From an uncultured Elusimicrobium sp. (GTDB taxonomy: Bacteria > Elusimicrobiota > Elusimicrobia > Elusimicrobiales > Elusimicrobiaceae): a stretch of DNA of 34,014 nucleotides. Where the stretch lies: positions 1 through 34,014 of the forward strand of contig CACXER010000022.1 of assembly GCA_902766765.1 (NCBI GenBank), read 5' to 3'. The notes beneath the pieces were generated by a model. That model was not told the origin of the DNA. It ran no database searches and saw only the letters and a list, made by a program, of their open reading frames with translations. Made by a program: the position numbers and the translations under genes. This document shows, piece by piece, positions 1 to 34,014 of this stretch. How positions within the stretch are numbered: position 1 is the first letter of the stretch; every line of letters begins with the position of its first letter.

Positions 1-12
1 GGGCCAATATGG

Positions 13-18
13 TATAAT
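13..18 (+). promoter_or_regulatory. Putative -10 element for the first lipoprotein gene
   Basis: A perfect TATAAT lies 43 bases before the ATG at 62. Any -35 element would fall outside the window, so this rests on the -10 hexamer alone. Confidence 0.5.
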
Positions 19-61
19 AAATTTGTATAGTCGGGAACATTATTTTAAGGAGAAGAGAATT

Positions 62-541
62 ATGAAAAAAGTTTTTGTGTTACTCGCAGTAGCCGTTTGT
101 GCGGTTGCGTGCTCTAATAAAACTGCTAATACCACCACGTCTACTGACGGTAAAACTGTGTATTACACCACTTCCGCCGCCGATGCTGCTAATGCCAAAA
201 ATGGGAAATATCAAATTATTGACCAGGAATTTGACAATATGTTAGCGCCGGAATCCGATTACGATTCTCTCTCCGATTACGAGTTACAGGCCTGTGGGGC
301 TTCGTATTTACCGCCGGCTGAAAAACTCAAAAAACCGCAAGCCAAAGAAGTAGCCAAATCCGTGGAAGCCGATGCGGCTAGATTGGCTACCTCTACCAAA
401 GTGACTAAAAATAAAAAGGTTACCAATACCACCAACATCTATTACGTGGACAGCCCGGCTCCTACGACCCCGGCTAAAACTACGACGACAACCACCACTT
501 ACGCCAGCGACGGATCTGTCATCAGCACCTCCACTAAATAG
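62..541 (+). CDS. Small Thr-rich putative lipoprotein, unknown function
   Basis: I do not recognise the family. The ATG at 62 is preferred over an in-frame upstream start at 23 because AAGGAGAAGA lies just before it and the protein then begins with a signal peptide (MKKVFVLLAV). The Cys at residue 17, in the context AVAC, looks like a lipobox, so the product is probably a lipid-anchored envelope protein of 159 residues. The middle is acidic and Tyr-containing (about residues 55-85). The C-terminal third is low complexity and rich in Thr, Ser and Pro, ending in runs of Thr, which suggests an extended or flexible surface segment. It ends 8 bases before nadA, so the two may be co-transcribed, although I see no functional link. 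Confidence 0.75.
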   Translation: MKKVFVLLAVAVCAVACSNKTANTTTSTDGKTVYYTTSAADAANAKNGKYQIIDQEFDNMLAPESDYDSLSDYELQACGASYLPPAEKLKKPQAKEVAKSVEADAARLATSTKVTKNKKVTNTTNIYYVDSPAPTTPAKTTTTTTTYASDGSVISTSTK

Positions 542-549
542 GGGGTCGC

Positions 550-1593
550 ATGTTACGTACGCTGGAAAAAGAAGCCGTTGTCATGCAAGAGGCCCGTCGT
601 TTATATGGGCTTTTGCACCGAGTATCTAAATCCCAAAACGAAAAGTGGACGCTGGAAGACTGTCTGGCCGCGGCCCCATATACGTTAGCCATCAACCGAT
701 TCAAAAAAGAACAAAACGCCGTCATTTTGGCGCACTCATATACCACGCCGGATTTAGTGTATGGCGTGGCAGATTTTCGTGGGGATTCTTACGAATTGGC
801 CTTACAAGCACGTGAATCGGCGGCTGATACGATCGTATTTGCGGGTGTGTGGTTCATGGCCGAAACGGCTAAAATTTTAAATCCGTCTAAAAAAGTACTT
901 ATTCCGGCCGGCAAAGCGGGTTGTTCACTCGCAGATTCTATTACCGGTGAGCAAGTGCGTGCGTTGCGTGCCAAACATCCCGGCGTGCCGGCACTTTGCT
1001 ATATCAATAGTTCGGCGGACGTCAAAGCCGCGTGCGATGCGTGTGTAACATCCGGCAATGTGTATGATATCGCCCAAAAGATGCCCGGGGATAAACTGAT
1101 TTTTGTACCCGATATGTTCATGGCGGAAAATATCGCGGAGGAATTAAAACGCCGCGGCACGCCCAAAGAAATTATTTCAGACGGTGGTTCGTGTTGTGTG
1201 CATGATAAATTTCGCCCGAGTGAGGTAAAACAGTTGCGTCTGCAATATCCGGATATCCGGGTCCTGGCGCATCCGGAATGTTCGTTGGAAGTGTGCCGTG
1301 AGTGTGATTACGTGGGCAGTACCAAAGGAATGCTCAATTATGTAGCCAAATCCGATGGGAAAATTTTCGGTTTACTCACCGAACAAGGTCTTGTCAATCG
1401 GTTGGAGGCCGAACACCCGGATAAACAATTTGTTTGGTCGTGCGGTGTGTGTAGTTATATGAAAAAAAATTCACTTATAAATACGTTTGGGGCGCTGGTG
1501 GAACCTCGGCCCGAACAAGTGGTCAGCGTGGACGAAACAATTGCCGCGCAAGCCAAAAAATCTATTGAAAAAATGTTTGAGTTAGCCCAATGA
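550..1593 (+). CDS. nadA: Quinolinate synthase (NadA)
   Basis: NadA condenses iminoaspartate with dihydroxyacetone phosphate to give quinolinate in de novo NAD synthesis, using a [4Fe-4S] cluster held by three Cys. Candidate ligands are present in the expected order: Cys125 in AGCSLAD, Cys244 in HPEC, and Cys298 or Cys301 in WSCGVCSYM. Other family blocks are AHSYTTPD near residue 61, YINSSADVKA near 151 and DYVGSTKGML near 253. At 347 residues it is close to the length of other longer bacterial NadA proteins. The ATG at 550 follows AGGGGGTCGC; an internal ATG at 583 is possible but has a weaker ribosome binding site. The stop overlaps the nadC start by 4 bp, so the two are translationally coupled. 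Several additional Cys (for example GGSCC near 212) surround the core. Confidence 0.97.
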   Translation: MLRTLEKEAVVMQEARRLYGLLHRVSKSQNEKWTLEDCLAAAPYTLAINRFKKEQNAVILAHSYTTPDLVYGVADFRGDSYELALQARESAADTIVFAGVWFMAETAKILNPSKKVLIPAGKAGCSLADSITGEQVRALRAKHPGVPALCYINSSADVKAACDACVTSGNVYDIAQKMPGDKLIFVPDMFMAENIAEELKRRGTPKEIISDGGSCCVHDKFRPSEVKQLRLQYPDIRVLAHPECSLEVCRECDYVGSTKGMLNYVAKSDGKIFGLLTEQGLVNRLEAEHPDKQFVWSCGVCSYMKKNSLINTFGALVEPRPEQVVSVDETIAAQAKKSIEKMFELAQ

Positions 1594-2423
1594 TTCTAGA
1601 TAAAATTGTTGCCCTTGCCTTGGAAGAAGATTTAAGTTTGGGGGATATTACCTCAGACACTATTTTTGCGCCTGCTGATAAGGCCCGTGCTTTTATTACT
1701 GCCAAAGAAGATTTGGTGCTTTGCGGTCTGCCTACCGCGCGCGAAGTGTTTGGGGCGGTAGACGCGTCTGTCCAATTTACGCCGCTTAAAAACGAAGGCG
1801 ACAACGTCAAAAAAGGCGAACGTGTATTAGAACTGGTCGGTCCGGTTATTTCCATTTTAAAGGCCGAACGCACGGCGCTCAATTTTATGCAGCGTTTAAG
1901 CGGTATTGCTACCGCTGCTCGCGCTTGTGCCGAAATCGGCAAAAAATACGGAGTGATGGTTGTGGATACGCGCAAAACGCAGCCCGGTATGCGCCGCTTG
2001 GATAAATACGCGGTTCGCACGGGCGGCGCACGCAATCACCGCATTACACTGGCCGACAGTGTGATGATCAAAGATAATCATATTGCGGCGGCGGGATCCA
2101 TTACCCGGGCGGTAGAAAAAATAAAATCCGTTATCGGGCACACGCCGAAAATTGAAGTGGAAACCACTAATTTGGACGAAGTAAAAGAAGCCTTGCAAGC
2201 CGGGGCGGATATTATCATGTTAGATAATATGACCCCGCAAGAAATTTTGCGTTGCAAAGCGGAAATTGCCGGGCGGGCCGTGATAGAAGTGTCCGGCGGT
2301 GTAACTCCGGCTAATTTGGAAGAATTTTGCAAAACCGGCGTGGATGTAATTTCCATGGGGGCGCTAACGCACTCCGTTCCGGCAAAAGATTTAAGTCTTA
2401 AAATAGTAGAATATATGAAGTAG
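1590..2423 (+). CDS. nadC: Nicotinate-nucleotide pyrophosphorylase, carboxylating (NadC)
   Basis: NadC converts quinolinate and phosphoribosyl pyrophosphate to nicotinate mononucleotide, releasing CO2 and pyrophosphate. The protein is 277 residues, normal for the family. The phosphoribosyltransferase signature is clear: TRKTQPGMRRLDKYAV, then GGARNHR and MIKDNHI, around residues 128-168. Further blocks are IEVETTNLDEV, IIMLDNM and EVSGGV in the C-terminal barrel. The start codon overlaps the nadA stop (ATGA). The third pathway enzyme, nadB, is not in this operon but is at 32327-33871. Confidence 0.97.
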   Translation: MILDKIVALALEEDLSLGDITSDTIFAPADKARAFITAKEDLVLCGLPTAREVFGAVDASVQFTPLKNEGDNVKKGERVLELVGPVISILKAERTALNFMQRLSGIATAARACAEIGKKYGVMVVDTRKTQPGMRRLDKYAVRTGGARNHRITLADSVMIKDNHIAAAGSITRAVEKIKSVIGHTPKIEVETTNLDEVKEALQAGADIIMLDNMTPQEILRCKAEIAGRAVIEVSGGVTPANLEEFCKTGVDVISMGALTHSVPAKDLSLKIVEYMK

Positions 2424-2435
2424 AGGAAAAAGTAA

Positions 2436-3641
2436 ATGGATTATACCCCTTTGTTTTCTAAAGCCGTACGCCGTTCTAAAGCATCGGCGATACGTGAATT
2501 ATTAAAAGTGATTGCCCAACCGGAAATTATTTCGTTCGCGGGCGGACTTCCGTCTCCGGATTTATTCCCGGCGGACGAAATTGCCGCCATTATGAAACAG
2601 GTAATTTTGGAACATCCGGAGGCCTCCCTCCAATACGGGGCTACCGAAGGGCAAGCCGCACTCAAAAAAGAGTTGATTACGTTACTGAAAGAAACAGAGG
2701 ATATTACCGCTACCCCGGAGCAAATTTTGGTTGTTTCCGCTTCGCAACAGGCGTTAGATATGACGGCACGTGCCTTTGTCAACGAGGGGGATTGTATCAT
2801 TACGGCGGCTCCTACGTATTTAGGTGCGCTGCAGGCCTTTACGGCGGCCGGGGCCGATATCCGCGGTGCCAAAAGTGACGAAAACGGCGTGCTTCCCGAA
2901 GATGTGGAAGCCCTGCTAGCCGATTTGAAAAAGCAAGGTAAACCCTGCAAGTTTATCTATTTAGTACCTGATTTCCAAAATCCGACCGGTACGACTATTC
3001 CCGAAGAGCGTCGTTTGAAACTGCTTGCTTTGGCGAAAAAATACGATACGTTTATTTTAGAAGATTCACCGTACCGTCAAGTACGTTTTGAAGGGACCGC
3101 CCCGCGCACCTTCTATGCGTTAGACCAAGGGCATGGTAACGTAATCACCATGTTTACCTTTTCCAAAGTGTTAGTGCCGGGATTCCGGTTGGGCTTTATT
3201 GTCGGACCGGAAGAAGTCATCCGCAAATTTGTCATCTTAAAACAAGCCATAGATTTGTGTACCTCGCCCCTTTTGCAAATGGCCACCGCGGCCTATTTGC
3301 GAGGTGGACATCTCAAGCGACACATCCAAACCTTAGTGGCATCGTATCGGGAGAAACGTGATTTAATGCTCAAAACGCTTGCCGAAGTGATGCCCGAAGG
3401 CGTTACGTGGACGCGCCCGCAGGGAGGACTCTTTCTGTGGTTGACCTTGCCCAAACATATGGATGCCATGGCGCTATTATCCAAAGCGTTAGAACGCAAA
3501 GTGGCGTATGTGGCCGGGGTGGATTTCTATCCCGACTGCAAAACCAAAAATGATTTGCGGCTCAATTTTTCTTATTCTTCGCATGCTCAAATTGTAGAAG
3601 GACTTAAACGTTTGGCTCAAACAATTAAAGAAAACCTGTAA
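2436..3641 (+). CDS. PLP-dependent class I/II aminotransferase (2-aminoadipate/aromatic type)
   Basis: A 401-residue fold-type I pyridoxal phosphate aminotransferase. The cofactor Lys is K244 in FTFSKVLVPGFRLGF. The N-terminal FAGGLPSPDLFP block, YGATEGQ (around 67-73) and NPTG (182-185) place it in the LysN/ARO8/MocR-like group, here without a DNA-binding domain. Substrates in that group include 2-aminoadipate, aromatic and branched-chain amino acids, and sequence alone does not separate them. It begins 12 bases after nadC, with GAGGAAAAAG as ribosome binding site, so it is likely part of the nad operon. A metabolic link to NAD synthesis is not evident. The operon ends with a hairpin whose first arm overlaps the stop codon. 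Confidence 0.9.
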   Translation: MDYTPLFSKAVRRSKASAIRELLKVIAQPEIISFAGGLPSPDLFPADEIAAIMKQVILEHPEASLQYGATEGQAALKKELITLLKETEDITATPEQILVVSASQQALDMTARAFVNEGDCIITAAPTYLGALQAFTAAGADIRGAKSDENGVLPEDVEALLADLKKQGKPCKFIYLVPDFQNPTGTTIPEERRLKLLALAKKYDTFILEDSPYRQVRFEGTAPRTFYALDQGHGNVITMFTFSKVLVPGFRLGFIVGPEEVIRKFVILKQAIDLCTSPLLQMATAAYLRGGHLKRHIQTLVASYREKRDLMLKTLAEVMPEGVTWTRPQGGLFLWLTLPKHMDAMALLSKALERKVAYVAGVDFYPDCKTKNDLRLNFSYSSHAQIVEGLKRLAQTIKENL

Positions 3642-3660
3642 TAACCTTATACAGGTTTTT
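3631..3660 (+). terminator. Rho-independent terminator overlapping the aminotransferase stop
   Basis: A 10-bp perfect stem (3631-3640 with 3650-3659) has a 9-base loop, and the second arm runs directly into Ts. The TAA stop at 3639-3641 lies at the end of the first arm. It separates the nadA-nadC-aminotransferase unit from the exporter operon. Confidence 0.8.
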
Positions 3661-3675
3661 GCTAGGCGAATATAC

Positions 3676-5028
3676 ATGAAGAATACGCTTGTGTTGGGTG
3701 TTTTGCTAAGTTGTACGATTGGGGCTTATGCCGCCACCTTCACGGCAAGTCGGGCCTTGTCTTCGCCGACCGAAGTGCAAACTCATTTTACGCGCGATAG
3801 TTTTTTGCGTCGTTATTTGCAAGAATCGGTACAAGTCAAAGCCCGTAAAAACGCGCTACTTACTGCCCGGGCGAATTATCAAAATGCTTTCGTAGATTCC
3901 TTTTTACCCTCCTTTTCCGTATCGGCGGGGGGCAGTAAAACCTATTCGCGCCCGGATAATGTCCACTCTTTTGACGAGTTTACCCATTTTGATACCAGTG
4001 CTTCGGCCGTGGGCAGTTGGAACGTATTTAATATGGGTAAGAGTATGTTATCTTATCAAGACTCCGCGTTGACATTTCAACAGGCCCAAATATCCTTTGA
4101 TGATTTTATTGACGAGACGGTACTGGCTGCGGTGGATATGTACTACCACCTACTGTTACGCCAGAAGTTGTTGCAAGTGCGTCAAGCCGATTTGGAAATC
4201 AACCGCAAACAGTACGAACAAGATAAAGTGCTCTACGATAACGGACTGAAAACGCGTTCGGATTTGTTGTCCAGCGAGACAAGTTACCGCTCGAGCCAAT
4301 TATCACTTTTTTCGGCTCAAAGTGATTATGCGAATGCGCTCAGTGCCTTTAATGTGGCCTTAAACCAACCCACCGAAACGGAAGTTACTTTGGAAGATTC
4401 TTCCGAGAAATCAGTGCCCACATTGCCCTCGTTGGATAGTGATTTAACCAGTGCTTTGGCCCGCCGACATGATGTGTTAGAAAAGCGGTTAGAACTTCAG
4501 CAACAGGATATTGCGTGGCGGCTAGGTAAGTTAAACACGATGCCTGCCCTTTCGGTAGATGTGTTTGCTTCTACCGGGCGCGGGCTCAATCGGCACGAAT
4601 GGTGGAATTACAATTACGGGGTATCGGCGGGGGTGTCGTTTGATTTGGGATTTCTCTATTTGGATAAGTACCGTACGCGGCAAAACTTGTGGCGTACCCA
4701 TGAAAATGCCTATTTGAATTTTGAACAATTTTTGCGCGGGGTGCGTGATGCGGTGGTGCAGGCGCGAAATGCGCTACTACTCAAAACAAAAAGTTTGGAA
4801 ATTTCCGAATTGCGCCTATCGGCGGCAGTACAGAAATTTGAAGCCACCCAAACTAAATATAAAAATGGTCTAATGAGTGCGACGGATTTAACCGTGGCCC
4901 AACAGTCTATGGTGTCGGCACAAATTGATCACGCTACGCTGATTACGGAGTTGGAAACAACTAAACTTCGTTATCTCCACGCGATAGGAGATCCTATTTT
5001 TGATTATTCATTAGAGGAGTTACCATGA
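3676..5028 (+). CDS. TolC-family outer-membrane efflux channel
   Basis: A 450-residue protein with a signal peptide (about residues 1-19, ending near AYA) and the long alternating helical segments of TolC/outer-membrane factor proteins. Examples are VKARKNALLTARANYQNAF near 53 and RQADLEINRKQYEQDK near 170, with equivalent blocks in the second half (for example ATQTKYKNGLMSATDL near 390), consistent with the internal two-fold repeat of the family. It would form the outer-membrane and periplasmic tunnel of a tripartite exporter. The next three genes supply an adaptor, an ATPase and a permease, and all junctions in the operon overlap by a few bases. A weak AGGCGA precedes the ATG. The substrate cannot be told from sequence. 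Confidence 0.9.
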   Translation: MKNTLVLGVLLSCTIGAYAATFTASRALSSPTEVQTHFTRDSFLRRYLQESVQVKARKNALLTARANYQNAFVDSFLPSFSVSAGGSKTYSRPDNVHSFDEFTHFDTSASAVGSWNVFNMGKSMLSYQDSALTFQQAQISFDDFIDETVLAAVDMYYHLLLRQKLLQVRQADLEINRKQYEQDKVLYDNGLKTRSDLLSSETSYRSSQLSLFSAQSDYANALSAFNVALNQPTETEVTLEDSSEKSVPTLPSLDSDLTSALARRHDVLEKRLELQQQDIAWRLGKLNTMPALSVDVFASTGRGLNRHEWWNYNYGVSAGVSFDLGFLYLDKYRTRQNLWRTHENAYLNFEQFLRGVRDAVVQARNALLLKTKSLEISELRLSAAVQKFEATQTKYKNGLMSATDLTVAQQSMVSAQIDHATLITELETTKLRYLHAIGDPIFDYSLEELP

Positions 5029-5999
5029 AACGTTTGTGGAAAAAACATTGGAAGAAACTGGTTTTTGTACTCGTATTGGCGGGTATCGGTACGGCGGCCT
5101 GGTTTTACAGCATTAAACCGTTGGTAGCCAAATTAAAAGGACAAGTGGTTGATCCTAAGGATATTGTGACCGTTAAGAAGGATAAAGTAGAAGTGTTATT
5201 TACAGGCTCCGGCACGGTAACAGCTAAGCAAGATATCAAAGTAACCTCCAAGCCCAGCGGTATTTTAAAGGCCGTCTATGTAAAAGAGGGAGATTACGTC
5301 AGAAAAGGGCAGGAAGTGGGACTCATCAAACCCGGTCGCAATGAGTTTGAAGATTATAAACCTATGCCTATTTATACCGAGGCCTCCGGTACGGTGGTTA
5401 AATGTGTGGGAAACGACGACTACCGCAAAAGTTTATCGGATAAAGATTTATCCTTGCCGCGTTTGGGCACTTTTTTACAAGGAAGTTACGATAATGCCGA
5501 AAATGCCACTTGTTTCTTGCGTGTGGTGGATATGAGTTCGTTACTCATTTCTACGTATGTAACCGAAAACCAAATTATGAAATTAAAACCCGGCATGCCG
5601 GTTACTATTACCGTCCGCGCTTTGGGGGATAATGCTCCCAAGTTGGAAGGGAAAATTTCGCACGTATCTTCGCAAAGTGAATCTACCGGGCGTTGGGGGG
5701 ATAGTTCCGGGTTTTTGGTGATTACGGAACTGAAAAATCCCGACAACAAAATCCGCCTCGGCGTCAGTGCGGAAATGAAAGTGGCTATTGATAAAAAAGA
5801 AGACGTGCTGACGATTCCGGCCAATGCTTTATTTGAAAAGGAAGGCAAAAATTACGTGTTTAAATATCTGGGGAAAAACAAAACCGAAAAAGTAGAAATT
5901 GAAATCGGTCTTACCAGTGAGAAAAATATAGAAGTTACCAAAGGCCTGAACGAAAACGACCAAGTACTCACAACCCTTCCCTACGGAGAATCATGGTAA
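5025..5999 (+). CDS. Periplasmic adaptor of a MacAB-like exporter (HlyD/MacA family)
   Basis: A 324-residue membrane-fusion protein with a short cytoplasmic basic N-terminus and one transmembrane helix (about residues 11-30). The first lipoyl half is around residues 72-105 (ILKAVYVKEGDYVRKGQEVG), with a second half at IYTEASGTVVK near 118. Beta-barrel and membrane-proximal domains follow (LTIPANALF near 265). It links the inner-membrane ABC transporter to the TolC-like channel. It overlaps the channel gene by 4 bp and the ATPase gene by 7 bp. The two lipoyl halves are only about 15-20 residues apart, leaving no room for the long alpha-helical hairpin that usually contacts TolC. Confidence 0.88.
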   Translation: MKRLWKKHWKKLVFVLVLAGIGTAAWFYSIKPLVAKLKGQVVDPKDIVTVKKDKVEVLFTGSGTVTAKQDIKVTSKPSGILKAVYVKEGDYVRKGQEVGLIKPGRNEFEDYKPMPIYTEASGTVVKCVGNDDYRKSLSDKDLSLPRLGTFLQGSYDNAENATCFLRVVDMSSLLISTYVTENQIMKLKPGMPVTITVRALGDNAPKLEGKISHVSSQSESTGRWGDSSGFLVITELKNPDNKIRLGVSAEMKVAIDKKEDVLTIPANALFEKEGKNYVFKYLGKNKTEKVEIEIGLTSEKNIEVTKGLNENDQVLTTLPYGESW

Positions 6000-6655
6000 T
6001 TGCCCAATGTAAAAAACTGGTGAAAATTTATTCTGCCGCGCAAGATTTCCGCGCGTTGGATGAAGTTTCGCTGACTATTGAACAAGGGGAATTTGTATCT
6101 ATCATGGGAGCAAGCGGCTGTGGGAAAAGCACGCTTTTGAATATTTTGGGCTTGTTGGATGAGCCGTCCGGCGGCGAGTATGAGTTGGGCGGTGTAGCCA
6201 CGGCCCAAATGACGGATTTCGAACGCACGCGCTTGCGCCGCCACCAAATCGGATTTATTTTTCAATCGTTTAATTTAATGCCGCGTTTATCGGTGCTGGA
6301 AAATATTGCCCTGCCCATGCGCTACACGGATAAACCGCGTGCGGAAATTTTGCCGCGCGCCCGCGAACTGGCCGTGCGGGTGGGGTTAGAACAAAAATTA
6401 TACAATACGCCCTTGCAACTTTCCGGCGGACAATGTCAGCGGGTGGCGTGCGCGCGTGCGTTAGCCAATAACCCCGCACTTATTTTGGCCGATGAACCGA
6501 CCGGGAATTTAGATTCTACCTCCAGCGCGGATATTTTGGGGTTACTGCAAGAACTCAACCAAAGCGGCATGACAATTGTCATGGTTACACACGACCCGAA
6601 AATTGCCTCCGGTACACACCGCACGATACATATGAAGGACGGAAAAATTATATGA
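5993..6655 (+). CDS. ABC transporter ATPase, MacB/LolD type
   Basis: A 220-residue ATP-binding protein. The Walker A is GASGCGKST (residues 39-47), with Q-loop FQSFNLMPRLS near 90, signature LSGGQCQRVACARAL (from about 143), and Walker B plus D-loop LILADEPTGNLDS near 163. The H-loop is MVTHDP. The overall pattern matches the MacB/LolD/FtsE group, which drives mechanotransmission rather than classical substrate import. The Gln-Cys-Gln in the signature is a small departure from the common LSGGQQQR. The stop overlaps the start of the permease by 4 bp. Confidence 0.95.
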   Translation: MVIAQCKKLVKIYSAAQDFRALDEVSLTIEQGEFVSIMGASGCGKSTLLNILGLLDEPSGGEYELGGVATAQMTDFERTRLRRHQIGFIFQSFNLMPRLSVLENIALPMRYTDKPRAEILPRARELAVRVGLEQKLYNTPLQLSGGQCQRVACARALANNPALILADEPTGNLDSTSSADILGLLQELNQSGMTIVMVTHDPKIASGTHRTIHMKDGKII

Positions 6656-7926
6656 AACTCCCCGATTTAATGGCTACCGGTTGGACGGAAATTTGGGCGC
6701 ATAAAATGCGTAGTTTTTTAAGTTTCTTTGCGATTGCCATCGGGATTGCTACCTTTTTTTATACACTCAGTGTGTTGAGCCAAGGGTATCGCCGCATCGG
6801 GCGAGCGGCCAAAATATCAGGCGAAGGCCGCGTGGAAACTTCTACAAATCATCCGTTGACATTAGTGCAATATAAGGACTTGCTTGGGCAACTGCCGGAA
6901 GGCAGTTCTCTCTCACTTGTAACAGATGATCGAATAGTGCACAGAGAATGGTGGAACACCTTGTATCATCAACAAAACCAATTGGTAGGTGCGGCGGCTA
7001 TCGGTATTTTACCTTCGTGGCGGGATGTGGATTTTGTATACCGGTTAGAAGGGCGCTTTATCAACTGGAATGATGTGGAAAATAAGCATCGGGTAGCCGT
7101 GTTGACTGTGTTCCCGCGTGAACAAGCCGTTCGGAAAAAAGCCAAACGACGGCCTTGGTGGGAAGATGAGGAAGGAATTAGTACATTGCGGGATTATTCC
7201 GACCATCACCATTTATTACACCAACAAATAGTGCTCAATGACCAAACATTTACGATAGTGGGACTTTTACACTTGCCGACGGAAAATAATGATGCCCGGC
7301 TCCCCAACCAACGTGAATGGGTCCCTACACTTTATTTACCTTATACTACCTGGTATGACTTATATCCCAGTGAAGATGATACCCGTGAAGTAAAAATCCG
7401 CGTGGTAACGGGGAGAGAATCTTTGGCGCGGACGGCAGCCAAAGGACTTGTGAGTTTTTTGCGTTCCCAATTTGGCATTAACGAAAAGCCGACTATTGAA
7501 TTTTTCTATGATAAACTGCAAGAACGTCTAGCGCATGTACGCAAATCTTTAAATGATATGCTTTTTATGGGGATTATCGCCATGGTGGCGGGGGGCATCG
7601 GTATTATGAACGTAACGATGGCGGTGATTTTTTCGCGCACCAAAGAAATCGGCATCCGGCGGGCGCTCGGGGCGTCGCGCCGGGATATTTTATTTCAGTT
7701 TCTCGTGGAAGCCATGTTGCTCGGTTTATGCGGGGCCGTGGCCGGGATGATTCTGGGTTATATGGCCGTACTGCACCTGGCCGAAGATACGAGCCAGATG
7801 ACGTTTTCGTGGTGGGTAGTAGTCGGGTCTATTATTATTGCGCTGGTTACCAGTTTCCTCTTTGCGCTTTATCCGGCGTGGCAAGCCGCCAAACTTAAAC
7901 CGGTAGATGCGCTGAAAAACGAGTAG
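6652..7926 (+). CDS. MacB-like ABC transporter permease
   Basis: A 424-residue inner-membrane protein with the MacB/FtsX layout. One transmembrane helix lies near residues 18-40, followed by a periplasmic domain of about 260 residues. Three transmembrane helices are at the C-terminal end (near 302-325, 345-372 and 385-410). The FtsX block is recognisable from GGIGIMNVTMAVIFSRTKEIG to IRRALGASRRDI. Unlike E. coli MacB, the ATPase is a separate gene just upstream. The periplasmic part contains a basic-acidic, Trp-rich segment (RRPWWEDEEG near 165) and a His cluster (DHHHLLHQQ), neither of which I can assign. It is the last gene of the exporter operon and is followed by a strong terminator. Confidence 0.92.
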   Translation: MKLPDLMATGWTEIWAHKMRSFLSFFAIAIGIATFFYTLSVLSQGYRRIGRAAKISGEGRVETSTNHPLTLVQYKDLLGQLPEGSSLSLVTDDRIVHREWWNTLYHQQNQLVGAAAIGILPSWRDVDFVYRLEGRFINWNDVENKHRVAVLTVFPREQAVRKKAKRRPWWEDEEGISTLRDYSDHHHLLHQQIVLNDQTFTIVGLLHLPTENNDARLPNQREWVPTLYLPYTTWYDLYPSEDDTREVKIRVVTGRESLARTAAKGLVSFLRSQFGINEKPTIEFFYDKLQERLAHVRKSLNDMLFMGIIAMVAGGIGIMNVTMAVIFSRTKEIGIRRALGASRRDILFQFLVEAMLLGLCGAVAGMILGYMAVLHLAEDTSQMTFSWWVVVGSIIIALVTSFLFALYPAWQAAKLKPVDALKNE

Positions 7927-7939
7927 ATTTGCGAAATGC

Positions 7940-7971
7940 AAAACGCCCCCGTTTTAGACGGGGGCGTTTTT
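7940..7971. terminator. Bidirectional terminator between exporter operon and flavodoxin gene
   Basis: A perfect 12-bp stem (7940-7951 with 7959-7970) has a 7-base loop, As on its left side and Ts on its right. It lies between convergent genes and can terminate both. Confidence 0.9.
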
Positions 7972-7986
7972 ATTGTCCAAAAGTTT

Positions 7987-8601
7987 TTATTCTTGTTCCA
8001 ACCAATTACGTACTGCCGTAAAAACGGCAGACGGTTCCTTTTGGGCGACGTGGCCTTTGATAGCCATGCCCGGCCCAATCGTAGTTGTTTTGGGGAGAGT
8101 TTCTTTAAGCGAAGTTTCCGTGCGTCCCAGCCCGCTTCCCTCATGAGTGGAAAAAGGATGTACAGTCTTATCGGAAAAATCATAACTTTCCAAAAACGTG
8201 TAAACGGGCATAGGCATATCGCCCCACCAAATCGGATATCCTATATAAATTACGTCATACTGGGACATGTTTTCCACCCGCTCGGTGAGTGTCGGGCGGG
8301 CTTTGGCGGCTTGTTCGTTTTTGGCGCGTTGGGTACAAGCGTCGTATTCGGCGGGGTATTTTTCCACGGCCTGAATGCGAAATAACGTGCCCCCTGTCTG
8401 GCGGGCAATTTCTTTGGCTACTTTCTGAGTGTTGCCTTCTTTGATTTCACCTACCCCATAATTTTCCCCGGAGTGCGAAAAATATGCCACCAACACTTTA
8501 GGTTTCTGCGCCGCTTGCTCGGCGGTTTTTGTATCGGTTGCCGAGGATGAATTACACGCTGCCATACAACCTACCACAAATAAGAATAAAATTTTTTTCA
8601 T
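7987..8601 (-). CDS. Exported flavodoxin-like lipoprotein
   Basis: A 204-residue protein with an N-terminal lipoprotein signal (MKKILFLFVVGCMAAC, Cys16) followed by an Ala/Thr-rich linker and a flavodoxin fold. The FMN phosphate loop is at residues 38-46 (AYFSHSGEN), later followed by GNTQKVAKEI. The isoalloxazine-flanking YIGYPIWWGDMPMP and FSTHEGSGLG segments are also present. This resembles the flavodoxin group annotated in gut bacteria, often exported. Being lipid-anchored outside the cytoplasm, it would need an extracytoplasmic electron donor, which is not visible here. The adjacent nitroreductase is also a flavoprotein on the same strand but is separated by a terminator hairpin. On the minus strand, a possible extended -10 (TGCTACACT) sits about 11 bases before the ATG, with no Shine-Dalgarno sequence. 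Confidence 0.88.
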   Translation of the reverse strand: MKKILFLFVVGCMAACNSSSATDTKTAEQAAQKPKVLVAYFSHSGENYGVGEIKEGNTQKVAKEIARQTGGTLFRIQAVEKYPAEYDACTQRAKNEQAAKARPTLTERVENMSQYDVIYIGYPIWWGDMPMPVYTFLESYDFSDKTVHPFSTHEGSGLGRTETSLKETLPKTTTIGPGMAIKGHVAQKEPSAVFTAVRNWLEQE

Positions 8602-8676
8602 AAGTTTACTTTAGTGTAGCATATTTAGTATTGGTTTGTTTTTCGTCGGGAAATAAAAACGTGATTTCTTAAATAA

Positions 8677-8703
8677 TTTCGCCACGCTGTTGGCGTGGCG
8701 AAA
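8677..8703 (-). terminator. Terminator of the nitroreductase gene (minus strand)
   Basis: A perfect 11-bp stem (8677-8687 with 8693-8703) has a 5-base loop, placed 4 bases after the stop codon. On the minus strand it is followed by the T-rich TTATTT. Confidence 0.7.
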
Positions 8704-8707
8704 CTGC

Positions 8708-9262
8708 CTATTTCTTATACTCGTTATAACTTACTAGTTCATCAAACGGTTTGCGGGCGTGAGGTTTATCCTGTGCGGCCTCCGGCGCCGGATATCCTAC
8801 CGCAATCAAGTGCTCTATTTTCTTATTTCCCGGCAGGTTGAAAAATTGGCCGGCTTTTTCCGAATTTAACCACCCAATCCAACACGTTCCCAGTCCTAAG
8901 TCCCACGCGCGCAAAACAAAATGCTCGCATGCGATCCCGTGGTCCACTAAATAAAATTCTGTTCGCCGTAAAAAACCGCCCAAGCGGCTGATAAAACTGC
9001 CCTTGTCCGATACTGCTGCCACGATGACGGGGGCATTAGCCACCCAAGCGCTCATTTTGTAAGCACCGCTAAAAGCCGCTTTGGCAAATTCTTCTTTGAC
9101 TTGCGGGTCGTCAATGACAATAAACTCCCACGGTTGGGAGTTGCACGCCGAAGGAGCGAGCCGTGCCGCCTCCAAACAGGCGTTGATTTTTTCCCGTTCT
9201 ACAGGTTTGTCTTGAAATTTACGCACGCTGTGACGCGTTGAAATTACTTGTTCCAGTTCCAT
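8708..9262 (-). CDS. Nitroreductase-family FMN oxidoreductase
   Basis: A 184-residue NAD(P)H-dependent flavoprotein of the nitroreductase superfamily. N-terminal ISTRHSVRKF binds the FMN phosphate, SACNSQPWEF near residue 38 is the usual second block, and LGTCWIGWL near 128 is the usual C-terminal one. The ATG at 9262 follows a good ribosome binding site (AAGGAGGG). The open frame continues upstream to 10021 but that part is antisense to dapF and is not coding. The gene is divergent from dapF, with only 58 bases between them. Physiological substrate unknown. Confidence 0.9.
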   Translation of the reverse strand: MELEQVISTRHSVRKFQDKPVEREKINACLEAARLAPSACNSQPWEFIVIDDPQVKEEFAKAAFSGAYKMSAWVANAPVIVAAVSDKGSFISRLGGFLRRTEFYLVDHGIACEHFVLRAWDLGLGTCWIGWLNSEKAGQFFNLPGNKKIEHLIAVGYPAPEAAQDKPHARKPFDELVSYNEYKK

Positions 9263-9308
9263 AATTCCCTCCTTTAAAATATAGTAGCAAAAAGGGCACG
9301 TTCTTTTA

Positions 9309-9320
9309 TAAAATAAAATT
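9309..9320 (+). promoter_or_regulatory. Candidate leaderless promoter of dapF
   Basis: TAAAAT at 9309-9314 ends exactly 6 bases before the dapF ATG, and there is no Shine-Dalgarno sequence. A transcript starting the usual 6-7 bases after the -10 would begin at or next to the A of the ATG. An overlapping TATAAA (9307-9312) is an alternative -10. No convincing -35 is visible. Confidence 0.5.
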
Positions 9321-10154
9321 ATGTATTTTACTAAGTACAACGGACTCGGAAACGATTTTGTATTTTTGGACGGGGCGGCCGCGTTGTCGGTTAAGAACCC
9401 GTCTCTTTTGGCACAAAACATCTGCGACCGCCGTTTAGGCGTGGGGGCAGATGGGCTTGTTTTATTACTTCCTTCGGCACGGGCTGATGTGCGTATGCGC
9501 ATTATCAATGCCGACGGCAGCGAAGCCGAAATGTGCGGCAATGCCTCGCGTTGTGTGCCGCTACATTTGTTGCGCCGCGGCATGTGTACCAAAAAAGAGA
9601 TTTCATTAGAAACGTTAGCCGGTATTATCCGCACAAAAATCATTGATGAGTCGTGTGGTTTAGTACAAGTAGATATGGGCCGCCCGCATTTACGGCGTGC
9701 CGAAATTCCCATTCTTGGCGCGGCGGACGACCAAGCCGTTGGTGTTCCGGTAGGGGTCGGTGGAAAAACGTTTTTTGGTACGGCGGTGTCTATGGGGAAT
9801 CCGCATTTTGTTATCTTTGTAGATGATGTGGAAGAAATTCCGTTAGAAAAATACGGCCCCGTAATTGAAACCCACTCGCTTTTCCCGCGTAAAACCAACG
9901 TGGAATTTGTGCAAGTGCTTAATAAGTATGCCATTCGTATGCGTGTGTGGGAACGCGGTGCCGGCGTGACCCGGGCGTGCGGAACAGGCGCGTGTGCGGC
10001 GGCGGTAGCCGGAGTGATCAATAGTAAAACGGCTGAAAAAATTACCGTTAAATTAGACGGTGGCGATTTGCAAATAGAGTGGCCCGGTCAACAACACGTA
10101 CTGATGACGGGGCTAGCGCAAGAAGTTTTTACCGGAGAATATAAAGATCTATGA
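9321..10154 (+). CDS. dapF: Diaminopimelate epimerase (DapF)
   Basis: DapF interconverts LL- and meso-diaminopimelate for peptidoglycan and lysine synthesis. The protein is 277 residues. It carries the substrate block GNDFVFLDG (10-18) and both catalytic Cys: C72 in [10 protein letters not shown] and C220 in [24 protein letters not shown] near 155 is the other family block. It overlaps dapL by 4 bp, so the enzyme making LL-diaminopimelate and the one epimerising it are coupled. The start lacks a ribosome binding site but has a -10-like element 6 bases upstream. Confidence 0.97.
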
Positions 10155-11380
10155 CGGCTGTCAATGAACACTATTTAAAATTACAGGGCAGTTATTTATT
10201 TTCTACGATTGCCAAAAAGGTAGCCGCATATAAAGAAGCCCACCCAAAGGAGCAAGTAATCAGTTTAGGTATTGGCGACGTGTCTCAGCCGCTTGTTCCG
10301 GCGGTGGTGGAAGCGTTACACCGTGCGTGTGACGAAATGGGCAAGGCCGAAACATTCCGCGGTTACGGGCCCGAACAAGGGTATGCGTTTTTGCGCGAAG
10401 CCATTTTACAAGGCGATTATGTGTCTTACGGGATTGAATTATCTGCCGACGAGATTTTTGTAAGTGACGGGGCCAAAAGTGACGTGGCGAATTTTCAGGA
10501 ATTATTTTCCGTGTCAACCAAGGTGGCCTTACAAGATCCGGTGTACCCCGTTTATTTGGATACGAACGTCATGGCCGGCCGCACGGGAACGTATCAAAAC
10601 GGCCGTTACGGTAATTTGATTTATTTGCCGTGTACGGCGGAAAATAATTTTGCCGCGGCATTGCCTAAGGAGCACGCGGATGTTATCTATTTATGTTCGC
10701 CCAATAACCCTACCGGAACGGCGCTTACGAAAGCCCAATTGCAACGGTGGGTGGATTATGCGCGCGAACATAATAGTATTATCTTATATGATTCGGCGTA
10801 TGAGGCGTATATCACTCAGGAAGATGTACCGCATTCCATTTATGAAGTTCCCGGGGCTAAGCAAGTAGCGGTGGAATTTCGTTCGTTCTCCAAAACGGCG
10901 GGATTTACCGGCACACGTTGTGCGTATACTGTGGTACCCAAAGGTGTGCAGGTTACGTCGAAAGAGGGCACAAAAATCAGTTTACAGCAATTATGGTTAC
11001 GGCGTCAGACCACTAAATTTAATGGGGTGCCGTATATCGTGCAACGCGCGGCGGAAGCCGTTTATTCGCCGCAAGGCCGCACCCAAACGCAAGCGGTAAT
11101 TGCTACGTACCAACAAAATGCCCAAGTGATTTTATCAGCACTTCGGCAAGCGGGTATCACGGCGTATGGCGGGGAAAACGCCCCCTATATTTGGTTAAAA
11201 ACGCCGAAAGGGTTAGATTCTTGGTCATTTTTTGATAAACTATTAAATGAAGGGCAAGTTGTCGGTACGCCCGGTGTTGGATTCGGTGCGTGCGGGGAAG
11301 GATATTTCCGCTTGACTGCTTTTAATACGCCGGAACTAACGCGTAAAGCCGCTGAGCGGGTGGCCAAATTACAATTTTAA
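10151..11380 (+). CDS. dapL: LL-diaminopimelate aminotransferase (DapL)
   Basis: DapL converts tetrahydrodipicolinate directly to LL-diaminopimelate with glutamate as amino donor, bypassing the acylated intermediates of the dapD/dapC/dapE route. The protein is 409 residues. Diagnostic blocks are [11 protein letters not shown] (38-48), [14 protein letters not shown] near 72, [12 protein letters not shown] near 105, SPNNPTGT (183-190), and the PLP Lys K248 in [15 protein letters not shown]. This fits the route known in Chlamydiae, Elusimicrobia, plants and some other bacteria. Its start overlaps the dapF stop (ATGA). Thirteen bases separate it from the following pilin-like gene, which has its own strong ribosome binding site, so read-through is possible. 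Confidence 0.97.
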
Positions 11381-11393
11381 TAAGGAGCAACCT

Positions 11394-11924
11394 ATGAATA
11401 AACAAGGTTTTACATTGATGGAATTACTTATCACGGTGCTGATTTTGGGCATTTTGACATCCGTGGCGGTGCCGCAATATACGCGCAGTTTGGAGCGCTC
11501 TCGTGCAACGGAAGCCATGACCGGGCTCAAGGCATTAAATGATGCCGTCTATGCGTACGCAGCCGAGCGGGACTCTTCCGAAATGTGCCCGAAGTCTTTT
11601 CGCAAATTGTTGATTAGTTTGCCGGGCGAGATTAGCGAGGATGGTTCTACTATTACTACGAAAGATTTTGTGTACACATTGGGCGGGGCTACGGGTGCCC
11701 TGGTGCCGGGGACGGATTGCCCGGGAGTGCTGGCTACCCGACGCGGGGGGAGTAAATATGACTATATTATTTGGAACCCTTACGTGGTAGGTACTGCCGG
11801 GAAGGGCACGTCTCTGGCGTGCACGAGTCCGGGGGGAGTGGCTACCAGTTTGGCGATATGTGAGTCGCTTAACCTGTATACGGTCAATACCTCTCCGTAT
11901 GCGTCACCGGAGAACCCGGAATAG
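11394..11924 (+). CDS. Type IV pilin-like protein 1
   Basis: A 176-residue protein with a class III prepilin leader: MNKQG, then FTLMELLITVLILGILTSVA, with Glu at mature position 5 and a hydrophobic N-terminal helix. It continues with VPQYTRSLERSRATEAM, the usual amphipathic part of the helix. The globular C-terminal domain has several Cys (EMCPKS, TDCPGV, LACTS, AICES) and is not one I recognise. Such proteins are processed by a prepilin peptidase and act as major or minor pilins or pseudopilins. A strong AAGGAGC precedes the ATG. The function of this particular copy is unknown. Confidence 0.92.
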   Translation: MNKQGFTLMELLITVLILGILTSVAVPQYTRSLERSRATEAMTGLKALNDAVYAYAAERDSSEMCPKSFRKLLISLPGEISEDGSTITTKDFVYTLGGATGALVPGTDCPGVLATRRGGSKYDYIIWNPYVVGTAGKGTSLACTSPGGVATSLAICESLNLYTVNTSPYASPENPE

Positions 11925-11950
11925 GGAGATTAAATTCCCTATTGATTTTT
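11920..11950 (+). terminator. Terminator after pilin-like gene 1
   Basis: An 8-bp stem (11920-11927 with 11936-11943) with an 8-base loop is followed by GATTTTT. The first arm overlaps the stop codon. Confidence 0.65.
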
Positions 11951-11969
11951 CCACAATTTTAGTTAAAAT
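11942..11969 (+). promoter_or_regulatory. Promoter of the Cys-rich protein gene
   Basis: TTGATT (11942-11947) lies 16 bases before TAAAAT (11964-11969). This gives a leader of about 33 bases with AAGGAG ahead of the ATG at 12009. The -35 overlaps the tail of the preceding terminator. Confidence 0.5.
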
Positions 11970-12008
11970 ATATATAGGGACATTTTGAAATTATAAGGAG
12001 TCTTGTTT

Positions 12009-13454
12009 ATGAAAAAAATTCTCATAGGGTTGTTTTTGTTTTCGTCGTTACCTACCTGGGCGGCTACTCAAAATAAAGTTAGCATGGTTACTTTCTTCCC
12101 AGTGCCTTATGTGGCCTACAGTAATGTGTCTGTAGCCAAAGAAATGGATATTGGTTTAACGGGACAGAATTGTTCGTTGACGTTAGGAAGTACAGGATTA
12201 AGTTCTCGTCCGCTTGAGGTTGCCAATACCAACGTAACAAACGGTGCGTTATTTTTAGGTGGTAATGGGGCCGTTTCTACCACGGGGCAAGTTGTGTTAG
12301 GTTCCGCTTCTTCCGCATGGGACGGGGTGGCTCACTTAGATTTTGCCAGAAACTTAGGTGTCGGTACGGTAAACGGAGCGACCAGTTTAAATACGTCCGA
12401 ATTACATGTTTCTACTTTAAATCTTTTTGGTCGGACGTTCCCCACTTGTAACGTAAACGGGGATCATACCATTTCTTGGGCGGAATTAGCCCTGGGGCCT
12501 AATAAAGACAAAAAGGAAGTTTACCTGGTTTGTGGCCCTATTCCGACCGATTGTCCTGCCAGTACTAAACCGAGCGAGACGTGTACGTGCTCCAACCCGG
12601 CGGCAACCGGGTCGAAAGTGGTAACATGTAATGCTTCTACGGGTACTTGGACAGAAGGACAGTGTACCTGTGCTTGCCCGTTGGAGCAAAAGCCGGATGA
12701 TCCGTCCAACGGTGCTTACTACGTAGAAGGACAACAATGCTCGTGCGCCGGTGCCGGATCCAAGGGAACGAAGCATATTATCAGTAGTGCAACGTGTAAT
12801 TTGAATACGGGCTATTGGTCGGTTTCTACCCAGTGCACCAACTGCAAATGCCGCAAAGTATCAGACAATTACCAATTTAGTTATGTGGCGAGCGGTACCA
12901 CGGACACGGAAAACTGCGAAATATCCGGTTACACTCGAAGCAGTAACGACCCTATAGCGCTTTTTGCAAATAGTTCCAAATGTACAGGTGCCAATGGCGG
13001 AACTCGTACGCGCACTTGCCAAACGGACGGTTCTTGGTCAAGTTGGGGCTCTTGTTCTAACACGAGACAGTGCTGTTCCAACTCCACGAAACCTTCGCCG
13101 ACTGCCACGAATGGAATTTGGAATTGTTACGGTTGTTATAAAGAGCCGACCCAAGCTGCAGACCCTAATCCCAAGGATAAGCCAGATCCGCGTTATGGGT
13201 ACAATCCGCAAGGCACTCAGTTCTCGTTCTATTATGCATCCAATGGCCCTGGTAATGGATATTGTACGAGAGCGAAAAACGCGTCCTCTGCTGCTTCTCA
13301 TTGGGGGAGTGGCGAGTGTGATGCTGTGAAGAAAGTAGGGCCTGCTGTGTTCTGCTACCATGGTAATTGGGTCGATGCGGGTGGCGCGTGCGCCATATTG
13401 TATCCGAGCCTTGGAATTTCGGAAGGGTACATATTTACGGAAGTAAATTGTTAG
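12009..13454 (+). CDS. Large Cys-rich secreted protein with repeated C-x-G-x-W-x-C modules
   Basis: Family not recognised. The ATG at 12009 is preferred over TTG at 12003 because AAGGAG lies 8 bases before it; the product is 481 residues. A signal peptide (MKKILIGLFLFSSLPTWA) is followed by a hydrophobic FFPVPYVAY motif (29-37). Next comes a Gly/Ser/Thr/Asn-rich, beta-like region (40-140), then a loop resembling an EF-hand or dockerin calcium site (NVNGDHTISWAE, 148-159). From residue 180 on it is Cys-rich. At least four short modules share the pattern Cys, Gly, Trp, Cys: near 207-219, 263-276, 337-349 and 449-461. The third (GTRTRTC...WSSWGSC) superficially resembles a thrombospondin type 1 repeat. 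The last residue is Cys. It follows a pilin-like gene but has its own promoter and terminator. It is probably a disulfide-bonded surface or adhesion protein. Confidence 0.75.
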   Translation: MKKILIGLFLFSSLPTWAATQNKVSMVTFFPVPYVAYSNVSVAKEMDIGLTGQNCSLTLGSTGLSSRPLEVANTNVTNGALFLGGNGAVSTTGQVVLGSASSAWDGVAHLDFARNLGVGTVNGATSLNTSELHVSTLNLFGRTFPTCNVNGDHTISWAELALGPNKDKKEVYLVCGPIPTDCPASTKPSETCTCSNPAATGSKVVTCNASTGTWTEGQCTCACPLEQKPDDPSNGAYYVEGQQCSCAGAGSKGTKHIISSATCNLNTGYWSVSTQCTNCKCRKVSDNYQFSYVASGTTDTENCEISGYTRSSNDPIALFANSSKCTGANGGTRTRTCQTDGSWSSWGSCSNTRQCCSNSTKPSPTATNGIWNCYGCYKEPTQAADPNPKDKPDPRYGYNPQGTQFSFYYASNGPGNGYCTRAKNASSAASHWGSGECDAVKKVGPAVFCYHGNWVDAGGACAILYPSLGISEGYIFTEVNC

Positions 13455-13470
13455 TTTGTGGTCGTGTTAT

Positions 13471-13502
13471 AAAAGGCCGGGGAGTGTATCCCCGGCCTTT
13501 TT
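13471..13502 (+). terminator. Terminator after the Cys-rich protein gene
   Basis: A perfect 13-bp GC-rich stem (13471-13483 with 13489-13501) with a 5-base loop runs into Ts. Confidence 0.92.
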
Positions 13503-13549
13503 ACGTGATAGGTTTCATCCCGTCCGGAAATGACTTTGCTGAAAGTATG

Positions 13550-13580
13550 CAAAAACCCCGTGCGCTAATGCGCCCGGGGT
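13550..13580 (-). terminator. Terminator of the kdsA-lpt operon (minus strand)
   Basis: Arms 13555-13565 and 13570-13580 pair with a single T/C mismatch around a TAAT loop. On the minus strand the hairpin is followed by five Ts. It is distinct from the plus-strand terminator 50 bases to the left, so each convergent unit has its own. The rest of the gap 13502-13621 shows no gene. Confidence 0.85.
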
Positions 13581-13621
13581 GTAATATAGCGGTTTTAGGT
13601 CTTACGCCCGTGCGGCAAGCA

Positions 13622-14341
13622 CTACATTTTGAAGTCTTCGCCTAAATATAAGCGGCGTGCATTGGCATCGTTGAGTAGTGTGTTTTGGTCGCCCTCTACT
13701 AAGATTTTACCGTCATAGATAAGGTAGGCGCGTTCCGTTAGCGGCAGCGTTTCGCGCACGTTGTGATCGGTGATTAAAACGCCGATGCCTTTATCCTTGA
13801 GTTTAAAAATCATTTGGCGTAAATCCGCCACCGTAATGGGGTCAATCCCTACAAACGGTTCATCCAATAAAATGATTTTCGGGTTACTGATCATACAGCG
13901 TGCAATTTCCATACGCCGTTTTTCACCGCCGGACAATGTCCACGCTTTTTGTTTGGCCAGTTTCGTAAGGCCAAACTCGTTTAATAATTCGTCCACGCGG
14001 TTTTTTTGTGCTTTCTTGTCTTCGGAAATACGTTCCAAGACGGCCAGTAAATTTTCTTCTACGGTAAGTCCTTTAAAAATGGTGGGTTCTTGCGCCAAAT
14101 AGCCCAGCCCGTGGCGGGCACGTTCATACATGGGCAAAGCGGTTACTTCGTCATCGTCAATAAAAACACGTCCGGAGGTGGGGCGGATAAATCCTACCAT
14201 CATGTAAAACGAGGTAGTTTTTCCGGCGCCGTTGGGGCCGAGCAGCCCGACAATTTCTCCCGAGCGGACATGAATGTCCACGCCTTTTACGACCATGCGG
14301 TCTTTATATACTTTTACAATTTGTTCGCTACGTAGTTGCAT
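13622..14341 (-). CDS. lptB: LPS export ABC transporter ATPase (LptB)
   Basis: A 239-residue ATPase that powers lipopolysaccharide extraction from the inner membrane with LptF/LptG, which are not in this window. Walker A is GPNGAGKTTSFYMMVG (around 34-49), the signature LSGGEKRRMEIARC near 137, and Walker B plus the LptB-typical LLDEPFVGIDP near 158. ITDHNVRETL holds the switch His. The length and the MMVGFIRP segment match LptB closely. It is the last gene of a minus-strand operon after kdsA, lptC and lptA, starting 8 bases after the lptA stop, with AGAGGA as ribosome binding site. Confidence 0.96.
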   Translation of the reverse strand: MQLRSEQIVKVYKDRMVVKGVDIHVRSGEIVGLLGPNGAGKTTSFYMMVGFIRPTSGRVFIDDDEVTALPMYERARHGLGYLAQEPTIFKGLTVEENLLAVLERISEDKKAQKNRVDELLNEFGLTKLAKQKAWTLSGGEKRRMEIARCMISNPKIILLDEPFVGIDPITVADLRQMIFKLKDKGIGVLITDHNVRETLPLTERAYLIYDGKILVEGDQNTLLNDANARRLYLGEDFKM

Positions 14342-14349
14342 AATATCCT

Positions 14350-15252
14350 CTAAAATCTCGTATTGAGTTTAGTGTCATTGATCTGGGGTGACACGAGCCA
14401 CCCTTGTACTTTTCCTTTTAAATCCACGCGTTGTCCGGCGGCATCGCTTTGCACGTTATCGGCAATAACCGCAAAAGTGCCCTGTTCGCTTGTCCCTTGT
14501 AACAAGGGCCGGTCGCCATACGCATACGAAGCGTTATTTTGCCCGTCATAAATCATGGTATCGGCCGCAAGGGTGCGTTTCCCGTCGGACAAAGTAGCAT
14601 CCCCTTCTAACAAAATGTAATCTTGCAGTTGCTTGACGGTTGCTTTTTGGGCGGTAATGGTTTGTGTGCCGTTGGGCGCTTCGCGCTCTATGTGTACGTC
14701 TTTTTCCAACACATAAATCTTTTGATTTAAATCAAAGTGTGCTTTGCGTGCGGTGGCGGTGGTCGTTTGATTTTTTTCATCGCGGAATACGAGCGTAATG
14801 AAGTTTTTGCCACGGGCGGAGAGGTTGCCGCGTTGGGTGCGGTAGTTGTAAAAACCGTTATCGGCTTGGGCCTGATAAAAGGCACCGTCGGGGTTATTTT
14901 GCCGCAGAAACACATTTCCCTTGGCCGAGAAAGTAGATTTGGCGCGGTCAGATAACGCGTAATCCGACCGGAAAATATAGGTACCGTTATCGTAGGAAAC
15001 GTGGCCGATAAATTCTTCTTGCGATTTGTCTTTGTAAATTACCCAACTATCACTTTGCACCAACCCTCCTAAGGTGGCAGGGAGTTCTTGAACGGCTAAT
15101 TTTTTGGGAGCCAGTGATTTTTTGGCTTGTGAAAGAGTCGCCTTCGGATGAATGGTAACAGGGGCGGGGGTTTCTATTTTTACGGCGTGACACGCTCCCA
15201 TCCACAGGAGGGTGGGTAGAATGATGAAGATAGAAAGCGGGCGTTTTACCAT
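14350..15252 (-). CDS. LptA/OstA-like LPS transport protein, predicted lipoprotein
   Basis: I chose the ATG at 15252 (300 residues); a TTG at 15258 overlapping the upstream stop is also possible. An N-terminal signal with lipobox-like WMGAC (Cys21) is followed by a Pro/Thr/Lys-rich linker. Repeated beta segments of the OstA/LptA jelly-roll type come next, for example YIFRSDYALSDRAKSTF, KGNVFLRQNNPDGAFYQAQA, LEKDVHIERE, LLEGDATLSDGKRTLAAD and DLKGKVQGWLV. LptA forms the periplasmic bridge that carries lipopolysaccharide to the outer membrane. E. coli LptA is about 185 residues and soluble, so this copy is long and apparently membrane-anchored. It lies between lptC and lptB. Confidence 0.82.
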   Translation of the reverse strand: MVKRPLSIFIILPTLLWMGACHAVKIETPAPVTIHPKATLSQAKKSLAPKKLAVQELPATLGGLVQSDSWVIYKDKSQEEFIGHVSYDNGTYIFRSDYALSDRAKSTFSAKGNVFLRQNNPDGAFYQAQADNGFYNYRTQRGNLSARGKNFITLVFRDEKNQTTTATARKAHFDLNQKIYVLEKDVHIEREAPNGTQTITAQKATVKQLQDYILLEGDATLSDGKRTLAADTMIYDGQNNASYAYGDRPLLQGTSEQGTFAVIADNVQSDAAGQRVDLKGKVQGWLVSPQINDTKLNTRF

Positions 15253-15254
15253 AA

Positions 15255-15782
15255 TCAACGTTTCAATTCGCTTGCCTGTTGGGGTAAGCGGGTGCTCTGT
15301 TTTTTCAGTTCAATGCGGGTGAGTTTAGAATTGGTTTCAATCCCGCCGCGCGCGACCGATTTGGCGGTGCCGCGCGTAATAGTTGTTTTTTGGTCCGACC
15401 AAATCCGGTCATTATTTACGTCGTAGAAAAAGCGTTCTGTGGTAATAAGCGTTCGCTCGGTGAGCGAGTTGACTTGCGCATTCCCTTCAATGGTAACGAG
15501 TTTTTGGTTATAGTCAAAAGTTCCGCTCTCTCCGCTCACGCGGGCACTATCCTGCCCGTTTTGTTTAAGCAGCAACTCCGGATTTTTCAAGGTGGCGCTG
15601 GTAAGATCGGCGAAGTCCACGGCATCGGCTGTCAGTACCCATTGTTTTTGATTGTCTTTGGATTCAAAAATGGAAACGCGGTTGGCAATCTGCACACCGG
15701 CGTTATCGTCGGGTGAGAAAGTTTCCGGTTTTGCGCACGCCGCGAGTAAACAAAGGGCGCAAAATAGAATTGAATTTTTCAT
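15255..15782 (-). CDS. lptC: LptC-like LPS export protein, lipoprotein form
   Basis: A 175-residue protein with a lipoprotein signal (LLAACAKPE, Cys16) followed by an OstA/LptC-type beta domain. Recognisable steps are KQWVLTADAVDFAD, ATLKNPELLLKQNG, SGESGTFDYNQKLVTIEGNAQV and LITTERFFYDVNNDRIWSD, the characteristic order of LptC (YrbK). LptC receives lipopolysaccharide from LptBFG and passes it to LptA. The E. coli protein is anchored by a transmembrane helix; here a lipid anchor seems to replace it. The gene lies between kdsA and the LptA-like gene, with its stop next to the following start. Confidence 0.85.
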   Translation of the reverse strand: MKNSILFCALCLLAACAKPETFSPDDNAGVQIANRVSIFESKDNQKQWVLTADAVDFADLTSATLKNPELLLKQNGQDSARVSGESGTFDYNQKLVTIEGNAQVNSLTERTLITTERFFYDVNNDRIWSDQKTTITRGTAKSVARGGIETNSKLTRIELKKQSTRLPQQASELKR

Positions 15783-15809
15783 ACGCGTTTCTTCCTGGTC
15801 GACGGCGTT

Positions 15810-16637
15810 TTATTTAAAACGTTTCACTACGTCGTCAATCTTGCATAACTGACGTACCATTTGGGTAGTTAGTTTGAAATCTAGCGAGTTGGGCCCGTCG
15901 GATAGTGCTTGTTGCGGAATAGGGTGCACTTCAAAAAATACCCCCGCAATCCCCAAAGCCGTTGCGGCACGGGCAAGCACAGGGGCCATTTCACGGTTGC
16001 CACCCGTGCTCTTGCCTAACGCACCCGGTTGTTGCACCGAGTGGGTGGCATCAAAAATGACGGGATAGCCAAATTGTTTCATGACTTCTAAGGAACGCAT
16101 ATCTACCACTAAATCGCCGTACCCAAACGAGGCACCGCGTTCGGTCAGTAAAATACGGTGATTGCCGCGCGATTCTATCTTTTTAATCACATATTCCATG
16201 GCGGCCGGCGCCAAGAATTGACCTTTCTTTACATTGACAACGCGTCCGGTGTCGGCACATGCCAATACCAAGTCGGTTTGGCGGCATAAAAACGCCGGAA
16301 TTTGCAACACGTCTGCCACTTGGGCCGCTTCTTCGGCTTGCCACGGTTCGTGTACGTCTACAAGGAGGGGTAATCCGGTCATTTTTTTGGCTTTTTCCAA
16401 AATGGCAAGGCCCTTGGATAACCCCGGGCCGCGGTACGCGTCCAGCGAAGTTCGGTTGGCCTTATCAAAGGAGGCCTTCAAAATAAAAGGGTGGTGAAAA
16501 GGGGCCAAAATTTGCTTGAGTTTTTTGGCGGTATCTAGATAATGTTTTTCGCTTTCGATGACGCACGTCCCCGCCATAAATGCCAGCGGGCGTGTGTTGG
16601 AAAGCCGATAATTACCAATTTGAATAGTTTTTTGCAT
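15810..16637 (-). CDS. kdsA: 3-deoxy-8-phosphooctulonate synthase (KdsA), metal-dependent type
   Basis: KdsA condenses phosphoenolpyruvate with arabinose 5-phosphate to make Kdo-8-phosphate for the lipopolysaccharide inner core. The ATG at 16637 gives 275 residues; an upstream in-frame TTG at 16655 would add six unlikely residues. Family blocks are KASFDKANRTS, RGPGLSKGLAIL, DVHEPWQ, LTERGASFGYGDLVVDMRS and FDATHSVQQPG. Cys25 in GTCVIESE occupies the position where metal-dependent KdsA enzymes carry a Cys ligand and the E. coli type carries Asn. FDATHS, FFEVHP and DGPNSLDF can supply the His, Glu and Asp ligands. First gene of the operon with lptC, lptA and lptB. Confidence 0.96.
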   Translation of the reverse strand: MQKTIQIGNYRLSNTRPLAFMAGTCVIESEKHYLDTAKKLKQILAPFHHPFILKASFDKANRTSLDAYRGPGLSKGLAILEKAKKMTGLPLLVDVHEPWQAEEAAQVADVLQIPAFLCRQTDLVLACADTGRVVNVKKGQFLAPAAMEYVIKKIESRGNHRILLTERGASFGYGDLVVDMRSLEVMKQFGYPVIFDATHSVQQPGALGKSTGGNREMAPVLARAATALGIAGVFFEVHPIPQQALSDGPNSLDFKLTTQMVRQLCKIDDVVKRFK

Positions 16638-16645
16638 ATAGTTAA

Positions 16646-16654
16646 ATAATAGCA
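16646..16654 (-). promoter_or_regulatory. Candidate promoter of kdsA with nearly no leader
   Basis: On the minus strand, TGC-TATTAT forms an extended -10 ending 8 bases before the kdsA ATG. No Shine-Dalgarno sequence is present, so the transcript would start within about one or two bases of the start codon. Confidence 0.45.
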
Positions 16655-16750
16655 AATTTTACACCTTTTCTTTTAGGATCTTGCGGGGAAAAACTTGTTT
16701 TTGCGGTGCGGTATTTTATACCATAAAGAAAACATATTACGGGAGGTTGT

Positions 16751-17215
16751 ATGAAACAAGGTTTTACGTTAGTAGAAATGTTGGTCGTTGTCGTAATCGT
16801 TACCATTTTAGCGGTAGTTGCTATTCCGCAGTATCAAGCGTCCGTAGAGCGTTCCCGCACGGCGGAGGCCTTGTACAATGGGCGGGTTTTGTTGGATAGT
16901 ATGAATCGGGCGTTATCGCTTAGCCCCAACGATGTGCCCAAAACTAAACAATCGTTGGACGTTAAAATTGGCGGTGGACAATGGCGGGATGACAGTTCTT
17001 TTTATACCAAAGATTTTCGGTATGATATTTCGAACGGCTCTTATTTGCAAATTGAACGTATTGCCGGTGGAAATATCCTATATGTGCTATATATGTACAA
17101 TCGGTATGTCCCGGCGGATGACGGCCTGAGAGTATGCGTATGGCATTCCGATCTGGGCAAAACCGTGTGCGATATACTCTCCAACCAAGGGTTTATCGGA
17201 AAGTCCGGCGAATAA
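16751..17215 (+). CDS. Type IV pilin-like protein 2
   Basis: A 154-residue protein beginning MKQG, FTLVEMLVVVVIVTILAVVA, IPQYQASVERSRTAEAL: a short class III prepilin leader with Glu5 and a long hydrophobic helix. The C-terminal domain has two Cys (LRVCVWH and KTVCDIL) that could form the usual pilin disulfide loop. GGGAGG lies 6 bases before the ATG. It is a single-gene unit between the divergent kdsA operon and a terminator shared with the convergent dut. Specific function unknown. Confidence 0.92.
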   Translation: MKQGFTLVEMLVVVVIVTILAVVAIPQYQASVERSRTAEALYNGRVLLDSMNRALSLSPNDVPKTKQSLDVKIGGGQWRDDSSFYTKDFRYDISNGSYLQIERIAGGNILYVLYMYNRYVPADDGLRVCVWHSDLGKTVCDILSNQGFIGKSGE

Positions 17216-17240
17216 CAGATCTCTATTTCAGATATACGAA

Positions 17241-17268
17241 AAAACACCCGCCTGCAGGCGGGTGTTTT
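17241..17268. terminator. Bidirectional terminator between pilin 2 and dut
   Basis: A perfect 12-bp stem (17241-17252 with 17257-17268) with loop TGCA is flanked by As on the left and Ts on the right. It lies between convergent genes. Confidence 0.92.
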
Positions 17269-17282
17269 TAATGGAAGATAAT

Positions 17283-17711
17283 TTACCTTGTACCGGTGCT
17301 GCCAAAACCACCGCTGCCGCGGGTGGTATCGCTGAGTTCGGCGGCTTCTTCAAAAGACGGATACAACGTCGGCAACACAACCAGTTGGGCCACTTTTTGG
17401 CCGGCCTCAAATACAAATTCGGTTTCGTTTAAGTTGTACATACATACAATCAGTTCACCGCGGTAGGGGGCATCTACCAACCCGGCCATGGCTTTAATGC
17501 CTTTACTTTCTACCGAACTTTTACCCCAAATAACACCGGAGGTCTGTTCCGGTAATTCTACACACACGCCGGTATGAACGTGGGTAATGGCTCGGGGCGG
17601 AAGTACCGTGCGGGTGAGCGCAAATAAATCGGCACCGGAATCGGTGGCGTGGGCGCGCAACGGGAGTTTGGCGTTAGGGTCTAATTTTTTGACACGGATA
17701 ACAGGTTGCAT
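17283..17711 (-). CDS. dut: dUTP diphosphatase (Dut)
   Basis: Dut hydrolyses dUTP to dUMP and pyrophosphate, keeping uracil out of DNA and supplying dUMP for dTMP synthesis. The protein is 142 residues, the usual trimeric dUTPase size. All five motifs are visible: DSGADL near residue 24, GKSSVESKG near 63, GLVDAPYRGE near 76, GQKVAQLVV near 103 and the flexible C-terminal RGSGGFGSTG near 131. It lies 4 bases after the HEAT-repeat gene on the same strand and is probably co-transcribed with it. Confidence 0.97.
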   Translation of the reverse strand: MQPVIRVKKLDPNAKLPLRAHATDSGADLFALTRTVLPPRAITHVHTGVCVELPEQTSGVIWGKSSVESKGIKAMAGLVDAPYRGELIVCMYNLNETEFVFEAGQKVAQLVVLPTLYPSFEEAAELSDTTRGSGGFGSTGTR

Positions 17712-17715
17712 AAGT

Positions 17716-18756
17716 TTACTCCATTAGTTTTTCGATTTGGCGCATGGCATTTTCGGCGTATGTTTTTTCTTCGGCGGATCCGGATAATGCTAACGCTTTA
17801 AGTGGGGCGATGAGCCCTTTTAACAAATAAATATCAAAAGTGCGATCAGACGAATAGGCGAACGCGTCGGGGTTGGAAAGCACCCCAGCCATATAGGCCG
17901 CCGCGCGGGCCGCATTGATGCGTGCATTTGTCTTGGTGCTTGTTAAATTCTGGCGCAAGGCGTCGGTTGCGTAACCGGGCATAAATCCAAGTGCCAACGC
18001 ACACGTGGTGGCATACGCAGAGGCGGGCTTATTTTGCAATCCTTTGGTAACGAGAGGAAGCGTGTAATCCCGTTGAGCGGCCAGCCCGGTAGCAATGATG
18101 GCTTGAACGGAGGGGGCACTTTCTTTTTTGGCCATTTTGAGTAATTCTTTAGCGGCTTGTTGGGTATGTAAATCCCCTAACCACGTGGCCGTAGCGGCGC
18201 GGATTTGTTCGTCGGAAGACGTGGTTGTTTTTTTAAGAATAGACAGCGGGCTTTTTTCCTTGCCGGTTAAAACGTTCATAGCCCGTGCGGCGAGTGCCGG
18301 ATCAAAAATATATAAGCGTACAATTTCCGGGGTGTAGGCAGTAGTTTGAGGATTGATAATCGCATAGGCCGCGGCCGCGTAGGCGCGCAGTGCCGGGTCT
18401 TGGCTGATCAATGCTTGCTCTAAAATCGGCGAAAGTTCCGTGTGGACAGACCCCATAGCCGTAATAATAACCGCGGCAAAAGTTTGTTTAAGTGCACTTT
18501 CCGGACGCATTAAAATACTAAAGAGAGCCGGCTCTTGTACTTTGGCGGGGGGATTTTTGACTAAACTGGCTCCGGTAGCAAAAATAATTTCAGGGTCGCT
18601 GGCGGTACGGAATAAAGAGAGCACCTGTTGGTTTTCTGCGGCGGTACGTTGGCGTTTTTGAAGTAGCGGCAATACTTTATCTAACGCCGGGGAAGCGGCC
18701 TGAGCGGACCATAAACTACCTAGTAAAAAAACACTGATGACGGCTAATTTTTTCAT
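17716..18756 (-). CDS. Secreted HEAT-like repeat protein
   Basis: A 346-residue protein with a signal peptide (to about residue 20, SAQAA) followed almost entirely by Ala-rich helical repeats of HEAT/Armadillo character. Examples are DPALRAYAAAAYAIINPQ, DEQIRAATATWLGDL, APSVQAIIATGLAAQ and NARINAARAAAYMAGVL. Such solenoids bind other proteins and have no catalytic motif. It is probably periplasmic. It is upstream of dut with a 4-base gap, an arrangement that looks like shared transcription rather than shared function. AGTGAGG is a plausible ribosome binding site. Its partner is unknown. Confidence 0.82.
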   Translation of the reverse strand: MKKLAVISVFLLGSLWSAQAASPALDKVLPLLQKRQRTAAENQQVLSLFRTASDPEIIFATGASLVKNPPAKVQEPALFSILMRPESALKQTFAAVIITAMGSVHTELSPILEQALISQDPALRAYAAAAYAIINPQTTAYTPEIVRLYIFDPALAARAMNVLTGKEKSPLSILKKTTTSSDEQIRAATATWLGDLHTQQAAKELLKMAKKESAPSVQAIIATGLAAQRDYTLPLVTKGLQNKPASAYATTCALALGFMPGYATDALRQNLTSTKTNARINAARAAAYMAGVLSNPDAFAYSSDRTFDIYLLKGLIAPLKALALSGSAEEKTYAENAMRQIEKLME

Positions 18757-18847
18757 AAAATTTTCCTCACTTTTCTTTATTATAACATTATACGGACGTT
18801 GCTTGGGGGAAATCCGGCGGTGCTAGTCAGCCGGGGCGCGCAAATGA

Positions 18848-18859
18848 TACAATACCCGT
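18848..18859 (+). promoter_or_regulatory. Candidate leaderless promoter of the esterase-like gene
   Basis: TGA-TACAAT, with the hexamer at 18848-18853, ends exactly 6 bases before the ATG at 18860. No Shine-Dalgarno sequence and no clear -35. Confidence 0.45.
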
Positions 18860-19825
18860 ATGAAGAAAATTCTTTTACTGCTTAGTTTGCTTGCGTGTGT
18901 TTGTAACTCCTGGGCACAGGAGGCCGACTCGCGCATTTTTACCCATCCGGGCCGGGAAACTTTTGTATATTTCCCTTCGCAAGAATTAGGTCCTACCAAT
19001 ACCGTTACTTTTTTCTTACCTGAAAAATCAGTACCGCTTACACAAAGTTATCCGGTCATTGTTGTGTTGGGGCTAGTGCCGAAACAAGCTCCGGAAATAG
19101 CGCAATTTCAGCAAGAGCATCGGGCGATTGTAGTGGGTATCAATTTTGAAGAAAAAGATTATGCCACACGGGCCACACAAATTGAACGGTTTTTAATGCG
19201 CGAATTGTTACCGTATGTGGACACGAATTATTTGACGAAAACCGGACCCGAAAACCGTATTTTGGCCGTGCAAGGGAAAAGTGCGGCACGCATTGCGTTG
19301 CACGTTACCCAAAACCCGAATTTGTTTGGAGGGGTGGCGCTATTTTCACCCGGGGATGTGTGGAACGATGTTGACGTCCCCAATGTGCGTACGCTGGTGG
19401 TGGGTACGCAACCGGAATTAGCCCTGGCCCAAGAGACATTGGAACAATATGGCAAAACGTACGGACCGGATTTTGCCTTACGTTACAATCGGGCAAACGA
19501 ATTATGGTTTCGCGGGATAGATGCCTCGTATTTGTGGGCGGATAAAGCACAAACGCAAGTGAAATATGCGCGGGCAGATGTGTCTTTAAATAAGGTCTCA
19601 CTTGCTCAGCCGCAAGATGTATTTTTACGGATCTGGGTGGTATTAGCGAATAATTCACTTTTCCATTATGTTCCCTCCCAATTGCGCATGAGTCCGCCGT
19701 ATTTGACTTGGGATCCTTTGCGCGGGGCATTACAAGCCGTTTCCGGGGCTGTTCCCGGAACAGTACGTGTGCGTAATGTTGTGGATAAACCGGCGTTTGC
19801 GGTGAAAGTTCGCTTGAAAAAATAA
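18860..19825 (+). CDS. Secreted alpha/beta-hydrolase (esterase D-like) protein, probably degenerate
   Basis: A 321-residue protein with a signal peptide (about 1-19, ending NSWAQ). The middle looks like a putative esterase/enterochelin esterase domain: SYPVIVVLGLVPKQ, RAIVVGINFEEKDYATRATQIERFLMRELLPYVDTNY, then RILAVQGKSAARIALHV and LFGGVALFSPGDVWND. In active relatives the nucleophile sits in G-x-S-x-G at this place, as in xGxSMGG; here it reads G-K-S-A-A, so the elbow is altered. The last 100 residues contain beta-rich sequence. It may be a non-catalytic member or have changed specificity. It stands alone, upstream of the DnaA-box region. Confidence 0.7.
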   Translation: MKKILLLLSLLACVCNSWAQEADSRIFTHPGRETFVYFPSQELGPTNTVTFFLPEKSVPLTQSYPVIVVLGLVPKQAPEIAQFQQEHRAIVVGINFEEKDYATRATQIERFLMRELLPYVDTNYLTKTGPENRILAVQGKSAARIALHVTQNPNLFGGVALFSPGDVWNDVDVPNVRTLVVGTQPELALAQETLEQYGKTYGPDFALRYNRANELWFRGIDASYLWADKAQTQVKYARADVSLNKVSLAQPQDVFLRIWVVLANNSLFHYVPSQLRMSPPYLTWDPLRGALQAVSGAVPGTVRVRNVVDKPAFAVKVRLKK

Positions 19826-19980
19826 GCAGAAAGGCATTTTAGTGGCTTTTTAGGCAAAAAAAGAGCGACTTGTCAACAGTTTTTTCAAAAGTGTGAAAAA
19901 ATAGGGGTAATTTTTAGTGATTGGGAATCCTCGTCGATAAAAATAGCATTTTTCGTTATTTTTTAGCGGAAAATCAAAAG

Positions 19981-19989
19981 TTATCCACA
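19981..19989 (+). promoter_or_regulatory. DnaA box 1
   Basis: Perfect TTATCCACA, 20 bases start to start from box 2. Confidence 0.75.
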
Positions 19990-20000
19990 GAAAAATTGAG

Positions 20001-20009
20001 TTATCCACA
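20001..20009 (+). promoter_or_regulatory. DnaA box 2
   Basis: Perfect TTATCCACA in the same orientation as box 1, about two helical turns away. Confidence 0.75.
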
Positions 20010-20084
20010 CCCCAATATCCAAAAACCGTTTTTTCATTTTAAAGTGCTATCTCAAAACACGAAAAATGTAGAGTAAAACGGGGG

Positions 20085-20093
20085 TTATCCACA
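20085..20093 (+). promoter_or_regulatory. DnaA box 3
   Basis: Perfect TTATCCACA, 11 bases start to start from box 4, so both lie on the same face of the helix. Confidence 0.75.
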
Positions 20094-20095
20094 AG

Positions 20096-20104
20096 TTATC
20101 CACA
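20096..20104 (+). promoter_or_regulatory. DnaA box 4
   Basis: Perfect TTATCCACA, forming an inverted pair with box 5. Confidence 0.75.
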
Positions 20105-20107
20105 GTA

Positions 20108-20116
20108 TGTGGATAA
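20108..20116 (-). promoter_or_regulatory. DnaA box 5
   Basis: TGTGGATAA on the plus strand, a perfect box on the minus strand, 3 bases from box 4. Confidence 0.75.
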
Positions 20117-20157
20117 CTGGGGACAAATAGATTTTTAAGTTAGTAGGTATATTCTTT

Positions 20158-20166
20158 TGCTATAAT
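20158..20166 (+). promoter_or_regulatory. Extended -10 promoter of the OmpA-like lipoprotein gene
   Basis: A TGC-TATAAT extended -10 (hexamer 20161-20166) gives a leader of about 13 bases carrying AGGAGG. It lies directly beside the DnaA-box region, so DnaA could influence it. Confidence 0.65.
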
Positions 20167-20185
20167 GGGAACAGGAGGATTTATC

Positions 20186-20716
20186 ATGAAAACAAAACTT
20201 TTTTTACTTTTAGGTGTTGCCTTGATGTTGTCAGCGTGTGCTTCCGGTCAAACGGAAGAGGATGAACTGACCCGTCCGAAAAAAACTGACCCGGCCATTC
20301 AGGAACAGCAAATCCGCAATGAACATCTCTCGGCCCAGACGGCTAAACAAATGAGTAAGAGCCGAAAAATCCCTTCCATTACGTACGAATTTGATTCTAT
20401 CCGCCCGCCGGAAGAATCGTATCCGCTTTTGGATAAAATCGTAACGGTGTTACAAGATGACCCTACCTTACATTTAGTGGTAGAAGGTCACGCCGATATT
20501 GTGGGGTCGGATGAATATAACTATTGGCTCGCCGGCGCGCGTGCCGCGGCGATGAAATCGTATTTAGTTAGCCGCGGTATCAATGCCGAACGCATCCGCA
20601 TTCACTCGTACGGCAAGGACCGCCCGATTACGTTAGATACTTCGTCCGAAGGAAGAAAGGCCAACCGCCGCGTGGAATTTAAACTCACTACGCGCACTTG
20701 GCAAGCCATTTATTAG
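20186..20716 (+). CDS. Pal-like OmpA-domain lipoprotein
   Basis: The start at 20186 (176 residues) is fixed by AGGAGG 7 bases upstream; an in-frame ATG at 20165 overlaps the promoter. The lipoprotein signal ends MLSAC (Cys18). A charged linker is followed by a C-terminal OmpA/Pal peptidoglycan-binding domain: ITYEFDSIRP near 62, VVEGHADIVGSDEYN near 99, LAGARAAAMKSYLVSRGI near 117, RIRIHSYGKDRP near 139 and RKANRRVEF near 160. The domain binds diaminopimelate-type peptidoglycan and tethers the outer membrane. No Tol genes are nearby, so calling it true Pal would go beyond the sequence. Confidence 0.9.
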   Translation: MKTKLFLLLGVALMLSACASGQTEEDELTRPKKTDPAIQEQQIRNEHLSAQTAKQMSKSRKIPSITYEFDSIRPPEESYPLLDKIVTVLQDDPTLHLVVEGHADIVGSDEYNYWLAGARAAAMKSYLVSRGINAERIRIHSYGKDRPITLDTSSEGRKANRRVEFKLTTRTWQAIY

Positions 20717-20736
20717 ACGGTTTGAAGATAGCGATA

Positions 20737-20772
20737 ATAGCGCGCCTGAATTTCGGGTGCGCTATATTTTTG
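20737..20772 (+). terminator. Terminator after the OmpA-like lipoprotein gene
   Basis: A 14-bp stem with two G-T wobbles (20737-20750 with 20752-20765) is followed by a T-rich tract. The actual loop must open one or two of the innermost pairs. Confidence 0.7.
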
Positions 20773-20800
20773 TATTTTTCTGTCGGTTAAACAAAGGCTC

Positions 20801-20833
20801 TTGACTTTGTGTTTTTTTTTTTTATTCTATAAA
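20801..20833 (+). promoter_or_regulatory. Promoter of pilin 3 containing a T12 tract
   Basis: TTGACT (20801-20806) and TATAAA (20828-20833) are separated by 21 bases that include an uninterrupted run of 12 Ts (20812-20823). The spacing is longer than the optimal 17, and the homopolymer could change length by slippage. Confidence 0.5.
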
Positions 20834-20865
20834 TAGGAAAAATCTAGCAAAAAAAGAGGGTTGTT

Positions 20866-21405
20866 ATGAAAAATGAAATGTGGTGCAAATTAGGCGGGTT
20901 TACACTGATAGAATTATTAGTAGTCGTCCTTATTATCGGTATATTGGCGGCGGTGGCTCTGCCGCAGTATGAAAAAGCGGTGTGGAAGTCACGCTATTCA
21001 CAATTAGTGACGGTGGCTAGTTCTCTTGCTCAAGCCGCGGAAGTATATTACTTGGCTAACGGACAAAATCCGACGGACATGGAAGAATTATCTGTGGAGA
21101 TGAATTGTGAGAGATCTCTGGGCGGGCGTTGGAAATGTGGCGACTTTTATTGTGATCTAAGGGCCAATAAAACTATAACCTGTATGAACGAGGAGTTTTT
21201 GAAAAACGGGTATGGAATAAGTATAAATTTTGATAGCTCTGTTGCAGGACAACGGTATTGTATAGCTATGGCCGGGGAAGGAAATGATAAATATAATCAA
21301 TTTTGTAAAACTCAAACACACCAAGCCAGTCATGCGTTTGCGTATGGTATTTTAGATGGAAGCGGAACCTTGTCATACAAATCTACTAATTGGTATGCTT
21401 ATTGA
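20866..21405 (+). CDS. Type IV pilin-like protein 3
   Basis: A 179-residue prepilin-like protein. The leader is MKNEMWCKLGG followed by FTLIELLVVVLIIGILAAVALPQYEKAVWKSR, with Glu5. It is the closest of the five in this window to the classic PilE/PulG consensus. The C-terminal domain has several Cys (MNCERS, KCGDFYCDL, TCMNEE, RYCIAM, FCKTQ), enough for more than one disulfide. AGAGGG precedes the ATG. Single-gene unit with its own promoter and terminator. Role within a pilus or secretion system unknown. Confidence 0.93.
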   Translation: MKNEMWCKLGGFTLIELLVVVLIIGILAAVALPQYEKAVWKSRYSQLVTVASSLAQAAEVYYLANGQNPTDMEELSVEMNCERSLGGRWKCGDFYCDLRANKTITCMNEEFLKNGYGISINFDSSVAGQRYCIAMAGEGNDKYNQFCKTQTHQASHAFAYGILDGSGTLSYKSTNWYAY

Positions 21406-21414
21406 TCCGGTAAT

Positions 21415-21446
21415 AAAACCCCCGCTGTGCAAGCGGGGGCGTTTTT
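21415..21446. terminator. Bidirectional terminator between pilin 3 and the DUF167 gene
   Basis: A perfect 8-bp GC stem (21419-21426 with 21432-21439) with loop GTGCA is followed by CGTTTTT on the plus strand and by TTTTATTA on the minus strand. Confidence 0.85.
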
Positions 21447-21468
21447 GTGTACGTTATACAACTTAAAC

Positions 21469-21735
21469 CTACGGTATAGAGTCCATAATTTGGCGCAGCT
21501 CTTCTTCACTTTTATCGCGTACTTCTACTGTTTTTTCTTTGCCTTTGTTTCCTTTGACGATGATAATGCTGCTTTCTTTTACGTTAAAGAAATCGGCCAG
21601 AAAAGTTTTCATCATAGCGTTAGCCGGTTCATCGTCTACTTTTTTGTTTTTAATCTTCACACGCAAAACGCTACCGATACGGCTGATTACTTCGTTGCGT
21701 CCCGCGGTGGGAATTAAACGGACTTTAATAATCAT
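21469..21735 (-). CDS. DUF167 (YggU-like) protein
   Basis: An 88-residue small cytoplasmic protein of the DUF167/YggU family. Typical features are the start IKVRLIPTAGRNEV, LRVKIKNKKVDDEPANAMMKTFLADFF in the middle and IIIVKGNKGKEKTVEV near the end. The biochemical function is unknown. In many bacteria yggU lies near yggS, and here it follows the YggS-type gene by 15 bases on the same strand, supporting both calls. Confidence 0.85.
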   Translation of the reverse strand: MIIKVRLIPTAGRNEVISRIGSVLRVKIKNKKVDDEPANAMMKTFLADFFNVKESSIIIVKGNKGKEKTVEVRDKSEEELRQIMDSIP

Positions 21736-21750
21736 AAGGACTCCTTAAAC

Positions 21751-22437
21751 TTAGGCAAATAATTTGCTGCCAATTCGGGGCAGTGTGGACCCTTCCTCTA
21801 CTGCCACCACAAAATCTTCACTCATCCCTAAAGACAAATACCGCTCTTGCCCGGTGGGGAAATCTTCGTCAAACGCTTGTTTAAGCGGGGTAAATAAGGC
21901 CCGCAATTCACTTTCCGGCGCGCCTTGCGGCGCAATGGCCATATACCCGCAAACTTTCAAATTTTTCAGCCCGCGCACTTGTTTGACCAGTTCACGCGCT
22001 TGGGGTAAAGGCAAACCCGTTTGCGTTTCGCGGGTAGTCAGTTTTACTTGCACCAAAACCCGCAGTATTTTGCCGGCGGGGACGTGTTTATCTAATAGTA
22101 CAGCGGTGGATAAATCGTCCAACGAATCAATAAAATCAAAAAACTGTGCGGCTTTGGCCGCTTTGTTATGCTGTAAATGTCCGATTAGGTGCTTGATTAC
22201 AGGAAACGAAGCAAATTCGGGGTTCGTCCAGCGTTTTTGTGCTTGTTGCACACGGGATTCGCCGATATGTTTTAATAATCCTTGTCTAAGTAAACACAAC
22301 ACATCTTCGTCTTGTGCATATTTTGTAACAGCCAGAAGTGTTACGTTTTGTACGTTACGTCCGGCCCGTTGACAGGCAGCCGATAGGGAGTCTTGTACCT
22401 CTTGAAAATTCTTTCGGAGTTTTTCTTCCCTATTCAT
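21751..22437 (-). CDS. YggS-family PLP homeostasis protein (PLPBP)
   Basis: A 228-residue single-domain, fold-type III pyridoxal phosphate-binding protein involved in vitamin B6 and amino-acid homeostasis rather than catalysis. The PLP Lys is K39 in LLAVTKYA. HIGESRVQQAQKRW, HLIGHLQHNKA, SLDDLSTA, CGYMAIAP and LSLGMSEDF are the family blocks. On the minus strand, TATAAT (22455-22460) lies upstream of the ATG and AAGGG may serve as a weak ribosome binding site. Co-directional with the DUF167 gene. Confidence 0.95.
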   Translation of the reverse strand: MNREEKLRKNFQEVQDSLSAACQRAGRNVQNVTLLAVTKYAQDEDVLCLLRQGLLKHIGESRVQQAQKRWTNPEFASFPVIKHLIGHLQHNKAAKAAQFFDFIDSLDDLSTAVLLDKHVPAGKILRVLVQVKLTTRETQTGLPLPQARELVKQVRGLKNLKVCGYMAIAPQGAPESELRALFTPLKQAFDEDFPTGQERYLSLGMSEDFVVAVEEGSTLPRIGSKLFA

Positions 22438-22523
22438 AAAAAATCCCTTGACATATTATACAAAAATTTACTTTAATACGCCATTTTTTTTAGCAAATTC
22501 TGTCGGAGAAGTGCTAAATTTCA

Positions 22524-22535
22524 TAAAATATAATT
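22524..22535 (+). promoter_or_regulatory. Candidate leaderless promoter of the MFS gene
   Basis: TAAAAT (22524-22529) ends exactly 6 bases before the ATG at 22536, with no Shine-Dalgarno sequence in the final 20 bases. A conventional alternative exists upstream: TTGACA at 22448-22453 with TTTAAT 18 bases later. Confidence 0.45.
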
Positions 22536-23792
22536 ATGCAAGCCGTTACCCGTAAAGGAATGTGGCTCGTGGCCGTAGCAAACGGGATTTTACTGTTTGG
22601 TTACGGGCTATCGTTACCTTTTTTCACAATTTATCTAATTAGCCAGCAACATCTGCCGCCCGCTATGGCGGGCTTGGTGGTGGCGCTGGCCGGTTTGTCG
22701 CGTTGTGTATCCAGTGCTATTTCCGGCGAACTGGCAGACGCGTTTGGGCGTAAAAATGTGATGATGTGGGGGTTGTTTTCCCAAATCGTAGCGATGTTTG
22801 CGTTGGCCTTATGTATTGAACTCCACGTGCAAGCCGGATGGATGTTGACGTGTTATTTCTTTACTACTTTTTTGGGGGCTTTTTTTCGTCCGGCGGCTAA
22901 CGCCTGGGTAACCGACCACACGAGTCCCAAAGAACGTGTAGAAGCATTTGGGATGATTCGTATCGGGCTCAATATCGGGTGGGCGCTCGGGCCGGCGGTG
23001 GGGGGATTTCTCGTTCGCTATTCCTACAGTGTGGCGTTTTATTTTACAGCCCTTTTGTATGCTACGACTATCCTGTATTTAGGACGGCTGATTAAAGACC
23101 GCACTTCTAAAAAAGGCGCGCGGGCCCGTTCGCGTAAACCCAGTTTTGTAACCATGCTCGGCTCCCTCAAAGATACACGCTTAGCCCTTATTTGTTTATA
23201 CGTGGTGATGATTACCGCCGTCAATTCGCAGTTGGTAGTGGGGTTGTCCATTCATTGCAAACAGTATTTGCAAATGCCGGAGTATTTTATCGGTTGGTTC
23301 TTTACCATTAACGGTTTGGTGGTAATTTTGTTACAACAAACTGCGTCTAAATGGATGGCCAAACACCGGCTTTCTACGGCGATGTTTTGGGGATGTATGT
23401 GTTATGCGGTGGGGTTTGGCTCTGTCGGATTTTTCCGCTCGTTTGTGCTGATTGCGGTAGGGGTGTTTTTGGCGGGCGTGGGGGAACTGATTGTATCCCC
23501 CGGCGAACAGACGATGGTGTCCAATATTGCTTCGCGCGAAACACGCGGCCGGTATTTAGGGCTTTTAATGGTGTTTTATAACATGGGATCTGCCGTCGGA
23601 TTTTTTGTAGCCGGGCTACTGGGAGATTATGTCGCCCCGTACCTGCTGGCCGGCCCGTGGCTTATTGTGGGGGCGGTGGCGGTACTTGCGGGCGTGGGCT
23701 TTTGGCGCATGCGTTACCGCTTGACAAACGACGAAGATGGCAAACAAACTGCCCCGATACCGATAAAAAAAGATACAATAACTTTAAATTAA
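22536..23792 (+). CDS. Major facilitator superfamily transporter
   Basis: A 418-residue polytopic membrane protein with about 12 predicted helices in two halves, joined by a basic cytoplasmic loop (KDRTSKKGARARSRK near 190). The MFS loop 2-3 signature appears as GELADAFGRKNVMMWG (around 68-83). RPAANAWVTD near 128 and a matching region in the second half (PGEQTMVSNIASRETRGRYLG) resemble multidrug/drug:H+ antiporters. The substrate is unknown. It leads an operon with a small membrane protein, maf and trxB. Confidence 0.9.
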   Translation: MQAVTRKGMWLVAVANGILLFGYGLSLPFFTIYLISQQHLPPAMAGLVVALAGLSRCVSSAISGELADAFGRKNVMMWGLFSQIVAMFALALCIELHVQAGWMLTCYFFTTFLGAFFRPAANAWVTDHTSPKERVEAFGMIRIGLNIGWALGPAVGGFLVRYSYSVAFYFTALLYATTILYLGRLIKDRTSKKGARARSRKPSFVTMLGSLKDTRLALICLYVVMITAVNSQLVVGLSIHCKQYLQMPEYFIGWFFTINGLVVILLQQTASKWMAKHRLSTAMFWGCMCYAVGFGSVGFFRSFVLIAVGVFLAGVGELIVSPGEQTMVSNIASRETRGRYLGLLMVFYNMGSAVGFFVAGLLGDYVAPYLLAGPWLIVGAVAVLAGVGFWRMRYRLTNDEDGKQTAPIPIKKDTITLN

Positions 23793-23807
23793 ATAAGGAG
23801 TGATTTT

Positions 23808-24026
23808 ATGCGTGGACTTCTTTTTTGTGTATTGACCCTTGTCTTAGGTGGAGTGATTGGACTTGGGCTTGAAAAACTGGCTTCGTTGCTGCCTGCCGAA
23901 ATGGCCGGTGCGCTGACCCGGGTTTACGGGTTAGGGATTCACCCGCTGGCGCTACATATTACCATTTGCGGGCTTATTGGGCTCGTGCTGGGGTATTTGA
24001 TTATTTCTAAATTTGTACGGAAATAG
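23808..24026 (+). CDS. Small two-helix membrane protein (DUF4321-like)
   Basis: A 72-residue protein with an N-terminal hydrophobic helix (about 4-24), a central segment rich in Gly, Leu and Ala, and a C-terminal helix (about 50-68) ending in KFVRK. AAGGAG lies 8 bases before the ATG. The layout and the position immediately before maf recall the DUF4321 family, which often neighbours maf in other bacteria; that assignment is from memory and tentative. One base separates its stop from maf. Confidence 0.65.
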   Translation: MRGLLFCVLTLVLGGVIGLGLEKLASLLPAEMAGALTRVYGLGIHPLALHITICGLIGLVLGYLIISKFVRK

Positions 24027-24027
24027 T

Positions 24028-24582
24028 ATGCAGTTGGTGCTTGCTTCTAAATCACCGCGACGCATTGAACTGTTGCGACAGTTGGGGATGAAGTTTGACA
24101 TTATCCCGTCACAATGTGCGGAGAAAAGTACGAAGAAGCGTCCGTCTTCGCGCGTAAAAGAATTAGCCATACAAAAAGCGTTTGATGTGGCCCGAAAATA
24201 TCCCGCGGCGGTGGTTATCGGGGCCGATACCTTGGTATATTGCAAGGGAGAAATTATCGGCAAGCCCAAAGACAAGCAAGACGCCTTGCGTATTTTGCGC
24301 AAACTCAACGGCGCGTGGCAAAGCGTGTATACGGGTGTGTGTATTATCAATTTACAAACGCAAAAAATGGTGTTTGGGTGTGATGTTTCCAAGTGCAAAG
24401 CGCGTAAATTGTCTGAAGGCGAACTTGCCCATTTAGCGGGCAAGCACATGGATAAAGCCGGAGCGTATGCCGTGCAGGATAACGAGGACCCATTTATAGA
24501 AAAAATCGTGGGAAGTAAAACCAATGTGGTGGGATTTCCGGTAGAATTTTTTAACAAATTATTTAAGGAGTTTTTAGCATGA
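24028..24582 (+). CDS. maf: Maf-family nucleoside triphosphate pyrophosphatase
   Basis: A 184-residue enzyme that hydrolyses non-canonical or methylated nucleoside triphosphates, or dTTP/UTP, to monophosphates. ASKSPRRIELLRQLG (residues 5-19) is the substrate loop. VIGADTLVYCKGEIIGKPKD near 66 holds the catalytic Asp, and YAVQDNEDPFIEKIVGSKTNVVGFP near 151 is the C-terminal signature. The ATG at 24028 is one base after the previous stop; an in-frame start at 24013 would lie inside that gene. It overlaps trxB by 4 bp. No cell-division genes adjoin. Confidence 0.94.
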   Translation: MQLVLASKSPRRIELLRQLGMKFDIIPSQCAEKSTKKRPSSRVKELAIQKAFDVARKYPAAVVIGADTLVYCKGEIIGKPKDKQDALRILRKLNGAWQSVYTGVCIINLQTQKMVFGCDVSKCKARKLSEGELAHLAGKHMDKAGAYAVQDNEDPFIEKIVGSKTNVVGFPVEFFNKLFKEFLA

Positions 24583-25508
24583 TGACACAAACAGATTTAC
24601 TGATTATCGGGGCCGGCCCTGCGGGGTGCAGCGCGGCCATTTATGCCGTGCGCGCCGGGGTAAAAACCGTGATTGCCGGGGGCAGTGTGCCGGGTGGGCA
24701 ACTGTTGCAAACGAGCGAAATTGAAAACTACGCCGGATTTGTAAACCCGGTAGGTGGATTTGAAATGATGGACGCCATGCACAAACAATGCAAACGCTTG
24801 GGAGTAGAATTTACGTCTGATGAAGTAACTAAAATTGAGGGTGAAAAGCCGCCTTTTACCGTTACTTGCGCGGGCGGGAAAACCTATCAGGCCACGAGTG
24901 TGATTATTGCAACCGGTGCTCAAGCGCGCTGGCTCGGGCTTCCCGAGGAGGAAAAATTACGCGGCAAAGGTGTTTCTGCTTGTGCTACGTGCGACGGTTT
25001 TTTTATGCGCGGTAAAAACGTGTGTGTAGTGGGGGGTGGAAATACAGCGTTTGAAGATGCGCTTTTCCTGGCGCAATTTTGCCCCAAAGTGTATTTGGTT
25101 CACCGCCGCGAAGGATTCCGTGCCGACCAAGTAACCGTAGAACAAGCGCGTAAAAACCCAAACATTGAATTTGTGTTAAATGTCGTACCGGAAAAAATCT
25201 TAGGCGAAGAAACCGTCACCGGGCTTCGTGTTAAACACGTGCAAACGGGCGAAACGAGAGATTTAAATGTGTCCGGCGTGTTTGTGGCGATAGGAGCCGT
25301 GCCGCAAACGGGATTTTTGAAAGATTCGTTGGTGGCCTTGTCCGATACGGGGCTTGTGCTGGCAGACGATCGCACTCATACGACCATAGAAGGTATTTTT
25401 GCCGCGGGTGATTGTGCCGATAAATACTACCGCCAAGCCATTATCGCTGCCGGATCCGGTGCCAAAGCGGGTATTGAGGCCGCCGCGTTTATCAATAAAC
25501 ACCGTTAA
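24579..25508 (+). CDS. trxB: Thioredoxin-disulfide reductase (TrxB)
   Basis: A 309-residue flavoenzyme passing electrons from NADPH through FAD to thioredoxin. The FAD motif is GAGPAGCSAA (11-20). The redox pair is CATC (135-138), and the NADPH motif is GGGNTAFEDA near 152. HRREGFRA near 175 carries the Arg residues that bind the NADPH 2'-phosphate. The closing FAD block is GIFAAGDCADK. The ATG at 24579 overlaps the maf stop; an adjacent ATG at 24582 is equally placed behind TAAGGAG. Last gene of the MFS operon. Confidence 0.97.
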   Translation: MMTQTDLLIIGAGPAGCSAAIYAVRAGVKTVIAGGSVPGGQLLQTSEIENYAGFVNPVGGFEMMDAMHKQCKRLGVEFTSDEVTKIEGEKPPFTVTCAGGKTYQATSVIIATGAQARWLGLPEEEKLRGKGVSACATCDGFFMRGKNVCVVGGGNTAFEDALFLAQFCPKVYLVHRREGFRADQVTVEQARKNPNIEFVLNVVPEKILGEETVTGLRVKHVQTGETRDLNVSGVFVAIGAVPQTGFLKDSLVALSDTGLVLADDRTHTTIEGIFAAGDCADKYYRQAIIAAGSGAKAGIEAAAFINKHR

Positions 25509-25529
25509 AAGGGTTGTTCCATTTTATAG

Positions 25530-25554
25530 GGCCTACCCTGTGGGTAGGCCTTTT
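25530..25554 (+). terminator. Terminator after trxB
   Basis: A perfect 9-bp stem (25530-25538 with 25542-25550) with a 3-base loop is followed by four Ts. Confidence 0.8.
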
Positions 25555-25634
25555 GGCCCTTGTGGCCTTATATCGTTTTTTGGGAAAATAAAAAGAATCA
25601 TTTTAATCATCACAAGCAGTAGGAGTCAGAAAAA

Positions 25635-26369
25635 ATGAAACTGAAAAAAGTTGTACTTGTTTTTTGTTGTTTAGTAGGTTGTTTGGGTGTTGCCAATGCG
25701 CAATTTGGCCGGGGAATGTTTAGAAAACCGGTTGCCAACAAATCACATCACTCGTCTTTTAAAAAAACACCGCAAGACCGAGCCGCCAAAAAAGCGCATC
25801 AGGCCAAATGGTCGTACCGCCCGCAGGCAGAAGCAGATGTACACATCGGTCGTGTGCTGTTGCAAGAAAAATTGCCGTCTATAGGGGCCACTTCCGGATA
25901 CGTACGTCGGGCCAAACGGGGAGAAAAATGGATTTCTAAACTTTCTCCGAAAATTTCTCAACAACTCATCGCCCGTCATATTGTGGAAGCATCTTTCCCG
26001 GGCTATATCACAGATTTTATGCACGAATTCCGTGTGTTTGAAGAAGAAAGCGAACTTTCATGGACGGGAGAATTGTCCAAAGCGTTAGAAGTATATGGTT
26101 CGGAAGCCAAGTTTGTCGGTGGGTTTGTGCCGTCTTTTGCAGAGGCCGTTGAATTTTTAGACCGGCCCGGCCTGTGGTGGACGGATAACGCCAAAAATGC
26201 GCTGGATGAAGCGTGGTTCCGGGGAACGCAAATGCGGTCCGGATTTTTTGTAATAGCGGTGCGCTCGCCGTTGGTAAAAGAAGGAACCGATGTGCTCCTC
26301 CTAGATCCCAAAGGAAAACGTTTTATTTCGTTGGAGGACAGCAGACGTTTGGCCAAAGAAACAAAATAG
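25635..26369 (+). CDS. Secreted protein of unknown function
   Basis: I do not recognise the family. The 244-residue product has a clear signal peptide (about 1-22, ending VANAQ). A very basic segment rich in Lys, His and Arg (about 25-65) follows. Beyond residue 90 is a mixed alpha/beta domain with several Trp (ELSWTGEL, RPGLWWTDNAKNALDEAWFRGTQM) and a beta-rich end (FFVIAVRSPLVKEGTDVLLLDPKGKRFISLED). No catalytic motif is obvious. GTAGGAG precedes the ATG. It stands alone between two terminators. The strongly basic mature N-terminus suggests binding to a negatively charged surface, but this is speculation. Confidence 0.75.
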   Translation: MKLKKVVLVFCCLVGCLGVANAQFGRGMFRKPVANKSHHSSFKKTPQDRAAKKAHQAKWSYRPQAEADVHIGRVLLQEKLPSIGATSGYVRRAKRGEKWISKLSPKISQQLIARHIVEASFPGYITDFMHEFRVFEEESELSWTGELSKALEVYGSEAKFVGGFVPSFAEAVEFLDRPGLWWTDNAKNALDEAWFRGTQMRSGFFVIAVRSPLVKEGTDVLLLDPKGKRFISLEDSRRLAKETK

Positions 26370-26398
26370 TACATTGATTTGGGAACAGTTGTTTGAAA

Positions 26399-26430
26399 AC
26401 GGACGCCCTATAAGGCGTCCGTATTTTTTT
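26399..26430 (+). terminator. Terminator after the unknown secreted protein
   Basis: A perfect 9-bp stem (26399-26407 with 26414-26422) with a 6-base loop is followed by a run of seven Ts. It could also serve the convergent FtsA-like gene, which ends at 26471. Confidence 0.88.
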
Positions 26431-26470
26431 GCTAGACTTTGCGTACAAGGTGTATTATTTGAACCAGTTG

Positions 26471-27631
26471 TTAGAACAATTCATTTAGTCCCAGTTTATC
26501 CAATAACCCGTCGATAATTCCGGCGGGTTTTTCTTGGGCAACTCCCAGTTCTTGTTCCTCACGCAAAAGCGCATGGCTTACCAGCGCAATCGCGCCCGCG
26601 TAAGTTTGTCCGTTTGCTTCGCCACAATCATTGACTAAATTTTCCGCGGCGGCTAAACGAATTTTGCGCGCACCAAAGATTTGTTTGCAGCGCTTAATCA
26701 TTTTTTTATCGGCGGCAGTTCCGCACAATACCATTTGCGGGGAAGGATGTTGCAAGTATAATAAGGAAGATTCCAACAGTTCTTTTTTAATGGCTTGCAG
26801 TAAATCTGCGTTGGCTGTTTCCAGCACCTCATCTATCAGTTCATCCGTACCGGGTTCGTACGTTCTTAAAACGTCCAGCGCTGTTTCTTCGTCGTTCTGC
26901 AATACGTCCGCTACGGCCCGCGCCAGGCGGTTTAGCCCAAACGGAATTTCCCACGCTTCTACTAACGCTCCTTGATAATACATCGCGGCAGAGGTGCGCG
27001 TTTGTCCGATATCTAATAACAGCGTATTGGTTTGTTTTTCACTTGCGTTTATCAGTTGGTCGGCTTGTGCAATAATAGAGGGTAAAATTTGGAAATCGGC
27101 ACATTCGCACGCCGTCAGCACATTGGTAAGCGTTTTCAAATGCGTGGCCAGGGCAAGTGATAAAAATGTTTCTACTTCCAGGGTAAATCCGGCCATGCCG
27201 CGTGGGTTGATAATACCCACGTTCCCGTCAATACTGTACGATTGCGGCAGTACGTCCACCACCTCCAGCGTATCCGGTAGCGTAGTGGGAACGGAGTTAT
27301 GCAAGGCCGCGTCCATTTCACGTGTGCCTATTAAATGGTTGCGCGTGGCAACCGATTCAAAACCACTGGAGCGTTTAAACGATAAAAAATGACCTCTTAG
27401 GCCGACCACGACGGACAGGGCCCCTTGTGCGTGTGTGGCCATTTCGTTAAAAATCGCACAGAGTTCTTCTTGTGCGCCCTGCATGTCGCGCACGAGCGCT
27501 CCCGCGAACGACGAACACGGCTTGCACAGCGCACGGCGTACGCGCAAGGTGTTTGTTTTTTCATCTTGGGCCAGCAGGGCGGCAACAATTTCGTTACCGT
27601 AAAAATCTAGGGATAATAGTTCGCGGGTCAT
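26471..27631 (-). CDS. FtsA-like actin-fold cell-division protein (divergent)
   Basis: A 386-residue protein with the FtsA/PilM actin-like architecture. N-terminal LLSLDFYGNEIVAALL (about 5-20) matches the first phosphate strand. The 1C-type insertion runs from VVGLRGHFLSFK (75-86) to NPRGMAGFTLEVETFL near 142, which is characteristic of FtsA. LLLDIGQTRTSAAMYYQGALVEAWEIPFG near 203 corresponds to phosphate loop 2, although the common DIGGGTT is altered. A C-terminal amphipathic segment (GIIDGLLDKLGLNELF) resembles the FtsA membrane-targeting helix. FtsA anchors FtsZ to the membrane. No ftsZ or ftsQ is adjacent. PilM is the main alternative, but the 1C block and terminal helix favour FtsA. Confidence 0.75.
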   Translation of the reverse strand: MTRELLSLDFYGNEIVAALLAQDEKTNTLRVRRALCKPCSSFAGALVRDMQGAQEELCAIFNEMATHAQGALSVVVGLRGHFLSFKRSSGFESVATRNHLIGTREMDAALHNSVPTTLPDTLEVVDVLPQSYSIDGNVGIINPRGMAGFTLEVETFLSLALATHLKTLTNVLTACECADFQILPSIIAQADQLINASEKQTNTLLLDIGQTRTSAAMYYQGALVEAWEIPFGLNRLARAVADVLQNDEETALDVLRTYEPGTDELIDEVLETANADLLQAIKKELLESSLLYLQHPSPQMVLCGTAADKKMIKRCKQIFGARKIRLAAAENLVNDCGEANGQTYAGAIALVSHALLREEQELGVAQEKPAGIIDGLLDKLGLNELF

Positions 27632-27783
27632 ACTAAAAACTCCAGTCCTATTTTATCAAATTTGGCCAAAAGTCAAATTTGTATTGGTAAACGCTCAAAA
27701 TGAGAAACGGCGATAGGTTGCCTGGCCCGTCTGAGCGCGCGCTTGCGGTTCATTTCTCGTCGGAAAGTATACGATAAATTTAG

Positions 27784-27795
27784 TAAAATATATAT
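27784..27795 (+). promoter_or_regulatory. Candidate leaderless promoter of the ABC-F gene
   Basis: TAAAAT (27784-27789) ends exactly 6 bases before the ATG at 27796. No Shine-Dalgarno sequence and no clear -35. Confidence 0.5.
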
Positions 27796-29643
27796 ATGAT
27801 TGATATTCAAAATCTTTCCTTTCATTTTGGGCTGCGCACCCTGTTTGAAGACACTTCTGTGATGATTCAAGACGGACAGAAAGTGGGGCTTGTCGGGCCG
27901 AACGGATGCGGAAAAAGTACGCTGTTTAAACTGATTGAAGGAAAGTTTTCGCCCGATGGCGGAAAAATAGAAATTTCGCGCAGTACACAAATTGCTTCTG
28001 TGGCGCAGGATATTGCGGACCCGTCGGTACCGCTACTCCCCTATGTGTTGGCTGCCGATAAAGAATTGACGCGTTTGGAAAAAGAGTTGGAAAACCCGAA
28101 TATCTCCGGCGAGCGTATGGCGGAAGTGTTTGATAAATTAGAGTTTTTAGGGGCCCATAGCGCACAAGCACGGGCGAGTGCCATTTTAAGCGGTCTCGGG
28201 TTTTTAAATGCGGATTTCAACCGCCCCTTACGGGAATTTTCCGGTGGGTGGCAAGTGCGTGCCAATTTGGCGGCCACACTTTATGCGCCGTCTAATTGTT
28301 TGCTGTTAGATGAGCCCACCAACCACTTAGATTTGGAAACGGCCCTGTGGCTGGAAAATTATTTAACGCGCTTAGATAAAACTATTTTTATTATCAGCCA
28401 TGACCGCCATATTCTAAACCGTCTCTGTGATAAGATTATCCACGTAGAAGAAACGCAACTCAAATTGTATAACGGTAATTATGATACGTATGAACGTACC
28501 CGCGCTGCCGCTATAGAAGGTGCCAAACTGGCCGCGGCCAAGCACGAGCGCGTGGTGGCGCATTTGCAATCGTTTGTGGATCGTTTTCGCTACAAAGCCA
28601 CCAAAGCCAAACAAGCCCAAAGCCGTATCAAAATGATTGAAAAGTTAGGGGCGGCCCCGCAAATTCCCAAAGATCCGGAAGCACATTTTGAATTTCCCTC
28701 GCCGGAACGGTTGCAAAATGCCCTGGTTACTATTGAGGGCGGCGTGGCCGGGTACGACGATAAACCGGTATTGGAAAATTTAAACTTGCGCATTGAACCT
28801 GATGACCGCATTGCCTTACTGGGTGCTAACGGAAACGGAAAGTCCACTCTTGCCAAAATTTTATCCCACCGGTTGCTACTTATGAGCGGGAAAATGACGA
28901 TGGCTAAAAAAATGAAGATCGCCTATTTCTCCCAACACCAAACGGAAGAACTGGATGTGGAAAAAACACCGTACGAGCAACTCTCTGCCGTTATGCCGCT
29001 GGCTACCGAAACACAAATTCGCGCGCAGTTGGGTGCGTTTGGGTTAAACAAAGCCAAGTCCGATACGCTCATCGGGCAACTTTCCGGTGGTGAAAAATCG
29101 CGTTTATTATTGGCGCTTATTACCAAAGACGCGCCGCATTTACTCATCTTGGACGAGCCTACCAACCATTTGGATTTGCAATCGCGCCAAGCATTATTAG
29201 AGGCGTTAAATGAATATACCGGGGCGGTGGTGCTTATTACGCACGATTTGCACGTGATAGAACTGACGTGTGATACGTTGTGGATTGTGCGGCGCGGCAC
29301 GTGCCAAAATTTCATGGGCGATTTGGATGATTATAAAGCACAACTCTTAAAAAATAATGACCGCAACGATTTGGCAAGTGATAAAATGACATCCAAAGAA
29401 CTAGCCCGTAAAGAAGCGGCAGCCCGTCGGGCACGGGTGGCCCCCTTGAAAAAAGAAATCCGCGCGTTGGATGAAAAACTGGCCAAATTGACCGCCCGTA
29501 AACAAACACTAGAAGAACAATTGGTACAGGTCTATTCGGCGGATAGCAGTATTGAACTGGCGTTACTCAATGCGCAACTGAAAGATGTGGAAGAAGAATG
29601 GTTACGTCTCAATGAGGAGTGCGAAGAAGCATTAAAAAGTTGA
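27796..29643 (+). CDS. ABC-F family ribosome-associated ATPase
   Basis: A 615-residue protein with two ABC domains and no membrane segment. Domain 1 has Walker A GPNGCGKST (about 34-42), signature FSGGWQVRANLA near 148 and Walker B LLLDEPTNHLD near 170. The linker contains the basic RYKATKAKQAQSRIKMIEKL segment near 258, typical of the P-site tRNA interaction motif. Domain 2 has GANGNGKST near 346, LSGGEKSRLLLAL near 431 and LLILDEPTNHLD near 453. A charged C-terminal coiled coil follows (about 535-610), as in Uup or YheS-type proteins. ABC-F proteins act on the ribosome, some giving antibiotic protection. One base separates its stop from the helicase gene. Confidence 0.95.
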   Translation: MIDIQNLSFHFGLRTLFEDTSVMIQDGQKVGLVGPNGCGKSTLFKLIEGKFSPDGGKIEISRSTQIASVAQDIADPSVPLLPYVLAADKELTRLEKELENPNISGERMAEVFDKLEFLGAHSAQARASAILSGLGFLNADFNRPLREFSGGWQVRANLAATLYAPSNCLLLDEPTNHLDLETALWLENYLTRLDKTIFIISHDRHILNRLCDKIIHVEETQLKLYNGNYDTYERTRAAAIEGAKLAAAKHERVVAHLQSFVDRFRYKATKAKQAQSRIKMIEKLGAAPQIPKDPEAHFEFPSPERLQNALVTIEGGVAGYDDKPVLENLNLRIEPDDRIALLGANGNGKSTLAKILSHRLLLMSGKMTMAKKMKIAYFSQHQTEELDVEKTPYEQLSAVMPLATETQIRAQLGAFGLNKAKSDTLIGQLSGGEKSRLLLALITKDAPHLLILDEPTNHLDLQSRQALLEALNEYTGAVVLITHDLHVIELTCDTLWIVRRGTCQNFMGDLDDYKAQLLKNNDRNDLASDKMTSKELARKEAAARRARVAPLKKEIRALDEKLAKLTARKQTLEEQLVQVYSADSSIELALLNAQLKDVEEEWLRLNEECEEALKS

Positions 29644-29644
29644 T

Positions 29645-31123
29645 ATGAATATTTTTTCCCGCTTACCTGAATTTTTACAACGTGCCCTTTCCCGGCAAGG
29701 TATTAAAACACCTACGCCGGTGCAAACGGCCGCTATTGCGGATATATTAGCCGGGCGCGACGTGCTTGCTACCGCACAAACCGGAACGGGCAAAACGTTG
29801 GCATTTTTACTACCGCTTGCGGCGCGGTTGTGGGTGCGTCCGGACGCAAACGCGCTGATTTTATCTCCCACGCGGGAATTGGCGCAACAAATTTTTGAGG
29901 AGTGGCGGAAAATTACCGACGGGCAAAATCTACCGGCCGCGCTTATTATCGGGGGGGATAATATCCACAAACAATTTGCCGATTTGCGGGATAAACCGCG
30001 TGTTATTGTAGCAACTCCCGGACGTGTCATTGACCACTTGCAACGCAAAAGTATGGACCTGCGCCATACACACACGCTCGTCTTAGATGAAACGGACCGC
30101 ATGTTGGACATGGGATTTATTGATGATATGCGTCGCATTGTTTCTGCGTTGCCAACACCGCGGCACACGCTGCTTTTTTCTGCCACGCTGCCCGCTGAAG
30201 TGAAACAACTTGCACAAGAGTTTTTGAGTAACCCTGTGCGCGTGCAAATCGGTTCTGTATCGTCGACCGTGGAGTTTGTATTACAGGAAATTGTCCGCGT
30301 AGATATCCGCGAAAAATTGCCGCAACTTTTGCACGAACTTAAGACGCGTGCCGGTTCGGTGCTTGTGTTTACACGCACCAAACACGGTGCGGAACGACTG
30401 GCTAAGCAACTCAAACTCTACGGGCAAAAATGTAATGCCTTACACGGTGATTTGCGCCAGAACCGTCGCCGGCAAGTATTGGAGTTTTTCAAGAACCAAA
30501 CGGTCCGCGTGCTGGTGGCTACCGATGTGGCCGCCCGGGGTATTGATGTGCCGCATATTGCTCATGTCATCAATTACGATTTGCCCCAATCTCCCGAAGA
30601 TTATATCCACCGTATCGGTCGCACCGGCCGTATGGGGGCGGTGGGTAATTCCATTTCATTTATTGCGGGGGACGAGGATAAATGGAAAGATATTTGCCGG
30701 GTGGCGCACTTTGCTGCGCCGGTCAAAGAGATACAAAAGACAATTGATCCGTTGCCCGCTCCTAAATTTGTTGCTCAGGAAGAAGGGGACGCGCACCGCC
30801 AAAACCGCCGTAAAAAAACCGCACACGTGCAGGGGCCTTCTAAAGCCACCGCCCGGGCCAAAGAACTGTTACAATCGGGCGAGGTGTATTTACCACAAGG
30901 GAAAGAATTGCAACAAGCCCGTCAAAAAGCTGTGGGTAAACCGGTTAAAATCAACACGTTTCAAAAAGCCGTTAAAGCCGCCGCGGTGTTAGAAGAAAAA
31001 CCGAAATTGGCCTTTGTTACCCTCAAGGTGGGCGCGAGCAAAAAAACGCTTCGTCAAAAAATATCCGGACGTACATTTCCAACCAAACAAAAGCGGCGCT
31101 CCTTTAAAAAGAAACGCCGCTAA
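29645..31123 (+). CDS. DEAD-box-type ATP-dependent RNA helicase (DETD variant)
   Basis: A 492-residue superfamily 2 RNA helicase. The Q motif is GIKTPTPVQ (about 19-27), motif I AQTGTGKT near 45 and Ia PTRELAQQ near 78. Motif II reads DETD (near 150) where the family has DEAD. Motif III is SAT near 181. The C-terminal RecA domain contains VATDVAARGIDVPHI and HRIGRTGR. From about residue 375 on there is a long, Lys/Arg-rich tail ending KKRR, which probably binds RNA. RhlE/CsdA-type enzymes help ribosome assembly and RNA turnover. It forms an operon with the ABC-F gene, both plausibly ribosome-linked. Confidence 0.94.
   Translation: MNIFSRLPEFLQRALSRQGIKTPTPVQTAAIADILAGRDVLATAQTGTGKTLAFLLPLAARLWVRPDANALILSPTRELAQQIFEEWRKITDGQNLPAALIIGGDNIHKQFADLRDKPRVIVATPGRVIDHLQRKSMDLRHTHTLVLDETDRMLDMGFIDDMRRIVSALPTPRHTLLFSATLPAEVKQLAQEFLSNPVRVQIGSVSSTVEFVLQEIVRVDIREKLPQLLHELKTRAGSVLVFTRTKHGAERLAKQLKLYGQKCNALHGDLRQNRRRQVLEFFKNQTVRVLVATDVAARGIDVPHIAHVINYDLPQSPEDYIHRIGRTGRMGAVGNSISFIAGDEDKWKDICRVAHFAAPVKEIQKTIDPLPAPKFVAQEEGDAHRQNRRKKTAHVQGPSKATARAKELLQSGEVYLPQGKELQQARQKAVGKPVKINTFQKAVKAAAVLEEKPKLAFVTLKVGASKKTLRQKISGRTFPTKQKRRSFKKKRR
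31085..31120 (-). terminator. Possible minus-strand terminator inside the helicase 3' end
   Basis: A 7-bp stem (31091-31097 with 31114-31120) has a 16-base loop and, on the minus strand, is followed by TTTTGTTTGG. It lies 24 bases beyond the end of pilin 4 and inside the coding sequence of the convergent helicase. Confidence 0.4.
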
Positions 31124-31143
31124 CACGATATGTTCTGTTGAAA

Positions 31144-31617
31144 TTATCCTCTCATCAGGAATTCCGCATCGCTGATGGCGGTGTCACCCATGTTTTCACA
31201 CAACCAACTGTATTTGGCCCGATTGACAACTTCACAGGTGAGGGTATCTTTGCCGTAGGTGTCGTGGTTGTAATAAAAATTAAAACAATAGTCTTTATTG
31301 GGCAAACGGCAGGCAGATACCCTAGAGTTTGAAAAAATATAAACAAATTTATCCAACGTAAATGACTGAGTCGTGTCGGAAGAAGCATCAAAAATAGAGA
31401 TGTCTAATCCTTGCAATTTCATGGGAGGGACAGAATTGGCCGCTTTATAGCGTTTGGCTGAATCAAAAATAGAGCGTAACGTGACAAGCGCCGTTGTGGC
31501 GTCGGCCCGAGCAATGGAACGATTGTATTGAGGCAAAGCAATGGACGTTAAAATACCGATAATTAGTACAACGGCTAACAGTTCCGTTAGCGTAAAACCC
31601 GATTTGTTTGTTTTCAT
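31144..31617 (-). CDS. Type IV pilin-like protein 4
   Basis: A 157-residue prepilin-like protein: leader MKTNKSG, then FTLTELLAVVLIIGILTSIALPQYNRSIARADATTAL, with Glu5. The C-terminal half has Cys in ACRLPNKDYCFNF, LTCEVV and WLCENMG, suggesting disulfide-stabilised loops. AGGAG lies about 8 bases before the ATG on the minus strand. Its promoter faces that of the divergent pilin 5. Function unknown beyond class. Confidence 0.93.
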   Translation of the reverse strand: MKTNKSGFTLTELLAVVLIIGILTSIALPQYNRSIARADATTALVTLRSIFDSAKRYKAANSVPPMKLQGLDISIFDASSDTTQSFTLDKFVYIFSNSRVSACRLPNKDYCFNFYYNHDTYGKDTLTCEVVNRAKYSWLCENMGDTAISDAEFLMRG

Positions 31618-31637
31618 AGATATACTCCTATACTAAA

Positions 31638-31666
31638 AGTATATCGGTTTTCTGTATTTTTTTCAA
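31638..31666 (-). promoter_or_regulatory. Promoter of pilin 4 (minus strand)
   Basis: On the minus strand, TTGAAA (31661-31666) is separated by exactly 17 bases from TATACT (31638-31643). It lies 20 bases upstream of the ATG, with AGGAG in the leader. Confidence 0.75.
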
Positions 31667-31684
31667 ATGATTTGTGATTTATTC

Positions 31685-31712
31685 TTGCAAAACCGTTAAA
31701 AAAGGATATAAT
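31685..31712 (+). promoter_or_regulatory. Promoter of pilin 5
   Basis: TTGCAA (31685-31690), a 16-base spacer and a perfect TATAAT (31707-31712) give a leader of about 27 bases. It is back to back with the pilin 4 promoter; 18 bases separate the two -35 hexamers. Confidence 0.75.
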
Positions 31713-31745
31713 AAAAATAGACATTTTTGGAGAAAAGGGGTTTTT

Positions 31746-32261
31746 ATGCAAACATCTAAACGCATTTTTAACGCAGGTTTTACGCTGACAGAACTTATGG
31801 CGGTGGTTATTATCATATCCATTTTAGCCGTATTAGGAACGGGTTCTTACCGCAAGGCGGTGGAACGCAGTCGCTTGTCTGACGGGCTGATAGCAGCTTC
31901 TACCGTGATGGAGGCCGTCAACCGCTATCATGCAGACAAATATCCGGCCGCCGCTGCGGGATATCCGAAATATAATCAGTTGGATATCTCTTTTCCGAAC
32001 GAAACCGCGTGTACGACCGCTTCCGATTATTGTAAAAAAACAAAATATTTTGAGATCACTATCGGTAATAACGGCTTTGTAGATGCCCAACGTATGAAAG
32101 GTGCTAGCGCGGGAGATTACACGGTTCGCGTATATTCCGATACATTTAGTGCTACCAAGGGCCACGCTACGGAGTGCCGTGGTGCCAATGACGGCGGAAG
32201 AGATTTATGCGTTTCGGCCGGATACGGTACGTGCGATTCCGAAAGAGTGTGCGTTAAATAG
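31746..32261 (+). CDS. Type IV pilin-like protein 5
   Basis: A 171-residue prepilin-like protein. The ATG at 31746 is chosen because the open frame upstream covers the promoter; a purine-rich GGAGAAAAGGGG precedes it. The leader MQTSKRIFNAG is followed by FTLTELMAVVIIISILAVLGTGSYRKAVERSR, with Glu5. The usual PQY after the helix is replaced by GTGSY. Cys pairs in the C-terminal half (TACTTASDYCKK, TECRGA, DLCVSAGYGTCDSERVCVK) include a Cys-dense C-terminus unlike the other four. Divergent from pilin 4, followed by a terminator and then nadB. Confidence 0.92.
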   Translation: MQTSKRIFNAGFTLTELMAVVIIISILAVLGTGSYRKAVERSRLSDGLIAASTVMEAVNRYHADKYPAAAAGYPKYNQLDISFPNETACTTASDYCKKTKYFEITIGNNGFVDAQRMKGASAGDYTVRVYSDTFSATKGHATECRGANDGGRDLCVSAGYGTCDSERVCVK

Positions 32262-32283
32262 TCGTATCGGATGACTGATTTTT

Positions 32284-32311
32284 CCCCCGGGTAAACCGGG
32301 GGATTTTTATT
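32284..32311 (+). terminator. Terminator after pilin 5
   Basis: A perfect 7-bp GC stem (32284-32290 with 32296-32302) with loop GTAAA is followed by ATTTTTATT. It ends only a few bases before the nadB -10 candidate. Confidence 0.85.
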
Positions 32312-32326
32312 TGGTAAAATATAAGT
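32312..32326 (+). promoter_or_regulatory. Candidate leaderless promoter of nadB
   Basis: TGG-TAAAAT (hexamer 32315-32320) forms an extended -10 and ends exactly 6 bases before the ATG at 32327. No Shine-Dalgarno sequence is present. A -35 would fall within the preceding terminator hairpin. Confidence 0.55.
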
Positions 32327-33871
32327 ATGAAGATTATTCATACCGATTGTTTAGTTATAGGAGCCGGGTTGGCCGGATGCGTATATGCGCATGAGGCCGC
32401 TAAAAAAGGGTTGCATACGACCTTGCTTTGTTGCGCGCAACTTTCCCAAGCCAATAGCGATTTGGCGCAAGGCGGCATTGTGTATGAACCACAACTGCAA
32501 TTAGAAGATTTATTGCAAGATGTGCGTTTGGCTACGGCCGGGCTTTGTAACGAGCGTGCCGTCCGTGAATTATCGATAGCCGGGTGCCAAGCGGTCAAAG
32601 AGATTTTTCTAAACGATATAAAAGTAAATTTTGACCGCGATGAAAAAAACCAGTTACGCTTTACCCGCGAGGGAGCACACCGTAAAAACCGTATTATTTA
32701 TTCTAAGGATACCACCGGGCACGCGCTTTTATCTGCTTTGCAACAAGCGGTAACTAGTAATCCGCTCATTACGGTAAAAGAATTTTCTTCCGCCATTGAT
32801 TTGCTTACTTTTTCACACAGTTCCACCGATATCATGGACCGCTATGAACCGCTGACGGTATTTGGGGCCTATGTGCTGGACAACCAAACCGGCGAGGTGT
32901 GCGCCATAACGGCGAAAAAAACCGTTTTGGCTACAGGCGGTGTAGGCCAAATCTACCGACATACTACCAATGCCGCTCACTCCTACGGACATGGTATTGC
33001 CATGGCATACCGTGTGGGAGCGCGCGTGATGAATATGGAATATGTGCAATTCCACCCGACGGTATTTGCCAAAGGAAAAAGTTTCCTCTTATCCGAAGCA
33101 TTGCGTGGCGAAGGGGCTATTTTACGCAACAGTGATGGCGAAGCGTTTATGGCGCGGTATCATGAACTGAAAGATTTGGCCCCGCGTGATATTGTAGCGC
33201 GTGCAATTGAGCAAGAACGGTTAAATACGTCGCACGATGTGTTTTTAGATATTTCTCATCGCCCGGCCAAAGAAACAAAAGAACGTTTCCCGGCGATTTA
33301 TCAAAAGTGTTTGCAAGAAGGATTTGATTTAACTAAAGAGCCCGTGCCGGTAGTGCCCGCCGCACATTATTTTTGCGGAGGGGTGTATGCTACGCCCGAC
33401 GGACGTACCAATATCACGCACCTAAACGCTATTGGCGAAACCGCTTGTACGGGGTATCATGGGGCGAACCGGTTGGCAAGCACTTCTTTGTTGGAAGCCG
33501 TTGCCATGGGGTATTTGTGTGCACACGCGGATGCAGCCGAAATTGCCCAACACGATTTTAAAATTCCTACGCCCAAAGACTGGGTGCTCCCCAGCGAGAA
33601 ACCGGATTTAAATTTAATCAAGCAAGATCTATCTACCTTGCGTAGCACAATGTGGAATTATGTGGGGCTCATGCGTAGCGCCACGCATCTTTCTCGAGCG
33701 GAAAAGATTTTGCGTCACTTGCATAATGAAATCAGTGCGTTTTATAAAGGGGCGGCGTTGTGCCAGGAACTGTTGGACTTGCGTAACGGTACGCAAACCG
33801 GACTGCTCATTACGTATGCGGCCCTGCATAATAAACGTAGTGTGGGATGTCATTTTTTAAGTGATCAGTAA
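32327..33871 (+). CDS. nadB: L-aspartate oxidase (NadB)
   Basis: NadB oxidises L-aspartate to iminoaspartate with FAD, the first step of de novo NAD synthesis, feeding NadA and NadC. The protein is 514 residues. The FAD site is VIGAGLAGCVYAHEAAKKG (about 9-27), with the NadB/SdhA-type SQANSDLAQGGI near 43. The substrate region includes HTTNAAHSYGHGIAMA and MEYVQFHPTVF near 240. The catalytic Arg block is EALRGEGAILRN, and the closing flavin signature is HGANRLASTSLLEA near 378. The helical C-terminal domain is complete. It is transcribed alone, apart from nadA-nadC at the other end of the window. Confidence 0.97.
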   Translation: MKIIHTDCLVIGAGLAGCVYAHEAAKKGLHTTLLCCAQLSQANSDLAQGGIVYEPQLQLEDLLQDVRLATAGLCNERAVRELSIAGCQAVKEIFLNDIKVNFDRDEKNQLRFTREGAHRKNRIIYSKDTTGHALLSALQQAVTSNPLITVKEFSSAIDLLTFSHSSTDIMDRYEPLTVFGAYVLDNQTGEVCAITAKKTVLATGGVGQIYRHTTNAAHSYGHGIAMAYRVGARVMNMEYVQFHPTVFAKGKSFLLSEALRGEGAILRNSDGEAFMARYHELKDLAPRDIVARAIEQERLNTSHDVFLDISHRPAKETKERFPAIYQKCLQEGFDLTKEPVPVVPAAHYFCGGVYATPDGRTNITHLNAIGETACTGYHGANRLASTSLLEAVAMGYLCAHADAAEIAQHDFKIPTPKDWVLPSEKPDLNLIKQDLSTLRSTMWNYVGLMRSATHLSRAEKILRHLHNEISAFYKGAALCQELLDLRNGTQTGLLITYAALHNKRSVGCHFLSDQ

Positions 33872-33883
33872 CGGAAAAAGATA

Positions 33884-33912
33884 TTTACAAAGCGTTACGG
33901 ATTTATTATAAT
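33884..33912 (+). promoter_or_regulatory. Promoter of tRNA-Asn
   Basis: TTTACA (33884-33889), a 17-base spacer and a perfect TATAAT (33907-33912) lie 22 bases before the tRNA 5' end. This is the closest match to a vegetative promoter in the window. Confidence 0.8.
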
Positions 33913-33934
33913 AATAGTGTAGTCAAGGATTTAT

Positions 33935-34009
33935 TCCCCGATAGCTCAATGGTGGAGCGACCGGCTGTTAACCGGTAGGTTGTAGGTTCGAGTCCTACTC
34001 GGGGAGCCA
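33935..34009 (+). tRNA. tRNA-Asn (GTT anticodon)
   Basis: The acceptor stem TCCCCGA pairs with TCGGGGA, followed by discriminator G and an encoded CCA at 34007-34009. The D stem is GCTC/GAGC. The anticodon stem ACCGG/CCGGT closes the loop CTGTTAA with anticodon GTT at 33967-33969. The T arm is GTAGG-TTCGAGT-CCTAC. All four arms pair fully. Confidence 0.97.
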
Positions 34010-34014
34010 TATAA

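What the first reader, a model, noticed from the sequence alone, without database searches (positions are those of the whole stretch)
12009..13454. Cys-rich secreted protein with repeated C/G/W/C modules and a calcium-loop-like site
Seen: a signal peptide, an FFPVPYVAY motif, a Gly/Ser/Thr-rich region, NVNGDHTISWAE resembling an EF-hand/dockerin loop, and at least four copies of a short Cys-Gly-Trp-Cys pattern (near residues 207, 263, 337 and 449). One copy looks like a thrombospondin type 1 core. The last residue is Cys. I cannot name a family. Inference: a disulfide-bonded, modular surface or adhesion protein, possibly used with the neighbouring pilin-like proteins.
Basis: partly seen in the sequence, partly recalled or inferred. 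Interest (0 to 1): 0.6.

Follow-up and report, generated by a model that had tools for sequence, protein, structure and literature searches.

The report
Swappable cysteine-rich heads on pilus-linked carriers
Gut Elusimicrobiota carry a secreted protein family with a constant front half and an ever-changing, cysteine-rich back half, and back halves of the same kind are also attached to pilus subunits, which suggests an interchangeable set of surface binding heads.

Summary
The ORF, signal peptide, FFPVPYVAY motif and four C-x-G-x-W-x-C repeats are real (repeats: 4 against 0.18 expected). The calcium loop is letter-deep only (1 of 37 relatives); Pfam lists no TSP1. The protein is a carrier plus a head. 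The carrier (residues 20-176) defines an unnamed family in 62 of 66 genomes of its genus (Ca. Avelusimicrobium, Elusimicrobiota). Heads are hypervariable and Cys-rich, with an even Cys count in 57 of 61, as expected of disulfide-bonded domains. Within some genomes the carrier-coding block is 90-100% identical while heads are near random. Main new result: head modules of the same kind sit on a second, unrelated carrier, a type IV pilin domain (domain in 63 of 66 genomes; 60 tailed copies read). Of 61 heads, 41 match a pilin tail; decoys give 0. A same-strand pilin lies just upstream of 14 of 81 family genes against 10 of 511 others. Best reading: a non-pilin carrier that displays interchangeable disulfide-rich heads with a type IV pilus-like system, as PilY1 or TcpF do beside modular pilins. 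The pilus link is inferred; the ligand is unknown.

The parts
12009..12065 (+). signal peptide (residues 1-19, cleavage site approximate)
   Evidence: sequence read by eye; similar N-termini in the aligned relatives
12066..12536 (+). carrier domain (residues 20-176): conserved family domain without a Pfam, NCBIfam or PHROG name
   Evidence: no family match, none shared by members
12093..12119 (+). FFPVPYVAY motif (residues 29-37), about ten residues after the signal peptide
   Evidence: F30, P31, Y34, Y37 invariant in 37 of 37 rows; related TYYPxP motif in other Elusimicrobiota
12447..12536 (+). conserved C147...W157...C175-G176 segment that closes the carrier
   Evidence: C147, W157, C175 invariant; part of the better predicted stretch of the models
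12537..13451 (+). variable Cys-rich head (residues 177-481, 26 Cys)
   Evidence: phmmer with residues 181-481 finds only itself among the ORFs read by then; composition and parity; Cys count
12552..12671 (+). C-G-W-C module 1
   Evidence: pattern; module profile A4 E 2.7e-10, a profile that contains this copy
12732..12845 (+). C-G-W-C module 2
   Evidence: pattern; module profile A4 independent E 1.2e-6, a profile that contains this copy
12966..13061 (+). C-G-W-C module 3 (the one that resembles a TSP1 core)
   Evidence: pattern; module profile A4 E 9.4e-9, a profile that contains this copy
13353..13391 (+). fourth C-G-W-C pattern, degenerate
   Evidence: pattern match at residue 449; not found by the module profile
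13471..13503 (+). GC-rich hairpin followed by a T run, probable terminator
   Evidence: sequence read by eye
11394..11924 (+). prepilin-type protein directly upstream, same strand, 84 bases before the ATG
   Evidence: Pfam N_methyl 4.9e-7; a pilin in the same place at six related sites (W, L040, L043, L062, L069, L178)

Best explanation
The protein is a two-part display protein. Sec exports it; the constant, beta-rich carrier (residues 20-176), led by the invariant aromatic-proline motif FFPVPYVAY close to the mature N-terminus, docks it on the cell's type IV pilus-like system or the outer membrane; the variable head, a string of small disulfide-bonded modules ending in a near-unique C-terminal domain, is the ligand-binding part. 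It is the non-pilin counterpart of the tailed (modular) pilins of the same cells, which carry heads of the same kind. Head diversity arises by recombination: carrier blocks are copied or homogenised, heads are exchanged, lost or replaced. Shown: carrier family, head variability, even Cys, homogenised block in several genomes, modules shared by two carriers, enrichment behind pilin genes. Inferred: docking on the pilus, role of the motif, ligand binding, and which recombination process acts.
For: Carrier family in 62 of 66 genus genomes, 35 of 36 of the good ones, and 68 of 247 phylum genomes. Heads: BLAST links 200 of 1830 head pairs, with lax settings, against 2054 of 2145 carrier pairs. Head Cys 7.9% against 2.4% in the carrier, even in 57 of 61 heads; other ORFs with 4 or more Cys 192 of 323. 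Intragenome copies: carrier DNA 90-98% identical in five copies of G128, 100% in a G034 pair, 97-98% in the G046 trio, with heads 41-60%; in G128 identity falls from 98% to 18% over about 80 bases at the junction. At shared sites of different genomes heads are mostly unrelated: 8 of 72 pairs with two heads have a BLAST match, and in 14 further pairs one head is missing or short (a recount). The C-G-W-C module profile, built from 13 copies in family members, matches 46 of 66 genomes and, where opened, also prepilin-type proteins. That pilin domain is in 63 of 66 genomes. 41 of 61 heads match one of 60 pilin tails at E <= 1e-4, 0 with reversed and 0 with three Cys-fixed shuffled decoy sets; one pair is 77% identical over 111 residues, 78% over 317 bases of DNA. 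The window's own head matches five pilin tails, best 2.6e-6. G128 pilin tails and family heads share modules. Upstream same-strand pilin: 14 of 81 against 10 of 511, Fisher 1.8e-7. In a distant class (G220) a prepilin gene (N_methyl) and two further short ORFs that look prepilin-like by eye run into two motif genes. T2SSE-family (PilB/PilT/GspE-type) ATPase in 90 of 90 family genomes. Precedents: many PilC/PilY1 modules are shared with modular pilins (PMC8179133, passages); TcpF and CofJ dock on a minor pilin by an N-terminal segment with a critical aromatic residue (PMC9565799, abstract and passages).
Against: 67 of 81 family members have no same-strand pilin directly upstream, and 6 of the 14 that do are one ancestral site. 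No structure: models are poor (mean pLDDT 46.2 and 67.5) and no fold match was found. DsbA is over the cut-off in 1 of 66 genus genomes (9 of 66 at E <= 0.001) and VKOR in 0 of 66, so the disulfide catalyst is unidentified; DsbB was not searched. Not all paralogue pairs are homogenised (59% in G001, 61% in G057, 62-77% for other G034 pairs), and in G052 identity declines gradually. Terminal 110-residue heads fall into 101 groups of 132 proteins and only 5 groups mix the two carriers, so sharing is mainly of modules. Within one genome only six head-pilin tail matches were seen, all in G034 and G049. The window's mature protein has an odd Cys count, 29. The pilus type is unknown: E. minutum is reported to have a Tad-like region (PMC8809381, passage). 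Shared modules could also reflect unrelated surface proteins drawing on one domain pool.
Confidence: 0.55

Rival explanations
1. An outer-membrane or secreted surface protein with its own anchor, independent of pili; the Cys-rich modules are a general-purpose surface domain pool of these bacteria, and pilins merely use it too.
For: 67 of 81 family genes have no same-strand pilin directly upstream; motif proteins of family f2 lie beside His-Xaa-Ser radical SAM genes rather than pilins.
Against: Enrichment behind pilin genes; no anchor (lipobox, barrel, sorting signal) seen by eye; of the module-bearing ORFs printed, those with a complete start are this family or prepilins, though L197, L207, L208 and L210 are incomplete and only 20 loci were opened.
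Confidence: 0.3
2. A hypervariable antigen or phage-receptor decoy whose heads vary to escape host immunity or phages rather than to bind ligands.
For: Head diversity at sites with conserved flanks (8 of 72 pairs with a head match; flank median 85% identity); homogenised constant block; frameshifted and head-less copies.
Against: 43 of 66 genus genomes show a single match, so switching within a cell has little material. Silent cassettes, invertases and phase-variation tracts were not searched for.
Confidence: 0.2
3. A polymorphic-toxin-like secreted protein: constant export domain with variable toxic tails.
For: Constant front and variable back is the polymorphic-toxin layout (recalled).
Against: Tails are disulfide-rich and repetitive; no Pfam family is shared by members; no immunity-like neighbour stood out by eye in the part of the gene lists that one search showed (its output was cut); modules of the same kind sit on pilins.
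Confidence: 0.05
4. A calcium-binding, TSP1-like adhesin, the literal first reading.
For: Loop letters and a WSSWGSC stretch in the window.
Against: Loop pattern in 1 of 37 rows; no Pfam match up to E = 1; element order reversed.
Confidence: 0.03

Closest known systems
Modular type IV pilins (PilB/PilC of Streptococcus sanguinis and others; PMC8179133, passages seen)
   Same: Export/assembly module with a grafted functional module that varies; the sibling tailed pilins are of this kind and carry heads of the same kind as the window protein
   Different: The window protein has a Sec-type signal peptide and no N_methyl match; its heads are Cys-rich modules without a Pfam name
PilC/PilY1 tip adhesins
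   Same: Non-pilin carrier whose variable modules are shared with modular pilins (PMC8179133, passage seen)
   Different: PilY1 has a C-terminal beta-propeller carrier and variable N-terminus; here the carrier is N-terminal and small, and PF05567 does not match the protein
TcpF / CofJ, proteins secreted through type IVb pili (PMC9565799, abstract and passages seen)
   Same: Signal peptide, then close to the mature N-terminus a segment with conserved aromatic residues; docking on a minor pilin is proposed here by analogy
   Different: Sequence relation not tested; no binding data; the motif here is far more conserved and is followed by a variable Cys-rich head
Thrombospondin type 1 repeat
   Same: Cys, Trp and Gly spacing in one copy
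   Different: Order of the R-R-C and W-W-C elements reversed (recalled); no Pfam match

Membership tests
Thrombospondin type 1 repeat | match to a curated TSP1 profile | tested here: not met
   hmmscan Pfam up to E = 1: no family for the window protein; TSP1 not among the four families that any of 36 members matched at E <= 0.1
EF-hand / dockerin | calcium ligands at loop positions 1, 3, 5 and 12, conserved in the family | tested here: not met
   1 of 37 rows, the window alone
Type IV pilin | class III (prepilin) signal and N_methyl motif | tested here: not met
   no N_methyl match in the window protein, while the upstream gene matches
Modular pilin (sibling family on the second carrier) | prepilin signal plus pilin module plus an extra module | tested here: met
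   L243:2541-4316 of the own genome and L145:973-2751 match N_methyl and run on for some 430-450 residues; 60 others read have tails of 228-563 aa, but were chosen for long open frames
PilC/PilY1 | PF05567 beta-propeller | tested here: not met
   no match in the window protein up to E = 1; genome-wide 0 of 90, but the control rang nowhere, so absence from the genomes is not shown
Type IVb pilus secretion substrate (TcpF/CofJ type) | segment with a critical aromatic residue near the mature N-terminus | tested here: inconclusive
   invariant F30, Y34, Y37, some 11-18 residues from the cleavage site judged by eye; binding untested
Type IVb pilus secretion substrate (TcpF/CofJ type) | binds a cognate minor pilin | not testable with these tools
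   needs a binding experiment
Type IVb pilus secretion substrate (TcpF/CofJ type) | encoded with its pilus genes | tested here: inconclusive
   same-strand pilin directly upstream in 14 of 81; prepilin-like ORFs in front of two motif genes in G220
Polymorphic toxin | recognisable toxin domain with immunity gene | tested here: inconclusive
   no Pfam family shared by members; neighbours only looked at by eye in a cut list; no assay

The most novel reading that the evidence does not exclude
Elusimicrobiota run a constant-carrier, variable-head display system with two unrelated, interchangeable carriers, a pilin domain and the FFPVPY domain, fed by one recombining repertoire of disulfide-rich heads; the invariant aromatic-proline motif (TYFPVPYxAY, in other classes TYYPxPYGxY) is a new, phylum-wide pilus docking and export signal.
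Probability: 0.33. Interest if true: 0.82.

Novelty: new variant of a known kind. Interest (0 to 1): 0.64.

Why it matters
Modular pilins and PilY1 show that modules are grafted onto pilus carriers over long evolution. Here the same seems to happen fast, inside one gut genus, with a carrier that is homogenised in several genomes and near-unique heads, and modules cross between a pilin and a non-pilin carrier. That would give a natural library of small disulfide-rich binding domains, a way to learn what uncultured gut Elusimicrobiota hold on to, and a testable candidate for a pilus export signal. It also points to a family that the Pfam, NCBIfam and PHROGs copies searched do not name.

Tried and rejected
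Rejected: TSP1 and EF-hand; assignment to a Pfam, NCBIfam or PHROG family (single weak hits at E 0.02-0.1 in single members taken as chance); relation to solved structures by sequence (five hits to gamma carbonic anhydrases, best E 0.19, taken as chance). Fold comparison led nowhere: the two models are weak (mean pLDDT 46.2 and 67.5), Foldseek found 0 matches with E <= 0.001 in PDB and in viral models, VIA-align best Z 2.3 among 35 chains. A single-protein scan of genome contigs found no relative; the alignment scan found 53 loci.

Considered: chance adjacency to pilins. The first count looked like chance; a count by strand and order with other genes as control did not. The pilin test there is a regular expression, the control genes are greedy ORFs of the same loci, and the 81 include two split genes counted in pieces. 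Considered: that Cys-rich composition alone makes heads match pilin tails. Without composition adjustment decoys do match (13 of 61 reversed, 7, 12 and 11 shuffled, against 49 real), so only the adjusted search (41 against 0) is used. Considered: PilY1 absence; the control was silent, so nothing is concluded. Literature: from the listings (titles and starts of abstracts; several lists capped) of searches of the held open library I saw nothing on this family or on tailed pilins of Elusimicrobiota; passages of PMC8809381, PMC6668835 and PMC11257099 do not mention them either; the E. minutum genome paper is not held, so prior mention there is not excluded.

Full report
1. What is there. The ORF at 12009-13454 encodes 481 residues: a signal peptide (by eye), a domain of about 157 residues and a Cys-rich tail. 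No Pfam or NCBIfam family matches; among 36 aligned members no Pfam or PHROG family is matched by more than one, and none below E 0.02. The four C-x-G-x-W-x-C copies are real (4 against 0.18 expected; 5 of 5000 shuffles). The calcium-loop reading fails: 1 of 37 rows has the ligand pattern.

2. The family. A search with the whole protein matched 51 of 101 genomes (own plus 100 relatives), all 51 in the same genus, and in the relatives through the front of the protein (alignments end by residue 280). With a profile of the front part (A1, 37 rows) 62 of 66 genomes of the genus match at E <= 1e-5, 35 of 36 among those at least 90% complete; 43 of 66 have a single match. Named contigs include Candidatus Avelusimicrobium excrementipullorum, two of whose contig lengths (9013 and 32236) equal those of G001, so the genus is Avelusimicrobium or its equivalent, Elusimicrobiota; several titles name gut samples. 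In the phylum 68 of 247 genomes match at E <= 0.001; outside the window's family (f1) only five, weakly, but the proteins read there begin with a hydrophobic segment followed by TYYPAPYGxY, TYYPSPYGxY, TYYPAPSGxY or close variants. G128, a single contig of 1,643,562 bases, is by size E. minutum (recalled, not confirmed by a call).

3. Constant carrier, variable head. Of 66 genus members with a complete carrier end, heads run from 0 to 482 residues, median 163; 4 have fewer than 15 residues (some heads may be cut by contig ends). BLAST links 2054 of 2145 carrier pairs but 200 of 1830 head pairs, the latter with lax settings. Heads have 7.9% Cys against 2.4% in carriers, and an even number in 57 of 61 heads of 60 residues or more; in other ORFs of the same loci with 4 or more Cys it is 192 of 323. 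Heads are related in part, so the 61 are not independent; taking one per single-linkage BLAST group it is 15 of 15. Of the four odd ones, L032 is frameshifted; L060, L181 and L176 are unexplained. Over the mature protein the count is even in 54 of 61; the window itself is odd, 26 in the head and three in the carrier.

4. Within genomes. Aligned copies show, in several genomes, a homogenised block that is the carrier: G128, ten pairs of five copies, carrier DNA 90-98%, 200 bases upstream 45-58%, heads 46-52%; G046, three pairs 97-98% against heads 41-60%; G049, three pairs 93-94% against 43-50%; one G034 pair 100% with upstream 99% and heads 52%; G244, fifteen pairs 80-92% against 41-52%. In G128 the block begins near the end of the signal peptide and ends at the carrier-head junction (98%, then 48%, then 18% in successive 40-column steps); in G052 the decline is gradual. 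Other pairs are not homogenised: G001 59%, G057 61%, the other G034 pairs 62-77%, G156 69-85%. Thirteen matches listed start within 20 bases of a contig start, as expected where assemblies break at near-identical copies. Duplication with head replacement and gene conversion of the carrier cannot be told apart with these data.

5. Between genomes. For 86 pairs of members in different genomes that share at least two flanking genes, median identity is 85% for the shared flank proteins, 46.5% for the carrier (25-79%) and 25% for the head (17-64%); in 72 pairs both have a head, and 8 of these have a head BLAST match; in 14 pairs one head is missing or short (recount). The window's site, or its upstream side, recurs in L040, L043, L062, L069 and L178; L062 there has no head and no remnant downstream.

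6. The second carrier. A profile of the C-G-W-C module (A4, 13 copies from family members, three of them from the window) matches 46 of 66 genus genomes, some by construction. Of the proteins opened (20 loci), those read with a complete start are this family (window, L193, L194, L199, L204) or have a prepilin N-terminus, a conserved pilin domain and a long Cys-rich tail (L195, L198, L202, L203, L205, L209, L211, L212); L196 and L206 are cut at the locus edge but lie in frames that hold the pilin domain; L200 and L201 begin inside what looks like the pilin domain, and L197, L207, L208 and L210 are incomplete. A profile of that pilin domain (A6, eight rows) matches 63 of 66 genomes at E <= 1e-20; this counts domains, not tails, and some listed matches have short frames. 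It includes one in the window's own genome (G000:C86, read as L243:2541-4319). I fetched 60 matches from 37 genomes, chosen mainly for long open frames; all 60 have tails, 228-563 residues, 9.2% Cys, Cys count even in 44 of 60 tails and in 51 of 60 for domain plus tail. Six tailed pilins of G128 have even counts in 6 of 6. In each of the 17 genomes with two or more such pilins the pilin domain is better conserved among copies than the tail (for example G128, 15 pairs: domain 83-100%, tail 50-81%; G055: 90% against 44%; least clear in G022, 55% against 44%; medians).

7. Shared heads. With composition-adjusted BLASTP at E <= 1e-4, 41 of 61 family heads match at least one of the 60 pilin tails; reversed tails give 0, and three sets with non-Cys residues shuffled and Cys fixed give 0, 0, 0; without adjustment the figures are 49, 13 and 7, 12, 11. 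The best pair, a G156 head and a G047 pilin tail, is 77% identical over 111 residues and 78% over 317 bases. Six matches are within one genome, in G034 and G049. The window head matches five pilin tails (2.6e-6 to 7.9e-5). Comparing only the last 110 residues, 132 proteins (66 of each carrier) fall into 101 groups, 5 of them with both carriers, decoys 0: terminal heads are mostly unique, modules are shared. In G128 a module of a family head recurs in six tailed pilins, one of which lies directly upstream of a family gene; its end resembles the head ends of G049 and G034 family members (9.4e-8, 2.9e-7).

8. Context. A pilin is the upstream same-strand neighbour of 14 of 81 family genes and of 10 of 511 other genes (Fisher p 1.8e-7); six of the 14 are one site, so there are at most nine independent sites. 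In G220, a distant class, a short ORF with a weak GspF match (E 0.0011), a gene matching N_methyl and two further short ORFs that look prepilin-like by eye run into two motif genes. T2SSE-family ATPases are in 90 of 90 family genomes; which filament system is meant is open, and E. minutum is reported to have a Tad-like region (PMC8809381, passage). Disulfide catalysts: DsbA over the cut-off in 1 of 66 (9 of 66 at E <= 0.001), VKOR 0 of 66; DsbB not searched.

9. Mechanism. Modular pilins carry grafted binding modules, and many modules of the non-pilin tip adhesin PilC/PilY1 are shared with them (PMC8179133, passages). TcpF and CofJ are exported proteins held on a minor pilin by an N-terminal segment in which one aromatic residue is critical (PMC9565799, abstract and passages). 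The window family has the layout such a carrier would need: signal peptide, invariant aromatic motif a few residues on, a constant carrier, and heads of the kind that the cell's modular pilins use. I therefore propose a non-pilin carrier that presents interchangeable disulfide-rich heads with a type IV pilus-like system. Carrier, heads, sharing and context are shown; docking, export route and ligand are inferred.

10. Novelty. Closest known kinds are modular pilins, PilY1 and TcpF/CofJ. The window protein fails the tested defining features of the first two, and for the third they are open (membership table); it works, I think, like PilY1 beside modular pilins. From the listings of searches I saw no paper that describes it, but the E. 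minutum genome paper was not available. PMC6668835 mentions Tad systems in Elusimicrobia (one passage); PMC11257099 has no whole word 'pilin' or 'pili'.

Noticed in passing
L325:3782-8467, L328:2596-6008, L327:1501-2728: In family f2 of the same order the TYYPAPY motif genes lie next to His-Xaa-Ser system genes: HxsB over its cut-off in L325 and L328, HxsD over it in L328, just under in L325 and weaker in L327, HxsC under it in L325. Motif proteins could be substrates or partners of that radical SAM system.
   Followed up: partly
L146:2721-3966 (G128): Two short tandem motif proteins with few Cys and no long head.
   Followed up: no
L196:844-3126 (G042) and G024:C107:19366-20652: Very long ORFs with many tandem C-G-W-C modules: at least ten in L196, nine listed in G024:C107.
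   Followed up: no
L042, L062, L068, L171:5347-5985: Head-less members with no head remnant downstream; L032 is frameshifted within the head; L034 and L054 are split over two ORFs.
   Followed up: partly
genus-wide: Very Cys-rich secreted proteins with mostly even Cys counts in genomes where DsbA is over its cut-off in 1 of 66 and VKOR found in 0 of 66; the oxidant is unknown.
   Followed up: partly
window 16751-17215, 20866-21405, 31144-31617, 31674-32261: Four further short prepilin-type genes scattered singly in the window (N_methyl).
   Followed up: no

What the first reader, a model, noticed from the sequence alone, without database searches (positions are those of the whole stretch)
19826..20160. 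Cluster of five perfect DnaA boxes: candidate replication origin away from dnaA
Seen: TTATCCACA occurs four times on the plus strand (19981, 20001, 20085, 20096) and once on the minus strand (20108-20116) within 136 bases. It lies in a gene-free AT-rich gap of about 335 bases, with spacings near whole helical turns and one inverted pair. TAGTAG at 20141 next to the last boxes recalls DnaA-trio elements. Known: such dense perfect boxes mark oriC or DnaA-titration loci. Inference: this is the chromosomal origin or a DnaA-regulatory locus, placed between an esterase-like gene and a Pal-like gene rather than near dnaA. Gene direction does not clearly switch here, which is a point against an origin.
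Basis: partly seen in the sequence, partly recalled or inferred. Interest (0 to 1): 0.8.

Follow-up and report, generated by a model that had tools for sequence, protein, structure and literature searches.

The report
Conserved non-origin DnaA-binding cluster
In a family of gut bacteria (Elusimicrobiota), a fixed set of six binding sites for the replication-starting protein DnaA sits about halfway along a chromosome arm beside a cell-envelope gene; it is not where replication starts, but looks like a remote control point that ties up DnaA and may switch that gene.

Summary
The origin reading is wrong. In relatives the GC-skew switch lies at dnaA-dnaN, which has its own DnaA boxes, while this locus sits mid-replichore in constant skew: about 0.40 of the arm in a closed 1.64-Mb genome, 0.55 in a two-contig genome. 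Box geometry is nearly invariant (20, ~84, 11, 12 bp between starts). A profile finds the element in 65 of 67 own-genus genomes, all three of a second genus and, weaker, about half of a third, nearly always directly upstream of a pal-like lipoprotein gene. The strict core triple is absent from 98 of 100 genera searched in the phylum. Sister lineages instead keep a tandem DnaA double box at the dnaA promoter, which this lineage lacks. Best reading: a non-origin DnaA-binding control locus, a DnaA sink that may also regulate pal. It is the same kind of thing as E. coli datA/DARS and B. subtilis DnaA-box clusters, but not shown to be a member of any. DnaA binding and function are inferred.

The parts
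19780..19788 (-). DnaA box 0, perfect, inside the 3' end of the esterase-like gene
   Evidence: at -193 to -206 from box 1 in relatives; 33 of 35 elements with VD[KN] there spell T-GTG-GAT-AA against 4.4% expected
19932..19936 (.). conserved CGWCG motif about 49-51 bp upstream of box 1, role unknown
   Evidence: 47 of 58 elements at -49 to -51
19981..19989 (+). DnaA box 1
   Evidence: box 1 to box 2 is 20 bp in all but one element
20001..20009 (+). DnaA box 2
20067..20075 (+). conserved TGTAGAGTA motif about 18 bp upstream of box 3, role unknown
   Evidence: TAGAGT in 37 of 58 elements
20085..20093 (+). DnaA box 3, first of the tandem double box
   Evidence: 82-86 or 74 bp from box 2
20096..20104 (+). 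DnaA box 4, 2 bp after box 3
   Evidence: 11 bp start to start from box 3
20108..20116 (-). DnaA box 5, inverted, facing box 4
   Evidence: 12 bp start to start from box 4 with one exception
20158..20166 (+). extended -10 promoter element TGCTATAAT of the pal-like gene
   Evidence: TGnTATAAT found in 46 of 52 elements at 39, 45-51, 59-61 or 72 bp from box 5
20186..20716 (+). pal-like lipoprotein gene (OmpA domain)
   Evidence: PF00691 E 1.8e-17; Pal_lipo TIGR02802 E 7e-23 but below that model's cut-off; directly downstream of the cluster in nearly all relatives
18860..19825 (+). esterase-like gene carrying box 0
   Evidence: PF00756 E 5e-9; upstream in most relatives, lost in some

Best explanation
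This is a DnaA-binding control locus, not an origin. Six perfect boxes over 337 bp in fixed geometry would let DnaA assemble cooperatively: on the tandem pair 3-4 facing inverted box 5, on the pair 1-2, and possibly with box 0 by looping. The complex most likely does two linked things. It holds DnaA away from oriC, in a dose that doubles when the fork passes mid-replichore. It also sits just upstream of the pal-like promoter, so expression of this envelope lipoprotein may follow DnaA availability. Shown: the sites, their geometry, their conservation, the chromosomal position and the exclusion as origin. Inferred: DnaA binding, sequestration of DnaA, and control of pal.
For: Only cluster of perfect boxes in the draft. 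Near-invariant geometry while the spacer diverges. Found by profile in 65 of 67 own-genus genomes and 3 of 3 of a second genus, syntenic with pal. Box 0 conserved at nucleotide level inside coding sequence. Boxes 3-4 are a tandem pair 2 bp apart, the arrangement that E. coli DnaA prefers in vivo (PMC11317965). Mid-replichore in constant skew. Box-to-promoter distances cluster about one helical turn apart. Lineages with this cluster lack the double box that others keep at the dnaA promoter.
Against: No binding data for any member of this phylum. In G081 a pilin gene separates the intact cluster from pal, and in the closed genome and one relative the promoter distance does not fit the phasing, so control of pal is not secure. 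The phasing test is weak (p about 0.01-0.02 on distances thinned by hand). Genome counts are not independent events. Two conserved motifs that are not DnaA boxes (CGWCG, TGTAGAGTA) are unexplained.
Confidence: 0.6

Rival explanations
1. Pure transcriptional operator: DnaA bound at the boxes activates or represses the pal-like promoter, like DnaA at B. subtilis sda, with no meaningful effect on replication.
For: Constant partner is pal even where the esterase gene is lost. Extended -10 at phased distances. B. subtilis DnaA activates sda and represses several genes through box arrays (PMC4447404).
Against: Cluster stays intact in G081 although a pilin gene separates it from pal. Promoter distance does not fit in the closed genome and one relative. 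Box 0, about 200 bp further upstream in coding sequence, is under selection.
Confidence: 0.22
2. A locus that changes DnaA's nucleotide state, as datA (ATP hydrolysis) or DARS (ADP release) do, with pal next to it by inertia of gene order.
For: Boxes 3-4-5 have the same order and orientation as the DARS core read in E. coli K-12. Mid-replichore position recalls conserved oriC distances of E. coli control loci (PMC4585315). Box pairs on one strand separated by a long spacer recall datA boxes 2 and 3 (PMC5742627).
Against: Spacing differs from DARS (11 and 12 bp against 12 and 14 bp start to start). No IHF or Fis site was looked for. No biochemistry.
Confidence: 0.13
3. Chromosomal replication origin placed away from dnaA.
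For: Dense perfect boxes in an AT-rich gap.
Against: Skew constant across the locus and switching at dnaA instead. dnaA-dnaN gap has its own boxes. TAGTAG not conserved.
Confidence: 0.02
4. Sites for a protein other than DnaA that happens to read TTATCCACA-like words.
For: Extra conserved motifs (CGWCG, TGTAGAGTA) show that other proteins may bind here too.
Against: The word and the 2-bp tandem spacing are those of DnaA (PMC11317965). Genus dnaA genes keep the domain IV recognition helix (RDHSTVVHA in the reading frame of L059), and near-consensus boxes fill the dnaA-dnaN region.
Confidence: 0.03

Closest known systems
E. coli DARS1/DARS2 (DnaA-reactivating sequences)
   Same: Core of three boxes, two in tandem and one inverted and facing them; non-coding locus far from oriC
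   Different: Start-to-start spacing 11 and 12 bp here against 12 and 14 bp there; extra pair 1-2 and box 0; ADP-release activity untested; IHF/Fis sites not sought
E. coli datA
   Same: High-affinity boxes in the same direction separated by a long spacer
   Different: Spacer about 84 bp here against 162 bp between starts there; mid-replichore rather than near oriC; ATP hydrolysis untested
B. subtilis DnaA-box clusters outside oriC, including the sda promoter array
   Same: Box arrays away from oriC, several in front of genes that DnaA regulates; deletion of six causes early initiation (PMC4447404, PMC5295017, PMC13220808)
   Different: Here a single cluster of perfect boxes, upstream of a pal-like gene and mid-replichore; no sequence relation tested
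Double DnaA boxes of the E. coli DnaA regulon
   Same: Tandem boxes 2 or 3 bp apart (PMC11317965)
   Different: Here part of a larger array of six boxes
dnaA-promoter double box of sister lineages (family f2, genera g12 and g13)
   Same: Tandem boxes with 11-bp start spacing, some with a facing third box
   Different: Lies upstream of dnaA in the opposite orientation; in the own genus that site is reduced to a single, often degenerate box, or none

Membership tests
Chromosomal origin (oriC) | GC-skew switch from negative to positive at the locus | tested here: not met
   Constant skew at the locus in G015, G020, G050 and G083; switch at dnaA
Chromosomal origin (oriC) | DNA unwinding element or DnaA-trio next to the boxes | tested here: not met
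   TAGTAG present only in the window among 58 elements; AT-rich DNA present, unwinding not testable
DARS | Three-box core, boxes II and III in tandem and box I opposite | tested here: met
   Boxes 3, 4 (+) and 5 (-), compared with K-12 DARS1 and DARS2
DARS | Core spacing shared by DARS1 and DARS2 | tested here: not met
   11 and 12 bp start to start here against 12 and 14 bp
DARS | Stimulates ADP release from DnaA | not testable with these tools
   Needs purified DnaA
datA | Same-direction high-affinity boxes around a single IHF site | tested here: inconclusive
   Same-direction pairs 1-2 and 3-4 with a spacer of about 75 bp; IHF site not tested
[quoted passage not shown]
   Needs biochemistry
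Non-origin DnaA-box cluster (general kind) | Several DnaA boxes clustered beyond chance away from oriC | tested here: met
Non-origin DnaA-box cluster (general kind) | Bound by DnaA in vivo; affects initiation or transcription | not testable with these tools
   Needs ChIP-seq and mutants

The most novel reading that the evidence does not exclude
A datA/DARS-type initiation control locus arose independently within Elusimicrobiaceae. It took over the high-affinity DnaA site once kept at the dnaA promoter, times re-initiation by its mid-replichore duplication, and ties an envelope lipoprotein to the replication cycle.
Probability: 0.22. Interest if true: 0.75.

Novelty: new variant of a known kind. 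Interest (0 to 1): 0.58.

Why it matters
Remote loci that control DnaA are well characterised in few organisms, chiefly E. coli and B. subtilis. A remote locus of strict geometry, kept throughout a genus and found in related genera of an unrelated phylum, would suggest that such control evolves repeatedly. It also gives a natural comparison, in which the high-affinity double box is at dnaA in some lineages and at pal in others. The box embedded in coding sequence shows that the DNA site itself is under selection.

Tried and rejected
Origin: rejected by skew. DnaA-trio: not conserved. Known RNA in the gap: only sub-threshold Rfam matches. Box 0 as a by-product of protein sequence: rejected by codon choice. 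The DnaA-family hit in the own draft (contig C90) is not the initiator: domain IV is not found and it follows a long Pro/Gln-rich region; a gene with DnaA domain IV is absent from this 87%-complete draft, so position was judged in relatives. Generic promoter and terminator scan of the gap found nothing. Okumura 2012 (PMC3245932) is not held and is used through reviews. Literature searches showed no paper whose title or abstract start describes a DnaA cluster at pal or in Elusimicrobiota; this is a limited library, so absence is weak evidence.

Full report
Observation. Five perfect TTATCCACA boxes lie at 19981, 20001, 20085, 20096 (+) and 20108 (-). They sit in a 33% GC gap between an esterase-like gene (PF00756) and a lipoprotein gene with an OmpA domain (PF00691), here called pal-like because it matches Pal_lipo below that model's cut-off. 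The draft genome has 33 perfect boxes against 10 for the reversed control pattern, and this is their only cluster. Chance is excluded.

A sixth box. A perfect inverted box at 19780 lies inside the esterase-like gene. Among 35 elements whose protein reads VD[KN] at that place, 33 spell T-GTG-GAT-AA, although the preceding residue varies (F, G, S, H, V, T, I, A, N) and K and N alternate. Codon usage predicts 4.4%. The genomes are related, so the nominal binomial value overstates the case, but the constraint is clear. The element therefore spans about 337 bp (19780-20116).

Not the origin. In same-genus genome G015 the cluster is at 363.5 kb of a 699-kb contig with positive skew in every stretch sampled. 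On G015 contig C3 the skew changes from negative to positive at dnaA (55 kb), and likewise in G020 (contig C6, about 453 kb), where the cluster is on another contig of constant skew. G050 has two contigs (915,655 and 700,113 bp). Skew switches at dnaA (C1, 223 kb) and, in the other direction, around 120 kb on C2. Joining the contigs by skew gives arms of about 812 and 803 kb (inference), with the cluster (C2, 484 kb) about 439 kb from dnaA, or 0.55 of its arm. G083 is one contig of 1,643,562 bp, which I take to be Elusimicrobium minutum Pei191 from its length (own knowledge, not tested). Its dnaA is at the start of the contig, skew turns negative around 0.81-0.85 Mb, and the cluster is at 338.7 kb, about 0.40 of the arm. 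On these maps the two clusters are on opposite arms relative to dnaA direction, but in all four genomes the strand of boxes 1-4 matches the direction of replication. The dnaA-dnaN gap itself carries several perfect or near-perfect boxes.

Conservation and geometry. Start-to-start distances are 20 bp (box 1 to 2; one exception of 21), 82-86 or 74 bp (2 to 3), 11 bp (3 to 4) and, with one exception, 12 bp (4 to 5), while the spacer diverges. A sequence-only profile made from 32 copies finds the element in 65 of 67 own-genus genomes (E <= 2.3e-12) and in all three of a second genus (E <= 7e-12); the own-genus copies include those used to build it. In a third genus, hits that are mostly weaker lie directly upstream of pal in ten of nineteen genomes. 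The strict core triple occurs in 33 of 341 phylum genomes, in 2 of 100 genera, and the reversed control in none. The upstream esterase is sometimes lost; the pal-like gene almost never. In G081 a pilin gene has come between the intact cluster and pal.

Relation to the promoter. An extended -10 (TGnTATAAT) follows in 46 of 52 elements at 39, 45-51, 59-61 or 72 bp from box 5. A Pal tree suggests several independent shifts of about ten bp. A Rayleigh test on distances thinned by hand gives p about 0.01-0.02. I count this as suggestive only; the closed genome and one relative do not fit.

Relation to the dnaA promoter. Genomes of the sister family, and one other genus of the own family (g13), carry tandem boxes 11 bp apart at about -63/-52 (or -60/-49) of dnaA, some with a facing third box; a further genus (g12) has two near-consensus boxes face to face there. 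In the own genus, the second genus and the one third-genus genome examined, this site is a single, often degenerate box, or absent. So the high-affinity double box is found at dnaA in some lineages and at pal in others. That is a correlation; whether one replaced the other is inference.

Mechanism. E. coli DnaA binds in vivo mainly to tandem boxes 2-3 bp apart (PMC11317965), and boxes 3-4 are such a pair. I propose a cooperative DnaA complex acting as a sink for DnaA and touching the pal promoter. Comparisons with datA, DARS and B. subtilis clusters rest on PMC5742627, PMC4585315, PMC13220808, PMC4447404 and PMC5295017 and on E. coli K-12 sequence read here. The core shares box order and orientation with DARS but not its spacing, so I do not file it as DARS. 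No defining biochemical feature of any of these systems could be tested.

Limits. DnaA binding is inferred. All genomes but one are incomplete assemblies, skew was sampled in pieces, and the species are related, so counts of genomes are not counts of independent events.

Noticed in passing
L001 3-2534 (own genome G000:C90): A protein of at least 844 aa with a DnaA-like AAA+ domain, no DnaA domain IV found, and a long Pro/Gln-rich stretch in front.
   Followed up: partly
window 19932-19936 and 20067-20075: Two conserved motifs that are not DnaA boxes: CGWCG about 50 bp upstream of box 1 (47 of 58 elements) and TGTAGAGTA about 18 bp upstream of box 3 (TAGAGT in 37 of 58); unexplained.
   Followed up: partly
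window 11394-11924, 16751-17215, 20866-21405, 31144-31617, 31674-32261: Several scattered pilin-like genes with N-terminal methylation motifs; one such gene lies between the cluster and pal in G081.
   Followed up: no
L298 110-151 (G026:C27:110-151): A sister-family genome has four DnaA-box-like 9-mers in tandem with 11-bp spacing and no dnaA or pal match on the 2.1-kb piece read.
   Followed up: no

Follow-up and report, generated by a model that had tools for sequence, protein, structure and literature searches.

A T12 tract in an Elusimicrobium pilin promoter as the probable slippable spacer of a family-wide promoter module

The T12 homopolymer that precedes a type IV pilin-like gene in the window, the 34,014-nucleotide stretch of uncultured Elusimicrobium DNA analysed here, belongs to a promoter module that recurs in front of some 90 pilin genes of the same genome (G000; 1.36 Mb, 102 contigs). 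The architecture of this module, in which a -35-like hexamer is followed by a pure T or A tract with the -10 directly after it, is established, and we consider it probable that the T12 run is its slippable spacer and that slippage makes a large set of pilins vary in phase or level.

Upstream of the promoter lies an OmpA-family gene (20165-20716, OmpA domain PF00691), and on the forward strand, to which all further features of the locus belong, its intrinsic-terminator-like stem-loop of 13 pairs with a T-rich tail (20737..20765) is followed by the -35-like hexamer TTGACT (20801..20806), which is conserved across the pilin promoter family, by a TTGTG that leads from the -35 to the tract (20807..20811) and carries two bases more than the three-nucleotide family norm TTG, and by the T12 run (20812..20823), which sequence and family comparison lead us to propose as the slippage tract. 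The candidate -10 elements are TTTATT at a spacer of 14, TATTCT at the family's spacing of 16 (20823..20828) and TATAAA at a spacer of 21 (20828..20833), and further downstream are found AGAGG as a possible ribosome-binding site (20855..20859), the pilin-like gene of 179 amino acids (20866..21405) and another intrinsic-terminator-like stem-loop (21419..21439). Since there is a terminator-like stem on each side, the pilin gene looks like a single-gene unit. The first-pass annotation had named this TTGACT, this TATAAA and the 21 nucleotides between them, all of which match exactly on re-reading, and had called the T12 run the longest homopolymer of the window; it is indeed the only A/T run of at least 9, the next being A8 and T8, and with no second such run the remaining three pilin-like genes of the window are without a tract. 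Calling the downstream reading frame a pilin is likewise borne out by matches above cut-off to both PF07963 (28.9 bits, cut-off 21.2) and TIGR02532, which identify a prepilin cleavage/methylation motif at its N-terminus, and PilE-type chains furthermore match residues 12-77; its scores for the GspG, ComGC and PilA equivalogs all fall under the curated cut-offs. The nearest named relative is RUG129, an uncultured Elusimicrobium MAG, whose orthologous pilin is 82% identical in amino acid sequence over the best segment. Elsewhere in the window, between 18860-19825 and the OmpA-like gene, there is an A/T-rich intergenic stretch (19830-20130) with repeated TTATCCACA words, which we take to resemble a cluster of DnaA boxes and which may be an origin.

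Under a first-order Markov chain 0.21 runs of at least 12 are expected per 34 kb, and the T12 run is by itself unremarkable. Its location in a promoter is however not due to chance, since all 92 A/T runs of at least 10 in G000 lie in, or resemble, pilin-family promoters. Of these tracts 87 were placed by script no more than 200 nt 5' of a pilin start, one further lies at 203 nt and one is found at a contig edge holding the pilin motif, so that 89/92 closely precede type IV pilin genes; the remaining three are truncated by a contig end and retain the same promoter, one with the -35 side only. With all 92 checked, no A/T run of at least 10 was found outside such promoters, and the link between module and pilins is in this census near-exclusive. 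Counting from the pilins, 129 of the 132 places with a [GA]FTLIEL motif in G000 were examined (C51:13134, C69:9924 and C74:21528 were left out), and by sequence pattern 86 of the 129 starts have a -35-like hexamer with a pure tract of at least 10, 22 have a shorter run and 21 have no such promoter. The 86 tract promoters, 40 with T and 46 with A, have tracts of 10-15 nt with a mode of 11 and a modal spacer of 16, and a simple repeat between -35 and -10, by which homopolymer-spacer contingency loci are recognised, is accordingly found at 86/129 pilin starts. The first-pass annotation was right to place the T12 tract in the promoter of one pilin, but the feature is not unique to that gene. A DNA search with the window region moreover gave 43 matches within G000, several of which start not with the gene but already with its promoter (window 20800). 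Contigs C48, C52, C76, C80 and C99 end inside or beside tracts, and the repeated promoters therefore fragment the assembly, the pilin counts probably being underestimates.

Some features of these loci may be mentioned in passing. Divergent pilins at L103 and L130 share an intergenic region, which at L130 holds two tracts about 150 nt apart, one per gene. Dispersed palindromic repeat elements lie between promoter and pilin at L112, L129, L144, L019, L026, L032, L037 and L197, and some copies appear to be read in frame in the leader before the FTLIEL motif, e.g. as RHAELDSASHL or GEILKRVQDD; in-frame palindromic elements of other bacteria resemble these repeats. Four matches to the T2SSE family, candidate assembly ATPases for the tract-bearing pilins, score over cut-off in G000.

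The T class of G000 reads TTGACTTTG-T11-GC-TAGAAT or TTTAAT and the A class, its mirror, TTGACAAACC-A11-C-AATAAT, with the -10 starting one to two bases after the tract in both. The use of both strand senses is as expected if it is slippability that would be kept and not a strand-specific motif. The modal spacing of 16 is found in 24/40 T-class and 22/46 A-class promoters. The flanks differ in the relative G004 (TTGACATCG-T11-GCTACATT and TTGACAAATC-A11-CGATAAT) and the spacing is again 16, the tract being exactly 11 in 35 of the 42 tract-bearing promoters examined. Where the flanks are 5 nt the modal tract is 11 (T 41/54; A 39/60), and where they are 4 nt, as in the G066-G070 group (NN-T-GA), it is 12 (77/101) and the spacer once more 16. 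All of these counts are not independent, since promoters are alike within a species. On this comparison it is total spacing, not tract length, that is conserved, and the fact that a spacing of 16 is kept across differing flanks argues for a promoter that works and is spacing-sensitive, and whose total spacing would be under selection. Mutational equilibrium alone can furthermore be dismissed as the cause of the modal length, since the mode is 11 or 12 according to the length of the flanks; within G000, where the flanks hardly vary, tract length and flank length are not correlated. Full-length A-class spacers with an interrupted run have a spacing of 17 in 5/6 cases versus 8/44 of those with a pure run (post hoc; Fisher p = 0.003), L121 having been left out of the interrupted set as a pattern-match artefact with a true tract of A11. 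In tract-free sequence the sigma-70 spacings show a small peak at the same value (9 versus 4 in a reversed control), by which 17 is weakly indicated as the housekeeping optimum of the lineage, and a spacing of 17 may be the stable strong state after loss of slippage, with 16 poised one base off. Where the T or A run of a copy is short the spacing is mostly 10-13, which would suit a sigma-70 promoter poorly.

In the window copy the spacing is not the canonical one and the sequence 3' of the tract is atypical. The first-pass annotation took TATAAA as its -10 and proposed that a loss of about four Ts would restore a spacing of 17, and both claims are doubtful, since the 85 other tract promoters of G000 put the -10 directly after the tract at a modal spacer of 16, a geometry that makes one-base steps the relevant ones. 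TATAAA at a spacer of 21 was hence discarded as the default -10, but for the window copy itself the -10 is, as read from its letters, still ambiguous, as is its on/off state. Among the 144 kb of G004 that were compared, the pilin that appears to be its orthologue, with strict orthology uncertain, has a canonical promoter of the form TTGACATCG-T11-GATACCAT, the tract of which lies 119 nt 5' of the start codon chosen by script, with an in-frame ATG nearer.

Such tracts are present in 64/66 congeneric genomes, at 0 to 205 per genome. When one tract was taken from each of 30 genomes a pilin was found to follow in 26, and in two of the other four the same promoter is directly followed by masked bases (N); in the stretches taken from relatives tracts precede pilins in 44/47 (G004), 70/71 (G066-G068) and 46/48 (G069-G070) cases. 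Many tracts are also found in some genomes of another genus of the family (g5), and in this sister genus G088 and G090 have the same module upstream of pilins. In the sister-genus genomes G081 and G091, the module precedes a secreted-looking Cys-rich family at 14/16 tracts, the other two being within 205 nt of a sequence end. The Cys-rich proteins are small, with secretion signal peptides judged by eye, and no Pfam family was found over cut-off for them, with eight tested; they show a motif like ESCSSVG..QYKYTA.GCSYIT..RTCC..G.WS.WD and are encoded at L299, L302, L306, L311, L314, L315, L318, L319, L322, L323, L326 and L327. Their presence behind the module in both genomes rules out a pilin-only regulatory element, and this re-use before an unrelated family of putative surface proteins favours a general switch.

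Change of tract length between relatives was followed in two close-species pairs, G066/G067 and G069/G070, from which 13 long orthologous alignments were kept; paralogous, short and low-identity alignments, e.g. L202/L231 at 73% and L339/L332 near 1053 at 75%, were left out. The tract differs in length in 7/13 alignments, and among control runs in the same alignments gaps are found in 5/98 of 6-7 nt and 0/3 of 8-9 nt. Six of the seven differences involve a gap in the tract, in one case a gap plus a substitution, and the seventh is by substitution alone. The cleanest case is a pair with 99.3% identity over 2276 bp and tracts of 12 versus 13, and in another pair 100/100 bases are identical on each side of tracts of 12 versus 10, which differ by a gap and a substitution. 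As judged from these alignments the tracts are unstable over species-level evolutionary time, which is not evidence of instability per generation or in culture. A MutS_V match of 261 bits in a long open frame suggests that G000 has mismatch repair, by which slippage could be damped. Some reciprocal-best pilins of G000 and G004 bear opposite tract classes, T in one and A in the other, and since the flanks are stereotyped within species this suggests promoter exchange or concerted evolution.

We propose that the module acts as a sigma-70-type promoter in which TTGAC is followed by a pure T10-16 or A10-14 tract with the -10 directly after, at a modal spacing of 16 nt. Slipped-strand mispairing in replication would add or remove single bases of the tract, and the spacing would thereby shift through about 15-18 nt or further. 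The changed spacing would alter binding of RNA polymerase gene by gene, such that each pilin could be raised, lowered or silenced independently, and the population would hold cells with different pilin subsets and levels. In other words, we infer that tract length sets transcription, that switching within populations is frequent, and that the benefit lies in varied surface fibres in the gut. Of the phase variation that the first-pass annotation had suggested, the general idea is strengthened by a pure homopolymer filling the spacer, by orthologues that change in length and by a spacing that appears selected, while its details, TATAAA and the four Ts, fare poorly. The uniform lengths, exemplified by the 35/42 tracts of exactly 11 in G004, are however tighter than an unconstrained switch would predict and count against switching. 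A bolder form of the proposal, to which we would give even chances, is that a portable slippage-prone cassette with mirror T and A forms has spread within the Elusimicrobiaceae over entire surface multigene families (some 90 pilins in G000, the Cys-rich family in the sister genus, and in one relative 205 tracts), and that each cell expresses a heritable, stochastically drawn combination.

In a fixed promoter architecture the A/T tract would be kept for its rigidity or bend as a spacer, or to bind an A-tract-binding protein, the whole pilin family being co-regulated in this way, and small changes in length would be tolerated noise with no useful switching. This would account well for the sharp modal length and spacing of each clade and for flanks that are stereotyped species-wide, and it should also be mentioned that the T and A orientations yield the same duplex A-tract. 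We nonetheless find it a somewhat unlikely account, since purity is kept over ten or more bases though it invites slippage, since no such run is found elsewhere in G000, since orthologous lengths differ in 7/13 pairs, and since the module is re-used upstream of an unrelated secreted family. This re-use is likewise at odds with the notion that duplication or gene conversion simply carries the 5' region along as pilins multiply, the tract being an unselected passenger. Such copying is in good agreement with promoters that are stereotyped within species and different between them, and with the opposite tract classes of some G000/G004 reciprocal-best pilins, but a passenger would not hold a spacing of 16 across clades with different flanks, nor would the tract be uninterrupted in most copies, and we regard this explanation as highly improbable.

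For the window locus itself, a further reading is that it is a degenerate and probably silent member with a decayed promoter, which is compatible with slippage as the explanation for the family and does not exclude it. If TATAAA is taken, the spacer is indeed the longest of the 86, and the TTGTG leader with its extra TG is unusual. Nevertheless TATTCT at a spacer of 16 fits the family, the gene is intact and its apparent G004 orthologue has a canonical T11 promoter, which makes decay clearly unlikely.

If slippage does act on the family as proposed, slips in copying would raise or lower dozens of the surface fibres that G000 can make. The tracts also make it directly testable why such a large number of pilin genes is retained in these bacteria. 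The clade-dependent tract length at constant spacing furthermore amounts to a natural experiment on promoter spacing, and if the cassette reading is true, the repertoire would be among the largest of homopolymer promoters in any bacterium. Work on slippage promoters has usually concerned pathogens with a single such locus or a small number of them, and here slippage-type promoters are found in a gut commensal lineage, where a pilin family of at least 129 genes has them before most of its members and the module stands before a second putative surface family in other species. A full-text literature search for homopolymer or phase-variable pilin promoters in Elusimicrobi* gave no description of such promoters, judged by titles and abstract openings among the matches listed.

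In Bordetella fim and Neisseria porA and opc, the length of a spacer repeat sets the distance between -35 and -10 and thereby the expression of a fimbria or surface protein. These systems and the hif fimbriae of Haemophilus resemble the G000 pilins in having the repeat in the spacer and a fimbrial or surface product, but unlike G000 they comprise one or two loci per genome, mostly with G/C or TA repeats. The vlp lipoprotein family of Mycoplasma hyorhinis has a poly-A tract in the promoter of each gene and is likewise a multigene surface family with a homopolymer of its own between the promoter elements of every member, but there the genes are few and code for lipoproteins, whereas here there are about 90 pilins, both T and A orientations and another phylum. 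The vlhA genes of Mycoplasma gallisepticum likewise form a large surface family in which every gene is preceded by a slippable repeat, and the flanks of the repeat are conserved; the promoter repeat is GAA, located some 40 nt 5' of the start and associated with expression at 12 units, and a sigma-70 consensus is absent (PMC6258824). The repeat is a trinucleotide there and a mononucleotide run inside the -35/-10 spacer here. In Helicobacter pylori the adhesin gene sabA has a poly-T tract that changes in length by slippage and thereby tunes transcription, but this is a single gene, and its tract, ranging from T5 to T22, lies beside the -35 and acts on upstream alignment (PMC4081817). Haemophilus fimbriae are also mentioned in an article on the pilus G-tracts of Bifidobacterium breve, a gut commensal in which homopolymer slippage governs pilus expression and tract lengths are mixed in the population; the B. 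breve tracts however lie inside the coding region, the pili are of the sortase type and the loci are few (PMC9187656).
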